A stretch of 64,000 nucleotides of DNA from Mangrovimonas sp. YM274 (lineage in GTDB: Bacteria > Bacteroidota > Bacteroidia > Flavobacteriales > Flavobacteriaceae). The stretch is from assembly GCF_030908385.1 (NCBI RefSeq), contig NZ_CP133091.1, forward strand, positions 124,001 to 188,000, in the 5' to 3' direction. The notes under the pieces are model-generated. The model was not told the DNA's origin, ran no database searches, and was given only the letters and a program-made list of their open reading frames with translations. The position numbers and the translations under genes are program-made. Each line of letters starts with the position of its first letter. Position 1 is the stretch's first letter. Below, piece after piece: positions 1-64,000 of this stretch.

Positions 1-273
1 GTAAAGGTTGTTAAAAACAAGGTAGCACCACCATTTAAAACAGCTGAGTTCGACATCATGTATGGAGAAGGAATCTCCAAAGTTGGTGAGGTTTTAGACA
101 TTGCCGTAGAACATGAAATTGTTAAGAAAAGTGGTTCTTGGTTTAGCTACGAAGACACCAAACTAGGCCAAGGGCGAGACGCCGTAAAAGCCTTGATAAA
201 AGACAACCCAGAGCTCATGGACGAGCTGGAAGGAAAGGTTAGGCAAGTTGCAAAGGAAGCTGCGTTATCATAA
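1..273 (+). CDS. recA: RecA recombinase, C-terminal part (5' end outside window)
   Basis: The frame is open from base 1 and encodes the last 90 residues of RecA, the ATP-dependent strand-exchange protein of homologous recombination and the SOS response. The segment [20 protein letters not shown] is the conserved end of the RecA core. It is followed by the C-terminal lobe ([10 protein letters not shown], then KSGSWFSY). The ATPase core lies upstream and cannot be checked. The acidic C-terminal tail common in proteobacterial RecA is short here, ending in KEAALS. A strong terminator follows 10 bases after the stop, so recA ends its transcription unit. Identification is near certain. Confidence 0.97.
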
Positions 274-282
274 TCTTAAATT

Positions 283-306
283 AAAATCCCGTTTAAACGG
301 GATTTT
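283..306 (+). terminator. Rho-independent terminator of recA
   Basis: This is a perfect 12-bp inverted repeat, AAAATCCCGTTT/AAACGGGATTTT, running straight into a T run to base 310. It starts 10 bases after the recA stop codon. Confidence 0.9.
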
Positions 307-387
307 TTTTGTTTTTAACGCAACCTTTTAAGGCTTTTGGCATCTTACCTTAAAAGGTATAATTCTTTAAACCCAATAATGTTGAAA

Positions 388-801
388 ATGAAAAAGATAT
401 TAGTCTTATGCACGTTCCTACTTACTGTTCTGTCCTGTAGTCTTGATGACGACGGTTCACCTTCCTTCTACTATGAAATACTACCGGTTGAAAGCGTTGA
501 TATGCCTGAGGAGTTTGTTTTAGGCGAAACCTATCCCATTTACCTAAGTTATTTAAAGCCATCGAGCTGCTATGTCTACAACAATCTCTATTATGACAGC
601 GAATTAAACCAAAGAACCATTGCCATTGTAGATAAAGTTTATGTAAATGATTGCATTGAGTATGACGAAGAAGAAATAGAGGAAGTATCCTTTAACTTTA
701 AAGTTGTAAGCAACGGAACCTATATATTCAGATTTTGGCAAGGTGAAGATGAAAACGGAAATGATTTGTACTATATTGTTGAAGTGCCTGTAGTAGAATA
801 A
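388..801 (+). CDS. Small surface-type lipoprotein of unknown function
   Basis: This is a 138-residue protein with a lipoprotein signal peptide: MKK, a hydrophobic stretch, then LTVLSC with the lipid-bearing cysteine at residue 17. The residues after the cysteine are SLDDDG. This acidic patch resembles the lipoprotein export signal that sends Bacteroidota lipoproteins to the outer face of the outer membrane. The rest is acidic and beta-rich with no recognised domain (it ends FRFWQGEDENGNDLYYIVEV). ATG 388 was chosen because it gives a canonical signal peptide; ATG 379 is possible, and the frame is open back to 337. It lies 31 bases before the ECF sigma gene and may be co-transcribed with it. 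Function is unknown. Confidence 0.75.
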   Translation: MKKILVLCTFLLTVLSCSLDDDGSPSFYYEILPVESVDMPEEFVLGETYPIYLSYLKPSSCYVYNNLYYDSELNQRTIAIVDKVYVNDCIEYDEEEIEEVSFNFKVVSNGTYIFRFWQGEDENGNDLYYIVEVPVVE

Positions 802-832
802 ACATCGAAACCTAACCAAATACCGTGATAAT

Positions 833-1375
833 GTGAGTTTAGAGCAACTCATAGAAAGTTGTAAAAAAAATAATGCTAAAGCACAAAGCCAGTTATATAA
901 ACTCTACTCGAGTAAACTATTCTCGCTGTGCTTAAAGTATTCGCGAAATTATGCCGAAGCAGAAGACAACCTGCAAGACGCATTCGTTACCATTTTCGGT
1001 AAGATCTCACAATATCAAGGCAAGGGCTCCTTGGAAGGCTGGATGAAACGCATCGCAATTAATACTGCCTTACAGCGGTATCGGAGCGCAGGCGTGTTTA
1101 ATATTGTTAATGAAGAGCAAATAGAGGATGTCTCCCTAGAAATTGACGAAGATGACATCACCCTTGATTTTCTCCTCAAAATCATCCAAGAGTTGCCAGA
1201 TCGTTACAGACTGGTTTTTAACCTCTATGTATTGGATGATTATTCGCATAAGGAAATTGCGAAAATGTTGGACATATCCACCGGGACCTCAAAATCCAAT
1301 CTTGCCAGAGCACGATTGATATTAAAAGAAAAAATTGAAATGCATAAAACGGGATCCAACTCCCAATCTTTATAA
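833..1375 (+). CDS. ECF-family RNA polymerase sigma factor
   Basis: This 180-residue sigma-70 factor has only regions 2 and 4. Region 2 (about residues 20-90) has LQDAFVTIFGKI and GWMKRIAINTAL. Region 4 (about 120-175) has LPDRYRLVFNLYVLDDYSHKEI, with the helix-turn-helix continuing through SKSNLARAR. The start is GTG 833: an in-frame stop lies upstream at 794 and no ATG precedes the conserved N-terminus. Its stop overlaps the next gene's ATG by one base (TAATG), so the two are translationally coupled. ECF factors respond to envelope or environmental signals through a partner anti-sigma factor, and the next gene is the obvious partner. Confidence 0.93.
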   Translation: MSLEQLIESCKKNNAKAQSQLYKLYSSKLFSLCLKYSRNYAEAEDNLQDAFVTIFGKISQYQGKGSLEGWMKRIAINTALQRYRSAGVFNIVNEEQIEDVSLEIDEDDITLDFLLKIIQELPDRYRLVFNLYVLDDYSHKEIAKMLDISTGTSKSNLARARLILKEKIEMHKTGSNSQSL

Positions 1376-2910
1376 TGAGCGATAAAAAACATATTGACAG
1401 GCTATTCCAAGAGCAATTCAAAGACTTTGAAGCCACTCCCAAAGAAGACGTCTGGAACAACATAGAACAGCGCTTGCATGGCAACAAACGCAAACGTAAA
1501 GTCGTGGGCATTTGGTGGCAATTAGCTGGTGTGGCAGCACTTTTAGCATTATTGCTGACTGCCGGGAAGTTTATATTTAGCCCGCCCAATAGCATTCAGG
1601 AGAACACAATACCCCTTGTTGAAGAGCAAACCAACAGTGAAACGAACGACAGCGCTTTACAACAAACAACAACCGATTCTACCATCAACTCCAATAATAG
1701 TATCAACCATACTGTAACGGAAAACAATCGAAAGAAAGATGCTATGACCCCTTCGGAAAATGGACCATTGCAACAAGGCAAAACTTCCATAAGCGTTAAT
1801 CAAGCCACAACGGTTGCGATTTCTTCTGAAAAGAACTCATCACAAACAAAAAACAATAGCCTTAGAAAAGCGCCACAACAACAAAAAAATGCTCTTTACA
1901 TAAATAGTAATGAGGGCTTAACCAACAACTCTCCAAATCTACCTGAACCTAGCCCTTACACTACTACTCCTTCAGAAAAGAATACAAAAACCATAGACAC
2001 ACTGAAAGATGAAAAGACTAGAGTGGCAGGAATTACACCTTCTGAGTCTAGTGATATACTAGATAAAAATCAGGGTGATTTAAATAAGACTTTAGACACT
2101 CCAGAAGAAATAGCACAAGTAAACGAAAAAGAAGAGAACACAATAGAAGAGGCCATTGCTGAGGCCAATGAACAAACCAATGAAAAGGAAAAAGAGGAGA
2201 AACTAAACAGGTGGAACATTTCTCCAAATGTGGCGCCTGTTTATTTCAACACATTGGGTAAAGGCTCACCTATTGACGAACAGTTTGTCAACAATTCCAA
2301 AAGTGGCGAAATCAACACCAGCTATGGCGTTAGTGGTAGTTACGCCTTTAACGACAAAATCAAGGTACGCGTTGGCGTTAATAAAGTGGACCTTGGATAT
2401 AGCACTAAAAATGTTATCGCTTACAACAGCACCAACAACAATAATGCGCAACTCCAAAACTTAAGAATGAGCAATAGCGCTTCCAACAACGCTGTTATGA
2501 GCACCCAAAACCTTAATAGTAGTTCTCCTGAGGTTATGAATGTAAAAACCTTTGGCGCCTTAGAGCAGCAATTCGGTTTTATTGAAGTGCCTGTCGAGTT
2601 GGAATATGCTTTGGTGAACAAAAAATTAGGACTTAACCTAATAGGTGGATTTAGTACGCTATTTACAAACCACAACGATGTATACGCTACTGGTGACGGC
2701 TATAGAATTCATATTGGAGAAGCCACCAACATTAACGACATGAGCTATAGCGCTAATCTTGGTTTAGGAATGAATTACAATGTATCACGAAAAATAAAAG
2801 TGAATCTTGAACCTATGTTTAAGTACCAGCTCAACACCTTCAATAACACCTCTGGCGATTTTCAGCCATACTTTATTGGCGTGTATACTGGGTTGAGTTA
2901 TAAATTTTAG
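1375..2910 (+). CDS. Putative dual-membrane-spanning anti-sigma factor with C-terminal beta-barrel-like domain
   Basis: This is a 511-residue protein in three parts. Residues 1-42 are a cytoplasmic segment with a FxxxFxxFEaxPxxxVW pattern typical of Bacteroidota sigma-associated proteins. Residues about 44-66 are one transmembrane helix. Residues about 70-280 are a low-complexity linker rich in N, T, S, Q and E. Residues about 283-511 are beta-rich, resemble an outer-membrane beta-barrel (SYGVSGSYAFNDKIKVRVG, FIEVPVELEYAL) and end in YKF with the terminal phenylalanine usual for barrels. It is coupled to the ECF sigma gene by a one-base overlap. The layout matches the dual membrane-spanning anti-sigma (Dma) family known from Bacteroides. 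Anti-sigma activity and the crossing of both membranes are inferred. Confidence 0.82.
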   Translation: MSDKKHIDRLFQEQFKDFEATPKEDVWNNIEQRLHGNKRKRKVVGIWWQLAGVAALLALLLTAGKFIFSPPNSIQENTIPLVEEQTNSETNDSALQQTTTDSTINSNNSINHTVTENNRKKDAMTPSENGPLQQGKTSISVNQATTVAISSEKNSSQTKNNSLRKAPQQQKNALYINSNEGLTNNSPNLPEPSPYTTTPSEKNTKTIDTLKDEKTRVAGITPSESSDILDKNQGDLNKTLDTPEEIAQVNEKEENTIEEAIAEANEQTNEKEKEEKLNRWNISPNVAPVYFNTLGKGSPIDEQFVNNSKSGEINTSYGVSGSYAFNDKIKVRVGVNKVDLGYSTKNVIAYNSTNNNNAQLQNLRMSNSASNNAVMSTQNLNSSSPEVMNVKTFGALEQQFGFIEVPVELEYALVNKKLGLNLIGGFSTLFTNHNDVYATGDGYRIHIGEATNINDMSYSANLGLGMNYNVSRKIKVNLEPMFKYQLNTFNNTSGDFQPYFIGVYTGLSYKF

Positions 2911-2957
2911 TTTTTTAGTTGGTTAGATGAATTATTGCTTAAATCCGCAGTAATTGC

Positions 2958-2990
2958 TGAAAGCTGCCCTCTGCCAAAGGGCAGCTTTCA
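2958..2990. terminator. Bidirectional terminator between convergent genes
   Basis: TGAAAGCTGCCCT and AGGGCAGCTTTCA form a perfect 13-bp stem with a 7-base loop. It lies between the anti-sigma-like gene (plus) and the acyltransferase (minus). The right arm contains the acyltransferase stop codon (2988-2990). There is no long T run, so efficiency is uncertain. Confidence 0.65.
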
Positions 2991-3728
2991 TGTGTTATGG
3001 AATTCGGTTAATTGTTTCAAAATAACATCACGTGCCTGCCCATTTAACATTTTTGTATCGGCAATGGTCAACCCCTCAGTTGGGATAAACTTATGCACTT
3101 GCGCTCTCATCTTTCCTGGACTGCCACTAAAAAAAGTATAGGAAAATCGTTTTTTGTTATCGGCAAAAGTTAAGGGCACTACAGGAATTTGATGGTTAAT
3201 GGCCAATCGGAAGGCTCCATCTTTAAACTCATCCAACACAATGGACTCATCAGGTACGCCTCCTTCAGGGAAAATACAAATGCTCAACCCCTGCTTCAAC
3301 CGTTTTTGAGCTCTTAAAAACACCGCTTTTCTGCTCTTTTCAGAACTGCGGTCTACCAAAATACACGTGCGCTTATAGAAAAATCCAAACAATGGGATTT
3401 TTGCCAATTCCTGTTTCCCAACAAAAACAAACGGATTCTTAACACTTAACAACATTAACATAATATCCGTCATCGATGTATGGTTGGCTACAAACATATA
3501 ACTATCGCATCTTTCGGGTACAGCTTCACGTTCAATTTTCACCCTAAAACCCATCCCAATTAAAATGAACCTAGCCCATATTCGCGCCAATCTAAAGAAA
3601 AAAGGATACCAACTTTCCTTAAGAATGGAAAGGATTAAAAATGGAAATAAAATTATAATAGGAACCGCAACCAAAATGTAAAACCAAATGCGGTATAACA
3701 GCCAAAATATATATTTGAATATCTTCAT
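2988..3728 (-). CDS. plsC: 1-acyl-sn-glycerol-3-phosphate acyltransferase (PlsC family)
   Basis: This 246-residue integral membrane acyltransferase would add the second fatty acid to lysophosphatidic acid in phospholipid synthesis. A membrane segment spans residues about 5-35. The catalytic NHxxxxD motif is NHTSMTD with H83 and D88, and the substrate-binding motif FPEGG is at 153-157. ATG 3728 was chosen over a TTG at 3737 because a -7 promoter element ends only 8 bases before that TTG. It is divergent from trpS, and the stop codon lies in a terminator hairpin. The family also contains ornithine-lipid and other lysophospholipid acyltransferases, so the exact substrate is open. Confidence 0.88.
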   Translation of the reverse strand: MKIFKYIFWLLYRIWFYILVAVPIIILFPFLILSILKESWYPFFFRLARIWARFILIGMGFRVKIEREAVPERCDSYMFVANHTSMTDIMLMLLSVKNPFVFVGKQELAKIPLFGFFYKRTCILVDRSSEKSRKAVFLRAQKRLKQGLSICIFPEGGVPDESIVLDEFKDGAFRLAINHQIPVVPLTFADNKKRFSYTFFSGSPGKMRAQVHKFIPTEGLTIADTKMLNGQARDVILKQLTEFHNT

Positions 3729-3744
3729 TGCGACCAAAACTAGT

Positions 3745-3752
3745 CAAATTTA
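3745..3752 (-). promoter_or_regulatory. -7 promoter element for the acyltransferase gene
   Basis: Read on the minus strand this is TAAATTTG, a match to the Bacteroidota -7 consensus TAnnTTTG, 16 bases before ATG 3728. No clear -33 TTG is at the usual distance. Confidence 0.5.
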
Positions 3753-3783
3753 TTGAGCTATTGTAGTAAAAAAAGTACCTTTG
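3753..3783 (+). promoter_or_regulatory. Promoter of trpS
   Basis: TTG at 3753-3755 and TACCTTTG at 3776-3783 are separated by 20 bases, matching the Bacteroidota TTG-N17-23-TAnnTTTG promoter. It ends 57 bases before the trpS ATG and abuts the divergent promoter of the acyltransferase. Confidence 0.7.
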
Positions 3784-3840
3784 TTCTTCCAAAAAAGAAA
3801 AGTCTAATTTTAATTAATTTCCATTTCAGGGAAACTACAC

Positions 3841-4809
3841 ATGGCAAGAATACTTACAGGAATACAGAGTACAGGAACCCCGCATTTAGGGAACATTTTG
3901 GGCGCCATTTTACCGGCCATAGAAATGTCTAAAAACGAAGCAAACGATTCGTTTTTGTTTATCGCCAACCTTCACACCTTAACGCAAATTAAAGATGCTG
4001 AAGAGTTACGATACAATACCTATTCTGTAGCTGCCACTTGGCTAGCCTTTGGCTTGGACATTGAAAAAACAGTGTTTTATAGACAAAGTGATATCCCGCA
4101 AACCACTGAATTGTCATGGTACCTAAGCTGCTTTTTCCCATACCAACGTCTTACTTTAGCGCATAGTTTTAAGGACAAGGCAGACCGTTTGGAAGATGTC
4201 AATGCAGGTTTATTCACCTATCCAATGTTAATGGCCGCGGACATTTTATTGTATGATGCCGAAATTATTCCGGTAGGAAAGGACCAATTACAACATATTG
4301 AAATGACTAGAGATGTGGCCTCCCGCTTTCACACTAAAATGGGAGAGGTTTTCGTATTACCCGAAGGAAAAATTCAAGAAAACACAATGCTCATCCCAGG
4401 TACAGATGGGGAGAAAATGAGCAAGTCCCGAAACAACTTTATCAATATTTTTGAAACGGATAAAAAGCTTCGTAAACAGATTATGGGCATCAAAACCGAT
4501 AGCACCCCTTTGGAAGAACCAAAAGACTGGTCAACCTGCAATTGTTTCGCCATTTATAGTTTGTTGGCAAATGATACTCAAATAGAAACCATGAAAGCCA
4601 ACTACGAAAATGGCAATTATGGCTACGGACATGCCAAACAAGCTCTGTTTGAACTCATCGTTGAAAGATTTGCCGAACCAAGAGAAAGATACCAGTACTA
4701 TATGAACAACCTAGATGAACTCGACAAAGCATTAGCGCTTGGTGCGGAAAAGGCCAAAGCAGTAGCCAATGATGTTTTAAAACGTGTAAGAGAAAAAGTT
4801 GGGTACTAA
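3841..4809 (+). CDS. trpS: Tryptophanyl-tRNA synthetase
   Basis: This 322-residue class I aminoacyl-tRNA synthetase charges tRNA-Trp with tryptophan. The HIGH-type motif is PHLGN at residues 14-18, following TGIQSTG. The tryptophan-pocket signature VGKDQLQHIE is near residue 145, and the KMSKS loop is at about 192-196 (GEKMSKSRNN). Length and motifs are those of a normal bacterial TrpRS. It has its own promoter upstream and is followed after 7 bases by a 55-residue membrane protein gene and then a terminator, so the two probably form one short transcription unit. Confidence 0.97.
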   Translation: MARILTGIQSTGTPHLGNILGAILPAIEMSKNEANDSFLFIANLHTLTQIKDAEELRYNTYSVAATWLAFGLDIEKTVFYRQSDIPQTTELSWYLSCFFPYQRLTLAHSFKDKADRLEDVNAGLFTYPMLMAADILLYDAEIIPVGKDQLQHIEMTRDVASRFHTKMGEVFVLPEGKIQENTMLIPGTDGEKMSKSRNNFINIFETDKKLRKQIMGIKTDSTPLEEPKDWSTCNCFAIYSLLANDTQIETMKANYENGNYGYGHAKQALFELIVERFAEPRERYQYYMNNLDELDKALALGAEKAKAVANDVLKRVREKVGY

Positions 4810-4816
4810 ATAAATC

Positions 4817-4984
4817 ATGAAAAAAAGATTCCTGGGCCCTTTAGCCAGTATTTTAGCGATGCTATTGCTTATAACCTCTAGAGTTATGTCGGGAAAACCA
4901 TTTGATTGGCTAACCTATGCGGCCATTTTTGTGATAATTGGAACCATTGTTGTTATTGTAATAGAATTCAAAAAAGGAAAATAA
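4817..4984 (+). CDS. Small two-helix membrane protein (55 aa)
   Basis: This short gene encodes 55 residues starting MKKRFLGPLASILAMLLLIT and ending in EFKKGK. It predicts two transmembrane helices (about residues 6-22 and 33-50) joined by a short polar loop (SGKPFDW), with basic residues at both ends; both ends are likely cytoplasmic. It starts 7 bases after the trpS stop and ends 29 bases before a strong terminator, which supports its being a real co-transcribed gene. No family is recognised and function is unknown. Confidence 0.6.
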   Translation: MKKRFLGPLASILAMLLLITSRVMSGKPFDWLTYAAIFVIIGTIVVIVIEFKKGK

Positions 4985-5013
4985 TTCCGTAAACTATAAT
5001 TTACACAGATCGG

Positions 5014-5037
5014 AAGCCTCCCCTTACAAGGAGGCTT
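5014..5037 (+). terminator. Terminator of the trpS transcription unit
   Basis: AAGCCTCC/GGAGGCTT form an 8-bp stem with an 8-base loop, followed on the plus strand by TTATCTTTT. It lies 29 bases after the small membrane protein gene. Confidence 0.8.
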
Positions 5038-5085
5038 TATCTTTTACATTAATTCATAACACCTTAAATATCCAAGATTGCTTGC

Positions 5086-6186
5086 TTAAACTACCTCAAA
5101 CAATTTTCCAGGAAGCGGCCTTACCACACCTTTCAATTCCATATTTAATAGGATTCCGGCTATTTTGAAAATTGGAAGTTGACATGCCAAAGCTATACTA
5201 TCCAACAACTGTTTATCATGCTCCTTTAAATAATTATACACCTTTTTTTCCTCACCATCCAATTCTACAAATAATTGTTTTTGAACAGCAGACGGTTTTT
5301 GATCCATAGACCAATTTAAGATATAAGGAACATCCATGGGCGTAGAAAGTAAATGTGCCTTTTGCTGTTTAACCAAATTATTGCAGCCCACGCTCTGTAG
5401 ATCTGCTGGGCGACCAGGGACAGCAAAGACTTCCCTGTTATAAGAATTAGCAATATCAGCAGTTACCAAACTACCACCCTTTTCAGCCGACTCGATGACA
5501 ATAGTTGCCTCACTTAGCCCTGCAATAATTCTGTTGCGCTTTAAAAAATTAGTTCTATCAAAAGCATCGGTGCTCCAAAAATCTGTGAAGAATCCACCGT
5601 TAGCTTCAACACTTGCCATATATCGCTTATGACTTTTGGGATATATTTGATTGAACCCGTGAGCCAAGCAACCTATGGTTTGAAGATTATGATCCATGGC
5701 AGCCTTTTGAGCAGTGATGTCTGTGCCATAGGCAAAACCGGAGACAATCACGGGATTAAACACGGCAAGGTCTTCAACCAAGCGCTCGCAAAAGGCAATA
5801 CCACTATTTGTAATCTTTCGTGCCCCTACAATACTAATGATATGTCGACCTTTAAGATCGATATTTCCAACCTGGAACAATAGCACAGGACCATCAATAC
5901 AATGTTTCAATTTATCCGGATAATCTTCATCCTTAAAATACAAACATCGAATCCCATTATCCTTGATAAATTGCAATTCTGCTTCAGCGGCCTTTAGATA
6001 GCTAGGGTTTCTAAAATCCTCTATGCTAAGTTTTCCAATACCATCAATCATGAGTAATCTTTGAGGCTTCTCATTAAGCACCATTTGGGCAGTTCCGCAG
6101 TGCTGAATCAATTTTTTCGCCTTCATATCCCCTATTTTAGGAATGTGCTGCAAGGCCAAAGTATAGAGCAATTGGTCGTCTGTCAT
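5086..6186 (-). CDS. dprA: DNA-processing protein DprA
   Basis: This 366-residue member of the DprA/Smf family binds incoming single-stranded DNA in natural transformation and loads RecA on it. The N-terminal ~65 residues are a helix-hairpin-helix/SAM-like region (IPKIGDMKAKKLI). The Rossmann-like core begins near residue 115 with SIVGARKITNSG. It continues with IVSGFAYGTDITAQ, a conserved NFLKRNRIIAGLS segment and AEKGGSLVTADIA. The C-terminal ~65 residues are the usual winged-helix domain (KVYNYLKEHDKQLLDSIA). It is transcribed divergently from the HU/SPOR gene. Its presence suggests DNA uptake ability, but no other competence gene is in the window. Confidence 0.95.
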   Translation of the reverse strand: MTDDQLLYTLALQHIPKIGDMKAKKLIQHCGTAQMVLNEKPQRLLMIDGIGKLSIEDFRNPSYLKAAEAELQFIKDNGIRCLYFKDEDYPDKLKHCIDGPVLLFQVGNIDLKGRHIISIVGARKITNSGIAFCERLVEDLAVFNPVIVSGFAYGTDITAQKAAMDHNLQTIGCLAHGFNQIYPKSHKRYMASVEANGGFFTDFWSTDAFDRTNFLKRNRIIAGLSEATIVIESAEKGGSLVTADIANSYNREVFAVPGRPADLQSVGCNNLVKQQKAHLLSTPMDVPYILNWSMDQKPSAVQKQLFVELDGEEKKVYNYLKEHDKQLLDSIALACQLPIFKIAGILLNMELKGVVRPLPGKLFEVV

Positions 6187-6278
6187 CCTATAATTTGCTG
6201 ATTGTAAACTTAAAGAACGGCATTTTTAGGCTGTTAATAAATAGTTAAGGTCATTTTTTATTCGTTTTAAAAAATTTA

Positions 6279-6286
6279 TAACTTTG
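6279..6286 (+). promoter_or_regulatory. -7 promoter element of the HU/SPOR gene
   Basis: TAACTTTG matches TAnnTTTG and ends only 5 bases before ATG 6292, so the transcript may have almost no leader. No TTG lies at the -33 position. Confidence 0.5.
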
Positions 6287-6291
6287 TTTTT

Positions 6292-7230
6292 ATGCATATA
6301 GAAACCTACATAAGCGATTTACTTTACAGGTATGATTGTGTTATCATCCCTGAATTTGGAGCCTTTTTAACAAACCGTGTTTCTGCCAAGATCAATGCAG
6401 ACACCAATGCGTTTTACCCTCCCAAAAAAGTACTGTCCTTCAACGAGCAATTGCAAAGCAACGATGGTTTGCTTGCCAATTACATCTCGGAGGTTGAAAA
6501 AATCCCTTATGAGGTTGCTGCCCAAAAATTAAGCAAGCACGTAAAATCCATCAAGTCGTATTTGGTACAAGGCGAAACTTTATCCTTCCATAACATTGGA
6601 GATTTGGTGTTAAACTCTGAAGGCAAAATTGTATTTGATCCTTCATTCCACGTGAACTATTTAACAGATGCCTTTGGTTTGTCGCAATTCAATTCTACTA
6701 GTATTACTAGAGAAGCGTACAAAGAAGAGGTGGAAGCCATAGAAAAGGTTGTTCCTATTGCTGTAACACCTGAGACACGTAAGGCCAGACCATATTTGCG
6801 TTATGCAGCCATAGCTCTTATTGCCTTGACCGCTGGAAGTTTTGCTATATCCAACTACTACATGAAGGATGTAGAAAACCACAATCAACTGGCTTTGGAA
6901 AAAGCCAACGAAGAATTAGATCTTAAAGTTCAAGAGGCTACGTTTGTTATAGATAACCCTCTACCTTCGGTAACCTTAAATGTCGCAAAGCAATCTGGAA
7001 ATTACCATATCGTAGCTGGTGCTTTTAGAGTTGAGGCGAACTCCGACAAAAAAGTTGAGCAACTGCAAGACCTAGGCTACAATGCTCGTAAAATTGGCGT
7101 TAACAAGTATGGCCTTCACGAAGTGGTATATGCTAGCTTCAACAGCCGCTTAGAAGCCCTACAGATGTTGCAAAAAATAAAAAGCGAACACAGTAAGGAC
7201 GCTTGGCTATTAGTAAAACAACTAGATTAG
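6292..7230 (+). CDS. HU-CCDC81-like and SPOR domain membrane protein
   Basis: This is a 312-residue protein with three parts. Residues 1-125 contain two small HU-like (CCDC81-type) domains, seen as YISDLLYRYDCVIIPEFGAF and later FHNIGDLVLN. One transmembrane helix is at about 168-187 (YAAIALIALTAGSFAI). Residues about 235-311 form a SPOR domain (GNYHIVAGAFRVEANSDKKV), which binds denuded septal peptidoglycan in other bacteria. It is therefore a bitopic protein with a cytoplasmic DNA-binding-like or assembly domain and a periplasmic cell-wall domain, plausibly linked to division. The architecture is known in Bacteroidota but the function is not established. It is divergent from dprA. Confidence 0.85.
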   Translation: MHIETYISDLLYRYDCVIIPEFGAFLTNRVSAKINADTNAFYPPKKVLSFNEQLQSNDGLLANYISEVEKIPYEVAAQKLSKHVKSIKSYLVQGETLSFHNIGDLVLNSEGKIVFDPSFHVNYLTDAFGLSQFNSTSITREAYKEEVEAIEKVVPIAVTPETRKARPYLRYAAIALIALTAGSFAISNYYMKDVENHNQLALEKANEELDLKVQEATFVIDNPLPSVTLNVAKQSGNYHIVAGAFRVEANSDKKVEQLQDLGYNARKIGVNKYGLHEVVYASFNSRLEALQMLQKIKSEHSKDAWLLVKQLD

Positions 7231-7327
7231 TTTCCTAAACATTACTCCTTTTTTATTTAGTAAACAACTCTTTTAATTAAAAAAGAGATTGCTGGCATAC
7301 CCTGTATTTTGATAATTTATTTAAATA

Positions 7328-7359
7328 TTGGGTGATTGCCCAAAATCGCTTTACCTTTG
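7328..7359 (+). promoter_or_regulatory. Promoter of the acyl-CoA thioesterase gene
   Basis: TTG at 7328-7330 and TACCTTTG at 7352-7359 have a 21-base spacer. It ends 20 bases before ATG 7380. Confidence 0.7.
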
Positions 7360-7379
7360 CACCACTGTAAACAAAACTC

Positions 7380-7892
7380 ATGGAAGCAAAAACACCAAGC
7401 TCGACAAAAACCGTAATGACAGACCTCGTATTACCGAGCGAAACCAATCCTTTAAACAATCTCTTTGGAGGTGAATTATTGGCTAGAATGGACCGTGCTG
7501 CAAGTATTTCTGCAAGACGTCATTCCAGAAGAATTGTAGTTACAGCTTCTGTAAACCATGTAGCTTTTAATAGAGCCATTCCTCTAGGAAGTGTTGTAAC
7601 AGTTGAAGCTAATGTATCCAGAGCCTTTAAAAGCTCCATGGAGGTATTTATAGACGTTTGGATTGAAGACCGCGAATCTGGTGAGCGCACTAAGGCCAAT
7701 GAAGCGATTTACACCTTTGTGGCTGTAGACGAAACTGGAAGACCCGTAAAAGTACCTCAAGTAACCCCAGAATCTGATCTTGAAAAAGAACGCTATGCCG
7801 CCGCTCTTCGCCGAAAGCAACTTAGCCTGGTGCTAGCAGGAAAAATGAAACCAAAGGAAGCTACAGAACTGAAAGCCCTTTTTGAGGAATAA
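7380..7892 (+). CDS. Acyl-CoA thioesterase, hotdog fold
   Basis: This 170-residue single hotdog-domain thioesterase would hydrolyse acyl-CoA to free fatty acid and CoA in the cytoplasm. The signature is NPLNNLFGGELLARMDRAAS near the N-terminus. It is followed by VNHVAFNRAIPLGSVV and the hotdog strand SSMEVFIDVWIED. The catalytic Asp of the YciA/BFIT-type group corresponds to the D of ARMD. The C-terminal ~35 residues are a basic helical tail (ALRRKQLSLVLAGKMK). It has its own promoter and is monocistronic, convergent with the EnvC-like gene. Chain-length preference cannot be read from the sequence. Confidence 0.92.
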   Translation: MEAKTPSSTKTVMTDLVLPSETNPLNNLFGGELLARMDRAASISARRHSRRIVVTASVNHVAFNRAIPLGSVVTVEANVSRAFKSSMEVFIDVWIEDRESGERTKANEAIYTFVAVDETGRPVKVPQVTPESDLEKERYAAALRRKQLSLVLAGKMKPKEATELKALFEE

Positions 7893-7936
7893 TTACCTGA
7901 AGCTACTTTTTCAATTCTTAAAAGAATTAAATAAGC

Positions 7937-9163
7937 CTACAGTTTATTGATCCAATGTGCTGGGTTTTCTAATTTGGCATCTTTATACACTCTAAAATAC
8001 AGCAGTGTTTCGCCCGTAGAATTATTTGTAAACACTTCGCCTAAATCTTGTTTTGCGGTCACCTTATCTCCTTTATTCACATATATTTTGGAAAGGTTTC
8101 TATAAACTGTCATATAATTACCATGCCTAACAATTATTACAGGGTTAGCATTTGGAATTGCGATGATTTGGGATACCTCTCCATCAAAAACAGCCCTCAC
8201 TTTTGCACCCTTTTCGGTAGCAATTCTAACACCTTTACTATTAACGGTCACCGTTTTATCAATAGCTGACGGCTGCTTACCAAAGCGCATTTTAACAATA
8301 CCACGTACTACAGGCCATGGAAGCTTACCTTTGTTAGCTTCAAAAGTGGCCGCCAAAGCTTTCGCTTCTGGAGTCAATGCAAATGCAGATGAGTTCTTTG
8401 ATTTCCCCGCCTTTTTATTAGAAGCAGCAATGGCCTCCTTAATCAAACGGTCGATCTCTTTGTCTATTCTGTCAGACTCCTTTTGCTTCTGCTTTAATTG
8501 CGCATTGTACTTAGTCATATTGCTTCGTATGGACGCCATTAACACTTCATGTTCCTTTAATTCTGCCTCTAATTCCCTTTTGGCTATTCTATTCTCCTCT
8601 ACCAACTTTTGCTTGTCCTCTTTCTGCTTTAGCAATTCGGTATTTAATTTTTGAAGTTTTGCCGTTTTAGCCTTTATTTCTTCTCCTTGCTGCTTTTGGT
8701 AATCGCTGTATTGCTTTATGTACTGTAAGCGCTTATATGCCTGTTTAAAATTGGTAGACGACATTAAAAACATGACACGGCTTAATTGCGATTTATTTTT
8801 ATAGGACTTTACAATCATGGCAGCATATTGCTCCTTCAGCTCTTTCAGCTGGTCTCGTAAATCGGAAATTTGCTTTTGATTATTATTAATATCTCGCGTC
8901 AATAAATTGGCTTGGTCATTTGTAACTTTAATCAAATTTTTACGCACGCTTACCTTGTAGTTTAAATCCTCTACTAAAGTAATTACATTCTTTTCCTTCT
9001 TTTTATTGGCAAACAGTAAGCTATTAAGCTGTTCCATTTCCTTTTTAAGCTGCAGACGCCTTGCCTCCAATTGCTTTTGTTTATCACTTTGGGCCTGGGC
9101 AAATACACTGCCCATAAATACACAAATGATAAAAATTATGTAAGTTGCCTTAGTTTGCCTCAT
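7937..9163 (-). CDS. EnvC-like murein hydrolase activator (coiled coil plus degenerate LytM/M23 domain)
   Basis: This 408-residue secreted protein has a signal peptide (MRQTKATYIIFIICVF ending AQAQ), a long charged coiled coil at about residues 25-250 and a C-terminal LytM domain at about 285-400. The zinc ligands of active M23 peptidases are not recognisable: the usual HxxxD region reads IDKTVTVNSKG, and the HxH region reads VYRNLS. It therefore fits the EnvC/NlpD type that activates amidases rather than cutting peptidoglycan. ATG 9163 was chosen over an upstream TTG at 9172; it overlaps the DUF4292 gene by 14 bases. It is the last gene of a minus-strand envelope cluster. Confidence 0.88.
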   Translation of the reverse strand: MRQTKATYIIFIICVFMGSVFAQAQSDKQKQLEARRLQLKKEMEQLNSLLFANKKKEKNVITLVEDLNYKVSVRKNLIKVTNDQANLLTRDINNNQKQISDLRDQLKELKEQYAAMIVKSYKNKSQLSRVMFLMSSTNFKQAYKRLQYIKQYSDYQKQQGEEIKAKTAKLQKLNTELLKQKEDKQKLVEENRIAKRELEAELKEHEVLMASIRSNMTKYNAQLKQKQKESDRIDKEIDRLIKEAIAASNKKAGKSKNSSAFALTPEAKALAATFEANKGKLPWPVVRGIVKMRFGKQPSAIDKTVTVNSKGVRIATEKGAKVRAVFDGEVSQIIAIPNANPVIIVRHGNYMTVYRNLSKIYVNKGDKVTAKQDLGEVFTNNSTGETLLYFRVYKDAKLENPAHWINKL

Positions 9164-9935
9164 TAACAACAATCTCTTTAAATCCGGTAGGTATTTTAAA
9201 TGGGAATCGGAGGTCTTCGTTAAAAGAAACCGATTTATACTCCAAGTCTATAGTTACTTCTTCATTTTCTTCCACTGCATTGATATGCACCTTTTCAGGA
9301 ACTATTTGCTTACCAACCTCCTGATAGCTTTTATAATCAATTTGCAACATTCTTCTGCTTAATGGTTGATACAATTGTTGGGAGTCCATTTTGAAATGAC
9401 TAGGATTAAGAAGATAGAACAATTCAAAAATGGCACTCTGCTCTTCAGGTTGTAACACATATGAATTTTCATGAGTTGACGCCACATATTTATTGGTTTT
9501 CAGACCAAAAATAGGTTCTGCCAATAAAAGGTTCTGTACTTTTTGAAAATCGAGTTCTATACCCAACAAATCGCTCAACAACCGATAATCTCCCTCAAAA
9601 TACTGATTATTGATTTTATCATAATACTTCACTTCATCAGGTGTTATCATAGCTCTGGCAAGGCCCAAAGTAGCATTGATCCAGATAACTTTATCCTTCT
9701 CCATGCGTAAATTAACACCATAGGATTGAGTGGTTGTCCCTTCCATATAGTCAATTTTAACCTTAGACTGGAAGGTCTTGAACTTTAATTCCTGCTTGGA
9801 ATTTTCCTTTATTAGTTGTTTCGCCGTAACCTCTTTGTTGAGTTCACCCGTACCACTCACCTTTAAGGCCGACTTACAGCCTACCGCAAGACTAATTAAC
9901 GCAGTTAACACAAGAGGTTTTATAACTTTTATCAT
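9150..9935 (-). CDS. DUF4292 family lipoprotein
   Basis: This 261-residue protein has a lipoprotein signal peptide ending in LISLAVGC, with the cysteine at residue 20. The body is the DUF4292 family, seen throughout Bacteroidota, with segments such as GVNLRMEKDKVIWINAT and GLARAMITPDEVKYYDKI. The fold resembles LolA/LolB lipid or lipoprotein carriers, which suggests, without proof, a role in moving lipophilic molecules across the periplasm. It lies between the TPR protein and the EnvC-like gene and overlaps the latter. The residue after the cysteine is K, so it may stay on the periplasmic side. Confidence 0.85.
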   Translation of the reverse strand: MIKVIKPLVLTALISLAVGCKSALKVSGTGELNKEVTAKQLIKENSKQELKFKTFQSKVKIDYMEGTTTQSYGVNLRMEKDKVIWINATLGLARAMITPDEVKYYDKINNQYFEGDYRLLSDLLGIELDFQKVQNLLLAEPIFGLKTNKYVASTHENSYVLQPEEQSAIFELFYLLNPSHFKMDSQQLYQPLSRRMLQIDYKSYQEVGKQIVPEKVHINAVEENEEVTIDLEYKSVSFNEDLRFPFKIPTGFKEIVVNEAN

Positions 9936-9955
9936 AGTTTCAATTTATTGGACTT

Positions 9956-11323
9956 TTAATTTTGTCCATTTTTTAGGGCATCAGCTTTTTTGGCGAAAGA
10001 TTGTGCCTTTTCTGAATTTCCCTGTTGGCCATATGCAACACTCAATTGCCTGTAAAAATCAGACTCCATTTTTGGGTCTTCAATTATATAATCCAACCCT
10101 GTTTCCAACATCTCTATGGCCTGTTTGGAATACTTCAAATTGTTATTGGCAACTCCATTGATAAGATAAAAAATGGGTTGAGCCGGATACAACTCCAAAG
10201 CCTCGTTACTTTTTATAATAGCCTTTTCATTTTGGTTTAAATCCAATTGCAACAACAACACATCTTTGATAAGATTATAATCGTTAGGCGCTTCCTTTAA
10301 CGCTTCTTCATAATATGTCAAAGCCTTGGTTTTATCGCCTGTTTTAAGATAATACTGCCCCAACTCCTTAAGAGTCTTGATACTTTTATCATTGTCAATT
10401 AAAGTGACCACCTCCAACAATTCCCCTTCATACTCAGGGTGTTTCCCAACAAAACCAACAAAATCATTCAGCACTTTTGCTTTGGCATCAGCATTTATCG
10501 CAGAACTGGTCAATACAATTTTCATGGAATTCACAGCTTTGTCCACATCATTTTCTTCCAAATAAAACTTATAAAGGGCCAAGTGTACCAACTGCGAATT
10601 TGGATTGACCTCCAACAATTTTTTAGCTGTTTTAAAGGCTTTTTCCTTGTCACCGCTCTCACTGTAATGATACACCAATTTTAGGTAGTTGTTTTCGTTT
10701 TCAGGATTGAGCTCCAAACGTTCTTCTAGGTTTTCGATGCGCTCCTCGTCATCTCCCGTAATGTTATAAATTTCATTACGCATATAATCCCTATCGGCGC
10801 TAACTCCATACTTTTCATCCAATTCATCCAGCAATTGCAGCGCATTTTTATACTTTTTGGCCTTTATGTAGAGCCCCACAAGATCATCACTATACGTGGG
10901 GTGGTATTTCACCAATTGCTTCACCGTTTTTATGGCTTTGTCTACTTCATTCTGCTGAATGTAGACATCGTACAATTCATCCAAATACCATTCATTGTCG
11001 GGTTCTTTGGAAATGGCCTCTTTGAGCGCATCCTCGGCAGCTCCAAAGTTTTTGAGTTTGTTGTAGTTTTTTCCAAGTTCAAAATACAACACAGCATCAG
11101 AATCGTCTATCTTAATGCATTGTTGCAAGGCTTCCACCGAGCGTTGGTAATTTTCAATGCCTTTTTGCTTCAGCGCTTCAAAAAAGTACTCTTGGTAGGC
11201 ATCCTCAACATTTCCCAAATCGTCATCAGGACGCTTGTTAAAATCTACTTGGGCATACGTCTTTTGAGAAATGCATAGCGCCATTCCAAAAACAAATAAG
11301 CAACCGTAGATTTTAATTTTCAT
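9956..11323 (-). CDS. Exported TPR-repeat protein
   Basis: This 455-residue protein has a signal peptide (MKIKIYGCLFVFGMALCISQ, cleaved near TYAQ) and repeated 34-residue TPR units from about residue 45 to the end, for example AVLYFELGKNYNKLKNFGAA and YYLKTGDKTKALTYYEEALK. TPR arrays are protein-binding scaffolds. It starts 38 bases downstream of the sugar nucleotidyltransferase and ends 21 bases before the DUF4292 gene, so it is probably part of the same envelope operon. The partner protein is unknown. Confidence 0.85.
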   Translation of the reverse strand: MKIKIYGCLFVFGMALCISQKTYAQVDFNKRPDDDLGNVEDAYQEYFFEALKQKGIENYQRSVEALQQCIKIDDSDAVLYFELGKNYNKLKNFGAAEDALKEAISKEPDNEWYLDELYDVYIQQNEVDKAIKTVKQLVKYHPTYSDDLVGLYIKAKKYKNALQLLDELDEKYGVSADRDYMRNEIYNITGDDEERIENLEERLELNPENENNYLKLVYHYSESGDKEKAFKTAKKLLEVNPNSQLVHLALYKFYLEENDVDKAVNSMKIVLTSSAINADAKAKVLNDFVGFVGKHPEYEGELLEVVTLIDNDKSIKTLKELGQYYLKTGDKTKALTYYEEALKEAPNDYNLIKDVLLLQLDLNQNEKAIIKSNEALELYPAQPIFYLINGVANNNLKYSKQAIEMLETGLDYIIEDPKMESDFYRQLSVAYGQQGNSEKAQSFAKKADALKNGQN

Positions 11324-11360
11324 AACAAATACTGTTTACAATTTGGATATACTTTCATGA

Positions 11361-12380
11361 CTATTCCAATACAGAATAATCACCAATGCTAATCGCCTTG
11401 AAATTACCATCGTATACCACATGGTTTCCTATCATGGCTTGGTCTAAGGTAGCATTTTTAATGATTGATGCATTCTGAATTAAACTATTTTTAACGCTTA
11501 CATTATCCAGTACACAATCATTTCCAATAGAAACGTAAGGACCAACAGTTGTATTGTTAAGCACCACATTTTCCCCTATAAAACAAGGTTCGATTATGGT
11601 TGAATTTTTATTGATAACAGAATTGGATATCAGTTGTTCCTCCCCATCATTAGCCAAGAATCCCAACATTTTACCATTGGTCTCCACAGTTACGGCCTTA
11701 TTTCCACAATCCATCCACTCATCTACCGTTCCTGTTTTAAACACCTTGCCTTCGGCCATCATACGCTTTATACCATCATTGATTTGGTATTCGCCACCAT
11801 TCATGATGTTTTCATCCAACACTTCCTGCAGCTTCTGTTTCAACACGGCCACATCCTTAAAGTAATAAATGCCAATTACGGCTTGATCGCTTACAAAAGT
11901 TTTCGGCTTTTCAACCAACTCTATAATTTCCTCCTTCTCATTTAGGTTTACTACTCCATAGGCTTCTGGGTTCTCCACCTTTTTCGTCCAAATTACGGCA
12001 TCGGCTTCTGGATCTAGATTGAAATTGGCGCGAATCAAAGTATCGGCATAGGCAATTACGGCCGGCCCCGAAAGTGAAGGTTCTGCACTCATAATGGCAT
12101 GGCCAGTACCCAAAGGCTGGTCTTGTCTATAAATGGATGCTTTAGCCCCCAAGCTTTCTGCCAATTTAGTCAAGCTTTCAACAACATCATCCCCAAAAAA
12201 CGCAGGGTCTCCCAATACAAAGGCAATCTCTTCAATTGGTTCTCCCAATACTTTGGCAATGTCCTTTACTAAACGGTGAACAATAGGCTGTCCCGCCACA
12301 GGAATTAAAGGTTTTGGAACGGTTAATGTATGAGGTCTTAATCGGGAGCCACGTCCCGCCATTGGTACGATAATTTTCAT
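11361..12380 (-). CDS. Sugar-phosphate nucleotidyltransferase with left-handed beta-helix C-terminus
   Basis: This 339-residue nucleotidyltransferase would make an NDP-sugar from a sugar-1-phosphate. The N-terminus MKIIVPMAGRGSRLRPHT holds the nucleotide-binding GxGxRLxP motif, followed by VPKPLIPVAG. Further core motifs are GTGHAI and EKPKTF. The last ~90 residues show hexapeptide-repeat character (SISNDCVLDNVSV-like turns), a left-handed beta-helix used for assembly or acyltransfer. ATG 12380 was chosen because it gives the usual family N-terminus; ATG 12386 adds two residues. It sits between dut and the TPR gene in an envelope cluster. The sugar is not determined; glucose- or mannose-1-phosphate are likely. 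Confidence 0.87.
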   Translation of the reverse strand: MKIIVPMAGRGSRLRPHTLTVPKPLIPVAGQPIVHRLVKDIAKVLGEPIEEIAFVLGDPAFFGDDVVESLTKLAESLGAKASIYRQDQPLGTGHAIMSAEPSLSGPAVIAYADTLIRANFNLDPEADAVIWTKKVENPEAYGVVNLNEKEEIIELVEKPKTFVSDQAVIGIYYFKDVAVLKQKLQEVLDENIMNGGEYQINDGIKRMMAEGKVFKTGTVDEWMDCGNKAVTVETNGKMLGFLANDGEEQLISNSVINKNSTIIEPCFIGENVVLNNTTVGPYVSIGNDCVLDNVSVKNSLIQNASIIKNATLDQAMIGNHVVYDGNFKAISIGDYSVLE

Positions 12381-12419
12381 ATGCATTGTCCGCGGAAGCG
12401 GAGATCTTTTTGTTAATTT

Positions 12420-12854
12420 TTATTTGGTTCCGGTACTTCCAAAACCACCTTCGCCACGAGCTGTTTCAGAAAGCGTTTCTACTGGAATCAATTCGGCACG
12501 TTCATGTTTTGCAATCACCATCTGAGCGATACGCTCACCATTTTCTATGGTAAACTCTTCATTGGAAAGATTCACCAAAATCACTCCCACTTCACCTCTA
12601 TAATCGGCATCTACGGTTCCCGGTGCATTCAATACAGTAATTCCTTTTTTGGCCGCCAAACCACTTCTTGGTCTTACTTGGGCTTCATAACCAATCGGTA
12701 ATTCTATAAACAAACCGGTTCCAACAATGGTACGTTCCAAAGGCTTTAAGGTTCGAGGTTCTGATAAATTGGCTCGCAAATCCATTCCTGCCGAGGCTAT
12801 GGTTTCGTAGTTTGGCAAGTCATGGCTGGATTTATTGATGATTTTAATAGTCAT
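12420..12854 (-). CDS. dut: dUTP diphosphatase
   Basis: This 144-residue trimeric dUTPase hydrolyses dUTP to dUMP and diphosphate, keeping uracil out of DNA and supplying thymidylate synthesis. Motif 1 is AGMDLRANL, motif 2 is RPRSGLAAK, motif 3 is [17 protein letters not shown], motif 4 is GERIAQMVI, and the C-terminal flap motif 5 is GEGGFGSTG. All five motifs are intact. It lies between the flippase and the sugar nucleotidyltransferase, a common neighbourhood in Flavobacteriaceae. Confidence 0.96.
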
Positions 12855-12901
12855 AATTACAATATATACGTTGGGATGCCTCCACTAGCTCAGCATCTCA
12901 T

Positions 12902-14362
12902 TTATTTTTTAAGAAATTGTTTGATTTGATTTTTTTCGGATATAACCACAATGCCCAAAAATACAATTAACAGCGCAATTCCAACAAAATAATTCCCTCT
13001 AAATCGGTAGAAAGACACAAATGCAAAAAGAATAGACACCGACATATACAGACCAATTTTTTTGAGATTGTACGGAATTGGATAGTACTTTCTTCCGAAG
13101 GCATAGGACAAAATCATCATTACGGCATAAGCGGATAAGGTCGCAATTGCAGAGCCTTTATAACTCATACTTGGGATTAGAGCAAAGTTAAGCACTAAGG
13201 TAATTACGGCCCCTATAATGGACACATAAGCACCGAATTTGGTCCTGTCGGTTATTTTGTACCAAACCGATAGGTTATGGTAAATCCCCAAACAGAAATT
13301 GGCCAACAAAATAATGGGTACAATCCACATGGCTTCCCAATAATCTTCACTTCTAATGACAATAACTTTCAATACATCGGCAAAGACCACAACTCCCAAC
13401 AGAATTATTGATCCCAAGGCAACAAAAAACTCCAAAATTAAAGCGTAGTTTTTCTGTGGATTTTCGGTTTTGGCATGACTGAAAAAGAAGGGTTCAATTC
13501 CCAATCTATATGCAGTTGCAAAAAGGGTCATGAACAAGGCCAATTTATAACAGGCCGAATACATCCCAATATCGGTTTCGGCAACGTTACTTGGCAACAG
13601 TTTGTCCAATAAAATACGGTCGAAGGTTTCGTTGATGGAAAATGCAATTCCGGCAACAAGTACAGGGAAGGCATATTTCAGCATTTGCTTTAGCAAACCT
13701 TTGTTGAAATTGAACTTTACACGAAAGTAAAATGGCAGCATAAAAAACAAGGTCACACCGCTAGCGATTAAATTGGCAGTAAATATATAGTTGATTTCAA
13801 AGTTAGGCTTGTAAATGCCCTCAAATATGGAATCTTGTACAGCCAGCTCTTTCAAACCTAAGAGGAAAAACACATTCAACCCCAAATTAATGGCTACATT
13901 CAAAATTTTAATTATCGCGTAGCGCATAGGTTTTTGGTTGGCCCTTAGCCATGCAAATGGAATAATAACCAATGCATCCAAAAGCAAAATCCAAATCACC
14001 AAATTGATGTAGGTAACATCGATATCTATTAAAGTGGCTATCTGGTTTTGAAACAGCATAGCCAGAGCAAAAAACATAAAAGAAGATATCACCAAAGTAA
14101 TGCTAGAGGTTCCGGTTACCGTTTCCCGGTCTTCGTCCTTGTTGAAAAACCTGAAAAAAGCGGTTTCCATACCATAGGCCAAAATAACATTGAAGAGTAC
14201 AAAATAGGAAAAGATGATGTTTACTTTACCGTACTCTGCCACCGAGGATAATACCCCCTCACTTGTATATAAAGGAACTAATATGAAGCTTAACATTCTA
14301 GGCAAAACCGTCGCAATGCCATAAACAAATGTTTGTTTAAAAAGTGATTTAAGTCCGCTCAA
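12902..14362 (-). CDS. Polysaccharide flippase (Wzx/MurJ-like MOP superfamily)
   Basis: This 486-residue membrane protein has about 14 hydrophobic helices and the typical N-terminus LFKQTFVYGIATVLPRMLSF. MOP-family exporters of this kind flip lipid-linked oligosaccharides across the inner membrane. The start is TTG 14362: an in-frame stop lies two codons upstream and the conserved N-terminal segment leaves no later ATG. This is a second flippase besides the one at 50.9 kb in the polysaccharide island. Its position with dut, the sugar nucleotidyltransferase and the EnvC-like gene suggests a conserved core envelope function. The substrate is unknown. Confidence 0.87.
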   Translation of the reverse strand: MSGLKSLFKQTFVYGIATVLPRMLSFILVPLYTSEGVLSSVAEYGKVNIIFSYFVLFNVILAYGMETAFFRFFNKDEDRETVTGTSSITLVISSFMFFALAMLFQNQIATLIDIDVTYINLVIWILLLDALVIIPFAWLRANQKPMRYAIIKILNVAINLGLNVFFLLGLKELAVQDSIFEGIYKPNFEINYIFTANLIASGVTLFFMLPFYFRVKFNFNKGLLKQMLKYAFPVLVAGIAFSINETFDRILLDKLLPSNVAETDIGMYSACYKLALFMTLFATAYRLGIEPFFFSHAKTENPQKNYALILEFFVALGSIILLGVVVFADVLKVIVIRSEDYWEAMWIVPIILLANFCLGIYHNLSVWYKITDRTKFGAYVSIIGAVITLVLNFALIPSMSYKGSAIATLSAYAVMMILSYAFGRKYYPIPYNLKKIGLYMSVSILFAFVSFYRFRGNYFVGIALLIVFLGIVVISEKNQIKQFLKK

Positions 14363-14487
14363 GGGTTAGATTTTGTTCGGCTAAATATACAGTTTTCATG
14401 GTGGATATACAACGGACTAAAATTCCTATACTTCCTGAAAAAAAGGGATTCTTAAACCAACGCATTTCAAATACAAAACTGTACTTT

Positions 14488-14946
14488 CTACTTAATAATA
14501 AGCTCAAAAATGGAATCCTGTTTCACCTTTACAGCCCCCTCATGGAACTTCCCTTCATATGTACTATAGAATTTTAGGGAATTATCGTAAATCGAATCTT
14601 GATATTCCACAGGGAAATATAGATAATAATTGGTATCGGCAATTTCAGAATCCTTCATGGACATCCCCGCATATGGTTTTGTTGTACTGAAATAATAATG
14701 CTGCTTTACCGAATTGATAGTATCGAGTCTAACCATTTTCCCCTTAAAATAGATGCTATCCAGATGATCATATTGCTTACGAAATCGCAGCTTCATATGA
14801 TACTCATTTCCCACAATATTATATCTGCCAGAAAAGAGTTTCAAGGATTCATTTTGAACAGGTTTATCAAGTTTAGAAGCTTGTCTAGAGCCAGAACAAG
14901 CCACAACAAACAAAGACAAAATGAGGAGATAGGTTGGTAGTTTCAT
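14488..14946 (-). CDS. Hypothetical lipoprotein
   Basis: This 152-residue protein begins MKLPTYLLILSLFVVACSGS, with the lipid-bearing cysteine at residue 17. The mature part is basic and beta-rich (YHMKLRFRKQYDHLDSIYFK, then FYSTYEGKFHEGAVKVKQDS). No family is recognised. ATG 14946 gives a canonical signal peptide; a TTG at 14964 would add six residues and lies inside the region of the upstream terminator. It lies 126 bases upstream of the flippase on the same strand. Confidence 0.7.
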   Translation of the reverse strand: MKLPTYLLILSLFVVACSGSRQASKLDKPVQNESLKLFSGRYNIVGNEYHMKLRFRKQYDHLDSIYFKGKMVRLDTINSVKQHYYFSTTKPYAGMSMKDSEIADTNYYLYFPVEYQDSIYDNSLKFYSTYEGKFHEGAVKVKQDSIFELIIK

Positions 14947-14969
14947 AAAGTAAATATAGCGCAAAAAAC

Positions 14970-14995
14970 AAAAGCCCCACGAACGTGGGGCTTTT
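14970..14995 (-). terminator. Terminator of the ATP synthase operon
   Basis: AAAAGCCCCACG/CGTGGGGCTTTT form a perfect 12-bp stem with a 2-base centre. On the minus strand it continues as GTTTTTTGCGC. It lies 30 bases after the atpG stop. Confidence 0.9.
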
Positions 14996-15024
14996 AATAC
15001 TATTTATATATAAAACTAATTTCC

Positions 15025-15888
15025 TTAGTTGTTCAAAGCTTCTGCTCCACCAACAATTTCCAAAATCTCGTTGGTAATCGCTGCTTGACGCGCTTTGTTA
15101 TAAGTCAATTTCAATTGGTCTCTTAACTCAGTAGCGTTATCGGTAGCTTTGTGCATTGCAGTCATACGTGCACCGTGCTCACTGGCAAATGAATCTCTGA
15201 TACCTTTATAAAGTTGCGTCTTTAAAGACTTAGGAATCAATTGCTCAACGATTTCAAGTTTTGAAGGCTCAAAAATATAATCCAAGTTAGCAGTTGCTTC
15301 AGTAGTTTCAATAGGTACAATTGGCAAAAATTGCTCTGTAGTCACTATTTGTGTTGCTGCATTTTTAAAACTATTGTAAACAATTTCAATCTTGTCGTAT
15401 TCCCCAGCTACAAACTTATCCATTAATGTTTGTGCAATCTGCGCTACGTTTTCAAAAGTTAAATCATCAAAAATATCACTTTCATTGGCAATTACTTTAT
15501 TGGTCTTTTTAAAGGCATCGTTAGCCTTTTTACCAATGGCCAAATAAGACACATCTTTTCCCGCATATTTCTCTGCTGTCAAAGTATTTACTGCCTTAAT
15601 AATATTTGAATTGAATGCACCACACAAACCTCTATTGGAGGTAATCGCAACGATAAGAACTTTGTTTACCTCACGTTGTTCTGAAAATTTACTTCCTGAA
15701 TCTGCATCCAAAGTTGCGCTTAAGCTTTGTAAAAGCTCGGTTAACTTGTCTGCATAAGGGCGCATAGCCGTAATTGCATCCTGAGCCTTTTTTAACTTGG
15801 CAGCAGATACCATTTTCATGGCACTGGTAATCTGCATCGTTGAAGACACCGATGATATTCTGTTACGTATTTCTTTTAAGTTTGCCAT
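15025..15888 (-). CDS. atpG: F-ATPase subunit gamma
   Basis: This 287-residue central stalk subunit couples rotation of the c-ring to catalysis in the alpha3beta3 head. The conserved N-terminus MANLKEIRNRISSVSSTMQI and the C-terminus LTYNKARQAAITNEILEIVG form the antiparallel coiled coil; SNRGLCGAFN lies between. It is the last gene of the operon and is followed by a strong terminator. In many bacteria atpD and atpC follow atpG; here they do not and are absent from the window, as is usual in Bacteroidota. Confidence 0.97.
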   Translation of the reverse strand: MANLKEIRNRISSVSSTMQITSAMKMVSAAKLKKAQDAITAMRPYADKLTELLQSLSATLDADSGSKFSEQREVNKVLIVAITSNRGLCGAFNSNIIKAVNTLTAEKYAGKDVSYLAIGKKANDAFKKTNKVIANESDIFDDLTFENVAQIAQTLMDKFVAGEYDKIEIVYNSFKNAATQIVTTEQFLPIVPIETTEATANLDYIFEPSKLEIVEQLIPKSLKTQLYKGIRDSFASEHGARMTAMHKATDNATELRDQLKLTYNKARQAAITNEILEIVGGAEALNN

Positions 15889-15956
15889 TCTATGCTAGAA
15901 TAAAGTATGAGTATTGAGTAGTGAAGTCAACATCACTACTCAATACTAAAATCTAA

Positions 15957-17537
15957 TTATGCTCTAAATTTTGCTGAAAGATCTTTAGCTACAGTAGTCA
16001 ATACATCTGTAACTTCGTCTGTCAATTTACCTGCTTTCAAAGTAGCCAATACATCGCTATGCTTAGCTCTTAAGAACTCTAGGTAATCTCTTTCAAATAC
16101 CTTAACTTGGTCTACAGGTACGTCTTTCAACAAGTTTTTAGATCCTGCATAGATGATCGCAACTTGATCTTCTACAGTAAATGGATCGTTTTGTGCTTGC
16201 TTCAAGATTTCTACGTTACGCTTACCTTTTTCAATTACATTTAAAGTAACAGCATCAAGGTCTGATCCAAACTTGGCGAAAGCTTCCAATTCACGGAACT
16301 GAGCTTGATCCAATTTTAGAGTACCGGATACTTTCTTCATAGACTTGATCTGAGCGTTACCACCAACACGAGATACAGAGATACCTACGTTAATTGCTGG
16401 ACGTACCCCAGAGTTGAATAAATCACCATCCAAGAAGATCTGTCCGTCTGTAATAGAAATTACGTTTGTAGGAATATAAGCAGAAACGTCTCCCGCTTGA
16501 GTTTCGATAATTGGAAGGGCAGTTAAAGATCCTCCTCCTTTTACTACAGATTTCAAGCTCTCTGGAAGGTCGTTCATTTCTTTGGCAATGGCATCGTTGT
16601 TGATGATTTTTGCAGAACGCTCCAATAAACGGGAGTGTAAGTAGAATACGTCCCCTGGATACGCCTCACGTCCTGGTGGACGACGTAACAACAATGACAC
16701 CTCACGGTAAGCTACCGCTTGCTTAGACAAGTCATCAAACACAATTAATGCAGGACGACCAGTGTCTCTAAAGTACTCACCAATAGCAGCACCTGCCATA
16801 GGAGCGTAAACTTGCATTGGAGCAGGATCTGATGCGTTAGCAGCTACGATAGTAGTATACGCCAAAGCTCCTTTTTCTTCCAATGTTTTAGCAATATTAG
16901 CAACAGTAGACGCCTTTTGCCCTACCGCTACGTAGATACAGTAAACTGGGTTTCCTGCATCGTAAAATTCTTTTTGATTCAAGATGGCATCAATACAAAC
17001 GGTAGTTTTACCCGTTTGACGGTCACCAATTACCAACTCACGTTGTCCTCTTCCTACTGGAATCATGGCATCGATAGACTTGATACCAGTTTGCAACGGC
17101 TCGGTTACAGGCTCACGGTAAATAACTCCAGGAGCTTTACGCTCTAATGGCATTTGGTAAGTCTCCCCAGAGATAGCACCTTTACCATCGATTGGGTTAC
17201 CCAATGTATCTACAACACGACCAACAATACCTTCACCTACATTGATAGATGCGATACGTCCTGTACGCTTTACAGTAGAACCTTCTTTAATTTCTTTAGA
17301 AGGGCCTAACAATACAATACCTACGTTATCTTCTTCAAGGTTCAGTACGATACCTTCCAATCCGCCTTCAAATTCTACCAACTCTCCGTATTGAGCGTTT
17401 GAAAGACCGTAAGCACGTACAATACCATCACCCACAGTTAATACTGTTCCTACTTCGTCTAACGAAGCTCCCGCTTCGAAACCTGATAGTTGCTGTTTTA
17501 AGATTGCTGATACTTCAGCTGGATTTACTTCTGCCAT
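15957..17537 (-). CDS. atpA: F-ATPase subunit alpha
   Basis: This 526-residue non-catalytic nucleotide-binding subunit of F1 has the P-loop GDRQTGKTT, the segment [20 protein letters not shown] and the alpha-subunit hallmark [20 protein letters not shown]. The N-terminal beta-barrel domain runs over about residues 25-95 ([20 protein letters not shown]), and the C-terminal helical bundle follows [14 protein letters not shown]. It lies between atpH and atpG with short gaps (32 and 68 bases), consistent with one operon. Confidence 0.98.
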
Positions 17538-17569
17538 CTTTATTTATTTGTAAATAGATATAGTATATC

Positions 17570-18109
17570 TTAATTTAATGTAAATTCTCTTTTTAGTTTG
17601 TTCAAGTTATTGGCAATGCTAGCGTTGTACTGCATGTCTCCAACTCGTAAAATGAAACCACCAATGATATCTTCATCGATGATATTTTGAACCTCAACCT
17701 CTGTCCCTCCGGTAAGCTCTTTTACTTTAGCCAACACTTGGGCCTTTAAGGCATCGGTTAAAGGAACCGCGGTAGTTACCTTGGCAACTTGAATTCCTTT
17801 TAACACATCAAACAAATGTGTGTACTTATTTGCAACAACCTCTAAAAGGGCAATCCTTTTATTAGTTATCAACGTCTCTATTAAATTTGTTGTAATTGCA
17901 TTGGTGTTTTTGAACACTTCAGACAATACAGCTCTTTTTACAGATGATCTTACCACAGGGCTAAGAAGCATTTCACTTAAGTCCTTGCTTCCCGCAATAG
18001 TAGTAGCAATCAATTTCATGTCGTTGTTTACGGCATCGGCATTGTTGTTATCTGATGCTAAACTTAAAGCTGCCTTGGCGTAACGTACTGCTGCTCTTTC
18101 TCCTGCCAT
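17570..18109 (-). CDS. atpH: F-ATPase subunit delta
   Basis: This 179-residue delta subunit joins the peripheral stalk to the top of F1. The family N-terminus is AAVRYAKAALSLASD; the C-terminal signature is around EVEVQNIIDEDIIGGFILRV followed by GDMQYNAS. It starts 7 bases after the atpF stop and ends 32 bases before atpA, as expected in the operon order atpB-E-F-H-A-G. Confidence 0.95.
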   Translation of the reverse strand: MAGERAAVRYAKAALSLASDNNNADAVNNDMKLIATTIAGSKDLSEMLLSPVVRSSVKRAVLSEVFKNTNAITTNLIETLITNKRIALLEVVANKYTHLFDVLKGIQVAKVTTAVPLTDALKAQVLAKVKELTGGTEVEVQNIIDEDIIGGFILRVGDMQYNASIANNLNKLKREFTLN

Positions 18110-18116
18110 TGTAATC

Positions 18117-18617
18117 TTAGTTTAATGTTGCTTCACCCAACATAGACTCTACCAATTGCAATTGGTTGTCGTTGCTGGATAATTCCTTACGCACCACCTT
18201 TTCTGCGATTTCAATAGACAAACCAGCTACTTGGTTTTTCAACTCTTCCATAGCGGCTTTCTTTTCGCTTTCAATAGCAGCCTGAGCTTGCTCGATAATT
18301 TTTGTTGCTTGCGCCTGAGCCTCGTCTTTGGCATCATTAATCATCTTCGTTTTCATGTCGCGAGCATCTTTCAACATAGCTTCACGCTCAGCACGAGCTT
18401 CGTTAAGGATACGCTCATTGTCTGCCTTAAGGTTTTCCATTTCCTTACGGGCATTGTCTGCAGCAAATAAGGCGTCTTTAATTCCAGTTTCACGCTTTTC
18501 AACCGCATCCAAAATTGGTTTCCAAGCAAACTTCTTTAATAAAAACACTAATCCAACAAACAATAACAATTGCCAGAAAAACAGACCTACTGAAAATTCA
18601 CTAATTAACTTCTCCAT
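18117..18617 (-). CDS. atpF: F-ATPase subunit b
   Basis: This 166-residue peripheral stalk subunit has one N-terminal membrane helix (FFWQLLLFVGLVFLLKKFAW) followed by a long charged amphipathic helix from about residue 35 onward (DAVEKRETGIKDALFAADNA). This is the normal b-subunit layout. It is separated from atpE by a 79-base gap that contains a strong hairpin, unlike the other short gaps in the operon. Confidence 0.96.
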   Translation of the reverse strand: MEKLISEFSVGLFFWQLLLFVGLVFLLKKFAWKPILDAVEKRETGIKDALFAADNARKEMENLKADNERILNEARAEREAMLKDARDMKTKMINDAKDEAQAQATKIIEQAQAAIESEKKAAMEELKNQVAGLSIEIAEKVVRKELSSNDNQLQLVESMLGEATLN

Positions 18618-18657
18618 TTATATTTATGTTATAATCTAATTCTTTAAATAATTAAAC

Positions 18658-18686
18658 AACAGCTGCAACCAACCGTTACAGCTGTT
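18658..18686 (-). promoter_or_regulatory. Hairpin between atpE and atpF
   Basis: AACAGCTG and CAGCTGTT form an 8-bp stem, extended by AAC/GTT after one mismatch. It lies downstream of atpE and 41 bases before the atpF start. On the minus strand it is followed by a weakly T-rich stretch (GTTTAATTATTT). It could act as a partial terminator or an RNA-stabilising end that raises c-subunit output. Confidence 0.55.
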
Positions 18687-18696
18687 AGTTTTGTTG

Positions 18697-18888
18697 TTAT
18701 GCCGCGAAAAGGGCAGCAAATCCAATACCTTCAATAAGGGCAGCAGCAATAAGCATAGCTGTTTGGATTTTTCCAGAAGCTTCTGGTTGACGAGCGATAG
18801 CGTCCATAGCTTGTCCACCGATTCTACCGATACCTAAAGCAGCACCGATAACGATCAATCCAGCTCCTACAATGTTTGGAATAGTCAT
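18697..18888 (-). CDS. atpE: F-ATPase subunit c
   Basis: This 63-residue proteolipid with two membrane helices forms the rotor ring of Fo. The polar loop is ARQPEAS, and the ion-binding carboxylate is the E of AALIEGIGF in helix 2. The residues that make Na+-binding c-subunits (a Gln in helix 1 and Ser/Thr next to the Glu) are not present: the corresponding positions are Ile and Gly, so coupling to H+ is likely. It lies between atpB and atpF. Its high stoichiometry in the complex may be served by the hairpin that follows it. Confidence 0.96.
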   Translation of the reverse strand: MTIPNIVGAGLIVIGAALGIGRIGGQAMDAIARQPEASGKIQTAMLIAAALIEGIGFAALFAA

Positions 18889-18921
18889 AGTATATATATT
18901 AAATAATTAAACATTCAAATT

Positions 18922-19995
18922 TTAGTGGTCATGGTGCTCTTCTACAGCAGAACCGAAATACAATGCAGATAACATTGTAAAGATGTACGCTTGTAATGCT
19001 GCTACCAACAACTCCAACAACGACAACACAAATGCCAAACCAAATGACAAGGTGCTACCAACCCAATTTTTGAAGATGAACATCAACCCGATGATACTCA
19101 TCAATACAATGTGACCAGCAGTAATGTTGGCATACAAACGAATCAACAATGAAAACGGCTTGATGAAAGTTCCCAACAATTCAATTGGCGCTAAAATGAT
19201 TTTCATTGGCACAGGCACTCCTGGCATCCAGAAAATGTGTTTCCAGTAATTTTTGTTTCCTGAAAAAGTTGTAATTAAATAGGTAAGTAATGCCAAAGCA
19301 AAAGTTACCGCAATGTTGTTGGTTACATTCACCCCAAGTGGCGTTAACCCTAACAAGTTGATAATCCAGATAAAGAAGAAGATGGTCAACAAGTAACTCA
19401 TATAACGCTTGTAATGCTTTTTCCCAATGTTAGGAATTGCAATTTCATCTCTTACATATATAATGATAGGCTCTAAGAAACGACCTATTCCCTTTGTCAT
19501 TTGACCATTTTTGTAAGTCTTTGCCATTCTGCTGAAGATGAAAAACATCAACAACCCAACAAGAAATACAGTAAACACGTTTTTAGTGATAGAAAAATCC
19601 AACGGTTTTACATTACTAACATGATGATGCTCTTCATGAATAGTTCCCTCCGCATCTGTTTTATAAATTTTACCGTGGTATAATTTGTAATACTCACCTC
19701 CTACTTCGGCAACAGATTCACCATGGTGCAACTTTGAAGATGAAAACACCTTTAAACCGTTATCAAATAAAATTACAGGAAGTGGAAACCCAATATATTT
19801 GTGCTCTCCAGCGTCATTGGTATAGGAGAACAAACTAAAATCATGAGAGTCCAACAAGTGGTGATCAATATACTCCTTGATCTCCGTTTTTAAATCTTTT
19901 CCCTCCTCATGATGTCCTTCTTCTTTAGCAAAAGAAAATGCAGTTACAAAAAAGAACAGTAAACAAATTGTTTTTAACGAAATTACGTTTTGCAT
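18922..19995 (-). CDS. atpB: F-ATPase subunit a
   Basis: This 357-residue stator channel subunit of Fo has a long N-terminal extension. A signal-peptide-like segment (residues 1-23, ending SFAKEEG) is followed by a His/Glu-rich periplasmic region of ~110 residues (GHHEEGKD, HEEHHH), then the membrane core. The essential arginine is in PFSLLIRLYANITAGH. The extension is typical of Bacteroidota AtpB. The C-terminus is also His/Glu-rich (EEHHDH). It is the first gene after its own promoter at 20029-20056. Confidence 0.95.
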   Translation of the reverse strand: MQNVISLKTICLLFFFVTAFSFAKEEGHHEEGKDLKTEIKEYIDHHLLDSHDFSLFSYTNDAGEHKYIGFPLPVILFDNGLKVFSSSKLHHGESVAEVGGEYYKLYHGKIYKTDAEGTIHEEHHHVSNVKPLDFSITKNVFTVFLVGLLMFFIFSRMAKTYKNGQMTKGIGRFLEPIIIYVRDEIAIPNIGKKHYKRYMSYLLTIFFFIWIINLLGLTPLGVNVTNNIAVTFALALLTYLITTFSGNKNYWKHIFWMPGVPVPMKIILAPIELLGTFIKPFSLLIRLYANITAGHIVLMSIIGLMFIFKNWVGSTLSFGLAFVLSLLELLVAALQAYIFTMLSALYFGSAVEEHHDH

Positions 19996-20028
19996 ATCAC
20001 TTAATTAATAGTGGCCTAAAAATTGGTG

Positions 20029-20056
20029 CAAAGGTATGCTTTTCATTCAAAAGCAA
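20029..20056 (-). promoter_or_regulatory. Promoter of the atpBEFHAG operon
   Basis: On the minus strand TTG (20056-20054) and TACCTTTG (20036-20029) are spaced by 17 bases, matching the Bacteroidota consensus. The -7 box lies 33 bases before the atpB start. It separates the core operon from the upstream small genes. Confidence 0.7.
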
Positions 20057-20109
20057 AAAACAAAATTTCACAATATTTTTGAATTAATTTGAAGAAGTAA
20101 AAAAAGGGG

Positions 20110-20499
20110 TTAATCCAAATTTTTAAGAAGCTTTAACACACCAAAAGCTTCTGTAACCAAACAAGTTACATAAGGCACGAAAAAAGTGACAAATTCCACT
20201 CTGGTAATTTGTCCGTCCACGGAATATTTTGGATAGAAGACAATAAAAAACACGGCAAACTTCAATAAACTTCCCGCCATGAACAAAAACCCCATTTGGT
20301 CTTTAAGTTTTTTCCTAAAAAAATAGAGTCCATATAAAATGGTTAGAGCCAAAAGAACATTCACCACATAAGCCAAAACAATATAATTGGCAAAGACCTC
20401 ATAATCCAGTTGCCGTAATAACATGGTATGTATAAAAAAAACAATTGCCGAAGCAATTGTTATTTGTATTGTAGATTTTACCAGAATATCCTTATTCAT
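20110..20499 (-). CDS. Small four-helix membrane protein upstream of atpB
   Basis: This 129-residue protein has four predicted membrane helices (about residues 10-28, 38-60, 68-88 and 105-122). It overlaps the AtpZ-like gene by 8 bases and ends about 115 bases before atpB. Genes at this place in Bacteroidota ATPase loci are often annotated as AtpI-related or as a DUF6168 family; that assignment is from memory of the neighbourhood and is not certain. A role in ATPase assembly or ion supply for the complex is an inference from position. Confidence 0.7.
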   Translation of the reverse strand: MNKDILVKSTIQITIASAIVFFIHTMLLRQLDYEVFANYIVLAYVVNVLLALTILYGLYFFRKKLKDQMGFLFMAGSLLKFAVFFIVFYPKYSVDGQITRVEFVTFFVPYVTCLVTEAFGVLKLLKNLD

Positions 20500-20728
20500 T
20501 TAATTTATTGATTTGCTTTAGCACGACATATAAAGAAATCCCTACCCCCAACAGTGTTCCAACTATTAAAAACAGTTTTCCTCCGTCGGTGTATTTTGTA
20601 TCCAGCCATTTGCCCAACATGACAAACAGATAGATAGTAATTCCCATCTGAAAAGCAACCCCGCTTAAAGCTGCAAGGTTCTTAAGCTGATTTTTGGGCT
20701 TCTCTGGTATTTTTTTGTTGTCCTCCAT
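20492..20728 (-). CDS. atpZ: AtpZ/AtpI family protein
   Basis: This 78-residue two-helix protein has a charged N-terminus (EDNKKIPEKPKNQLKN), then SGVAFQMGITIYLFVMLGKW, the conserved LDTKYTDGGKLFL loop and a second helix GTLLGVGISLYVVLKQ. This is the AtpZ/AtpI pattern (ATPase gene 1 / Mg2+-Ca2+ chaperone) that helps c-ring assembly or Mg2+ supply. Its start lies inside the bactofilin gene: the first 15 codons overlap that gene in another frame by 47 bases. Confidence 0.85.
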   Translation of the reverse strand: MEDNKKIPEKPKNQLKNLAALSGVAFQMGITIYLFVMLGKWLDTKYTDGGKLFLIVGTLLGVGISLYVVLKQINKLNE

Positions 20729-21092
20729 TTTTTGAACCTTTCATTGCGCAAGTCGCATTAAACGTAGCACCAGGTTCCACAGCCAACTTACCAACTTCCG
20801 CTTCACCTTCCACAACTGCAGAGGATTTTAAAGACAAGGTATCAGTAAGTACGAGCTTTCCTGAAAAACTTCCTTCTATATCGGCGTTGGCACTTTTTAA
20901 AGTACCATTAACAACACCTGTTCTACCGATAACAATTTTTCCTGGGGTTTTGATATTACCCTCAACAGTTCCTTCAATTCTGAAATCTCCTTCACCAACA
21001 ACATCACCTGTGATGGTAGTTCCTTTAGCGATGGTGTTTTGCTGCGATATTCCTTCTACTGCCATTCTTCCTTTTTTTTGTTCCGAAAACAT
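20682..21092 (-). CDS. Bactofilin (polymer-forming cytoskeletal protein)
   Basis: This 136-residue bactofilin forms non-polar filaments of stacked right-handed beta-helices. The repeat-rich core at about residues 20-112 alternates hydrophobic residues and glycines (TTITGDVVGEGDFRIEGTVE, then GKIVIGRTGVVNGTLKSANA). The N- and C-terminal tails are short, and the C-tail is basic and disordered (GGQQKNTREAQKSA). It starts 12 bases after porW/sprE and overlaps the AtpZ-like gene by 47 bases. Bactofilins place cell-wall or motility machinery in other bacteria; here the link to type IX secretion or ATPase genes is by position only. Confidence 0.92.
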   Translation of the reverse strand: MFSEQKKGRMAVEGISQQNTIAKGTTITGDVVGEGDFRIEGTVEGNIKTPGKIVIGRTGVVNGTLKSANADIEGSFSGKLVLTDTLSLKSSAVVEGEAEVGKLAVEPGATFNATCAMKGSKNGGQQKNTREAQKSA

Positions 21093-21104
21093 AGGTTAAA
21101 TTTT

Positions 21105-23690
21105 TTATTGGGATTGTAAATATTCGTTCACATTTTTATGCATTTGCACAATTCCATAATTAGGGGATGAAATGGCAAAGTGCTCACGCTTTAATTTGTA
21201 TTTCTTACCTTCCAAAATTTCCGCTAACCCTAGAGCTCCGTCTGCACTCTTTAATCCATGGATTACTACAAATTTGGTCTCAAGATCATACATATCTATA
21301 GACACCTTTAAATTTAGGTAATCTACTTTAACTATAGCCTCCTCCAGTTTCTTGGCAAATTCTTCAATTTGCTCTTCATCCTTACTTTCAAATGGATAGA
21401 CCAAATTAAAGTTTTTTGCCGACTCGTTAGACACAAATTGCTTGTTGGCTAACACAGGGATTACTTTATCCATCAACTCTTGCGCACGCTTACCTTCATC
21501 GGTGTTTGGATAATTAAGCGCTGTGTAATTAACACCTTCTTTATAGGCCTCAAAACCATATAGCCTACCACGTGCAGATGCCTTTAAAATCTCAAACTTA
21601 GGCACAATGGCATCGCCTTCCAACTCCCGAATGTATTCGTCACAAAGGGCAATGGTCTCCAAATAATTTTCTGCTTCAAATTCCTTGTAAGTCTTCTTAT
21701 AAAGATTCTCCGGACTATTTTCATCGCTCGCCAATTCCGATTTTGGATTCAACAATATTTCAGCATAACGTGAATCTGGATGGTTGGCCACAATATCATT
21801 TTTCATAGCCTCTGCCTGAGCCGCCATTTCCAAATCCAAATAGATTTTATACAAATTATATTTGGAAGGCAAAATCAAACGTTCCTCCGGATTACTTTGC
21901 AATAAATTTTCCAATTTGTTTTTGGCTAACTCATTCTCACTGAACTTCTCTCTATAAATAACCCCCAATTGGTAATAAGCAAAATTACGTTCCTTTATCA
22001 AGCTATCAATTACCCTTTTATCTGAAGGCACCTTCTCTAGATAAAATTCAGGATCGTAAAGCTCACTCTCGGTAGTCCCTTCTGCTAAAGCCTCTCCACT
22101 AACAGCTCCAACCTTTGCCGCCTTATTAGATGACAACCTCCAATTATCCTGCAACATTCTGTCTCCCCAAATTTTTGAAAACTCATTTCTACCATAGGAT
22201 ACCGTAGTTGGATTGTAAAAATAAAAGGTTTGTTTTTGTCCGTTGGCATTACCTCCTGGAGGCAACAAAGAACTTCTTGAAACGGAATTATTGGCATTGT
22301 TTGCAGTGGCCAGCCCCGCATTAACTCGATTAGCTATCTCCTCCTGTTTTGCACGCTCCTCTTCAGCTTTTTTCAACTCTTCTATATAGGCACTAAATAC
22401 AGCCAAGCGCTCTGCTTCGCTCATGTTCACCAATCTAAGGATACTGTCGTTGGTTTGGGCAATATCCTCATAAAGAATGACATCATCCAAGTTATCACGT
22501 TTACGCTTGATTATTCGGTACGGCCTAGTTCTTGGCTCCAAATTGATCAAGGTACTGTCATAATAGGCACCAGCGTATTTGTATTGGGCCATATCAAAAT
22601 TCATATCCCCCAAAACAGTATAATCGAAAGCTCTTAATTGTTTATCCGGCGTATTGGTTCGTAAGGATTTATTGTAATTGGCAATCGCCAAACTATCTTC
22701 GCCCTTCCCGCGATGGTACTCACCTATTCGATAATATATTTTGTCCAAAAACGGACGGTTTTCACGATTCTTTTCCAAGTCGGCCAGATACTCTTCAAAT
22801 TCAACTACCTTCAAAGAATCTGTCACATTTGAATTCTTGATTTTCTCTAGATGAGCGTTGATATAATAAGGCCGTGGAATTTTACGGTGCATATCGATAA
22901 TTTTATCGAAAGCCATATTGGCGCTGTCTACTTCACCAAGTGAATTATAAAGCTGACCAATGATATAGTTATAACGCGCCTGTTCTGTATTCTTTTTGGT
23001 AACCGCAGCTGCAATTTGCAATTGTGTAATGGCACTGTCAGGTGATTTTGTATTGATGTATGCCTGTGCTAAACTCGACGTAGCATCAGCCAAATCCTGA
23101 TCTTCCAGTTCAGCCTGTTCTAAAAGACGCTTCAGATTTTTAATAGCCAACTCATTATTCTCTAATCTAATGTTGGTCTTCTCTCTCCAAACTTTGGCTG
23201 TATTGATTTTGTCACTAGCGGCATGTTTGTAGAGAATATAGTTGAAGGCTTCCAATGCAGGAATAAAACGTTGGTCGTAATAACGTGCCTGACCAAGCAA
23301 CAGGTAAGCTTCATCAATTTGAGGGTTGTATTCTTTCCCCCGAATGTTCATCCCGTGTTTTTGGATGGCCTTGATGGCTTTTTCTTCTGCTCGTTCAAAA
23401 CTTGGATTTTTGGAATCCCCAGGCATGATCACCTCTTCAAACACTTCCATGCGTTCTACAGGAAGAAGGTTCCAATAATCGTCGGTATAGGCATCGTTGA
23501 TAGCATCACGTCCTTGTTCCAGAGCAATATTTCCATTGTATAGAATATTGTATTTGGTACCCATTGCATGAAAGTTTCGGTTCATGAACTTATCCTTCTT
23601 ACGGGAACATGAGGTTGCAATTACCGAAACACCTAGTAACGCTATTATGATTTTAGAAGTTGTTTTCAACCTTGCCGACATTTGCTTCAT
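21105..23690 (-). CDS. porW: Type IX secretion / gliding lipoprotein PorW (SprE)
   Basis: This 861-residue outer-membrane lipoprotein with many TPR units has its lipobox at VIATSC (cysteine 28), followed by SRKKDKF. The N-terminal segment FMNRNFHAMGTKYNILYNGN is the recognisable start of the PorW/SprE family. TPR-like helices fill about residues 100-420, a low-complexity part lies near 440-490 (NAGLATANNANNS), and further repeats follow. In Flavobacterium johnsoniae SprE is needed for gliding and type IX secretion; in Porphyromonas gingivalis PorW is its counterpart. Other T9SS core genes are not in the window. It precedes the bactofilin and ATPase genes. Confidence 0.9.
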   Translation of the reverse strand: MKQMSARLKTTSKIIIALLGVSVIATSCSRKKDKFMNRNFHAMGTKYNILYNGNIALEQGRDAINDAYTDDYWNLLPVERMEVFEEVIMPGDSKNPSFERAEEKAIKAIQKHGMNIRGKEYNPQIDEAYLLLGQARYYDQRFIPALEAFNYILYKHAASDKINTAKVWREKTNIRLENNELAIKNLKRLLEQAELEDQDLADATSSLAQAYINTKSPDSAITQLQIAAAVTKKNTEQARYNYIIGQLYNSLGEVDSANMAFDKIIDMHRKIPRPYYINAHLEKIKNSNVTDSLKVVEFEEYLADLEKNRENRPFLDKIYYRIGEYHRGKGEDSLAIANYNKSLRTNTPDKQLRAFDYTVLGDMNFDMAQYKYAGAYYDSTLINLEPRTRPYRIIKRKRDNLDDVILYEDIAQTNDSILRLVNMSEAERLAVFSAYIEELKKAEEERAKQEEIANRVNAGLATANNANNSVSRSSLLPPGGNANGQKQTFYFYNPTTVSYGRNEFSKIWGDRMLQDNWRLSSNKAAKVGAVSGEALAEGTTESELYDPEFYLEKVPSDKRVIDSLIKERNFAYYQLGVIYREKFSENELAKNKLENLLQSNPEERLILPSKYNLYKIYLDLEMAAQAEAMKNDIVANHPDSRYAEILLNPKSELASDENSPENLYKKTYKEFEAENYLETIALCDEYIRELEGDAIVPKFEILKASARGRLYGFEAYKEGVNYTALNYPNTDEGKRAQELMDKVIPVLANKQFVSNESAKNFNLVYPFESKDEEQIEEFAKKLEEAIVKVDYLNLKVSIDMYDLETKFVVIHGLKSADGALGLAEILEGKKYKLKREHFAISSPNYGIVQMHKNVNEYLQSQ

Positions 23691-23809
23691 AACATAACAG
23701 GAATCTAGCCTGTATATTATGTGTTGGCTGTAAAAATAAGCATCTTTTTGAATTATTGAAGTCTCTTTAGATGAAATCTGACCTCAACTACTGAAAGTCC
23801 AAACTTTCC

Positions 23810-24517
23810 CTACAAGGTGGCCGAACCTGCAAAATATCCTTCCAATTCCTTAAGGGTTGCAGTGTTGGTGGCCATGTCCTTGATCACTTCTCCTTTTTCC
23901 AGCACCACAATACGTTCGCACACATCGGTAACATGCATAAGGTCATGACTGGAAATAAGCACCGTGACATCTCTGGTTTCGGCAAGATCTTTTATAATTC
24001 CTTTTAACCGAATTTGCGTAGTAGGATCCAAATTAGCAAAGGGCTCATCCAAAATTACCACTTTAGGGTTACCAATTAAGGCAGCCACAATCCCCACCTT
24101 CTTTTGATTTCCTTTACTTAAATCCCTGAGGTACTTCTTCTGATTTAAAATTTCGTCATGGAAAAAATCCTCAAACTGCTTGACAAAAGTATCCACATCG
24201 GCTTTGTTTTGTCCTCGCAAATCTCCCACAAAATAGAAATACTCCTCTGGTGTTAAATACCCAATCAAGAAACTTTCATCAATAAAGGCAGACGTGAAAG
24301 GCTTCCAATCTTCGCTTTGACTCACCCTAATATTGCTATTCTTAATATAACCCGTGGTTGGCTGTATTAAATCCAACAACAGACTAAAATAGGTGGTTTT
24401 ACCAGCCCCATTATTTCCCACCAAACCAAAACTCTGGCCTTTGGAAATATTCAGACTATCAATATTCAATACGGTTTTGTCGCCGTAACGTTTTGTAAGT
24501 TGCGATGTTTGAATCAT
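23810..24517 (-). CDS. ABC transporter ATP-binding protein
   Basis: This 235-residue ABC ATPase has Walker A GNNGAGKTT (34-42), a signature LSKGN in DLSKGNQKKVG, Walker B VVILDEP and a switch histidine in VLISSHD. The signature is the LSKGN variant common in exporters of this type rather than LSGGQ. It starts 11 bases after its membrane partner gene and is the last gene of the unit that begins with the PadR regulator. It would energise the permease encoded just upstream; the substrate is unknown. Confidence 0.93.
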   Translation of the reverse strand: MIQTSQLTKRYGDKTVLNIDSLNISKGQSFGLVGNNGAGKTTYFSLLLDLIQPTTGYIKNSNIRVSQSEDWKPFTSAFIDESFLIGYLTPEEYFYFVGDLRGQNKADVDTFVKQFEDFFHDEILNQKKYLRDLSKGNQKKVGIVAALIGNPKVVILDEPFANLDPTTQIRLKGIIKDLAETRDVTVLISSHDLMHVTDVCERIVVLEKGEVIKDMATNTATLKELEGYFAGSATL

Positions 24518-24528
24518 AATCCTTTATA

Positions 24529-26007
24529 TTAACTGTCTTGACTAAAGGCGTCAATCATTTTATATTTCGACTCTAAATATTTTTCTGTAATCAGGCTCAT
24601 TAATTTCTGGTGAAACACAATCCCCGTTAACCCCAATACTATTAACACGGCGCAGGCTATTTGAAAATTAGCCACAGCATAGAACAAGCCAAAAATTGCC
24701 AAGGGCAACAGCATAAGCGGAATACCAATAATCCACTGTACCGCTCCCGTTCCCTGATAATTAAAAGCCGCCCGCTGGTTTAAATCAATTTTCTTCCGGT
24801 TGAAAGAGCCCCCAAACAAAATAACATGTGTGTTGATTCCAATATTATACACAGCCGCTGCAAAATGCGCCAACAGAATCTTCCACCCAAAATATACGTA
24901 TGGAATACTCAATACAAACAGCACAATTACGCTGGCTGTCATCAACACATACTTAGACCTCAAATATTGTTCATATTTAATATTTTGAGCCATGAGCATT
25001 TTGTAATAACCGCTATCCCATGCCGGGATGAACTGCCCAAAATTGATAAGAAAGATTCCGGTAACAAAAATTCCGATAAAGGCATAAAACCAAGGCATAT
25101 TGGCGTAGGTTGGATTGGGATAGAAAAACAAACCGTATAATAAACCAATTACCAAAATGAATACCGACGAGCGTGGACGTTTATTTCTCCAAATCAATTT
25201 TAAATCCATTTGAATGAAGGGCGCGGTATCTCCAAAATGTCTGGTCCAAGCCATTGTTGAAGCCTCCACCTGCTGCACTTTGGTTTTTAAAGAATGATCT
25301 AAATACAACTGCTCCTTTAACAACCTGAAATTATAAGCATATACCAAAGCCAAAATCAACAACGGCACTACCAACCAAAGGGGATTAGAGCTCACCGCCC
25401 TTAAAAAGGAAGCTACAACTTCGTCTATAGAAACAATGTTGAAATAATTAAGCGCAAACAAGCCCCCTACCAGCACCAATATTGGGAGATAGGACAATTC
25501 CGTTTTTGAGGAAAGACTTTCTATGATGAAGTTTAAAAAATTTACGATCAGGGTCAAAAGCAATAAAGCAAAACCCCAAACAATTACCGCCCCCAAGCCA
25601 TGCCCACTTCTAACCAACATAAACCCAAAAGGCACCACAATAAACAAATGCAGAAAATTGAAAAACGACAGCGCCGATTTCCCCAACACATAATTGACTA
25701 CTTGACGCCGCTTAACAGGCAACAACAATAAAGGCTTAACAGCCATTACTGGCAACTTTTGAAAAAAGAACCGAATAAACAGATCCATTAAAAACCAATA
25801 AAACACAACATTGTTCACAACAACAAATGGATCCTGATCTGGAAACATTTGTTTTAAGCCAGGGTATAATGCCAAGCCTGTGACTAAAAGACCAAAAATC
25901 ATCCACAATGCCAAAAGCAGCATGAATATTTTAAGCACCATTCCTTTTCCAAAACTCGCCGATCTGAAAAAAGCTTTAATTTCTAGGGAGACAAACTGTT
26001 TTAGCAT
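24529..26007 (-). CDS. ABC exporter membrane subunit (DUF5687-like)
   Basis: This 492-residue integral membrane protein has about 12 hydrophobic helices, starting MLKQFVSLEIKAFFRSASFG, a pattern of ABC-2-like permeases in Bacteroidota often labelled DUF5687. No nucleotide-binding domain is present; the ATPase is the next gene downstream, 11 bases away. Charged cytoplasmic loops include LLPVKRRQVVNYVLGKS and DLKLIWRNKRPRSS. It lies 47 bases after a run of three overlapping small membrane protein genes controlled by PadR, suggesting one transcription unit. The substrate is unknown. Confidence 0.82.
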   Translation of the reverse strand: MLKQFVSLEIKAFFRSASFGKGMVLKIFMLLLALWMIFGLLVTGLALYPGLKQMFPDQDPFVVVNNVVFYWFLMDLFIRFFFQKLPVMAVKPLLLLPVKRRQVVNYVLGKSALSFFNFLHLFIVVPFGFMLVRSGHGLGAVIVWGFALLLLTLIVNFLNFIIESLSSKTELSYLPILVLVGGLFALNYFNIVSIDEVVASFLRAVSSNPLWLVVPLLILALVYAYNFRLLKEQLYLDHSLKTKVQQVEASTMAWTRHFGDTAPFIQMDLKLIWRNKRPRSSVFILVIGLLYGLFFYPNPTYANMPWFYAFIGIFVTGIFLINFGQFIPAWDSGYYKMLMAQNIKYEQYLRSKYVLMTASVIVLFVLSIPYVYFGWKILLAHFAAAVYNIGINTHVILFGGSFNRKKIDLNQRAAFNYQGTGAVQWIIGIPLMLLPLAIFGLFYAVANFQIACAVLIVLGLTGIVFHQKLMSLITEKYLESKYKMIDAFSQDS

Positions 26008-26054
26008 CTTTTGTTTGGGTTAGCATTTCATTAGTAACCAATATATCTAAAATG

Positions 26055-26762
26055 TTACACTAGAGTATATTCCGGGTACATTTTTTTCATGTTTTCTTCC
26101 AAATTCTTAGGAATATAAAACGCTACCAAATAGGTTACCAAACCATAAAACACCAAAAACGAAGAGACAATCCAAAGCACCCATGGATTATCAACATTTA
26201 ATTCACTGTGATTATTAAAATTAATCAAAAACTGTAAGGGTATTTGAAACATAATTCCTCCGGTTCCTAGACCAGTAATAATATCCTCCAACAAGTACTG
26301 TTTTCCACTTATTTTGGAACGCTTTTTAACCTGTAACCTAAATCGGCACATCTGAACTGCAGGCAATAAAAACATTAAACAAACCAAGCCAAAAACAATA
26401 ATATTGCTAAAGGCAGAAAACCTTAACAGCATTTGGAGCATCAGCACCAAAGCAATCGTCATGATGATTTTGGGCAACCTAAAATACTGCTTAAAAAGCT
26501 GCCATACTTCTTTCCAATAATATTTCATTAGTGCCTTGGTCCGCTGTTCTACCACATCCTGAAAACCGAAGACTCCAAACTTCTTAAACTCTATGTGCAA
26601 AGCATCTTCAAATGTTCTTTGGGGATGTTCTTCCCACTGCGCCTCAATGCCATTGGCCAAATGATCTACCAACTCCGTTTGTATGTCGTAGTGCACCACA
26701 AAATGTTGCCGCGTAAATGCATAAAGCTCTTGGATTCTATCTTCTGTAATGATTGGTTTCAT
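26055..26762 (-). CDS. Membrane protein with HAAS-like N-terminal domain, copy 3
   Basis: This 235-residue protein has an N-terminal cytoplasmic domain of ~90 residues carrying HYDIQTELVDHLANGIEAQW, the same YDI/RxELVDHxA core as the two genes upstream but strongly diverged. Five or so membrane helices follow (for example IIMTIALVLMLQMLLRF). It overlaps the preceding gene by 4 bases. The N-terminal core resembles the HAAS-type domain found beside PadR regulators, though that match is by eye. It differs from copies 1 and 2 in its membrane part and lacks their shared C-terminus, so it is an older paralogue. Function unknown. Confidence 0.75.
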   Translation of the reverse strand: MKPIITEDRIQELYAFTRQHFVVHYDIQTELVDHLANGIEAQWEEHPQRTFEDALHIEFKKFGVFGFQDVVEQRTKALMKYYWKEVWQLFKQYFRLPKIIMTIALVLMLQMLLRFSAFSNIIVFGLVCLMFLLPAVQMCRFRLQVKKRSKISGKQYLLEDIITGLGTGGIMFQIPLQFLINFNNHSELNVDNPWVLWIVSSFLVFYGLVTYLVAFYIPKNLEENMKKMYPEYTLV

Positions 26763-27391
26763 GAAATTGTTTCGTATTTCTTTTTATAAAACTGATAATT
26801 CTGGAAGCCCAATTGAAGCAACAAGAAAGGAACCGCAACTCCCAGGGAAATCTTAAATATTGCCATATCACCTTCACAAGCTAAACACCTAGAAAAAGAA
26901 AGAAAAAATGGATTTGCAATTTGATAGTAAATTACGATATATAAACCAATTCTTTCCAAATAAGAATAGCGACGTTTATAAACCTTATAATCTATCAAAT
27001 ACAATAATGGCAAAGACACTGTCAAGAAAATGGGAAAATGTCTTAGATAATTTGAACCACTGAACACCCACATTATTTTAACTAAAAAGTAACTCCCCAA
27101 AACAACCAACACCCCTTGCCAAGAACAAATGTTTTTCGCAAGTTGCTTCAACAATTTTTTATCACCACTTCGATAATATCGTTTACTCTCCTTTAGCAAA
27201 CTCATTTTATTTTCGGCCATATACCATTTAAAAGCGTTGTAAAAATCAATCCCATCTTCAGACATTCTCACCTCTATTTCTGAAGCCACATGGTCCACCA
27301 TTTCCATCCGGATGTCGGCAAAACGCACATCAGAATTCTTTAAATAGGTGTCTATAAATTGTATTTCTTCTATTGATAAGGCCGGTTTCAT
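26759..27391 (-). CDS. Membrane protein with HAAS-like N-terminal domain, copy 2
   Basis: This 210-residue protein has an N-terminal cytoplasmic domain with IEEIQFIDTYLKNSDVRFAD and then IRMEMVDHVASEIE, followed by KWYMAENKMSLLK and about four or five membrane helices. The C-terminus is LLLQLGFQNYQFYKKKYETI. The first part is almost identical to copy 1, while the membrane part is much more diverged. Genes overlap by 4 bases on each side (ATGA), so translation is coupled. The role is unknown; it is likely a membrane sensor or modulator under PadR control. Confidence 0.78.
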   Translation of the reverse strand: MKPALSIEEIQFIDTYLKNSDVRFADIRMEMVDHVASEIEVRMSEDGIDFYNAFKWYMAENKMSLLKESKRYYRSGDKKLLKQLAKNICSWQGVLVVLGSYFLVKIMWVFSGSNYLRHFPIFLTVSLPLLYLIDYKVYKRRYSYLERIGLYIVIYYQIANPFFLSFSRCLACEGDMAIFKISLGVAVPFLLLQLGFQNYQFYKKKYETIS

Positions 27392-28011
27392 GAAATTGCC
27401 TGGTATTTGTTTTTGTAAAACTGGAAGTTCTGAAACCCTAATTGAAGTAATAAAACTGGAATCAAAACACTTAGCACAACGAATATATAAGAATAACCTC
27501 CCAAAGGCCCGTCAACAAAATGATTGAGCGCAATACCAATATATTGAGGGAAAATTATTAGGTAAAAACCTATGCGTTCCAACGAAGAGAATCGAAGACG
27601 CGTCTTTCTAGTTAAACCAAAATAGGCTGTCATAGCCAATATGCATATCGACACGGGAAACATTAGAACATACTTGGAACTCATAAATTCAAAAAGAATC
27701 CCTACCAGTCCCAAAACCAAAATTACAAGCAACAAACCTTGACCGGAATAAAGGTTCCTCAATAATTGTTTCAACAGCTTTTTCTCCGATTCCATCAAAT
27801 AGTTTCGGTTCTGTTTTAACAAGCTAGCTTTATTTTCGGCCATATACCATTTAAACGTATCGTAAAAATCATTTCCCTTTTCAGCCATTCTCGACTCCAC
27901 TTCAGAAGCGACATGGTCCACCATTTCCATACGAATATCTGCAAAGCGCACATCGGAGTTTTTAAGATAGGTATCTATAAACTGAATCTCTTCTTTAGAT
28001 AGCACTTCCAT
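27388..28011 (-). CDS. Membrane protein with HAAS-like N-terminal domain, copy 1
   Basis: This 207-residue protein has the same N-terminal cytoplasmic domain as copy 2 (KEEIQFIDTYLKNSDVRFAD, then IRMEMVDHVASEVE). Membrane helices cover about residues 90-190, and the C-terminus is LLLQLGFQNFQFYKNKYQAI. Its start overlaps the PadR stop by one base and its end overlaps copy 2 by four bases. The stretch EEIQF to VASE, 31 residues, is identical in copies 1 and 2, which points to recent duplication or gene conversion, or to strong selection on a binding surface. Function unknown. Confidence 0.78.
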   Translation of the reverse strand: MEVLSKEEIQFIDTYLKNSDVRFADIRMEMVDHVASEVESRMAEKGNDFYDTFKWYMAENKASLLKQNRNYLMESEKKLLKQLLRNLYSGQGLLLVILVLGLVGILFEFMSSKYVLMFPVSICILAMTAYFGLTRKTRLRFSSLERIGFYLIIFPQYIGIALNHFVDGPLGGYSYIFVVLSVLIPVLLLQLGFQNFQFYKNKYQAIS

Positions 28012-28349
28012 TACTCCAAACTAAATTTAGGATTCACCAAAGCCTGCATGGTTTTGATGTAGTTTTCCAATTCCGATAATTTATTAGCTGTTTCCTTGGT
28101 GCCCGACTCCGTAAGCTTATAGTATTTCCGCATGCGGTTGTCCACTTTTGTCACCTCCACATCCAGCAAACCATCGGCTTCCAACTTATGAAGCGACGGA
28201 TACAAAGCTCCTTCGGTAATTTTAAGTTCGCCATTGGTCAACTCTTTTACCTTCTGAGTGATTTCGTAACCATACATCTTATCATTTTCACTCAATAGCT
28301 TTAAAATGATAGTTGTCAAACTGCCTTTATATAATTTTGAATTGCTCAT
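28011..28349 (-). CDS. PadR-family transcriptional regulator
   Basis: This 112-residue winged-helix regulator has the family hallmarks LLSENDKMYGYEITQKVKEL, ITEGALYPSLHKLEADGLL and a C-terminal helix for dimerisation (ELENYIKTMQALV). PadR proteins usually repress their own operon and a neighbouring transporter. It heads a chain of coupled genes encoding three related membrane proteins and an ABC exporter. A -7 element lies 8 bases upstream, and a perfect 12-bp palindrome that could be its operator lies 27 bases upstream. The inducer is unknown. Confidence 0.93.
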   Translation of the reverse strand: MSNSKLYKGSLTTIILKLLSENDKMYGYEITQKVKELTNGELKITEGALYPSLHKLEADGLLDVEVTKVDNRMRKYYKLTESGTKETANKLSELENYIKTMQALVNPKFSLE

Positions 28350-28356
28350 AACGTTT

Positions 28357-28364
28357 CAAATATA
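28357..28364 (-). promoter_or_regulatory. -7 promoter element of the padR operon
   Basis: On the minus strand this is TATATTTG, a match to TAnnTTTG, 8 bases before the PadR start, implying a very short leader. No clear -33 TTG was found. Confidence 0.5.
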
Positions 28365-28375
28365 TACATAAAATT

Positions 28376-28387
28376 CTTATGCATAAG
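28376..28387. promoter_or_regulatory. Candidate PadR operator
   Basis: CTTATGCATAAG is a perfect 12-bp palindrome in the divergent region between padR and the ferredoxin reductase gene, just upstream of the padR -7 element. The ATGCAT core fits the short dyad sites used by PadR proteins. This assignment is inferred from position and symmetry. Confidence 0.4.
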
Positions 28388-28441
28388 TTTTATAGGTATA
28401 TATTTTTTGTTGAATTACATTTTAAAGTGTAGCGGCTTCAC

Positions 28442-28449
28442 TATTTTTG
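28442..28449 (+). promoter_or_regulatory. -7 promoter element of the ferredoxin reductase gene
   Basis: TATTTTTG matches TAnnTTTG and ends 15 bases before ATG 28465. No TTG sits at the -33 distance. Confidence 0.5.
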
Positions 28450-28464
28450 TAAAAAATAAATTTC

Positions 28465-29520
28465 ATGTCTCAATTTCATAAACTCACTATAAAAGAGGTG
28501 CAGCGCGTCACAGACGCTTCTGTAGCCATCAGTTTTATTGTTCCTGAAGAACTAAAAGCCGAATACACCTTTCAAGCGGGGCAATACATCACCCTAAAAA
28601 CCACCATTGACGGAAATGAAATACGACGAGACTATTCCATCTGTTCGTCTCCAAAAAGTGGCGAACTTAAAGTAGCCGTTAAAGAAGTTGAAGACGGTAC
28701 GTTTTCTTCTTACGCCAATAAAGAATTAAAGGCTGGGGATGTTTTGGACGTTGCCCCTCCAAAGGGACGTTTTGTATTTGAACCAAATGACAAAAAGACC
28801 AAAAACATTGCCATGTTCGCCGCAGGAAGCGGGATTACACCAATAATGAGCATTGTAAAATGTGCTTTGGAAGAAGAAATACACAGTGAAATTATCTTGG
28901 TTTACGGTAACAAGACTACCCAAGACACCATGTTCCTTGAGGAATTATTAGCACTCCAGCATGAATACAGCAAGCGCTTGTCTGTTCAGTTTGTATTCAG
29001 TCAAGCCGATGAGGACGATGCTATTTTTGGACGTATTGAAAAGAGCACCGTAAACTACGTGATGAAAAACAAATACAAACACGTAGAAGTAGATGCTTAC
29101 TATTTATGTGGGCCAGAAGGCATGATCCACACCGTAAAAGATGTACTTACAAGTCATGATATTGAGGCTGATAGAATCCACTTTGAGCTTTTCAAAGCTG
29201 CAAAACCAGCAGAAATCATTGACACCGGAGTTGCCAGTGGCAGAACACAAATTACCATTACGGTAGACGAGGAAGAAACCACTTTTGAGATGTCTCAAAA
29301 ACAAACCATTTTGGAAGCTGCTTTAGATGAAGATGTCGACGCCCCTTATTCCTGCCAAGGAGGGATTTGCAGTAGCTGTTTGGCCCGTATCACCGAAGGG
29401 GAAGCCACTATGCGCCAAAATAATATTTTAACAGATAATGAGGTTGCTGAAGGCTTGATATTGACATGCCAGGCACAACCAACCTCTCCTACCATAAAAG
29501 TCGATTACGACGATATTTAA
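28465..29520 (+). CDS. PaaE-like ferredoxin reductase (FAD, NAD(P) and 2Fe-2S domains)
   Basis: This 351-residue flavo-iron-sulfur electron-transfer protein has an FAD domain at residues ~1-105 (RRDYSICSSP binds flavin) and an NAD(P) domain at ~110-240 (FAAGSGITPIMS, and CGPEGM near the end). A plant-type 2Fe-2S ferredoxin domain occupies ~262-351, with cysteines in YSCQGGICSSC and in ILTCQ. This is the layout of PaaE, the reductase of phenylacetyl-CoA epoxidase, but no other paa gene is present, so it may serve another oxygenase, desaturase or hybrid-cluster protein. It is monocistronic with a strong terminator. Confidence 0.9.
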   Translation: MSQFHKLTIKEVQRVTDASVAISFIVPEELKAEYTFQAGQYITLKTTIDGNEIRRDYSICSSPKSGELKVAVKEVEDGTFSSYANKELKAGDVLDVAPPKGRFVFEPNDKKTKNIAMFAAGSGITPIMSIVKCALEEEIHSEIILVYGNKTTQDTMFLEELLALQHEYSKRLSVQFVFSQADEDDAIFGRIEKSTVNYVMKNKYKHVEVDAYYLCGPEGMIHTVKDVLTSHDIEADRIHFELFKAAKPAEIIDTGVASGRTQITITVDEEETTFEMSQKQTILEAALDEDVDAPYSCQGGICSSCLARITEGEATMRQNNILTDNEVAEGLILTCQAQPTSPTIKVDYDDI

Positions 29521-29557
29521 AAAATAAAAGCGGTTACTAAGTAACCGCTTTTATTTT
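29521..29557. terminator. Bidirectional terminator
   Basis: AAAATAAAAGCGGTTAC and GTAACCGCTTTTATTTT form a perfect 17-bp stem with a 3-base loop, T-rich on both strands. It immediately follows the ferredoxin reductase stop, and the loop holds most of the stop codon of the convergent GT9 gene. Confidence 0.9.
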
Positions 29558-30562
29558 ATGTATCACTTCTTGAGGCGCAATACTTCCTGCCGCCTCTTCA
29601 TAATCTTCTGGATATTTGTTCCCATAAACAGATGTTGGGATTAAAGGAAATTTCGATCGGTCTGCCAACAACAAATAGTCTTCAGGTTGGTTGAAGGGTG
29701 CAAAACCAGCATAAGGATGCGTCACTCCCCAAATGCTAATTGTTTTCACTCCCAACATAGCCGCCATATGCCCATTCCCAGAATCCATAGAAACCATTGC
29801 ATCCAAATTGGAAACCACATCCAATTCTTCTTCCAACGTAAACTTTCCAGCAATACTTACCACATTTTCATGAGCATCTTCGATACGTTGCAACTGCTCT
29901 ATTTCAGAAGCTCCACCTCCAAATAGTATCACCTTATAATCTTTTGACAAGGATTGAATCACCTCTTCCATCAAGTCCAATGGATACATTTTTCCTTTAT
30001 GTGCCGCGAAAGGCGCAATACCAATCCATTTTTGGGTGTCTGTACCCAAGAGTTCCAAAACTTTGGAATTTAAAGGTGTTCTTGACGGAAATTGTGCACT
30101 GGAAAGCTCTAAAGGAAATCCCATGTTTCTAAACACATCAGCATAGCGTTCATGGGTGGTTTTTAATTGCTGAAATATATCCCCGTTTACCAAAGCTTTC
30201 TTTTCAGCTCGTCCTTTATCCAATTGCTTGGTTGGTGTTCCCAAAAGGAAAAATTTTAGAATTTTGGAACGGAGGACATTGTGCAAATCGGCCACAGCAT
30301 CTATGTCCAATTGCTTTAATTCCCTAGACAATCTATACAGCCCAAAAATTCCCTTGTGCCTGCCTTTAACATCCACAGGAAACACCTCAACATGTTCAAT
30401 ATCCCTAAAAAAAGAGGCAAAAAAACCTCGTGTAAGTACGGTAAGTTTTACATCGGGATATTGCTGTACAAAGGCTCTTATCACAGGAACCGTCATCGCC
30501 ACATCTCCCATGGCTGAAAGACGGATGACCAAAATATGTTTGGGTGCTTTTTTAGACTTCAT
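29537..30562 (-). CDS. GT9-family glycosyltransferase (heptosyltransferase-like)
   Basis: This 341-residue GT-B glycosyltransferase of family 9 has the N-terminal IRLSAMGDVAMTVPVI, which is the heptosyltransferase signature (RxxxxGDxxxxxP). The C-terminal nucleotide-sugar site includes FGGGASEIEQ, DSGNGHMAAMLGVKTISIWG and THPYAGFAP. In Bacteroidota such enzymes build the inner core of LPS or other surface glycans. It starts 30 bases after the DUF4254 gene; these two families are regular neighbours in the phylum. Its donor sugar is not determined. Confidence 0.9.
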   Translation of the reverse strand: MKSKKAPKHILVIRLSAMGDVAMTVPVIRAFVQQYPDVKLTVLTRGFFASFFRDIEHVEVFPVDVKGRHKGIFGLYRLSRELKQLDIDAVADLHNVLRSKILKFFLLGTPTKQLDKGRAEKKALVNGDIFQQLKTTHERYADVFRNMGFPLELSSAQFPSRTPLNSKVLELLGTDTQKWIGIAPFAAHKGKMYPLDLMEEVIQSLSKDYKVILFGGGASEIEQLQRIEDAHENVVSIAGKFTLEEELDVVSNLDAMVSMDSGNGHMAAMLGVKTISIWGVTHPYAGFAPFNQPEDYLLLADRSKFPLIPTSVYGNKYPEDYEEAAGSIAPQEVIHKIKAVT

Positions 30563-30592
30563 CTATGCTTACAAACGAAATGTAATGAGTTC

Positions 30593-31201
30593 CTATTTTT
30601 GCGAACGCAACACAGGGTTTAACTCATCGTCGTTGTACATCTTCATTTGCTTGTAAACTTTCATGTACTTATCGCCTTTGGAAATATCTTCCAATAAGGT
30701 ATCGATAGCGGTAGAAAGATCAACACGTTGCTCCAATAAAATGTCCAATTTCTTTTGGCAAGCCTCTCTATGTGCTTCGGTAGCATCTGTTCTGGTGGCC
30801 TCCTCGTTCATATGATAGATCTTAAGGGCCAAAATAGACAAACGGTCAACTCCCCAAGCTGGGCTTTCGGTATTAATAGTCGCATCTGCTTTAGGCGTCA
30901 CATCCTTGTATTGCTCCAAAAAATAGCTATCGATGTATTCTACCATATCCGTTCTGTCTTGGTTGGAAGCATCAATTTGACGCTTCAATGTCAAAGCTGC
31001 CACCGGATCAATTTGTGGATCACGAATAATGTCCTCGTAATGCCACTGAACAGTATCAATCCAACATTTTCTGTACAACAAATGTTCAATCAAGTTAGTT
31101 TCCTGATCATAAGGATTACTAAACGGTTGATCAACTGTATTTATAACGTGATATTTTTCAATTACTTCCTGAAAAATTTTATTGGCTTTGCTTGTAAACA
31201 T
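30593..31201 (-). CDS. DUF4254 family protein
   Basis: This 202-residue all-helical, soluble protein matches DUF4254, with WHYEDIIRDP, PWGVDRLSILALKIYHM-like text (AWGVDRLSILALKIYHMNEE) and a C-terminal YKQMKMYNDDELNP. No enzyme motif is evident. ATG 31201 was chosen because a -7 element (31220-31227) lies 18 bases upstream and would place the alternative TTG start at 31222 inside the promoter. It is co-transcribed with the GT9 gene, so a role in LPS or glycan assembly is inferred. Confidence 0.85.
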   Translation of the reverse strand: MFTSKANKIFQEVIEKYHVINTVDQPFSNPYDQETNLIEHLLYRKCWIDTVQWHYEDIIRDPQIDPVAALTLKRQIDASNQDRTDMVEYIDSYFLEQYKDVTPKADATINTESPAWGVDRLSILALKIYHMNEEATRTDATEAHREACQKKLDILLEQRVDLSTAIDTLLEDISKGDKYMKVYKQMKMYNDDELNPVLRSQK

Positions 31202-31219
31202 GATCTTAAATTTAGGGCA

Positions 31220-31227
31220 CAAAGTTA
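31220..31227 (-). promoter_or_regulatory. -7 promoter element of the DUF4254-GT9 operon
   Basis: On the minus strand this is TAACTTTG, a TAnnTTTG match 18 bases before ATG 31201. It decides the start of the DUF4254 gene. No -33 TTG was found. Confidence 0.55.
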
Positions 31228-31342
31228 CGCAATTTTAAGAGAATTCGATTTGAAACCACCTGCAGAAATTCCTACACAAAGATATCCCTTTGCTTTCAAC
31301 AAGCATTCGTCAAAGTACTATAGCAAACCTAATTTAAAAAAG

Positions 31343-31371
31343 AAGGCCCTTGGTTTAATTTCAAGAGCCTT
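31343..31371 (-). terminator. Terminator of the TonB receptor/DUF4374/PepSY operon
   Basis: On the minus strand AAGGCTCTTG and CAAGGGCCTT pair with one mismatch, followed by CTTTTTT. The left arm contains the PepSY gene stop codon (31361-31363). Confidence 0.75.
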
Positions 31372-32557
31372 TATAAATACTATTTTTTTTTGATGTTTTC
31401 TTCTTTTTATGCCACCAGACCAAAAATCCGGTCACTGGTAAACTGGCGCAAATAAAACTGATGAGGAATGCAAATACCTTTCCGGCCAATCCGAAAACAG
31501 AACCAATATGGATGTCGTAATTCATCATGAATAACTGATCTGCAAAAGACGCTTCCGAGAATTTACTTCCTTCTTGTTCTAAAGGTTCTAAAGTATATCT
31601 GTCGTAAAAATATTCGTTATGGTCGTACCAAGATCCTTCTTGGTGATAGACAGTAATTTCTATAGGGTCATCTTCATCTTCCAAAATTGGCGTCATGTAC
31701 ATCCCCTTTACCTGCTCATCAATTTCAAGGGTTTTATACCAAGCCTTATCCAAAGGTGAGAGACTATCGTTCCAAGCCAAGGTTTTATTTTCTAAATTGG
31801 AATGCGGATGGTGATGTCCCATTTCTTTTATGTCCCCGCCAGAAGCAATAAAATACACCGCTTTATCAAACCATTGAAAGCTCCAAACCAACCCTGTAAT
31901 TCCCAAAATCAATGCAAATAACAATGCATAAAAGCCTAAAACATTATGTAAATCGTAATTAAGGCGTTTAAATTTAGCCTTCCATTTTATCTTAAAACTT
32001 TTATCACGATTACTTTTCTTCCAGTTTTTAGGCCACCACATCACCAATCCGGTTATAAGTAGCAATAAAAACACAAGGGTAGACACTCCAACGATGGGCC
32101 TTCCAACCTCGTAGGGCAACCAAAGTGCTCTATGCCCATCTATTATAAAACGAAAGAAGTCAAATTGGCCACTTCCTATAGGCTGTTGTTTCTTTAAAAA
32201 TTCTCCTGTATACGGATTCATAAAAACAACTGAAAAAGTACGCTTTCCGTTTTCCATTCCTCCAAACCCAACAGCTGCTGCGCCATCTACATTAGCATAA
32301 GTTAATCCAGTGGGTTTAGCATTAGGCATATAAACGGCTGCAGTATCCAGCAATTGACTAGGGGCTACATAGGGTTTGTTTTGAACCTCCACAAAGCGCC
32401 AAGGCTCCAAGCTGTCTTTAATCTCCTGCTGAAAGGCATAAAAACATCCCGTAATACTCACAATAAACACCACAATACCAGAAATTAATCCCAACCATAG
32501 GTGAAGCCAGTTATTTAATTGTCTTAATTTACTTGGGTTTTTACGCTTTTTACTCAT
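31361..32557 (-). CDS. PepSY-domain inner-membrane protein, putative siderophore/ferric reductase (XusC-like)
   Basis: This 398-residue inner-membrane protein has four helices near residues 20-42, 150-172, 205-228 and 365-388 and a large periplasmic PepSY-type region. Histidines that could bind heme lie at the helix ends: H19 in NWLHLW, then DGHRALW, YDLHNVLG and YDIHIGS. A histidine-rich loop GHHHPH lies near residue 255. Members of this family reduce ferric siderophores at the inner membrane. It is third in an operon after a TonB receptor and a DUF4374 lipoprotein, the XusABC order of Bacteroides. An intercistronic hairpin upstream may lower its expression. Confidence 0.85.
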   Translation of the reverse strand: MSKKRKNPSKLRQLNNWLHLWLGLISGIVVFIVSITGCFYAFQQEIKDSLEPWRFVEVQNKPYVAPSQLLDTAAVYMPNAKPTGLTYANVDGAAAVGFGGMENGKRTFSVVFMNPYTGEFLKKQQPIGSGQFDFFRFIIDGHRALWLPYEVGRPIVGVSTLVFLLLLITGLVMWWPKNWKKSNRDKSFKIKWKAKFKRLNYDLHNVLGFYALLFALILGITGLVWSFQWFDKAVYFIASGGDIKEMGHHHPHSNLENKTLAWNDSLSPLDKAWYKTLEIDEQVKGMYMTPILEDEDDPIEITVYHQEGSWYDHNEYFYDRYTLEPLEQEGSKFSEASFADQLFMMNYDIHIGSVFGLAGKVFAFLISFICASLPVTGFLVWWHKKKKTSKKNSIYKGS

Positions 32558-32575
32558 TAGCCTCTAAAAAAAGAA

Positions 32576-32607
32576 ACCGGCTTTGCACATTTGGTACAAA
32601 AGCCGGT
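32576..32607 (-). terminator. Intercistronic terminator/attenuator between DUF4374 and PepSY genes
   Basis: ACCGGCTTT and AAAGCCGGT form a 9-bp stem with a 14-base loop. On the minus strand it is followed by TCTTTTTTT. It lies 13 bases after the DUF4374 stop and 19 bases before the PepSY start, within one operon, so it probably causes partial termination. Confidence 0.75.
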
Positions 32608-32619
32608 ATATTTTGAAAT

Positions 32620-33846
32620 TTAAAATTTGAAGAATCCTGCTACGAAATTAGCCTGAATTTGAGCACCTTTGGTAGATGTATAGTTGGTTGTATCCATTCT
32701 GTACACATGGATGCTACCTTCTTCAGGAATACATAAATACACATAACCATCGCTGTACAACGCCGCTAAACGACGACCATCGCCATTATGTACCGGCACA
32801 CCATCTATATAATTTACCGTGAAGTTATTTAAATCAGCAACAGCCGAACGTAACGGACTATCAGACCAAGTACCTTGCTCACTTCTAGCTGCTGTATTTA
32901 CTTCTACAAAAGCCCTTCCGTTACCAATATATCTTAAATGCGAAATATTTGATCCACCTGTAGCCGCGTCAACATCGAAGAAATACGCCTGGTCGAATTC
33001 AGTTTCTCCAGCGTTAATTTTTAAAATTCCAGAAGGCTTCGTTGATTGACTATACCCATTTGCAGGGTTAGAGTGAGAAATAGCATAAATATTTCCAGCT
33101 TCGTCCACTTCTAGACCAGACTTAATGTTAAATCCACCAATTGGCCCAACACGGTCGTCTGTAATTACTTTAATGAATTCCAATTCCGGATAAGAATATA
33201 CTGCAACCTGTGCTTGTTCGGTATAATCTGTTACCCAAGTTGTTGGGTTACTCATATAGTAGCTCAAAAATACGTGGCTACCCACTACGCGTAATCCTGA
33301 ATATGCAGGGACAGCATCTGTTGCCGAATGTAAATCGCTGGATGGCAATTCTACCGTTTCGGTAATACTCACAGTGTTCGCATCAAACAAACGGAAGGTA
33401 ACCACACCTCCAACTGTAGAAGGTAGAGACACCGAAATCAACGTCTCATCATCTGCCTTCACCAAATCCAAGATGCTTTCATTTAAAGACACATTCCCTT
33501 CTGTAGAAAGCGTTTGATCTGCATTTTGGGTAATTGCTGATACATCGGTATCATCTAATCCACCAATACTGTAAATGGTATTATCTACTTTAGTAAAATC
33601 GTAATATCCTGGTTGCTCTATACCTTGCCCTGTAGCCGAAAGTGTGCCTTCCATAACATTTTCAAAAGGCACCGTGTAATAGGTAAACCCACCTTCACTT
33701 CCTTGTATGGCTAATGATAAGGCGAATGGTTTTTCGGCTACCGAACTACCTGAATCGTTACTATCATCGTCCGAGCTACAAGACATCATAGACACTGCTG
33801 CCATAAGTCCTAAACTCCATGCTGAAATTTTTCTTGATATTTTCAT
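32620..33846 (-). CDS. DUF4374 lipoprotein, putative siderophore-binding surface protein (XusB-like)
   Basis: This 408-residue lipoprotein has the lipobox VSMMSC (cysteine 23) followed by SSDDDSND, an acidic run expected to send it to the cell surface. The body is DUF4374, a beta-propeller-like family with repeated blades (for example PAYSGLRVVGSHVFLSYYMS, VDEAGNIYAISHSNP, VYLCIPEEGSIHVYRMD). In Bacteroides thetaiotaomicron the counterpart XusB binds enterobactin at the surface and hands it to the receptor XusA. It lies between the TonB receptor (30-base gap) and the PepSY gene. Confidence 0.87.
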   Translation of the reverse strand: MKISRKISAWSLGLMAAVSMMSCSSDDDSNDSGSSVAEKPFALSLAIQGSEGGFTYYTVPFENVMEGTLSATGQGIEQPGYYDFTKVDNTIYSIGGLDDTDVSAITQNADQTLSTEGNVSLNESILDLVKADDETLISVSLPSTVGGVVTFRLFDANTVSITETVELPSSDLHSATDAVPAYSGLRVVGSHVFLSYYMSNPTTWVTDYTEQAQVAVYSYPELEFIKVITDDRVGPIGGFNIKSGLEVDEAGNIYAISHSNPANGYSQSTKPSGILKINAGETEFDQAYFFDVDAATGGSNISHLRYIGNGRAFVEVNTAARSEQGTWSDSPLRSAVADLNNFTVNYIDGVPVHNGDGRRLAALYSDGYVYLCIPEEGSIHVYRMDTTNYTSTKGAQIQANFVAGFFKF

Positions 33847-33876
33847 AGTATAACGTATTTAATTATTGTTCTGTGT

Positions 33877-36261
33877 TTATAAAGCGTATCTGAATTTAAA
33901 ATAGAATGCCCGCCCCGGTTTTTGTAATTTATATTGGTCAAACAGCATTTGATCAGTGATATTCTTACATTCCAAGGAGACATTGTATTTGCCATCTTTG
34001 AGGCTATAGCTAACGGCCAAGTCGTGTGAAGACTGCTCAGGAATAATTTTCTTGGAATCCTCCGATCCATATTCCGCCCAACTTAAAAAGTATTCGTTGA
34101 TGTAGTTGAAAAAATAATTGACACTTAAATGCGATTGCTTTACTACAACATCCTTAAAATCGACCCCAGCATTTACATTACCAAACAAATAAGGCGTGTT
34201 AGGAATACGGAAGCCTTTCTGGAAATTGGTCTGCTGGCCGGCATAATCGTTATAGACAAAATCTGCCTGATCCGTGATATCTTGATAGGTAATATTTCCC
34301 CCAAATCGCAACCAATCTTTAAATTTATAATTGAGCGTTCCGGCATAACCAAGGGTTCTCACCTCCGCTAAATTTGCAAAACTGGTTTGTGGATTCGCTA
34401 CTGTAACTCTCTGATAAATTAAATCGGAAGCATTTCTATAAATAAAACTACCTTCCAACTGCACATTATGGTTTTCTGCAGGTTCAAAATCCCACTTCGC
34501 ATTAAAATTAAAATTGTCACTTTGCTCAGGCCCCAACTCTGGATTAGCCGTTACAAACAGGTTGTCCCCAAATATTTCTTCTGGAGCAGGCATTCTGTAA
34601 GTGTGCTCATAAGAAGCTTTTAACTGAAGGTTCTCCAATAAAAAATAGGTTGTTGCCAAACCATATCCAAAAGCACTTTTCGAATTTTTATAAGAATCTA
34701 TTCTTACGTTAGGGGTTCCAAAATCATATTGTTTACTGGTTTCAACATTTAAAAAATACCCTTTTCCAAACAGCGTGGCATTCCATTTTTTGTTTGGACT
34801 AAAAGTGTAAGAAACCCCCAGGTTATTTTTATAATAAGACTTTGGAAACTGATTTTCAGGTTTATCGGGATTTAATACATCATCTATTTCACGATGAAAA
34901 TACTGGAGAGCATGGTTAAAAGCTACCGTATGAGATTCGCTTATTTGATACCCTAGATTTAACTGGGTATTGAATTCGTTATCGGTTAAAGTCTCATCGT
35001 TTCTATCTCCCTGCTCACCTTCCGTGGTTCCTGTATAAACAGGAGTGCCCAACCAATTGTAACGCACTCCAGTTAAGGTATCTAAATTATGGGTTCGGGT
35101 AGCATTATAGGCCGCATAAAAGCTAGCGTCCAAAGGCTCTGCAAACAATCCGGACTTTCTATATTTTAAAGTAGAAATTACCGATTCACTATTTTGCTCT
35201 ATACCTCCGTAAACGGTTTCCATCGTTGCGCCCGTTTGCACATCATTCTCATCTTTGGCAGCCGTAATTCCAATTAACAACTGATCGGCATAACTCTTGT
35301 CTACAACTCCAACTTCCACTTTTGCGGCTCCCGATTTATAAGTATCATGAAAACGCTTTACCCAGCGCTCATCTTCTATATTCCCGTTTACATCGGTTAT
35401 ATCTGCTAAAACCTCATAATCATTATCGGAATAATTAAAATTGAAATTTCCACGTACCGTAAATCCGGTTTCACTATTGGTATAGGCTCCGTTTACATCG
35501 GCGCGGTGGGTATTGAAGGAACCAAAAGTATAGGCAGCATCCAAGAAATTACTATTCTGTTTGGTGATAATATTTACGGCACCACCCAAAGCATCTGTTC
35601 CCAAATACACTGGAACAACGCCATTGTACACTTCTATCCTTTCAATAGAAGTCACAGGAATGGTATTTAAACCTAAGGACGATCCATAATTATCCATAGG
35701 AATACCATCGATAAAAAATTTAATTTGATTTCCCGAAAAACCGAACAAAGAAAATTGAGAGTCCGATCCTAAACCACCTTCCTCGCGGATATTCACCCCT
35801 TCTACTCGACCTAGGATACTTTGCACATCAGTTGAAAGGTTATAATATGTTTTAGCTGAAATTGCCTTAACGCTATAAGGCTCTTGTTTTACTTTTTGAA
35901 CTTTAGATAAGCCCTTAACTGTAACCTCATCGATTTGCGTCACATCTTCCGTTAATACAATCACCTTTGTCAACTCTTCACCTGACTGTAACTCTACAAC
36001 TACGGTTTGTGTTGAAAACCCAACATAACTAAATTGAACTTTGTGTGTCCCCGCAGGGATATTGGGTAACTTATAAAATCCGTCCGCATCTGTATAAGTA
36101 CCAATCCCGGTCTGCAATACAACCACACTTACCCCTACAAGAGGCTCTCCGTCATCAGCAGTCACTTGACCAGATAAATTTGCTGTTTGCGAAATTTGAG
36201 CCCAAGCAGTTGTTGTCAACAACATACAAACAATCGACATGACATACAGCAGATGTTTCAT
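33877..36261 (-). CDS. TonB-dependent outer-membrane receptor, siderophore type (XusA-like)
   Basis: This 794-residue outer-membrane receptor has a signal peptide to about residue 21 (ending TTAWAQ). A carboxypeptidase-regulatory-like domain follows at ~28-110 (LSGQVTADDGEPLVGVSVVV, YVGFSTQTV). The plug domain is at ~115-235 (VEGVNIREEGGLGSDSQFSL, LGTDALGGAVNIITKQ), and a 22-strand barrel runs to FYFKFRYAL. It would take up ferric siderophore with TonB energy. It is first in a three-gene iron operon, and a 19-bp imperfect palindrome lies 20 bases upstream of the start. The exact ligand is unknown. Confidence 0.9.
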   Translation of the reverse strand: MKHLLYVMSIVCMLLTTTAWAQISQTANLSGQVTADDGEPLVGVSVVVLQTGIGTYTDADGFYKLPNIPAGTHKVQFSYVGFSTQTVVVELQSGEELTKVIVLTEDVTQIDEVTVKGLSKVQKVKQEPYSVKAISAKTYYNLSTDVQSILGRVEGVNIREEGGLGSDSQFSLFGFSGNQIKFFIDGIPMDNYGSSLGLNTIPVTSIERIEVYNGVVPVYLGTDALGGAVNIITKQNSNFLDAAYTFGSFNTHRADVNGAYTNSETGFTVRGNFNFNYSDNDYEVLADITDVNGNIEDERWVKRFHDTYKSGAAKVEVGVVDKSYADQLLIGITAAKDENDVQTGATMETVYGGIEQNSESVISTLKYRKSGLFAEPLDASFYAAYNATRTHNLDTLTGVRYNWLGTPVYTGTTEGEQGDRNDETLTDNEFNTQLNLGYQISESHTVAFNHALQYFHREIDDVLNPDKPENQFPKSYYKNNLGVSYTFSPNKKWNATLFGKGYFLNVETSKQYDFGTPNVRIDSYKNSKSAFGYGLATTYFLLENLQLKASYEHTYRMPAPEEIFGDNLFVTANPELGPEQSDNFNFNAKWDFEPAENHNVQLEGSFIYRNASDLIYQRVTVANPQTSFANLAEVRTLGYAGTLNYKFKDWLRFGGNITYQDITDQADFVYNDYAGQQTNFQKGFRIPNTPYLFGNVNAGVDFKDVVVKQSHLSVNYFFNYINEYFLSWAEYGSEDSKKIIPEQSSHDLAVSYSLKDGKYNVSLECKNITDQMLFDQYKLQKPGRAFYFKFRYAL

Positions 36262-36280
36262 ATCAAAAACACTTATTCTT

Positions 36281-36299
36281 ATTTAGATTAATTTTAAAT
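36281..36299. promoter_or_regulatory. Candidate operator upstream of the TonB receptor gene
   Basis: This 19-bp imperfect palindrome (ATTTA at one end, TAAAT at the other) lies 20-38 bases before the receptor start, next to a weak -7-like CAAATTAA (36306-36313, minus). Its left half, TTAGATTAA, is close to the TTAGGTTAG half-site of DtxR-type iron regulators. The region is AT-rich, so chance is a real alternative. Confidence 0.25.
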
Positions 36300-36492
36300 G
36301 AGGTGCAAATTAAGGCAATTTTATACACTTAATTAACCTAAATCTGTTAAAAATATCTGCATCTCAAATCCCCTAGAAAATTCTACAAGCAGAATATTTC
36401 GTAAAAACGCTTATTTTTACATTACAACGGAACATTTTGAAGTCACAGTAACCAACTGATTATAAAAAAGAAACAGCTTATAAAGACACCTT

Positions 36493-37152
36493 ATGCAAAT
36501 CCACGATTTTTCAAAAGAGAATTCCATTTTGAATAGTTTTATTGCCGAAATGAGGAATGTAGACATTCAAAAGGACCAAATGCGGTTTAGACGCAATATT
36601 GAACGTACTGGGGAAATTTTGGGATATGAATTGAGTAAGGTTCTGCACTATGAATCAAAAACCATTACAACCCCATTAGGTAATTCAAAAAACAACCTTT
36701 TGAGTAACGACATTGTTTTATGCTCTGTCCTTCGCGCTGGCGTTCCTTTGCACAATGGCCTTTTAAACTATTTCGACCAGGCAGAGAACGCTTTTATTTC
36801 TGCCTATAGGCACCACAAGGACAACCCTGAAAGCTTTGAAATTGTTGTGGAATACTTGGCCTGCCCAGACCTAAATAATAAAACCTTAATTTTGGCCGAC
36901 CCCATGTTGGCAACAGGACAATCCATGGTAGCCACTTATGAAGCCCTAAAACCTTTTGGAACTCCTAAAGAAGTACATTTGGTAAGTGTTATTGGCGCCA
37001 AAGAAGGGGTCCACTATGTCTCTGAACATTTTTCTGAAAACACACATTTATGGATCGCTGCTATTGATTACCAATTAAACAGTCATGGCTATATTGTACC
37101 TGGATTAGGCGATGCTGGGGACTTAGCTTTTGGACAAAAATTACAGAATTAA
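36493..37152 (+). CDS. upp: Uracil phosphoribosyltransferase
   Basis: This 219-residue type I phosphoribosyltransferase converts uracil and PRPP to UMP in pyrimidine salvage. The PRPP loop is LADPMLATGQSM, and the uracil-binding region near the end is AIDYQLNSHGYIVPGLGDAG. An LCSVLRAGVPLHNGLL segment is also typical. Length is normal. It is divergent from the TonB receptor gene and overlaps the DUF6427 gene at their 3' ends by 12 bases. Confidence 0.96.
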   Translation: MQIHDFSKENSILNSFIAEMRNVDIQKDQMRFRRNIERTGEILGYELSKVLHYESKTITTPLGNSKNNLLSNDIVLCSVLRAGVPLHNGLLNYFDQAENAFISAYRHHKDNPESFEIVVEYLACPDLNNKTLILADPMLATGQSMVATYEALKPFGTPKEVHLVSVIGAKEGVHYVSEHFSENTHLWIAAIDYQLNSHGYIVPGLGDAGDLAFGQKLQN

Positions 37153-38067
37153 ACCTACTACAGGGGTCAATATTAAAACCCACACAAATACTTCCTTGAA
37201 CCATTTTTCGGTTATTACATCCATATAATTGGAAAGGATAATGGACAAGGGTGCAAACAAGAAAATAAATTCAGCTCCTGTTTTCTTTGGTGCAATTACC
37301 AGAATTGTCAAAGCAATAATCGTAGCAATAAAAACCAAAATATAAGCCGATTTATAGCTTTTGGCTTTGGTAACAATATTCTTAAGATAATACACCGACC
37401 CCCAAACAAAACAAGACAACATCATGGTAGCAGCCACAATAATATGCTTCGAATTCAAACTTGAAAAATCAAAACTTATAGACATATCCATGTCTGCTAC
37501 ATAGCTAAGCAAATCAATGTTGAACAGTACCAAAACACTTGTGGTTATCATAGCTACTGTGATAACAGCGACCAAAGGTATGATCCAATCCCTTAAATCT
37601 GCAATGGAATACAGAAACAAAGCTGCAAAAATCAAAATGTAAAAAAGAGAAGACCAGAAATACACCAATGTAGCCAAGCTAATCCAAAAGGCGCCATCAA
37701 ACAATTTCTTTTTAACATCCTTTTTGGAACGCAGACTTATAATTCGTCTCATGGCCAAAAGAATAAACAAATTTGCCAAAAGGATTTTTGAATTCAAAAA
37801 AGTTTCTGGCAACATCATGAAAAACAGGGTAAAAAACAAGATTTTAAAACTGTTCTTCTTAGTCAAATCATTTTTGCCCGATAAAAAATCGAATATAAAA
37901 ATGGAGAACAAACACACTCCAAAAAGAAGCACTTGCTTGAGGACATCCCATACTCCAAAAGGCTCGTGAACCATGAACAGTTTTGTTATCACAAAAGCAA
38001 TACACAAGGCTGTACTTACCACCACAAAATGTATGGGTTTTGCTTTGCTAAAAAAACTGGATACCAT
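37141..38067 (-). CDS. DUF6427 family membrane protein
   Basis: This 308-residue protein has about eight or nine membrane helices, starting MVSSFFSKAKPIHFVVVSTA. It belongs to a Flavobacteriaceae-specific family labelled DUF6427 that is regularly found beside upp and purD; the recognition rests on sequence character and neighbours. ATG 38067 was chosen; an in-frame TTG at 38070 adds one residue. It overlaps the upp 3' end by 12 bases on the opposite strand. Function unknown. Confidence 0.78.
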   Translation of the reverse strand: MVSSFFSKAKPIHFVVVSTALCIAFVITKLFMVHEPFGVWDVLKQVLLFGVCLFSIFIFDFLSGKNDLTKKNSFKILFFTLFFMMLPETFLNSKILLANLFILLAMRRIISLRSKKDVKKKLFDGAFWISLATLVYFWSSLFYILIFAALFLYSIADLRDWIIPLVAVITVAMITTSVLVLFNIDLLSYVADMDMSISFDFSSLNSKHIIVAATMMLSCFVWGSVYYLKNIVTKAKSYKSAYILVFIATIIALTILVIAPKKTGAEFIFLFAPLSIILSNYMDVITEKWFKEVFVWVLILTPVVGLIL

Positions 38068-38162
38068 CAATAATCTTCGTGTTTCCTTTTCAGTTAAATG
38101 AGTATTAAATTGACCTTTCCAACATTCTTTTCTTATTTTTTAAAATTAAAATGAAAAAAATG

Positions 38163-38170
38163 TAATTTTG
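38163..38170 (+). promoter_or_regulatory. -7 promoter element of the DUF6341 gene
   Basis: TAATTTTG matches TAnnTTTG, 55 bases before ATG 38226. No -33 TTG at the usual distance. Confidence 0.5.
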
Positions 38171-38225
38171 TCCCGTAAATATATTGATAATCTTTTAAGC
38201 TCTCACGAGTTTTAAACTATACCAC

Positions 38226-38453
38226 ATGAAAGACTTTTTTTACGCAATTCAGGATTTATTCGTCAATGTACTTTTCAAGCCATTAGATGCTTTAAGAGCA
38301 TTAGAATTGGATAACTGGTTCGCAGCCAACGCATTTTCCTGGATTTTTATCCTTATTGGTTTTGTTGCTTTTGGTTACTGGATGAAACAATTGAAATCCT
38401 TTAACGACAACAACGAAGAAGATAAGAGCATCAGCTCTCACTCCTTCCTATAG
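38226..38453 (+). CDS. DUF6341 family small membrane protein
   Basis: This 75-residue protein has an amphipathic N-terminus (MKDFFYAIQDLFVNVLFKPL), one or two hydrophobic helices (ANAFSWIFILIGFVAFGYWM) and a polar acidic tail. It corresponds to a small Flavobacteriaceae family labelled DUF6341, normally located between DUF6427 and purD, as here. It overlaps the purD 3' end by 6 bases; a probable terminator for it lies inside purD. Function unknown. Confidence 0.8.
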   Translation: MKDFFYAIQDLFVNVLFKPLDALRALELDNWFAANAFSWIFILIGFVAFGYWMKQLKSFNDNNEEDKSISSHSFL

Positions 38454-39719
38454 GTCAAAACCAATATCTTTACGATAGTTCATCTTATCAAAATGTAGTT
38501 TATCTATATTTTGATAAGATTTTTTTAGTGCCTCACTGTACGTATTTCCATAGCTGGTAATAGCCATCACACGCCCTCCTGTAGTCACTACTTTTCCATC
38601 TTTATAGTCAGCTCCTGCATGAAACGCAATAGAACCTTCTATTTGATCTAAACCTGTAATTTCCTTTCCTTTTTCATAGCCTTCTGGATAACCACCGGAC
38701 ACCAACATTACGGTTGTCGCCGCACGTTCATCAATCTCAATAGTAATCTCATTCAAGGTTTGGTTGGCTATGGCATTGAAAATTTCAACAATATCATTTT
38801 TAAGTCTCGGCAACACCACTTCGGTTTCAGGATCTCCCATTCGCACATTGTACTCAATCACTTTAGGATCATCCCCAACCTTTATCAAACCAATAAAGAT
38901 AAATCCTTTATAAGGCAAGTTATCTTTTTGAAGACCTTCTACTGTAGGCTTAACAATTCGTTCTTCTATCTTGGTTAGGAATTCTTCGGTAGCAAACGGC
39001 ACTGGCGACACGGCTCCCATACCTCCGGTATTAAGTCCGGTATCCCCTTCTCCAATACGCTTATAATCTTTTGCTGTTGGAAGAATTTTGTAATTCTTTC
39101 CATCGGTCAAAACAAAACAGCTCAATTCTATACCATCCAAAAATTCCTCAATCACCACCTTAGCACTGGCATTTCCAAATTTGGCATCTACCAACATACT
39201 TTTCAATTCGGCTTTGGCTTCTTCAAGGTCATTTAAAATCAATACACCTTTTCCGGCTGCCAATCCATCAGCTTTCAATACATAAGGAGCTTGCAAGGAT
39301 TCCAAGAATTTGAAACCTTCCTCAACAGTACTAGCATCAAAACTTTGGTAAGCCGCCGTTGGAATGTTGTGACGCATCATAAATTCCTTGGCAAATTCCT
39401 TGCTTCCTTCCAATTCTGCTGCCGCTTTTTCAGGACCAATTACAGGCACATTTTTAAGCTGTTCATCATTCAAAAAGAAATCATGGACACCTTGTACCAA
39501 AGGGTCTTCTGGACCAACAACTACCATTTCGATTCCTTTAGAAACCACCAATTCCTTAATGGCCGGAAAATCGGTTACACCAATGTTTACGTTTTCTGCA
39601 ATATCGGCAGTTCCAGAGTTACCTGGCGCTACATAAAGTTTTGTACATAAAGGGCTTTGGGCTGTTTTCCAGGCAAAGGTATGTTCTCTCCCGCCTGAAC
39701 CGAGAATTAAAATAGTCAT
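38448..39719 (-). CDS. purD: Phosphoribosylamine-glycine ligase
   Basis: This 423-residue ATP-grasp enzyme performs step 2 of purine synthesis, joining phosphoribosylamine and glycine. The N-terminus is MTILILGSGGREHTFAWK. ATP-grasp motifs include APYVLKADGLAAGKGV, VIEEFLDGIELSCFVLTDG and EYNVRMGDPETEVVLPRL. ATG 39719 was chosen because it gives the family N-terminus and a -7 element lies 18 bases upstream; a TTG at 39740 would add seven atypical residues. It is convergent with the DUF6341 gene, with a 6-base overlap. Confidence 0.97.
   Translation of the reverse strand: MTILILGSGGREHTFAWKTAQSPLCTKLYVAPGNSGTADIAENVNIGVTDFPAIKELVVSKGIEMVVVGPEDPLVQGVHDFFLNDEQLKNVPVIGPEKAAAELEGSKEFAKEFMMRHNIPTAAYQSFDASTVEEGFKFLESLQAPYVLKADGLAAGKGVLILNDLEEAKAELKSMLVDAKFGNASAKVVIEEFLDGIELSCFVLTDGKNYKILPTAKDYKRIGEGDTGLNTGGMGAVSPVPFATEEFLTKIEERIVKPTVEGLQKDNLPYKGFIFIGLIKVGDDPKVIEYNVRMGDPETEVVLPRLKNDIVEIFNAIANQTLNEITIEIDERAATTVMLVSGGYPEGYEKGKEITGLDQIEGSIAFHAGADYKDGKVVTTGGRVMAITSYGNTYSEALKKSYQNIDKLHFDKMNYRKDIGFDL
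38484..38518 (+). terminator. Terminator of the DUF6341 gene, inside the purD coding region
   Basis: CTTATCAAAAT and ATTTTGATAAG pair perfectly (11 bp), extended by a G-T pair and TAG/CTA around a 5-base loop. A T run follows on the plus strand (38520-38526). It lies 31 bases after the DUF6341 stop but within the last codons of purD. Confidence 0.75.
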
Positions 39720-39737
39720 GATCTTTGTTGTTTGCCG

Positions 39738-39745
39738 CAAAAATA
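39738..39745 (-). promoter_or_regulatory. -7 promoter element of purD
   Basis: On the minus strand this is TATTTTTG, a TAnnTTTG match 18 bases before ATG 39719. It supports that start. Confidence 0.55.
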
Positions 39746-39802
39746 ATTGCTTTTGCGCTTAAAAAATAATTATTTTACAAAAACATCTAAGGCGCCTTTC
39801 GT

Positions 39803-41122
39803 TTGAATTTATTTGACCTTTCCCTGCAACTTAACGGATTTCCCATTCACCGGGCTCGTATGACCCTAAAGGAAATTCAGCAATATAGTGAAAGTGAATT
39901 TGAAGCCTATTTAGACCATAGAAAGCAAGCCATTTTTGAATATCATATTAAGCACAATACATTTTATCGCTCATTTGCCAAAAGAGCTTCTGGCAATTAT
40001 TGGAACACAGTGCCAATTATGACCAAAAGAGATCTACAGCAACCCTTGGAAGACCGCTTATCAAGAGGCTTTACCACAAAAGATGTTTATGTGAACAAAA
40101 CCTCAGGATCTTCAGGTGATCCCTTCATTTTTGCCAAGGACAAATTTTGTCATGCCCTAACTTGGGCGGTAATTCAAAATAGGTTTGGATGGCATGGATT
40201 GGATTTCAACTCATCGAAACAGGCTAGGTTTTATGGCATTCCATTGAACAAGAAAAATTATTACAAAGAACGCTTTAAGGATTATCTAGGAAACCGCTAC
40301 CGATTTTCGGTTTTCGATATGAGTGACCAAGCTTTGGAAACTTGTCTTAGTAAATTTCAGCAAAGTAAATTTGAATACATCAATGGCTACACCAGTCCTA
40401 TTGTGCAATTTGCCAAGTTCCTAGAACGAAAAAACATCAATTTGAAATCAGTTTGTCCAACCTTAAAAGCTTGTGTAGTCACTTCGGAGATGCTATTTGA
40501 TTCAGACAAGAACTTGTTGGAAACGCAATTTGGTGTTCCAGTGGTCAACGAATATGGTGCTTCGGAATTGGATTTAATTGCCTTTCAAAATCCAAAAGGA
40601 GACTGGCAAGTGAATAGCGAAACCCTTTTTGTAGAAATTTTGGATGAAAACAACCAAAATGTACCTTTGGGTGAAGAAGGACGTATCGTCATCACCTCTC
40701 TTTACAACAAAGCGCACCCATTCATAAGATATGATATTGGGGATATTGGCGCACTTTCTCCTAATTCCACCATTCAGAAACCCATTTTAAAACAGTTAAC
40801 AGGAAGGACTAATGATTTTGCCATTCTCCCTAGCGGCAAAGTAGCCGCAGGTTTGACCTTTTACTATATCACGAAAAGTATTATCGAGGACGATGGCAAT
40901 GTCAAGGAATTTATTATCGAACAAACATGTCCAGATACTTTCAAAATAATTTATGTAAGTCAAGACCCATTGTCTACTGAAAAAACGAAAATTATCACAA
41001 CAGAAATGGAACGTTATTTGGAAAAAGGACTCCATATCCAATTTGAAAGAAAGGAACGCTTGGTACGTTCCAAAAGCGGCAAACTCAAACAATTTACATC
41101 ACAAGTAAAGCAACATTCATGA
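39803..41122 (+). CDS. CapK-like adenylate-forming enzyme (phenylacetate-CoA ligase family)
   Basis: This 439-residue ANL-superfamily enzyme related to phenylacetate-CoA ligase and the capsule protein CapK has the phosphate-binding loop KTSGSSGDPF, a NEYGASE motif for adenine and RYDIGDIG near the C-terminal hinge. Such proteins in polysaccharide loci are thought to activate a carboxylate for attachment to a sugar. The start is TTG 39803, because FDLSLQLNGFPI matches the usual N-terminus and a stop lies at 39788; ATG 39860 is the alternative. It overlaps wecB by 4 bases. The substrate is unknown. Confidence 0.83.
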   Translation: MNLFDLSLQLNGFPIHRARMTLKEIQQYSESEFEAYLDHRKQAIFEYHIKHNTFYRSFAKRASGNYWNTVPIMTKRDLQQPLEDRLSRGFTTKDVYVNKTSGSSGDPFIFAKDKFCHALTWAVIQNRFGWHGLDFNSSKQARFYGIPLNKKNYYKERFKDYLGNRYRFSVFDMSDQALETCLSKFQQSKFEYINGYTSPIVQFAKFLERKNINLKSVCPTLKACVVTSEMLFDSDKNLLETQFGVPVVNEYGASELDLIAFQNPKGDWQVNSETLFVEILDENNQNVPLGEEGRIVITSLYNKAHPFIRYDIGDIGALSPNSTIQKPILKQLTGRTNDFAILPSGKVAAGLTFYYITKSIIEDDGNVKEFIIEQTCPDTFKIIYVSQDPLSTEKTKIITTEMERYLEKGLHIQFERKERLVRSKSGKLKQFTSQVKQHS

Positions 41123-42213
41123 CTATTACAATAGTGGCGGGAGCCCGCCCTAATTTTATGAAAATAGCCCCCATTATTGAGGCTATAAAAAAAAGCAACC
41201 AATCAGGAAAAAACATCCATTACCGCTTGGTTCATACGGGACAACACTACGACAAAAATTTGAGTGACACGTTTTTTGAATCCCTCAACATACCTTTTCC
41301 CGACAGCAATTTGGAAGTAAAAAGTGGTACCCAAGCTGAACAAACCGCCGCCATTATGATAGGTTTTGAAAAGGAACTTCAGCAACACCCTTGCGATTTG
41401 GTCTTGGTAGTGGGAGACGTTACCTCGACCATGGCCTGTACCATTGTCGCCAAAAAAGCACATATTAAAGTGGCCCATGTAGAAGCAGGGATACGTTCCG
41501 GAGACATTACCATGCCAGAGGAAATCAATCGTATTGTCACCGATAGTTTGACCGATTACTTTTTTACTACTTCAAACCACGCCAATAATAACTTAAAACA
41601 ATTAGGAGTTACAAAGGACAAGATTTTTTTTGTGGGGAATGTGATGATTGATACCCTTCTCAAAAATGACGTTAGATTTCAAAAGCCAGAGTTATGGGAT
41701 CAATTACATCTAGAAGCTAAAAAGTATTTGGTTTTAACTCTTCACAGACCGAGCAATGTTGATGAACAGGAACAACTCAGCAGCATGCTATCCCTTATTA
41801 CAAATTTGGGAAAAGATTACCCTATCATTTTTCCAGTACATCCACGAACAAAACAGGTTTTGGAAGCCATGCACATTGACGCTCCCAACCTTCACTTTGT
41901 GGAACCCTTGGGATATTTGGAATTTAATTTTTTGGTGAAACATGCTTTGGCCGTTTTAACCGACTCAGGGGGCATTACAGAAGAAACCACCGTAATGAAT
42001 GTCCCTTGCATCACCTTGCGAGAAAATACCGAACGTCCAGAAACCTGTGAACTTGGCACCAACGTTTTAGCGGGAAAAGATCCTGAAAAAATTGAAACTG
42101 CTTTCCAAACTCTTCTTTCTGGCAAGTGGAAAGATACAACCATTCCAAAATTATGGGATGGCAAAACCGCCGAACGCATCATCGAGCACCTCATCAATAT
42201 TTACCAGCTTTGA
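41119..42213 (+). CDS. wecB: UDP-N-acetylglucosamine 2-epimerase (non-hydrolysing)
   Basis: This 364-residue enzyme interconverts UDP-GlcNAc and UDP-ManNAc, supplying ManNAc-type sugars for surface glycans. Motifs are AGARPNFMKIAPI at the N-terminus, HTGQHYDKNLSD, HVEAGIRSG, MPEEINRIVTD, TDSGGITEE and REnTERPE-type RENTERPE. The start overlaps the previous stop (ATGA), and its stop overlaps the TTG start of the next glycosyltransferase. No UDP-ManNAc dehydrogenase (wecC) is visible in the window, so the product may be used directly or elsewhere. Confidence 0.95.
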   Translation: MTITIVAGARPNFMKIAPIIEAIKKSNQSGKNIHYRLVHTGQHYDKNLSDTFFESLNIPFPDSNLEVKSGTQAEQTAAIMIGFEKELQQHPCDLVLVVGDVTSTMACTIVAKKAHIKVAHVEAGIRSGDITMPEEINRIVTDSLTDYFFTTSNHANNNLKQLGVTKDKIFFVGNVMIDTLLKNDVRFQKPELWDQLHLEAKKYLVLTLHRPSNVDEQEQLSSMLSLITNLGKDYPIIFPVHPRTKQVLEAMHIDAPNLHFVEPLGYLEFNFLVKHALAVLTDSGGITEETTVMNVPCITLRENTERPETCELGTNVLAGKDPEKIETAFQTLLSGKWKDTTIPKLWDGKTAERIIEHLINIYQL

Positions 42214-43376
42214 GCAAAGACATTTTAATTATTACTAACTATTTTCCTCCAGAAACCGGAGCCGCTTCCAACAGAATTTTTCATTTGGCAGAAGGACTTC
42301 AAAAAAGAGGATTTCATATATCTGTTTTAACCCCGCTACCCAACTACCCCAAAGGGAAGATCTTTGAAGGCTATAAAGGGCATTTTAAGCACACTTCAAA
42401 GGAAAACGGAATAACAGTCCACAGACTATGGATTTACGCCAGCAATTCTAAGAATAAACTGTTGCGCTTGTTTGCCATGCTTTCCTATAGCTTTAGTTTG
42501 ATATGGTTTTTCATTTGGAACAAGATTCCCAAAAAAGTCATTGTGCAATCCCCGCCGCTATTGGTAGCCTTCACTTCCATATTTTTTCTTCGTAACAAAA
42601 AAAGGGAATTGATTTTAAACGTAAGCGATTTGTGGCCCATTGCAGGCTTGAAACTTGGCGCCTTTAAAAAGAACTGGAGCTACAGAGTATTGGAATGGAT
42701 TGAACGATTCAACTACAGAAATGCAAATTTAGTATTAGGACAAAGCAATGAAATTTTAACGCACATCACCTCAATATATCCGAATAAAAAAACATTTCTC
42801 TATCGAAACTACCCGGATTTTAATCCTCCTAAAATACAGAACAGTTCCCAAGAAAGTCCAAAGATAAAAATGGTCTATGCTGGTTTATTGGGAATTGCCC
42901 AAGGTATTCTTAAACTATGTAACAACTTAGATTATACCAATATTGAGTTTCATATCTACGGAGCTGGCGCTGAACAAAAAGCTATTGAAACTTTTATAAA
43001 AAACAACCCAAAATTACCTATTACATTCCATGGAGAAATTGAGCGAAATCTTTTGCATCAAGAACTTTTGAAATACGATATCACCATCATTCCGCTTCTC
43101 AATAGAATTTATGGGTCAGTACCCTCAAAAATCTTCGAATATGCGCGATTGGGACTCCCAATGCTATATTTTGGAGGTGGTGAAGGGGAAGACATAATTA
43201 GCCAACACAACCTGGGCTGGATTGCTCCAGCAGCAGACTATGATTCTTTGAACAATATGCTTTTAACAATGAAAAGAGAGAAACTCTCTACTAGTTATAG
43301 AAATAGAATTCAACAGGAAGCCTTAAATACTTTTGATTTTAATACTCAGTTATACAAACTAGGTGAATTACTTTAA
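42210..43376 (+). CDS. GT4-family glycosyltransferase (WbuB/WcaI-like)
   Basis: This 388-residue GT-B glycosyltransferase begins SKDILIITNYFPPETGAASN, the pattern of the WbuB/WcaI group. The C-terminal donor site includes GSVPSKIFEYARLGLPMLYF. TTG 42210 was chosen as the start because it overlaps the wecB stop (TTTGA) and gives the family N-terminus. The frame stays open upstream inside wecB but would add 28 unrelated residues. It is convergent with the polyprenyl glycosylphosphotransferase gene, overlapping by 4 bases. It probably adds one sugar of the repeat unit. Confidence 0.87.
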   Translation: MSKDILIITNYFPPETGAASNRIFHLAEGLQKRGFHISVLTPLPNYPKGKIFEGYKGHFKHTSKENGITVHRLWIYASNSKNKLLRLFAMLSYSFSLIWFFIWNKIPKKVIVQSPPLLVAFTSIFFLRNKKRELILNVSDLWPIAGLKLGAFKKNWSYRVLEWIERFNYRNANLVLGQSNEILTHITSIYPNKKTFLYRNYPDFNPPKIQNSSQESPKIKMVYAGLLGIAQGILKLCNNLDYTNIEFHIYGAGAEQKAIETFIKNNPKLPITFHGEIERNLLHQELLKYDITIIPLLNRIYGSVPSKIFEYARLGLPMLYFGGGEGEDIISQHNLGWIAPAADYDSLNNMLLTMKREKLSTSYRNRIQQEALNTFDFNTQLYKLGELL

Positions 43377-44731
43377 TAGGCCTTTTCCTCTCCCTGAATA
43401 GCGTTTAAGAAGGTTCTAAAGATGATTTTCAAATCCAAGAAAATAGACCAGTTTTCAATATAAAAGATATCGTATTTAACACGACCTATGATATCCTTGT
43501 CTGTTTCCACTTCACCCCTATATCCACTGATTTGGGCAAGTCCTGTAATCCCAGGCTTAACAAAATGACGCACCATGAATTTGTCAATTCTTTTAGCGTA
43601 CATATTTGTATGGCTAACCATATGAGGCCTTGGTCCAACGACAGACATATCACCAAACAACACATTGAAAAACTGTGGCAATTCATCAATGCTCGTTTTA
43701 CGGATAAATTTCCCCACTTTAGTCACCCTTTGATCCCCTTTAGTTGCTTGGTACAAATGAGCATCTGGATTTGGCATCATAGACCTAAACTTATAACAAT
43801 CGAATTCCCTATAATTAAATCCATTTCTAGACTGCTTAAAGAATACAGGTCCCTTCGACTCTAATTTAATTAAAATAGCAATCAATGGTGTTAACCAAGA
43901 AAGAATAAATACAATTACTAAACTAGAGAACAGAATATCAAACCCACGTTTAATAAACATGTTTATAGACTCTTCCAAAGGTATATTCCTTAAAGACAAA
44001 ATAGGAATGTAGTCATAATATTCATACTTCAATTTTTTGGAATATATTTCCTTATTGTCTGGTAAAAATTTGAGTATTTTAAGATTGTTATCAGCAAAGT
44101 CGACTACTTCATTAATTTGACTATTGCTCAACTCTGAAATGGAACAATATATTTCATCAATCCCCTCATCCAAAACATATTGAAAGCTCTCCTCTAATGC
44201 CTTTGAATTTTTCTCCTTAAAAGAAAATGTTCTCTTATGCTTATAACCGTATTCAGGATTCTTATTAAAGAAATTCTCAAGAGCCAAAGTTTTTTTATTG
44301 GCTCCAAAAATGACTGTATTTCTGAAATTTCCTCCAAAGGATGTCCGGTACTTTTGAAGAAGATAATAAACCGTAAATTTCAATACTGATATTAACAAAA
44401 ATACAACCAAAACATATAAAATAATGGTTTTTGGATGCAGATTAAATTCAAAATTATAACCCGAAAAAGCAAACATCACCAAAGCAAACAACACCAATTG
44501 TTTGATGATCATAGACAAAATCGTCACTTCCCGAGTATAGCGATATACTTCATAAAAATTAGAAGCGACGGAAAGTAGAATCCAAGATAAAGAAATCACA
44601 AATACAAAAAAATAAGGGTCTATATGCCTAAAAAAGAAAAATAGAGCCAAACCATTTATAATAGTTAAGTCTATTACATATGATATCGGCCTGAGATAAG
44701 CTGAATATCTCCCTTGTTTAATGGTGTTCAC
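43373..44731 (-). CDS. Undecaprenyl-phosphate sugar phosphotransferase (WcaJ-like)
   Basis: This 452-residue initiating enzyme of polysaccharide synthesis transfers a sugar-1-phosphate to undecaprenyl phosphate. Four N-terminal membrane helices (about residues 12-110), a Rossmann-like cytoplasmic domain (TVIFGANKKTLALE), then the catalytic domain from about 255: KRGFDILFSS, a fifth membrane segment, PVFFKQSRNGFNYREFDCYK, SIDELPQFFNVLFGDMSVVG and PRPHM. All conserved motifs are present. The start is GTG 44731. A -7 element lies 45 bases upstream. It is the last gene of the minus-strand glycan unit, separated from it by a possible terminator. Confidence 0.92.
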   Translation of the reverse strand: MNTIKQGRYSAYLRPISYVIDLTIINGLALFFFFRHIDPYFFVFVISLSWILLSVASNFYEVYRYTREVTILSMIIKQLVLFALVMFAFSGYNFEFNLHPKTIILYVLVVFLLISVLKFTVYYLLQKYRTSFGGNFRNTVIFGANKKTLALENFFNKNPEYGYKHKRTFSFKEKNSKALEESFQYVLDEGIDEIYCSISELSNSQINEVVDFADNNLKILKFLPDNKEIYSKKLKYEYYDYIPILSLRNIPLEESINMFIKRGFDILFSSLVIVFILSWLTPLIAILIKLESKGPVFFKQSRNGFNYREFDCYKFRSMMPNPDAHLYQATKGDQRVTKVGKFIRKTSIDELPQFFNVLFGDMSVVGPRPHMVSHTNMYAKRIDKFMVRHFVKPGITGLAQISGYRGEVETDKDIIGRVKYDIFYIENWSIFLDLKIIFRTFLNAIQGEEKAY

Positions 44732-44776
44732 ACAGTAAATTTAGGTTATACGTTTTGCATATAACTAGCAGTATTG

Positions 44777-44784
44777 CAAAAATA
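44777..44784 (-). promoter_or_regulatory. -7 promoter element of the glycosylphosphotransferase gene
   Basis: On the minus strand this is TATTTTTG, a TAnnTTTG match 45 bases before GTG 44731. It suggests that the gene is transcribed separately from the glycosyltransferases upstream. Confidence 0.45.
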
Positions 44785-44885
44785 TTATGCAATTTTACGA
44801 AAAAATAAGGGATAGCTAGAAAAAATGTCTAAATTAAAAAGATTCTTTGACACTATCACGAAAAATGTTTGCCTTATAAAAAACC

Positions 44886-44915
44886 AAGGGGTTAGCCTAT
44901 TAAAGCTGCCTCCTT
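44886..44915 (-). terminator. Possible terminator after the glycosyltransferase cluster
   Basis: AAGGGG and CCTCCTT can pair with one bulge, with A and T runs on both outer sides (44878-44883 and 44914-44920). It lies 49 bases after the stop of the gene at 44964. The stem is imperfect. Confidence 0.4.
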
Positions 44916-44963
44916 TTTTTGATAATTAAAACTGGTTTAATTTAGGGAAGGCTACAGCTATAG

Positions 44964-46178
44964 TTAAAATTCATTTAGCTTCTTGATAAACATATCTAAC
45001 ACTTTATTCTTAGAATATTTCTCCAAAACATATTTCTTCGCCCCCATCCCTAAATTTGAACAAAGTACTTTATCTTCTTTAAGTATCTTTATTTGATCTA
45101 TTATTTCGTTAACGGAATTCCCACTAAAATAAAAACCTCCTTCTGAGTCCTTAAAAACTTTAGCTACTTCGCTTGCCATATTCCCTGTTACAATAGACGG
45201 TTTCTCGCTTGCCATCATACCTAATATTTTTGAAGGCATTACCGTATCAATAACATTTGCTTTTTGAAATAAAACATGCAAATCTGCACTTTTAAGTAAT
45301 TGAGGCAATTCTTTATACGGAACTAAATTAAAATGTTTCACAAAATTATAATGTTTAACTCCCTCTAGCAATTTAGCTTTCTCGGCACCTTCACCAACCA
45401 CTATTACTTCAATATTTTCGACCTTCTTTAATTCTACTAAAATTCTTAAAAATAAATCCCAATCTTGCTTTGCTCCAATATTTCCTGAATATAAAATTTT
45501 AAAACAATCTGATTTTAAATATTTATGTGTTCCTATATTATTGTGACTAAACATCTCTACATCAATCCAATTAGTCAAATAATATACACTAGTATCGGTT
45601 TTTTCTTTCAACCTATTAATCATACCATAACTAATTGTTGAAACAACATCAGCTTTATCTAACACGAATCTTTCAATTCTTTGTAAAATCTTAATTACTT
45701 TTCTTCTATTGTCATCTAACAAACCTGAATCTATTGCTGCATCAAACTCAAAATCCTGTACATGAACGAGATGCCTACAATTATATCGCTTCTTTAAAAA
45801 CCAACCTAACAAACCAGAGGTTGTAAATGGAATAATTGAAATCACGATATCTGGTTTACTAATTCTAAATAAATTAATAAAATTTCCAAAGGTAAAGCTT
45901 AACAAATGCATTATTCTTTTTACAAAAGTTGGATCTTTAGGCACATATTGTTTACTCCTATAAACTTTAACCCCGTTTATGGTTTCCCTTACTAAATAAT
46001 TTTTTAATTTATAATCATCTCTTATCTCCCATTGAGGATAATAAGGAAAACCTGTAATAACCGACACTTCAAACCCGTTCGCTCCAAGGTACTCTGCCTT
46101 TTGAGTGGTATATAAACCTATTGCACTATCTTCTGGATAATAATTTATACCTATTATTAATACTTTTTTTTCTCTCAC
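44964..46178 (-). CDS. GT4-family glycosyltransferase (WcaI/WbuB-like)
   Basis: This 404-residue GT-B enzyme starts KKVLIIGINYYPEDSAIGLY, the WcaI-type N-terminus for colanic acid and related glycosyltransferases. The acceptor side includes SVITGFPYYPQWE, and the donor side includes ILYSGNIGAKQDW, VVGEGAEKAK and PSKILGMMASEKPSIV. It is the last gene in the main minus-strand glycan run and begins 17 bases after the next glycosyltransferase. Donor sugar is unknown. It is AT-rich compared with housekeeping genes in the window. Confidence 0.88.
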   Translation of the reverse strand: MREKKVLIIGINYYPEDSAIGLYTTQKAEYLGANGFEVSVITGFPYYPQWEIRDDYKLKNYLVRETINGVKVYRSKQYVPKDPTFVKRIMHLLSFTFGNFINLFRISKPDIVISIIPFTTSGLLGWFLKKRYNCRHLVHVQDFEFDAAIDSGLLDDNRRKVIKILQRIERFVLDKADVVSTISYGMINRLKEKTDTSVYYLTNWIDVEMFSHNNIGTHKYLKSDCFKILYSGNIGAKQDWDLFLRILVELKKVENIEVIVVGEGAEKAKLLEGVKHYNFVKHFNLVPYKELPQLLKSADLHVLFQKANVIDTVMPSKILGMMASEKPSIVTGNMASEVAKVFKDSEGGFYFSGNSVNEIIDQIKILKEDKVLCSNLGMGAKKYVLEKYSKNKVLDMFIKKLNEF

Positions 46179-46195
46179 CTATTATTTGTCCAAAT

Positions 46196-47290
46196 TTACT
46201 TATTGAAGATATCCATAAGTTTCCTTAGGAAAACTTCTTCTCTTCCAACTGATTTAATAAAATTGTAATTTTTAATTACCATCTCTCTTATTGCTTCCTC
46301 ATCAGAAAAACAGTTTAATACCTTATTATAAATATCATCAGAAGATTTTTTATCAATATAAACCAAACTCGTTTCTTTATAAATATCATCAAGGGAACTA
46401 TGTTTCGTTGTGAAAACAACATTTCCACTAGCCATATTTTCTAAAATAGATATTGGCAATCCTTCTGTTAAATATGAAGGGAAAACAAAGACATTACCCC
46501 ATTTTAAGAGTTCTCTTTTCCGGTCTCCTTTAACCACTCCCAAATATTCTACATTTAATAACTTTATTTCTTTTTCAATTTGTTCTTTAATAGTATCATC
46601 AATATTACCAGCCAATTTAGCCTCAAAAGGAATCTTATTCTTTAGCATCAAATTAAATGTTTCTAACAAATAAAATATACCCTTTTGTGTCATTAAATTG
46701 CTTAAATAAACAATCTTAATTTTATCATATTTTTTAATTTTAACTTCATTTTCGGTCAATATAAACTTATCTTCGACAAAATTGAATAAAACTTCTATTT
46801 TATCTTTTGGTAAAAAATAAGATAAATTTCTAACCAAAGACTTGGATAAAACCACCCCTCTATCTGCTTTAGAAATAACAAAAGTCAATATAGACTTCTT
46901 AACTTTGTTACTTTTTAAATAAGTGTTAACTAAGGTATCACTATGTATATGTAAAACTACCTTTTTTCTTAAACACCAACCTGCTAAGATAAATGATGCA
47001 TATTTAATTATTCCTAAAAAAGTATGTCCTGGTGTAATATAAATAATGTCAACATTCCAAACCTTATAGGTTAAAAAATAAAACTTCAAAAAGTAAAAAA
47101 TCTTTTTAATTGAAAGAGTACCAACGTTCTCATCAAACTTATCAAATGAGGTATTTATATACTTTACATTGAATTGATTTTTATCTAGCCCTTCTAAAAT
47201 TAAATCATTACAAATTGAGACTCCGGTTATAGGCTTGTCTAATGGACCTACTATTAAAACATTTACTTTAGTTTTATTTCTGATTATCAT
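46196..47290 (-). CDS. GT4-family glycosyltransferase
   Basis: This 364-residue group-1 glycosyltransferase has the N-terminal NVLIVGPLDKPITGVSICND and the C-terminal donor-binding EX7E-like segment FPSYLTEGLPISILENMASG. The VYLSNLMTQKGIFYLLETF stretch is typical of the central hinge strand. It is very AT-rich and lies between two other glycosyltransferases with 17- and 10-base gaps. It presumably adds one sugar to the lipid-linked repeat unit on the cytoplasmic side. Specificity unknown. Confidence 0.88.
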   Translation of the reverse strand: MIIRNKTKVNVLIVGPLDKPITGVSICNDLILEGLDKNQFNVKYINTSFDKFDENVGTLSIKKIFYFLKFYFLTYKVWNVDIIYITPGHTFLGIIKYASFILAGWCLRKKVVLHIHSDTLVNTYLKSNKVKKSILTFVISKADRGVVLSKSLVRNLSYFLPKDKIEVLFNFVEDKFILTENEVKIKKYDKIKIVYLSNLMTQKGIFYLLETFNLMLKNKIPFEAKLAGNIDDTIKEQIEKEIKLLNVEYLGVVKGDRKRELLKWGNVFVFPSYLTEGLPISILENMASGNVVFTTKHSSLDDIYKETSLVYIDKKSSDDIYNKVLNCFSDEEAIREMVIKNYNFIKSVGREEVFLRKLMDIFNK

Positions 47291-47300
47291 TAAATGAATA

Positions 47301-48377
47301 TTATATTTTCTTTGGATTCAAACTTACAAAGGCTTCAGCCATGACTTCGATTGAATAATTTTCTTTACAAAAATCTAAGATTTGTTCTCTTTGTTTCAAC
47401 CAATAACCTCTATTATTATAAAAATCCAATATCTTATCTGCTAATGAATCGACATTATCAGTTTCAAAATATACAGAATTATTACCCTCTTTAACAGCCT
47501 CTATTTCAGGCGAATGTTTTTCAAACTTAGAAACAATCATTGGAACCCCAAAACCAAAGCTTTGAGTAACAGACAAACCAATATATCCGGGCGAAACACT
47601 TAGTAAACTAGTATCATATAGAGATTTTAATTTTTCGTACGATCCTATATGTCCTTTAACTAAAACTCTTCCTTCCAAATTATTATCATTAATATAATTT
47701 AACAAGTTTTGCTTCTCTTCTCCTTCGCCTACAATTATAAGCTTTGCTTCTGTTGGTAAAAAACCTAATACTTTATTAAATGCCTTAACCAAAAAAAGCG
47801 GCTTTTTAGATTCGGTTAAGCGCCCAACATAAATGATATTTTGTATTAAATCGTTATCACTATTATTAACCATCTCTTTTTTATAAAACACAGCATTCGG
47901 AGCGCAAGTTATATTTTTATGAGGCATTTTTATCTGAAGTTCCCTTTTTTGACTAACGGTATAAACCAAAATTTGAGATCCCAATTGCCGCATGCCTCCT
48001 CTTATTACATCGGTCAAACTCCTTTCTCCATTTTTAGGCCAAGCATGCCCCCACAATACCGTTTTCTTTCCTAGAAGGATTCGTAGAATTAAAATTATCC
48101 AATTAGAAATTATTCTAGGATTTAACTCTAATACTACTACTCGTGCCTTTAGAATATCCCTCCACATCCCTGTTTGGAAAAGCCCCTTTCTCTTAAACAA
48201 ATAAATATTCTTTACTCTATTTAAAAAATTAATCGAATTATCTGTTTTAACGGTAGATTCAAAATAATCGGCGCCTCCGTACAACGTAAAATCTTCACCG
48301 TATTTTTCGTTTAAAAATGTGAATAATTTTTTCCTGTAATCTGGGATACATGTTTGTAAAATAATTAGATCTTTCAT
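47301..48377 (-). CDS. GT4-family glycosyltransferase
   Basis: This 358-residue group-1 glycosyltransferase begins MKDLIILQTCIPDYRKKLFT. Core motifs are IIYVGRLTESKKPLFLVKAF, IIVGEGEEKQNLL and SPGYIGLSVTQSFGFGVPMI, which carries the donor site. An LWGHAWPKNGERS segment lies in the N-terminal domain. Its start overlaps the stop of the ligase/polymerase gene by one base. Specificity unknown. Confidence 0.88.
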   Translation of the reverse strand: MKDLIILQTCIPDYRKKLFTFLNEKYGEDFTLYGGADYFESTVKTDNSINFLNRVKNIYLFKRKGLFQTGMWRDILKARVVVLELNPRIISNWIILILRILLGKKTVLWGHAWPKNGERSLTDVIRGGMRQLGSQILVYTVSQKRELQIKMPHKNITCAPNAVFYKKEMVNNSDNDLIQNIIYVGRLTESKKPLFLVKAFNKVLGFLPTEAKLIIVGEGEEKQNLLNYINDNNLEGRVLVKGHIGSYEKLKSLYDTSLLSVSPGYIGLSVTQSFGFGVPMIVSKFEKHSPEIEAVKEGNNSVYFETDNVDSLADKILDFYNNRGYWLKQREQILDFCKENYSIEVMAEAFVSLNPKKI

Positions 48378-49591
48378 CAGGAAATTTTATATGTTTTATT
48401 GTTCCTAAAAAAATGAATAAAAAAAACAAACAGTATTAACCCTGATTGTCTGACTAAAATATTCTCTGTCAAAAAATTAAGACAATAAAATAGAATTATC
48501 ACCTTAAACAATTCATCATTAGAATTATGTGCGTATCGATAATTTGCAGCCAGGAACCCTATAAAAACAACCAAACCTAAAAAACCAAGTTTAATACAAA
48601 AATCCAAATATTGATTATGGCTATTATATTGGTTATTTAATAAAAGTTGACTTTTATAACTGTAACATTCATTCAACGCATCTTGAGCATCCCCAATACC
48701 AACGCCAAGAATTGGATTATGTTTAAAAACATTTATAGCACATTCATAGATATTAACACGAAAAGAATTTGAATAACTTGAATTTACCGAGGCATATGTA
48801 TCCAATCTAATCATTTCATTTACTCTTCTGTTAAATACAAACAATACTAAAGCACCAATAAACAGCATACATAAATACATTAGCCCCTTCTTAAACCTTC
48901 CCCTCAAAAAAAATGCATGTACAAAATACAGAATCAATAAAATAATTAAACTAAAAATCACTGCCTTACTAGATAACATTAGTAACAAAATTGTATTAAT
49001 AAATATTGCTATTAGTAAGAAGAATCCTTTTTTAGTTTTATAAGAAACAGAATAGAGTTGAAATAAATAAAAAGTAAATATTAATGCATTCCCAAGATAA
49101 ATTGAAGCATAAATTGGGTGTTGACCAATCAAAGGTACTTTCTCAACAACCAATCTAAATTTATCGGAATAAAAATCTTTATTAGAAGTTAAATTATTGT
49201 CACTAATAATAAAAAACAAAATATAGCTAGCAAAAATCGTTGAAGAAAGGACAAATAAAAATAAAAACTTCTTACGTAACTGAGATGTGATTGCTATTTG
49301 AGGTCTTAATACAAAAAAAACAAGAGGCACAATAAAAAAAGTAAGCCCTGTTTCTAATTTTTTAAAACCATATGAGAAGTTCGTTGTATATAAAAGAGAA
49401 AATACATACAATAAAAAAGTTGAAGAATTAATTAAAAACCATTTCCAATTGACTTTCGTTTTCTCAATTAAAAAAAATGAACCCAGAACTAATAATATTA
49501 CAGGTAAACCTTTTAATGTATTAGGAATAAGCGGAAAAAAAGCAAACAATAAAAATAACTCATTCGAAAGATGTTTTTTGATATTCATCAT
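48377..49591 (-). CDS. O-antigen ligase/polymerase-like membrane protein (Wzy-C family)
   Basis: This 404-residue protein has about ten to twelve hydrophobic helices and a large periplasmic loop with NPILGVGIGDAQDALNECYS and NSHNQYLDFCIKLGFLGLVV. The pattern NPxxGVGxGD...HNxYL is the O-antigen ligase / Wzy-C signature. It could ligate polymer to lipid A core or polymerise repeat units. It overlaps the adjacent Wzy-like gene by 4 bases and the next glycosyltransferase by one base. The choice between ligase and polymerase is not possible from sequence. Confidence 0.83.
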   Translation of the reverse strand: MMNIKKHLSNELFLLFAFFPLIPNTLKGLPVILLVLGSFFLIEKTKVNWKWFLINSSTFLLYVFSLLYTTNFSYGFKKLETGLTFFIVPLVFFVLRPQIAITSQLRKKFLFLFVLSSTIFASYILFFIISDNNLTSNKDFYSDKFRLVVEKVPLIGQHPIYASIYLGNALIFTFYLFQLYSVSYKTKKGFFLLIAIFINTILLLMLSSKAVIFSLIILLILYFVHAFFLRGRFKKGLMYLCMLFIGALVLFVFNRRVNEMIRLDTYASVNSSYSNSFRVNIYECAINVFKHNPILGVGIGDAQDALNECYSYKSQLLLNNQYNSHNQYLDFCIKLGFLGLVVFIGFLAANYRYAHNSNDELFKVIILFYCLNFLTENILVRQSGLILFVFFIHFFRNNKTYKIS

Positions 49592-50895
49592 TTAATGGGA
49601 TAATAGAACTTAAATTTATATTTTTTGAAAACATTAAAAAAAAGCAAAATTAATACCAAGAAGACAAAAATTAAAATATCATCCGAAAATGGCATTCTAA
49701 AAAATAAAATACCGAAAATAAATCCAACAATATTTACTATTGAATTAAAATTTCGCAAGCTCTTAGTTAAAAATCCTTCGGTAAACCATATTACTATTGG
49801 AAGTAAAATTATGCCTAGTAATGAAAAATTCATATTCATTTCACCAATTAGTGTAGTGACCAAAGAATTCCCTCCAAATGTATTAGCTGCAATTGTAGTA
49901 ATACTTTCAGGTTTATTTGGCCAAACAGATCTAGGCACATAAAAAAACAATGGCTTCAAATAAGTTGCTCCATACAGAATAGTGTCGTATCTATTAAATA
50001 AATCATATATAACATTTACATTTATGGATTCAGAAATACCAATAAAAAACAATTTAGGATTTGGTGGTTCCAAAAGCATGGCTCTATCTAAAGATTTTAA
50101 GAAAATATCAAAGGTAGGAAAACCACTTTCAAAAAGAGGCCCTCTAATATGTCTAAAAATTGAAGCAAAATATCCTAACACAAAAGCTAGCGGAAATACA
50201 AAAGGCAGTGCTATAAAGGATTTCTTTGGATATTTTTTTAAAAACATTAACCCAATCAATATGGCTGTACAAAATAAGTATATTCTATTTCCAGAAAACA
50301 TCATATCCAAAACTGTAAACATAACAGTCAAAAATAAAAACTTACGAAACTTCCAATCATTCTTAAGCCACTTGTAAAACAAGGAGGAAATTATTAAAAT
50401 CCTCACGGAACTTGTTATAAAAGAAATCAAAACAGCGAAAGCACCAGTAGATTCAAAATAATTATGTCTATTTCTATACCAATTTCCTCCTTCCAATAAA
50501 CCTGAGCCAATAAAAACAATTAGCATCCCAATAAAATAAACTATTAAATAACTTTTAATACTTGGCTTAAATTCATTATTCACTTCTAGATTGGAATACC
50601 TTGATGGAAAACATAAGTAAATAATAATTGAAAATATATATGCAATTAATAAAAATGAACTGCTAATATTATCCTTCAATACAACATCTCTTAAACTAGT
50701 ATAATAAAAATCTGTTTTTGAAAGTTCTAAAGTACCAGTTATAATCATTACCCAAACGGGTATAAAAATAAAAAACAAAACCCCGAATGATATGCCTACT
50801 TTAAATGTGACCCCTCTTTTAAACAAAATATAGAACATTATCAATAAAATTGATAAAAACTCAACAATAAAGAGGGTTGAAATTAGATGTACCAT
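49588..50895 (-). CDS. Oligosaccharide repeat-unit polymerase (Wzy-like)
   Basis: This 435-residue polytopic membrane protein has about 11-12 helices, a long periplasmic region around residues 250-330 (FRHIRGPLFESGFPTF, then FYVPRSVWPNKPES) and low sequence conservation, as in O-antigen polymerases of the EpsG/Wzy type. The FYVPRSVWPNKP motif is frequent in such polymerases. It lies 3 bases after the flippase and overlaps the ligase-like gene by 4 bases. Polymerase activity is inferred from topology and neighbours. Confidence 0.77.
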   Translation of the reverse strand: MVHLISTLFIVEFLSILLIMFYILFKRGVTFKVGISFGVLFFIFIPVWVMIITGTLELSKTDFYYTSLRDVVLKDNISSSFLLIAYIFSIIIYLCFPSRYSNLEVNNEFKPSIKSYLIVYFIGMLIVFIGSGLLEGGNWYRNRHNYFESTGAFAVLISFITSSVRILIISSLFYKWLKNDWKFRKFLFLTVMFTVLDMMFSGNRIYLFCTAILIGLMFLKKYPKKSFIALPFVFPLAFVLGYFASIFRHIRGPLFESGFPTFDIFLKSLDRAMLLEPPNPKLFFIGISESINVNVIYDLFNRYDTILYGATYLKPLFFYVPRSVWPNKPESITTIAANTFGGNSLVTTLIGEMNMNFSLLGIILLPIVIWFTEGFLTKSLRNFNSIVNIVGFIFGILFFRMPFSDDILIFVFLVLILLFFNVFKKYKFKFYYPIK

Positions 50896-50898
50896 ACT

Positions 50899-52179
50899 TT
50901 AAGGCTTAATTATTTCCATTTCACTACTAATCTTTTTAAAATAAAAACTTCCAATTAAAACTAATAATAACTCGGTAATGGTTACAATTATAGCTACGCC
51001 ATAAATACTAAAAAATTGTACAAAAATTAAATTCATAATCACGCTAAATAAACCACCAAAAATCAAAATATTCATCCTAACCTTATACCGCTTTACAGCT
51101 GGAAAATATAGAACATTATAAAGCATATTTAACCCTGAAAACAATGAAATGAAGCATAACACTCTAAACACAATTGAATAACTAGTTATAATTGGATCTT
51201 TATAAACTAATGCCAATATATTTTCAGCAAAACACAAAATAAATATTGCTATAACCATACCTAATAAAAAAACAAAAGGTTTGATTTTGCATATTATCAT
51301 TTTAACTTTCTCATTGTTTTGTCTAGAAACCCAAGGATACAATGCCTGATAAAGTGGCACATAAATATTCTTAATCGCTAATATGAGTTTCTCAATACTA
51401 GAATATACTCCAGCTAAAGCATTTCCAGAAAACAACCCTAAAATAAAAACGTTACTCGCAGTATATAAACTTATAGCCAAATTTGAGATAAACAAACTAA
51501 AGCTATCAAAAAATAACTGCTTTATTAGTCCAAATGTAGGTAACTTAAACGTGAAAAATTTAAAGCTAAAAATAAGACCAAAAAAACCCGAAACTATAAA
51601 TCCCAAAGAATTATAAATAGGTACCTTAAAATAATCTTGTTCATTATCAATAAAGAAAAATACTAATACTGTAAATATTATTTTAGCAAAAACATTTACA
51701 TATGTAACTACTTTCATTTTTTCTATTCCTTGAAAAAACCATACAGGAAAACATGCTTGACCTATAACCACACCAAAACTTAAAATATAAATATTAGAAT
51801 CTATACTAAACCTAGTAAAACTACCTATTAAAAGTAAAAGCACCCCAAAAGAAATGACTACCAAACAAAACTTAATAAGCATTATAGCAATAAAAATTTC
51901 TCCAACTTTTTGCTTTTGATTTCTGGCTATAGATATTTCTCTTGTTCCGCTGATATTAAACCCAAAGTCAACAAAAACATTTAAAAATGACACTAAAGAC
52001 TGGGCAAACATAATAAGTCCAAATTTTTCTGCCCCCAAAATTCTAACTAAAAAAGGAAGGATTAAAAGAGGTAATATATAATTGGCTCCTTGAAGAAGGA
52101 ATAAAGACACAAAATTTTGGGTTATTATTTTTTTTTCCTTTTGTTCTAAAAATTCCTGTACTTGTTTAATTATACTCAT
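50899..52179 (-). CDS. Lipid-linked oligosaccharide flippase (Wzx-like)
   Basis: This 426-residue MOP-superfamily exporter has about 12 helices. The N-terminus FLLQGANYILPLLILPFLVR and the segment RILGAEKFGLIMFAQSLVSF are typical of O-antigen flippases. The following part has GFNISGTREISIARNQKQKV. It is second after a 198-base gap that holds a broken acyltransferase fragment, and it is followed closely by the polymerase. It is more AT-rich and unrelated in detail to the flippase at 12.9-14.4 kb, consistent with a locus-specific exporter. Confidence 0.9.
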   Translation of the reverse strand: MSIIKQVQEFLEQKEKKIITQNFVSLFLLQGANYILPLLILPFLVRILGAEKFGLIMFAQSLVSFLNVFVDFGFNISGTREISIARNQKQKVGEIFIAIMLIKFCLVVISFGVLLLLIGSFTRFSIDSNIYILSFGVVIGQACFPVWFFQGIEKMKVVTYVNVFAKIIFTVLVFFFIDNEQDYFKVPIYNSLGFIVSGFFGLIFSFKFFTFKLPTFGLIKQLFFDSFSLFISNLAISLYTASNVFILGLFSGNALAGVYSSIEKLILAIKNIYVPLYQALYPWVSRQNNEKVKMIICKIKPFVFLLGMVIAIFILCFAENILALVYKDPIITSYSIVFRVLCFISLFSGLNMLYNVLYFPAVKRYKVRMNILIFGGLFSVIMNLIFVQFFSIYGVAIIVTITELLLVLIGSFYFKKISSEMEIIKP

Positions 52180-52269
52180 TAACTATACTCAATATTTCAT
52201 TTCCAGCTAAACTTGAAAGTTTTTATACTTACAAATGCAGTAAATCATTCAAGTAATTCAAATTCCTAA

Positions 52270-52362
52270 TTAGCAAATCATTCCTTGATGTCCAATCATA
52301 ACAAGAAGGATACCAATTCCTTTTACAATATTGACGTTTAAATTCTCAAACTTTGTACTCAT
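52270..52362 (-). pseudogene. Remnant of an acyltransferase-3 family gene (N-terminus only)
   Basis: The minus strand from ATG 52362 reads MSTKFENLNVNIVKGIGILL, then VMIGHQGMIC and a stop. The NxxKGIGILLVxxGH pattern is the first helix and catalytic histidine region of membrane acyltransferase-3 (OafA/WecH-like) proteins, which normally span about 330 residues or more. Nothing further of the family can be recognised before the flippase start. The piece looks like the start of a glycan O-acetyltransferase that was lost by deletion. It lies between the lipoprotein (16-base gap) and wzx. Confidence 0.6.
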
Positions 52363-52377
52363 ATTTTTTCAAAAACT

Positions 52378-53034
52378 TTATTTGGTGTAAGAAATCTCTT
52401 CTAACTTTAAACTTGAAGGTATAATATAAGTATTACACAAATCTGTTGTAGGAGCTTCCCATGTAATTGTTTTACCTAAACCAGAAGTGGGTCCTAAAAT
52501 AATTTTAATTGTATCCGAATAAACGATTCCCTTAAAACTACATTTATACCATCCATTGCTCAAATCTTCTATATGTGCTGATTCCTTAATAAAATCACCT
52601 ACTTCCTCCATACTACCTTTAACCTCACCATTTTTCAGATCAAATACAACATCTATTCTATTTGGATACTCCCCTACGATTCTTAAACCAAATAAATCTC
52701 CTATAGTCGCCTTTTTAACAATTACACTCACTAGATATTCGTTCCCAAAAGTAACTGCTATATCGCTTAAAGTAGCGTATGCTGTTTCAGTTGAAGATAT
52801 TCTAGAAATCAAAAACACGTCATCTCCATTATAGTTTAAATTTTCATTAACCGCTTCCAACTTTACTCTATCTAACGACCAAATAGAGTGATGTTGAAGG
52901 TTTATTTTATTAAAACTTTCCTCTTTCTGAGTGCTATTGTTCTCTTTTGTTGATACCTCATTTTTATTTACTTCCTTCTTACAACCTATAACCGAAATAA
53001 AAAATAGCAAAAAAAGTAATCTATATATTTTCAT
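52378..53034 (-). CDS. Lipoprotein with jelly-roll-like domain
   Basis: This 218-residue protein starts MKIYRLLFLLFFISVIGC, with the lipid-bearing cysteine at residue 18, followed by KKEVNKNEVS and a low-complexity linker (KENNSTQKEESFN). Residues ~50-215 are beta-rich, and the DLSNGWYKCSFKGIV segment followed by IKIILGP resembles jelly-roll carbohydrate-binding modules found in polysaccharide-active or phage-tail proteins. This match is by eye only. It has its own -7 element and lies at the head of the island gene run. It may bind or anchor the glycan. Confidence 0.65.
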   Translation of the reverse strand: MKIYRLLFLLFFISVIGCKKEVNKNEVSTKENNSTQKEESFNKINLQHHSIWSLDRVKLEAVNENLNYNGDDVFLISRISSTETAYATLSDIAVTFGNEYLVSVIVKKATIGDLFGLRIVGEYPNRIDVVFDLKNGEVKGSMEEVGDFIKESAHIEDLSNGWYKCSFKGIVYSDTIKIILGPTSGLGKTITWEAPTTDLCNTYIIPSSLKLEEISYTK

Positions 53035-53415
53035 ACAAAACCAACTAAATTATTCATTATAATCAACCAAATTTATTTTCCTACCTCTACGTAATATTAC
53101 TTCACTACATTATTGATATACCACTTTACTCCAACCTACTCACAACCTAAAACCAAACAAAGACAAACACTTAACGGGCAATCTACTTAATAGAAAAAAA
53201 ACTCTATTTTTCACAGCTTGAATGTTCATAATTATTTTCTAATGTAAAATCCAGAACTAAACATAGAATTTACTAGTATAAAACAATCTATTTGAAAATT
53301 ATTTAGGTCTGCAAAACTACCATTTTTAACAGCAAATCCATTAAAAACATACTTTAATCATATGCTATTAATGGATTTCAAATAAATACTTCTATCCAGC
53401 AACAAGAAAATGCAC
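53035..53415. other. Non-coding gap between island and cysN, with an inverted repeat
   Basis: This 381-base AT-rich stretch has no convincing coding sequence on either strand. It contains the -7 element at 53068-53075 and an 11-bp perfect inverted repeat, AAATCCATTAA (53334-53344) and TTAATGGATTT (53368-53378), with a 23-base loop, 37 bases after the cysN stop. The repeat may end cysN transcription, but no T run follows it. It separates the rhamnose/sulfate operon from the island genes. Confidence 0.5.
53068..53075 (-). promoter_or_regulatory. -7 promoter element of the island lipoprotein gene
   Basis: On the minus strand this is TAAATTTG, a TAnnTTTG match 33 bases before ATG 53034. AT-rich context makes a chance match possible. 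Confidence 0.4.
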
Positions 53416-54672
53416 TTACACCACCATTCCCGCAGCTACAGTTTCATTGGTAGCATCATCCACTAAAATGATACTTCCAGTAGCTCTATTTTCACGATAG
53501 GAATCGACCATTAAAGGCTTTGTAGTGCGAATTTTAACTTTAGAAATGTCGTTCATATTTAATTCCTTGTCCTCTTCATTTCTCGCCAAGGTATTAATAT
53601 CAATTTTATAAACAATTTCCTTGATCATTGCCTTTTGATCATTTGAGGTGTGTTTAATAGTATATTTCGCTCTTGGTTTAGCTGGACTATTATTCAACCA
53701 ACAAAGCATCACCTCAACGTCCTGAGACGCCTCAGGCATATTATTGGAACGTACAATCATATCACCTCTACTAATGTCAATGTCATCTTCCAAAGTCATT
53801 GAGATGGACATTGGTGCAAAAGCTTCCTTTACAGAACCATCAAATGTATCCAAGGTTTTGATTTTCGAGGTAAACCCAGAAGGCATTACCGTAACCTCAT
53901 CCCCTGCTCTAAAGACACCACTAGCAACGCGCCCGGCGTACCCTCTGTAGTCCCTATTGTCGTCATCACTTTGAGGTCGTAAAACGGTTTGAACTGGGAA
54001 ACGAGCATCCACTTTGTTCACATCACTACTGATATGCAAGGTTTCCAAAGTATGCAACAATGGCGCACCTTGATACCAATCCATATTCTCTGATCTATTC
54101 ACCACATTATCTCCCAAAAGAGCAGAGATAGGTATAAATCGAACATCTTTAACCAACATTTTTGAAGAAAATTCCTCAAACTGCTCGATAACCTTGTTAT
54201 AAGCCTCTTCAGAATAATCCACCAAATCCATTTTGTTAATACAAACAATTACGTGCGGGATCTGCAGAAGCGAAGCTATGAATGAATGACGTCTCGTCTG
54301 TTCAATCACTCCATGTCTAGCATCCACCAAAATGATGGCTGCATTAGCTGTAGAAGCACCCGTAACCATATTCCTTGTATATTGAATATGTCCAGGGGTA
54401 TCAGCTATAATAAACTTTCGTTTTGGCGTCGTAAAATATCTATAAGCTACATCAATAGTAATTCCTTGTTCACGCTCGTCACGTAATCCATCAGTAAACA
54501 GTGCCAAATCAACACCTTCGTGTCCCTTCTTCTTACTAGTGTTCTCAATGGCTTCCAACTGATCTTCAAAAATGGATTTTGAATCATACAAAAGGCGACC
54601 TATCAAGGTACTTTTTCCATCATCTACACTACCAGCAGTTGTAAAACGTAATAATTGATTGCTATCTAACAT
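53416..54672 (-). CDS. cysN: Sulfate adenylyltransferase subunit 1 (GTPase)
   Basis: This 418-residue EF-Tu-like GTPase drives formation of adenosine phosphosulfate with CysD. The P-loop is GSVDDGKST (residues 14-22), followed by DGLRDEREQGITIDVAYRYF, DTPGH and the guanine motif NKMD. Beta-barrel domains 2 and 3 fill the C-terminal half. The length is that of CysN without a fused APS kinase; CysC is encoded separately upstream. It is the last gene of the run, 57 bases after cysD. Confidence 0.96.
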   Translation of the reverse strand: MLDSNQLLRFTTAGSVDDGKSTLIGRLLYDSKSIFEDQLEAIENTSKKKGHEGVDLALFTDGLRDEREQGITIDVAYRYFTTPKRKFIIADTPGHIQYTRNMVTGASTANAAIILVDARHGVIEQTRRHSFIASLLQIPHVIVCINKMDLVDYSEEAYNKVIEQFEEFSSKMLVKDVRFIPISALLGDNVVNRSENMDWYQGAPLLHTLETLHISSDVNKVDARFPVQTVLRPQSDDDNRDYRGYAGRVASGVFRAGDEVTVMPSGFTSKIKTLDTFDGSVKEAFAPMSISMTLEDDIDISRGDMIVRSNNMPEASQDVEVMLCWLNNSPAKPRAKYTIKHTSNDQKAMIKEIVYKIDINTLARNEEDKELNMNDISKVKIRTTKPLMVDSYRENRATGSIILVDDATNETVAAGMVV

Positions 54673-54729
54673 CTTTTATTGTTTCTTTATATGAAATGCT
54701 GAATGACATTCAGCATAATACTTTAATTT

Positions 54730-55635
54730 TTAAAAATATCCTTGACGTTTACGATCTTCCATTGCCGTTTCTGAACGCTTATCATCGCTACGATTTCCTC
54801 TTTCCGTTTGACGCATGGCCGAAACTTCCAAAGCAATTTTCTCAACGGTATCGGCATCACTTTCAATACCTCCTGTAATGGTTATATCCCCAAGAGTTCT
54901 AAAACGGATTTTCTTGGTTACTACTTCTTCATGTTCTTCAATTATCAAGAATTCAGAATTAGGAATCCAAGAGTTATTGCGCCAAACAACTTCTCTTTCA
55001 TGAGCATAGTACAATGACGGAATCTCAATATTTTCACGCTTAATGTAATTCCAAACATCCATTTCTGTCCAGTTACTAATTGGAAACGCTCTAAAATGCT
55101 CTCCCTCGAAATACCTTCCGTTGAAAAGATTCCAAAGTTCCGGACGTTGGTTTTTAGGGTCCCATTGTCCAAAATCATCTCGATGCGAAAAGAAGCGCTC
55201 CTTGGCCCTTGCTTTTTCCTCATCACGACGACCTCCTCCAATAGCACAATCTACTTTGTGTTCCTCTATAGCATCCAACAGAGTCGTTATTTGCAGTGCA
55301 TTTCTCGTCGCATTTTTACCTTTTTCCTCTGCGACGCGTCCTTGATCTATAGATTCCTGCACCGATCCAACAATAAGGTTCACTCCCAATTCCTTAATTA
55401 AATCATCACGGAATTTTATTGTTTCGGGAAAATTATGTCCCGTATCCACATGCATTAACGAAAATGGCACCTTACATGGGTGAAATGCCTTTCGGGCTAA
55501 ATGGGTTACCACTATAGAATCCTTACCCCCAGAAAATAAAATAACTGGGTTTTGAAATTGCGCCCAAACTTCACGTAGCACAAAAATGGCTTCACTTTCT
55601 AATTCGTCCAGGTAGTTTAAATAGTACTTACTCAT
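54730..55635 (-). CDS. cysD: Sulfate adenylyltransferase subunit 2
   Basis: This 301-residue PP-loop ATP pyrophosphatase transfers sulfate to AMP to form APS. Motifs are FSGGKDSIVV (PP-loop), PFSLMHVDTGHNFPETIKFR, GGGRRDEEKARAKERFFSHR and FPISNWTEMDVWNYI. The C-terminus KRQGYF is typical. It overlaps cysC by 8 bases, so these genes are coupled. Together with cysN it makes ATP sulfurylase. Confidence 0.97.
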   Translation of the reverse strand: MSKYYLNYLDELESEAIFVLREVWAQFQNPVILFSGGKDSIVVTHLARKAFHPCKVPFSLMHVDTGHNFPETIKFRDDLIKELGVNLIVGSVQESIDQGRVAEEKGKNATRNALQITTLLDAIEEHKVDCAIGGGRRDEEKARAKERFFSHRDDFGQWDPKNQRPELWNLFNGRYFEGEHFRAFPISNWTEMDVWNYIKRENIEIPSLYYAHEREVVWRNNSWIPNSEFLIIEEHEEVVTKKIRFRTLGDITITGGIESDADTVEKIALEVSAMRQTERGNRSDDKRSETAMEDRKRQGYF

Positions 55636-56230
55636 TGGTGAGTTGTAATTTAGGTGTTATGTAATCGATTATCCGTTGGGCTGCCGCTTCAACAGATTCG
55701 TTTTCTGTTAATATTTCAATATCGGGATTCTCGGGGGTTTCATAGGGAGCAGAAATTCCGGTCATATTTTTGATTTCGCCAGCCCTTGCCTTTTTATAGA
55801 GTCCCTTAACATCGCGGCGTTCACATTCTTCTACGCTCGTATTGATAAAAATCTCAACAAAGTTAACATCTTTAAGGATTCTTTTGATGTTTTCCCTATC
55901 TTTTTTGTAGGGTGATACAAAGGCCGCCAAAACCACCAAACCAGCATCTACCATTAAATTGGCTGCCTCGGCTATACGACGGATATTTTCAGTACGGTCT
56001 TCAGGTGAAAACGTAAGGTCATTATTCAAGCCTTTTCTAATGTTATCTCCATCCAATGTATAAGTTTTGATTCCACTTTTGAACAATTGCTGTTCAACGA
56101 CATTAGCAATGGTAGACTTCCCAGATCCCGACAGTCCCGTGAACCACAATAAAAAAGAGTTATGCTGGTTAGAATTTCTTCTGTCTTCTACTGAAATTTG
56201 ATAATCGTGGGGAATAATATTCTCTTTCAT
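55628..56230 (-). CDS. cysC: Adenylylsulfate kinase
   Basis: This 200-residue APS kinase phosphorylates APS to PAPS, the universal sulfate donor. The P-loop is GLSGSGKS (32-39); other motifs are TLDGDNIRKGLNNDLTFSPE, EDRTENIRRIAEAANLM and AAFVSPYKKDR. It ends 8 bases inside cysD and begins 3 bases after the DUF2061 gene. PAPS can feed sulfate reduction or sulfation; no PAPS reductase and no recognisable sulfotransferase is in the window. Confidence 0.97.
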   Translation of the reverse strand: MKENIIPHDYQISVEDRRNSNQHNSFLLWFTGLSGSGKSTIANVVEQQLFKSGIKTYTLDGDNIRKGLNNDLTFSPEDRTENIRRIAEAANLMVDAGLVVLAAFVSPYKKDRENIKRILKDVNFVEIFINTSVEECERRDVKGLYKKARAGEIKNMTGISAPYETPENPDIEILTENESVEAAAQRIIDYITPKLQLTNE

Positions 56231-56233
56231 CTT

Positions 56234-56662
56234 CTAATCATTGTTTCTGTTTGGAAGCCCGAAATTAATCTTGTACCAGGTACGCTCGTGTAAATAATAC
56301 AATAACATTTTAGTTACGACTTCAACCGATGCTATTTTGAAACCTGTAAGGGGGTTTCCAGTTACTATCCAAGCTAATGTCATAGTATCCATAGTTCCTA
56401 CCATACGCCAAGTAATGGTCTTAGCGATGTGCCGCTTTCTGCTTTCCAGAATCTTCCCATCTTTGGAAAGGTTAACTTTAAACCAAACTCGTTCATGTAA
56501 AAAATACAAGACCATTTTGGTAACGACTTCATAAATGCCAATCTGCAAACCAATCCAAGGATCACCAGAAATGATCCAAGACAAGATTATGGTATCTATA
56601 GTCCCTACTAAACGCCAAGTAATGGTCTTTGCTATATGTCTTTTATATGAGGCGTCCTTCAT
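56234..56662 (-). CDS. Tandem DUF2061 membrane protein
   Basis: This 142-residue protein contains two copies of the DUF2061 unit, each about 60 residues. Copy 1 (about residues 6-62) begins YKRHIAKTITWRLVGTIDTI; copy 2 (about 75-132) begins RKRHIAKTITWRMVGTMDTM. Both continue with two hydrophobic helices and end in YxLHERxWxKxN. DUF2061 proteins often lie beside sulfate-activation genes, and a transport or membrane role has been suggested but not shown. The gene sits directly between cysQ and cysC with 0- and 3-base gaps. Confidence 0.88.
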   Translation of the reverse strand: MKDASYKRHIAKTITWRLVGTIDTIILSWIISGDPWIGLQIGIYEVVTKMVLYFLHERVWFKVNLSKDGKILESRKRHIAKTITWRMVGTMDTMTLAWIVTGNPLTGFKIASVEVVTKMLLYYLHERTWYKINFGLPNRNND

Positions 56663-57457
56663 CTATTGGCTAACCAAGAAATAGCTATTCAATAAGTTTT
56701 CCTTGTTGTACTGCAAAGGTTCATTGGTTTCCTTTGAAATCACCTGCAAACCCACCGCATTACAAATGGCCTGTCCAGCAGCTGTATCCCACTCCATTGT
56801 TGGGGCATAGCGAGGGTACACATCTGCAGCTCCCTCTGCTACCAAACAAAACTTCAAAGAACTTCCTTTGGAAACAATCTCCACATTTTTACCCTCAGCT
56901 TTCAATCCTTCCACAAAATCTAAAGTATCTTGATTCATGTGCGATCGACTTCCTACCACCTCAACAACATCCGAATCTTTAGCTTTAGGTTTTAAAGGAG
57001 TGGCCAATTCGAAAACAGTTTCAACATCGGTATTATGGGACTCCAGTTTTGCCTTAAACGCCTCTTTAGAATCTACATTGGCATAATAAATGGTTTGTTC
57101 TGCAGGAACATAAATAACTCCCAACACAGGCTTTCCTTCCTTTACCAATGCAATATTCACAGTAAACTCACCATTACGCTTTATAAACTCTTTAGTGCCA
57201 TCTACTGGATCAACCACCCAACAAGTAGACCAATCCTTTCTTACTTCATAGTCAACTTGTTTATTCTCTTCACTGATAATGGGAATATTTGTAGGAATCA
57301 AAAACGAATTGATGATATTATTGGAACGTTTATCCGCTTCCGTTAAAGGAGATTCGTCCTCTTTATATTCCACTTCAATTTTGGAATCATAGATTTCCAT
57401 TATTGCCTTTCCTGCTTCCAAAGATGCTTTTATTGCTGTTTCTAAAAATTCTTTCAT
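56663..57457 (-). CDS. cysQ: 3'(2'),5'-bisphosphate nucleotidase CysQ
   Basis: This 264-residue member of the inositol monophosphatase family removes the 3' phosphate from PAP, the by-product of PAPS use. Metal-site motifs are SEENK, DPVDGTKEFIKRNGEFTVNI and WDTAAGQAICNAVG. ATG 57457 was chosen because it overlaps the rfbD stop by one base (TAATG) and gives the family N-terminus MKEFLETAIKASLEAGKAIM; the frame is open further upstream inside rfbD. It links the rhamnose genes to the sulfate-activation genes. Confidence 0.94.
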   Translation of the reverse strand: MKEFLETAIKASLEAGKAIMEIYDSKIEVEYKEDESPLTEADKRSNNIINSFLIPTNIPIISEENKQVDYEVRKDWSTCWVVDPVDGTKEFIKRNGEFTVNIALVKEGKPVLGVIYVPAEQTIYYANVDSKEAFKAKLESHNTDVETVFELATPLKPKAKDSDVVEVVGSRSHMNQDTLDFVEGLKAEGKNVEIVSKGSSLKFCLVAEGAADVYPRYAPTMEWDTAAGQAICNAVGLQVISKETNEPLQYNKENLLNSYFLVSQ

Positions 57458-58311
57458 TAATCTATTCGTTTTATCGCTTCTTTTAGACTGTCTCTCCAAT
57501 GAGATATTTCTATATTGAATGTGCCCTTTACCTTGGTCTTATCCAAAACACTAAAATGGGGTCGTTCAGCAGGTGTAGGATAGGCTTCAGTTTTAATAGC
57601 AAATGTCTTGATGTTGTTTTCTGAAATTTCAAAAATAGCATGCGCAAAATCGTACCAACTAGCCACACCTTCATTGCTATAATGATACAAGCCATATGCC
57701 ACACTATTTGAACTTACTACTTTCAAAAGTACCGCAGCCAAATCTTTAGCATAAGTCGGCGTTCCAATTTGATCTGCTACAATATTCAGCTCACTTTTAG
57801 TTTCTGACAACTTTAGCATTGTCTTTAAAAAATTATGACCATGTTCTGAATACAACCAAGAAGTCCTAAATATAAAATGCTCTGCTAGATGTCTTTCTAT
57901 TTCCTTTTCCCCCTCAAGTTTTGTTTCCCCATAAACTCCCACTGGATTAGTTGCATCAGATTCACTATATGCTAAACAAGCATCTCCCTCAAAAACAAAA
58001 TCTGTGGACACATGAATCATTTTCACATTGTACTCCTTACAAGCCGCTGCCAAATATTTTACTCCCAAAACATTGACAGCAAAAGCCTTTTCCTTTTCGC
58101 TTTCGGCCTTATCAACGGCAGTATAAGCGGCACAATTGATGCACCAATCAATATCGTTACTAGAAAAAAACGCATTAACGTCTGCTTCTTTTGTAATATC
58201 TAACTCTCCACTATCAACATAAATGAATCTAAAACCATTAATTGATTGTTCTAAATCCTTTATGCAGGTTGCCAATTGCCCATTACCTCCTGTTACCAAT
58301 ATGGTTTTCAT
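57457..58311 (-). CDS. rfbD: dTDP-4-dehydrorhamnose reductase
   Basis: This 284-residue short-chain dehydrogenase carries out the last step of dTDP-L-rhamnose synthesis. The nucleotide-binding motif is VTGGNGQLA at the N-terminus. The active-site region has HVSTDFVFEG and a YGETKLEGE motif with the catalytic Tyr and Lys. The C-terminal part has PTPAERPHFSVLDKTKV, typical of RmlD. It overlaps rfbC by 4 bases and cysQ by one base. Confidence 0.96.
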   Translation of the reverse strand: MKTILVTGGNGQLATCIKDLEQSINGFRFIYVDSGELDITKEADVNAFFSSNDIDWCINCAAYTAVDKAESEKEKAFAVNVLGVKYLAAACKEYNVKMIHVSTDFVFEGDACLAYSESDATNPVGVYGETKLEGEKEIERHLAEHFIFRTSWLYSEHGHNFLKTMLKLSETKSELNIVADQIGTPTYAKDLAAVLLKVVSSNSVAYGLYHYSNEGVASWYDFAHAIFEISENNIKTFAIKTEAYPTPAERPHFSVLDKTKVKGTFNIEISHWRDSLKEAIKRID

Positions 58312-58853
58312 ATCAAGGCCTTTTCTAATATTGGTAATACAGCATCCTTTTCAGATATAATTAATTCTTCTTCCGCCAATTGCCAATCAATATTTAAACT
58401 AGGATCATTGTAAATAATTCCTCCTTCGGAAGCCTTATTGTAAAAATTATCACATTTATATGAAAAAATAGCAGTGTCGCTTAATACGACAAATCCATGC
58501 GCAAATCCTCTTGGGACAAAAAATTGAGTTTTGTTTTCCTCAGACAATTCAACAGCAACATGTTGTCCATAGGTTGAAGAATCCGGTCGAACATCAACAG
58601 CAACGTCCAATACCTTACCCTTTATAACACGTACCAATTTGGCCTGTGCATGTTCTCCTGTTTGATAATGTAAGCCTCTCAAAACACCTTTGGTAGAAAA
58701 AGATTCATTATCCTGTACAAAGTTCACATCCTTACCAATTGCTTTGTTAAAACGTTCTTGATTAAAGCTCTCCAAAAAATAGCCTCTTTTATCTTCAAAT
58801 ACTGTAGGATGAATGATAAAACATCCTTTTAAATTGGTTTCCTGTACCGTCAT
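58308..58853 (-). CDS. rfbC: dTDP-4-dehydrorhamnose 3,5-epimerase
   Basis: This 181-residue cupin-fold epimerase is the third enzyme of dTDP-L-rhamnose synthesis. Motifs are FEDKRGYFLESFN, VLRGLHYQTGEHAQAKLVRV with the catalytic histidine, and FVPRGFAHGFVVLSD. Length and motifs are normal for RmlC. It overlaps rfbD by 4 bases and rfbA by one base, so the rfb genes are translationally coupled. Confidence 0.97.
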   Translation of the reverse strand: MTVQETNLKGCFIIHPTVFEDKRGYFLESFNQERFNKAIGKDVNFVQDNESFSTKGVLRGLHYQTGEHAQAKLVRVIKGKVLDVAVDVRPDSSTYGQHVAVELSEENKTQFFVPRGFAHGFVVLSDTAIFSYKCDNFYNKASEGGIIYNDPSLNIDWQLAEEELIISEKDAVLPILEKALI

Positions 58854-59719
58854 TATTTTCTATTAAGCAATCCCAATAAATTCTTTCCATAGCCACTCTT
58901 TAAAAAAGGTTCAGCCAATGCCTTGAACTGAGCCTCATCAATATAGCCCATTTCAAAAGCAGCAGCCTCTATAGACCCTATTTTTAAGCCTTGTCGTTCT
59001 TCTATCACTTCCACAAATTGGGAAGCCTGCATCAAGGATTGAAAGGTTCCCGTATCCAACCAAGCGGTACCCCTATCCAAAATACTAACATTTAAACGGC
59101 CTTGTTCCAAATACACTTTGTTGACATCTGTTATTTCCAGTTCTCCCCGATTACTAGGTTTTATACTTTTGGCAATATCTACAACATTGTTGTCATAGAA
59201 ATATATCCCTGGAACAGCATAATTGGATTTTGGCTCCTTGGGCTTTTCTTCTATAGAAATAGCATGGCCTTCTTCATCAAACTCCACCACACCATATCGC
59301 TCCGGATCATGGACTCGATAGGCATAAATAATGCCTCCATCGGGATCATTATTGTTTTGTAATAATTGCGACAAACCTGTTCCATAAAATATATTATCAC
59401 CTAAAATCAAGGCCACCTTATCCTCTCCAATAAATTCTGCTCCAATAATAAATGCTTCAGCCAACCCATTAGGTTCTTCCTGGACAGCATATTCAAAATG
59501 GCACCCATATTTTTTTCCATCTCCCAATAAATCCTGAAACAAAGGCAAATCTTTAGGAGTCGAGATAATCAAGACTTCATTGATTCCAGCATATATCAAT
59601 GTAGATAATGGATAATATATCATTGGTTTATCATAAATAGGCATTAACTGCTTACTTACCGACAATGTTAATGGGTGGAGCCTTGTACCAGACCCTCCTG
59701 CTAGTATAATTCCTTTCAT
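58853..59719 (-). CDS. rfbA: Glucose-1-phosphate thymidylyltransferase
   Basis: This 288-residue enzyme makes dTDP-glucose from dTTP and glucose-1-phosphate, the first committed step of dTDP-L-rhamnose synthesis. Motifs are [42 protein letters not shown] and [19 protein letters not shown]. It is distinct from the longer nucleotidyltransferase at 11.4-12.4 kb, which has a beta-helix tail. It follows rfbB by 2 bases. Confidence 0.97.
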
Positions 59720-59721
59720 AT

Positions 59722-60765
59722 CTAGTTATATTGCGTTTGGTAATAAGTTTGATAGGATCCACTGGTAACATGATTTAACCATTCTTCATTGCTCAAGTAC
59801 CAATCAATAGTCTTACTCAATCCTTCTTCAAAAGTTACTGAAGGCTTCCACCCTAATTCTTTATTTATTTTAGAGGCATCTATGGCATAGCGCAAATCAT
59901 GTCCAGGACGATCTTTAACAAAAGTGATGAGGCTCTCCGAAGTTCCCTTTGGTTTATTCAATTTCTCATCCATTTGTTGACAAAGCAATTTCACTAAATC
60001 AATATTCTTCCATTCATTAAAACCACCAATGTTATAGGTTTCTCCCAAAACACCTTTATGGAAAACCAAATCAATAGCCTTTGCGTGATCTTGCACATAT
60101 AGCCAGTCCCTTGTATAGTTTCCATCTCCATAAACAGGAAGCGGCTTTCCTTCTAGAATATTATTGATAAATAAAGGAATTAGTTTTTCAGGAAATTGGT
60201 TTTGTCCATAGTTGTTAGAACAATTTGTAATAACATACGGAATGCCATAGGTTTCACCATAAGCTCTCACAAAATGATCTGAACTCGCTTTTGAAGCCGA
60301 ATATGGAGAGTTAGGGTCATAGGCCGTTGTTTCAGTAAAAAGGCCTGTTTCTCCTAAAGTGCCGTAAACCTCATCAGTACTAACATGATAAAACAGTTTT
60401 CCTTCATAATTATTGTTCCATAACTTTTTAAAGGCATTCAAAAGTATCATGGTGCCAATAACGTTAGTTTTCACAAAAGCCAACGGATCCGCAATAGATC
60501 GATCTACATGCGATTCTGCCGCTAAATGAATTACCCTATCAAACTTGTAGGTGCCAAACAAACTGTTTATTTGGACTTCATCCGTTATATCCGCCTTTAG
60601 AAATGTATAATTAGAATGATGCTCTATATCTTTTAGGTTTTCAAGATTCCCCGCATAGGTTAAACTATCCAAATTAAAGACATGGTAATTGGGGTAAGTC
60701 TCAACAAATAGACGTACAACATGAGACCCAATAAAGCCAGCACCTCCGGTAATTAATACTTTCAT
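59722..60765 (-). CDS. rfbB: dTDP-glucose 4,6-dehydratase
   Basis: This 347-residue short-chain dehydrogenase/reductase is the second enzyme of dTDP-L-rhamnose synthesis. The NAD-binding motif is [10 protein letters not shown]. The active-site region includes HVSTDEVYG and [20 protein letters not shown] with the catalytic YxxxK. The NNYGPxQ-type segment reads [14 protein letters not shown]. It starts 5 bases after the Wzz-like gene and 2 bases before rfbA. Confidence 0.97.
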
Positions 60766-60770
60766 TAATT

Positions 60771-61841
60771 CTATATTTTATCTTTAAATTGATCCATATA
60801 TTTTATAAACCTCAATCCTAACAATGCGAAAAAAGCTAAGGCAAACAATATAATACCGTAATATGACTTATACCCTAGTTTTTTATTAAATAACGATTTA
60901 GTATTTGATATAATTCCCTCGTCCTGCTGACTTGAAATAACCTCTACAATCTTTTTAACATCATCCTTTTTCCTCTGAATGGACACCAATTCACGTCTTA
61001 ATTTAATATCCTCAGAAAACAATTCATATTCTTTTGTTGAACTTTTGTCTCCCGTATTATCAATCAATATACTCGTTTGGGAATTTGGATTTTCGTTCAT
61101 TCTTTCCAAAACTCTTTGATAGACCTTTTGCAAAGAATCAGATTCCTTTAAGGATTCTTTAATCACCCGTTCTTGATATTGCAACTCCGCCAAATCCTTT
61201 TGTTGCTCATTTTTAAAAAACTCTATAGATTCTATATTTTTAATAATCTCTGGAAGAACTTTTTTCAAAAGGCTCTTTTGAGTTGCGCTAACAGTAAGCC
61301 TTTGGTAAGCATAATCATAGTCATATGAATTTTCTAAAAACTTTTCAAAATCAATATTGTCTGCCAAGGTTGAATCAATTTCCTTTTTATACTCATCATA
61401 TACCTTTAACTTTTGGTTCTCGTTTAATACAGATTCCATTTGAAAAGAAACCATATTTCTGGCTTCCTCCAATGTAACATTCAAAGCTGCGGATAAAGAC
61501 TGAAAGTCCTGATCCATGATTAGGTCATTATAATAATTCAAGAGATTATATAAACTCTCACCGGTATCATAATTTTGTTTAATGACTGCATTCGAAGAAT
61601 ATACTGGAGTTGAGGTCTTCTGTTTAAACATTCCGAAACCAAAACCAAGTACTGCAGCTCCTGCTAGAATCAAAATATTCTTTTTAATAAAAAATACTAT
61701 TGCAACAAACAGATAAAAAAGCTTTGTAAATATGGAGCCAATAAAATTGAAAAATTTTGTAAACAGACTCCCAATAAGAGTAAACAATTGTCCCAAATCC
61801 ACTTCTTCAGAAGTGTTAGTTTCCGGTAGGTTTTTATTCAT
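60771..61841 (-). CDS. Wzz-like polysaccharide chain-length/copolymerase protein
   Basis: This 356-residue protein has an N-terminal cytoplasmic segment with an unusual run of hydrophobic stretches (about residues 15-75), then a large periplasmic domain of ~230 residues with coiled-coil character (QKDLAELQYQERVIKESLKE). A C-terminal membrane helix (YYGIILFALAFFALLGLRFI) closes it. This is the layout of Wzz chain-length regulators; no BY-kinase (Wzc) domain or Walker motif is present. It lies directly upstream of rfbB and 12 bases after the DUF6909 gene. Confidence 0.77.
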   Translation of the reverse strand: MNKNLPETNTSEEVDLGQLFTLIGSLFTKFFNFIGSIFTKLFYLFVAIVFFIKKNILILAGAAVLGFGFGMFKQKTSTPVYSSNAVIKQNYDTGESLYNLLNYYNDLIMDQDFQSLSAALNVTLEEARNMVSFQMESVLNENQKLKVYDEYKKEIDSTLADNIDFEKFLENSYDYDYAYQRLTVSATQKSLLKKVLPEIIKNIESIEFFKNEQQKDLAELQYQERVIKESLKESDSLQKVYQRVLERMNENPNSQTSILIDNTGDKSSTKEYELFSEDIKLRRELVSIQRKKDDVKKIVEVISSQQDEGIISNTKSLFNKKLGYKSYYGIILFALAFFALLGLRFIKYMDQFKDKI

Positions 61842-61853
61842 TAGTTAGATATG

Positions 61854-63545
61854 TTAATTTAAAATTTGTTCTAGTATTTTTCTTGTTATTAAATAAGTTG
61901 GTTTGACTCCTGAGCTTCCTAATCCTCCAGAAGCCAAAGTACTCCCTGTCTCTAAAGGATTATCACTAGCGTAGTAAGCATATCTCACTTTGACATCCTT
62001 ACCAATATTCCCTCTCACTCTTGAAGCTGATTGAATTGCTTTTTGATAATGAGCTCCCTCCATTTCCAAGCCAATTACATTCCAAGTAGAATTGTAAAAG
62101 AATTTCAAAATCTCTTTATTCTGAAGTGAGGTTCCTAACACCGTAATCATGGAGCCTTCATAAACGCTAATGCCATGACCTTCCAAATCCTGTTTACACA
62201 GTTCATTGTCAAAAGGATAATTATCCGCCGTTCCTTCAAAAATATGGGCCGATGGAATCATGATATCACCTTTTCCTCCTTCCAAAATACCTGCTTTCCC
62301 CATGATTGATATCGATTCAACTTTTAAATGCTTCTTATAATCCTCAATAATAACAGGCTTCAAGAGTTCGTCCATGGTTTCGTATGCCTGCTCTCCAAAA
62401 GCATAATCCATAACCACAATCACAGGTTTATCCCGTTTCAATTTCTGCTCATCAACTTGAATATCCAATTTTGAAAAATCAATTTTGGAAGTATCAAAAA
62501 TCTGAACATCAATATTGGTTCCTGAACTGTCAGGTATGTACAACATCCCATGTTGCAACGCCTCCTTATTCACTTTATTGCGTAGGGACTCATTGTCTTT
62601 CTTACTCAAGTCCTGATAGACCTCAAAAATATTCTTTTTGGCTAAACTTCCTTTTAAAACACTCGATGTAAACAAGGAATTCATCACACTGTGCATATTT
62701 GCACTTATAATGTGAATTGGACGATCCAACAATTCATTTTCTATTAAAACAGCTTTGATATCATCAGCCCAAATTTCACCATGAATATGGTGTCCCAAAC
62801 GCTCTCTTAGAACTGGCGAAAACGTCACTGTTCTCTTGGTATCACTTACGGTTTCCTCAATTGCCAATTTCCCTAACCAGTAAACAATATGCAATAACCT
62901 GTCTGGCTGCTTAGATGTCGCAAATTGACTATAAATGTGAGTAATCTCATTAAAGGTTCTTCCTAGGATATTAGCTGTATGCGTAATGGCAATTTCCCGT
63001 TCATTTTGGGACAACTTTTCTTCAGATAAAACAGCCTTTTCCAGTTTTACCCAATCCCTAGTCGTAGTTCCTTGTTCATCGACAAGCACTCGATTACTAA
63101 TTTTATGAGATTCAACAAACAAAAAAGTTAAGTGCGTTAGAATATCATATATTTCGGAACGTCCTCTAGTAATCTCAATGTTCATTTGCTCCTCATCGAT
63201 ACGATAACAATTTCTCCTCCTTTTGGCAGGAATAATTGCTTTAAAATGCGAATTTCCATAACCTTCATCACTCGTCAAATTGATAAAGGTACATTCCTCT
63301 ATTCCCAAAGGCAATCTATCAATCACATAAAGCAAGCCTTCCAGCTCTGCCTTTTCATCGGCAATAGAACCATAAATTTCAGGTCTCAACAACAGCAAAG
63401 ACTCCCTAAGAGTTTCTCCAGAAACCCCCATAGGTTTATAGAAGCCCCTATTGAACAAATGTCGCATCGTGATGTACATTTTTTCAATAGCGCTAGAACT
63501 CTCCTGAGCCCTAGTTCTTTCGTGTCTTTTTGCTGTGTTTGCCAT
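61854..63545 (-). CDS. DUF6909-like protein with nucleoside-phosphorylase-like C-terminus
   Basis: This is a 563-residue cytoplasmic protein. The N-terminal ~270 residues are mainly helical (KMYITMRHLFNRGFYKPMGV, ITHTANILGRTFNEITHIYS) and match a Bacteroidota family labelled DUF6909 as far as memory allows. The C-terminal part (about 365-563) resembles purine nucleoside phosphorylases: SIMGKAGILEGGKGDIMIPS, a NVIGLEMEGAHYQKAIQSAS segment with the EMEG motif, and a late ASDNP. If active it could bind or cleave a nucleoside or nucleotide sugar. It has its own -7 promoter element 14 bases upstream and precedes the Wzz-like gene by 12 bases. Function unknown. Confidence 0.75.
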   Translation of the reverse strand: MANTAKRHERTRAQESSSAIEKMYITMRHLFNRGFYKPMGVSGETLRESLLLLRPEIYGSIADEKAELEGLLYVIDRLPLGIEECTFINLTSDEGYGNSHFKAIIPAKRRRNCYRIDEEQMNIEITRGRSEIYDILTHLTFLFVESHKISNRVLVDEQGTTTRDWVKLEKAVLSEEKLSQNEREIAITHTANILGRTFNEITHIYSQFATSKQPDRLLHIVYWLGKLAIEETVSDTKRTVTFSPVLRERLGHHIHGEIWADDIKAVLIENELLDRPIHIISANMHSVMNSLFTSSVLKGSLAKKNIFEVYQDLSKKDNESLRNKVNKEALQHGMLYIPDSSGTNIDVQIFDTSKIDFSKLDIQVDEQKLKRDKPVIVVMDYAFGEQAYETMDELLKPVIIEDYKKHLKVESISIMGKAGILEGGKGDIMIPSAHIFEGTADNYPFDNELCKQDLEGHGISVYEGSMITVLGTSLQNKEILKFFYNSTWNVIGLEMEGAHYQKAIQSASRVRGNIGKDVKVRYAYYASDNPLETGSTLASGGLGSSGVKPTYLITRKILEQILN

Positions 63546-63558
63546 ACTTGTTAACCTA

Positions 63559-63566
63559 CAAATATA
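63559..63566 (-). promoter_or_regulatory. -7 promoter element of the DUF6909-wzz-rfb-cys operon
   Basis: On the minus strand this is TATATTTG, a TAnnTTTG match 13 bases before the DUF6909 start. Because the genes down to cysN follow with gaps of at most 57 bases, it may drive the whole run. Confidence 0.5.
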
Positions 63567-63569
63567 GGA

Positions 63570-64000
63570 CTATTTCGTTAATCCCTGCCCATACAAGGCA
63601 TCCGCAATTTTCCTGTCGTTAGACAATCTTGGAATTTTGTTTTGCCCCCCTAACTTTCCAATGGATTTCATATATTCCGTAAATCCATTCTTTTTGATTG
63701 CCGTTATCTTAAGGGGCCTCAATACTTTACCCTCAATTAAATCGAAATAATAGGTATTTTGCTGCTGAAGGGATTGATCAATTTTAGCTTCCAGTGAAGC
63801 TAAATCCTCTGGAACAGTTTCAAATTCAATAAACCATTCATGATAAGGCAATCCACTTTCTGGATTAATTTGAGGTGCAACTGTAAATTCTGAAATTTCA
63901 ATAGAACTACCTTCCATTCCTTCTTTCAATGCCTGCTCCACTTCCTTGCCAATAACATGTTCTCCAAAGGCCGAAATAAAATGCTTTATCCTCCCTGACA
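63570..64000 (-). CDS. GH3-family adenylating enzyme, C-terminal part (5' end outside window)
   Basis: The minus-strand frame is open to the window edge and encodes the last ~142 residues of a GH3 (auxin-responsive promoter) family acyl-adenylating enzyme. The visible part starts SGRIKHFISAFGEHVIGKEV. It continues with LPYHEWFIEF and a C-terminal KSIGKLGGQNKIPRLSNDRK, a common ending in Bacteroidota GH3 proteins. The adenylate-forming core is off the window. In bacteria the substrate of these enzymes is mostly unknown. Confidence 0.9.
   Translation of the reverse strand, partial: SGRIKHFISAFGEHVIGKEVEQALKEGMEGSSIEISEFTVAPQINPESGLPYHEWFIEFETVPEDLASLEAKIDQSLQQQNTYYFDLIEGKVLRPLKITAIKKNGFTEYMKSIGKLGGQNKIPRLSNDRKIADALYGQGLTK

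Follow-up and report, generated by a model that had tools for sequence, protein, structure and literature searches.

How could the state of the outer membrane reach the transcription machinery of a flavobacterium? The question is raised by a 64,000-nucleotide stretch (hereafter, the window) from the marine bacterium Mangrovimonas sp. YM274, whose 3.82-Mb genome consists of one contig. In this stretch, an ECF sigma factor gene runs directly into a gene for a putative anti-sigma factor with a predicted C-terminal barrel. Our reading, which we hold to be probable, is that a small lipoprotein, the sigma factor, and this Dma-type protein are encoded by an autoregulated operon linking transcription to the outer membrane, together with a regulon marked by a shared motif and with a structured RNA.

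The locus and the predicted architecture of its Dma protein

The locus comprises the following features, given as positions in the window:

319..345, + strand: predicted ECF promoter CGCAACCTTTTAAGGCTTTTGGCATCT, with a -35-like box CGCAACC and a -10-like box CATCT at fixed spacing
388..801, + strand: small lipoprotein, the operon's first gene, with lipobox SC and two further invariant Cys
833..1375, + strand: ECF sigma factor, 180 aa, GTG start (Sigma70_r2, Sigma70_r4_2, sigma70-ECF model)
1375..2910, + strand: Dma anti-sigma gene, 511 aa, ATG start (open reading frame)
1375..1500, + strand: Dma N-terminal cytoplasmic segment, residues 1-42, presumed sigma-binding (conservation, two predicted helices)
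1510..1578, + strand: predicted Dma membrane helix, residues 46-68 (prediction including AlphaFold)
1579..2139, + strand: Dma linker, residues 69-255, low complexity (pLDDT under 50, length, composition)
2143..2193, + strand: predicted Dma pre-barrel helix, residues 257-273 (AlphaFold, conservation)
2212..2910, + strand: predicted Dma C-terminal eight-strand OmpA-type barrel, residues 280-511, with terminal Phe, and the stop codon (AlphaFold, Foldseek)

The sigma stop and the anti-sigma start share one base within TAATG (833-1375 versus 1375-2910), so the overlap reported in the preliminary description of this DNA is real, with both open reading frames (ORFs) in place. Upstream, 31 bases separate the end of the lipoprotein gene from the sigma gene. 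The sigma factor lies well over the Pfam cut-offs for its two domains (Sigma70_r2, E = 1.3e-13; Sigma70_r4_2, E = 3.7e-16) and over the cut-off of the sigma70-ECF model. The flanking genes, named from their sequences, are presumably recA (ending at 273), plsC (3737-2988), and trpS (starting at 3841).

The preliminary description had given the second protein a single membrane helix, a disordered linker of about 210 residues, and a beta-barrel-like C terminus ending in Phe, and it had expected structure prediction of residues 280-511 to return an eight-strand barrel. For AlphaFold we supplied 38 aligned Dma sequences, the window's own plus 37 from the 80 best of at least 499 loci. The model placed N-terminal helices at residues 3-16 and 24-35 with modest confidence (block pLDDT 55-63), one membrane helix at 46-68 followed by pLDDT under 50 over residues 69-255, a helix at 257-273 preceding the barrel-like part, and eight long strands (280-294, 313-324, 329-351, 394-414, 418-440, 456-469, 474-486, and 497-510); the last residue is Phe. 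Ten-residue blocks from 281 on had pLDDT of 81-94 in 20 of 24 cases and 62-69 in the other four, and the mean pLDDT of 60.6 is due to the low-confidence linker. These predictions agree with the earlier layout, the linker being about 187 residues long, or about 211 when the pre-barrel helix is counted.

In a Foldseek comparison with the PDB, the best hit of the Dma model was OmpA (E = 2.2e-8); NspA, Ail, and OmpW ranked lower. Were the C-terminal domain a soluble sheet and not a membrane barrel, the locus would hold a usual ECF anti-sigma couple, and the Pfam barrel matches of the window Dma are indeed weak and below cut-off (OmpA_membrane, E = 0.007; OMP_b-brl, E = 0.18). Against this stand the eight long strands, the outer membrane proteins among the PDB matches, and OMP_b-brl matches at E ≤ 1 in 36 of the 38 aligned members, window included (best E = 5.1e-9); a soluble fold, which the preliminary description had named as one of two refuting outcomes, is not what AlphaFold and Foldseek gave, and we regard it as very improbable. 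DUF4179 matched at E ≤ 1 in 7 of the 38 members (best E = 7.6e-4), a PDB sequence search with Dma returned two antibody chains alone (E = 0.7-0.8), and the window Dma contains no Cys.

Conservation across the 38 rows follows the same division, with mean identity fractions of 0.75 for residues 1-42, 0.65 for 43-68, 0.29 for 91-255, and 0.69 for 280-511. The linker ranges from 143 to 237 residues (mean 186), is rich in N, S, K, T, E, and D, and is about 1% aromatic. Two short conserved patches lie around it, namely residues 81-84 and the pre-barrel helix, in which I257 and A260 are conserved in 95% of rows. The N-terminal segment is presumed to bind the sigma factor. If the tether were cut, or never spanned the periplasm, the barrel would be a separate outer membrane protein after proteolysis, and Dma would work like a usual anti-sigma factor with one membrane pass whose sensing takes place at the inner membrane. 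Long linkers without structure are easily cut, and the patch at 81-84 sits just beyond the membrane helix; nonetheless, Dma runs in one reading frame from N terminus to C terminus (470-572 aa) in 80 of the 80 best of at least 499 loci, and we consider separation of the parts quite unlikely. On the predicted model, Dma appears instead to be one polypeptide reaching from the cytoplasm to the outer membrane.

According to PMC13088901, Dma proteins are known solely in Bacteroidota, have this same four-part layout, and lie beside ECF21 sigma factors; those of Bacteroides act on vesicle formation, with nigD1 as a Dma1 target. The pair in the window resembles Dma1/Das1 and Dma2/Das2 of Bacteroides thetaiotaomicron in its ECF sigma neighbor, N-terminal part, helix, tether, and barrel (PMC13088901). 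The suggestion that this is a flavobacterial Dma case is supported by both the predicted layout and the sigma-adjacent gene order. In hhalign comparisons, the window Dma profile matched two NigD1-linked Dma proteins weakly (72%, E = 3.4e-5), and the probability rose to 99.7% once three other sigma-linked Dma-like proteins joined those two. The window sigma factor and that of the NigD1-linked pair L183 are 35% identical over 172 positions.

Conservation of the operon and its lipoprotein

A Dma match at E ≤ 0.001 was found in 125 of 149 family genomes, a family-wide conservation that rules out a chance ORF. At the same threshold, 60 of 296 genomes in a phylum sample matched, outside the family mostly via the N-terminal part. 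The window's own genome has one full Dma copy, to which the profile search adds only a 266-residue protein matching the N-terminal part and linker. In the same genome (L187:2238-3588, from 988000), a second sigma-like gene, recognized by eye, is followed by a barrel-less protein of 266 residues with a match to the Dma N-terminal part.

Gene neighborhoods were compared over the 80 best of at least 499 confirmed Dma relatives, a set that may omit records of the window's own genome and in which Mangrovimonas sp. TPBH4, with 77% identity in Dma, comes nearest. The recurrent order is recA, lipoprotein, sigma, Dma, plsC, and trpS. An ORF with a sigma start motif lies directly 5' of Dma in all 80, at a gap of -1 to 5 bases, and a script recognized recA in 78, plsC in 78, and trpS in 75 of them, some loci reaching contig ends. 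One genome of the same genus (G040, locus L288), with flanks 88-91% identical to the window, has recA, the terminator, the motif described below, and plsC, and jointly lacks lipoprotein, sigma, and Dma; we read its gap between recA and plsC as a loss of these three genes.

The lipoprotein, modeled as a predicted eight-strand beta sandwich, is present in 79 of the 80 best of at least 499 loci (77 by script; L066 and L079 by reading frames), at a median of 24 bases from the sigma gene and, in L066, 392 bases 5' of it. The exception is the Winogradskyella echinorum locus L067, where the motif occurs three times around recA. Family-wide, the lipoprotein was found in 103 of 125 Dma-positive versus 1 of 24 Dma-negative genomes (compared by a Fisher test, which ignores shared ancestry), and the sole hit among those 24, in G046, is a weak partial match (E = 2e-4). 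Three observations count against the proposed switch: the lipoprotein was not found in 22 of the 125 Dma-positive genomes; G203 (L213) has it beside recA without sigma, Dma, or motif; and the motif is missing at the relocated, second, or distant lipoprotein copies L202-L211 and L215. Dma loci L026 and L029 are without the lipoprotein, and each of these genomes has a copy elsewhere.

We treat kinship of the operon lipoprotein with NigD as a lead only. In a structure comparison, the NigD-like 3qwn ranked 2 of 991 chains against the lipoprotein model (Z 6.3, rmsd 3.6 over 92 residues), where a Z under 8 may reflect a common arrangement. Assignment as NigD was rejected: no NigD family was among the Pfam matches listed, NF051862 matched 3 of 38 rows (best E = 0.02), the PDB profile search was empty, and an hhalign value of 78.9% rests largely on the signal region. 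Among the PDB relatives of the NigD1 profile (3qwn, 4j8q, 4pqx, 3k6o, and 3k0y), 3qwn alone appeared in the best 50 entries for the model.

The surroundings of other sigma-Dma pairs suggest that many Dma-type barrels may work with a lipoprotein. A NigD1-family gene is divergent from the pair in L183 and L184 (two genomes of another family), the L188 pair lies beside an LVIVD-like lipoprotein (E = 2.2e-5), and the L190 pair beside an Lcl_C-like one, below cut-off; by eye, no lipoprotein was seen beside pairs L192 and L193. As side observations, a lipoprotein of ~434 residues follows the pair in L185 and L186 (LVIVD, E = 0.006, below cut-off, in L185), and the pairs in L189 and L190 lie near a primary-sigma-like gene (by eye) and are led by a lipoprotein of ~435 residues.

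A promoter-like motif, its sites, and the recA-divergent RNA

Between recA and the lipoprotein lies a 27-base motif of fixed spacing, CGCAACCNTT-N11-[AG][CT]ATCT, a candidate promoter of this sigma factor; the predicted promoter listed above is an exact site, at 124319 of the YM274 genome. The motif was defined on the operon set, and the recA-divergent and genome-wide sites are independent of that definition. After 7 of 81 regions (the 80 loci and the window; six owing to TATCT, and L066 owing to too short a stretch read) had escaped the first pattern, the -10-like box was widened post hoc from CATCT to [CT]ATCT, with the preceding base set to [AG]. Counts for the 80 loci, the own genome, and the 60 genomes below use this wider form.

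Among the 80 best of at least 499 loci, the motif precedes the operon in 80 of 80. A copy divergent from recA, within 400 bases of its N terminus, occurs in 68 of the 80, or in 68 of 78 when two loci with unrecognized recA are left aside; the ten of 78 recA loci that lack an exact divergent site count against our reading. Three further places were found in these loci (L052, L062, and L067), and a letter-reversed control motif had 0 matches on both strands of their 1.81 Mb. Sixty family genomes yielded 107 exact sites in 43 genomes (reversed control, 0). A site was present in 42 of 49 Dma-positive versus 1 of 11 Dma-negative genomes, by a Fisher test that again ignores shared ancestry, and the seven Dma-positive genomes of this sample without an exact site also count against a switch. 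Own-genome sites with two mismatches were dismissed as noise (26 sites at up to two mismatches, versus 20 in the reversed control).

Elsewhere, the motif marks secreted proteins, often lipoproteins. We read 50 further sites, 46 from relatives (picked by eye as not at recA) and 4 from the own genome. An ORF of at least 55 residues starts within 130 bases of 38 of them, mostly 15-50 nt 3' of the motif, and the twelve sites lacking such an ORF count against the switch. Of the 38 target ORFs, 19 passed a fixed lipoprotein rule, compared with 8 of 62 ORFs from the window and 10 of 55 from elsewhere in the same loci, where background ORFs were allowed any start within the first 40 residues and targets one start only. 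The half of the targets that fail the rule likewise count against the switch; by eye, four of these are lipoprotein-like (L239, L259, L277, and L280). By blastp, the targets form groups of 6, 6, 5, 3, 2, 2, and 2 members, the rest being single. In the group of five, the scanned full-length member L261 is an LVIVD-repeat protein (E = 3.1e-20), and a Pfam scan of its own-genome member L285 gave no match. Own-genome sites precede the RNA described below, the Dma operon, a 203-residue DUF3575 protein, and the putative lipoproteins L284, L285, and L286. The L284 and L285 sites are one base off the motif; that of L286 fits the first pattern exactly and departs from the later form by a single base.

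Some other regulator, or a set of related ECF sigma factors, could bind the motif, which would then just happen to lie near the operon. Cross-recognition is plausible because the paralogous sigma-Dma operon L188, in another family member, has a cousin motif, TGCAACC..CCATCT, before its lipoprotein, and the promoter-like site of L189 and L190 shares the -35-like CGCAACC, but not CATCT; no close motif was seen by eye 5' of the sigma genes in the more remote pairs L183-L186, L191, and L193-L195. However, motif presence tracks Dma over the 60 genomes, the single Dma-negative genome with a site being G040, which is without sigma and Dma and has an orphan copy only, and the fixed 27-nt two-box form with ORF starts at short distance downstream is promoter-like. 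We therefore rate binding by other factors as rather unlikely and favor recognition by the sigma factor of the operon.

The recA-divergent motif precedes an RNA stretch that a terminator-like hairpin closes ahead of the neighboring gene, presumably trhO. The YM274 copy, about 216 nt long, lies at contig positions 122952-123167 (L199:1285-1500), just upstream of the window. G040 keeps this RNA, with a -10-like box of CAACT versus CATCT in the window's genome. For covariation, 21 sequences with Winogradskyella titles were chosen from the 44 long ones; a further 18 were aligned unfolded (A5), five long ones were left out, and 16 short ones were unaligned. In one hairpin, each of the eight pairs shows two-sided changes. 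Summed over the full structure, such changes affect 43 cells versus a mean of 12.7 in shuffles, which ignore the relatedness of the sequences and of which 0 of 500 reached that number. Pairing held in 97.7% of cells versus 39-64% in slid controls, a contrast biased in favor of the RNA structure because it was predicted on the same alignment. At the gathering score, Rfam had no match in six loci; four matches up to E 1 fell below it, and one of these four lay on the opposite strand over the L199 terminator.

An ORF is contained in this RNA in 27 of the 69 loci read among the 80 best of at least 499, in the own genome, and in G040, with a length of exactly 30 residues in 28 of these 29; in the remaining 42 loci, the script picked up none. 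It looks translated where present, given its in-frame codon differences (2115 synonymous, 4172 not) compared with the other two frames (721/5346 and 974/5218). The RNA is possibly dual-function, or the product a tiny lipopeptide. The 30-residue ORF of the L199 RNA ends in NSSCKADGG, and no such ORF was found in most Winogradskyella.

The proposed switch and what it would mean

The computations establish how the genes are ordered and conserved, what architecture is predicted, where the motif lies, and that the RNA covaries; beyond this, we infer a mechanism in terms of sigma-Dma binding, barrel insertion, motif-sigma pairing, a signal, a release step, and a role for the RNA. The N-terminal helices of Dma would hold the sigma factor, while the protein would cross the inner membrane once, continue as a disordered periplasmic tether, and terminate as an eight-strand barrel inserted in the outer membrane. 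Disturbance of the barrel, whether by misassembly, membrane stress, or the gain or loss of a lipoprotein ligand, would release the sigma factor. Once freed, it would read promoters of the CGCAACCNTT-N11-[AG][CT]ATCT form and transcribe its own operon, the recA-divergent structured RNA, and scattered genes, often for secreted lipoproteins.

In E. coli, the state of the outer membrane controls an autoregulated ECF sigma factor through sigmaE/RseA/DegS, with the MicA and RybB RNAs in the output. The system proposed here would be analogous in its outer-membrane control of an autoregulated ECF sigma factor and its small RNA output; whereas RseA crosses its membrane once and has no barrel, the Dma sensor would be an outer membrane protein in its own right. 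FecI/FecR also relays a surface signal to an ECF sigma factor by way of an anti-sigma factor with one membrane pass, as Dma would, but it needs a separate TonB-dependent receptor. Assignment of the window Dma to FecR was rejected, as the Pfam scan gave no FecR domain match at E ≤ 1.

Because Dma-type proteins have been published in Bacteroides, the kind of system is already known; this study adds its conservation across nearly the whole family, an operon led by a lipoprotein, the motif, targets among lipoproteins, and the RNA. The system described here differs from Bacteroides Dma (PMC13088901) in being near family-wide and recA-linked and in its different small lead lipoprotein, its motif, and its RNA. 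Alternative sigma motifs have been mapped in a Flavobacterium, where the ECF motif has a CGT box and so differs from the one found here (PMC9723704). A search of mainly open literature, conducted without the motif letters, found no paper on a flavobacterial Dma, an ECF, RNA, and lipoprotein regulon of this kind, or this RNA or motif. We know of no described counterpart of the sigmaE route in Bacteroidota.

On balance, we lean toward the view that the locus represents a core outer-membrane stress response of the Flavobacteriaceae, with a barrel sensor joined to the sigma inhibitor, a lipoprotein regulon, and a recA-side RNA that in some family members also encodes a 30-residue peptide. It would then be a convergent Bacteroidota equivalent of sigmaE/RseA and its RNA arm. 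Outer-membrane surveillance in Bacteroidota is largely open, and a near family-wide candidate system is now at hand. The motif is sharp enough for target prediction, the RNA can be assayed, G040 offers a natural absence, and the operon is small enough to delete, so that the signal read by a Dma barrel and the genes that answer it become directly testable.
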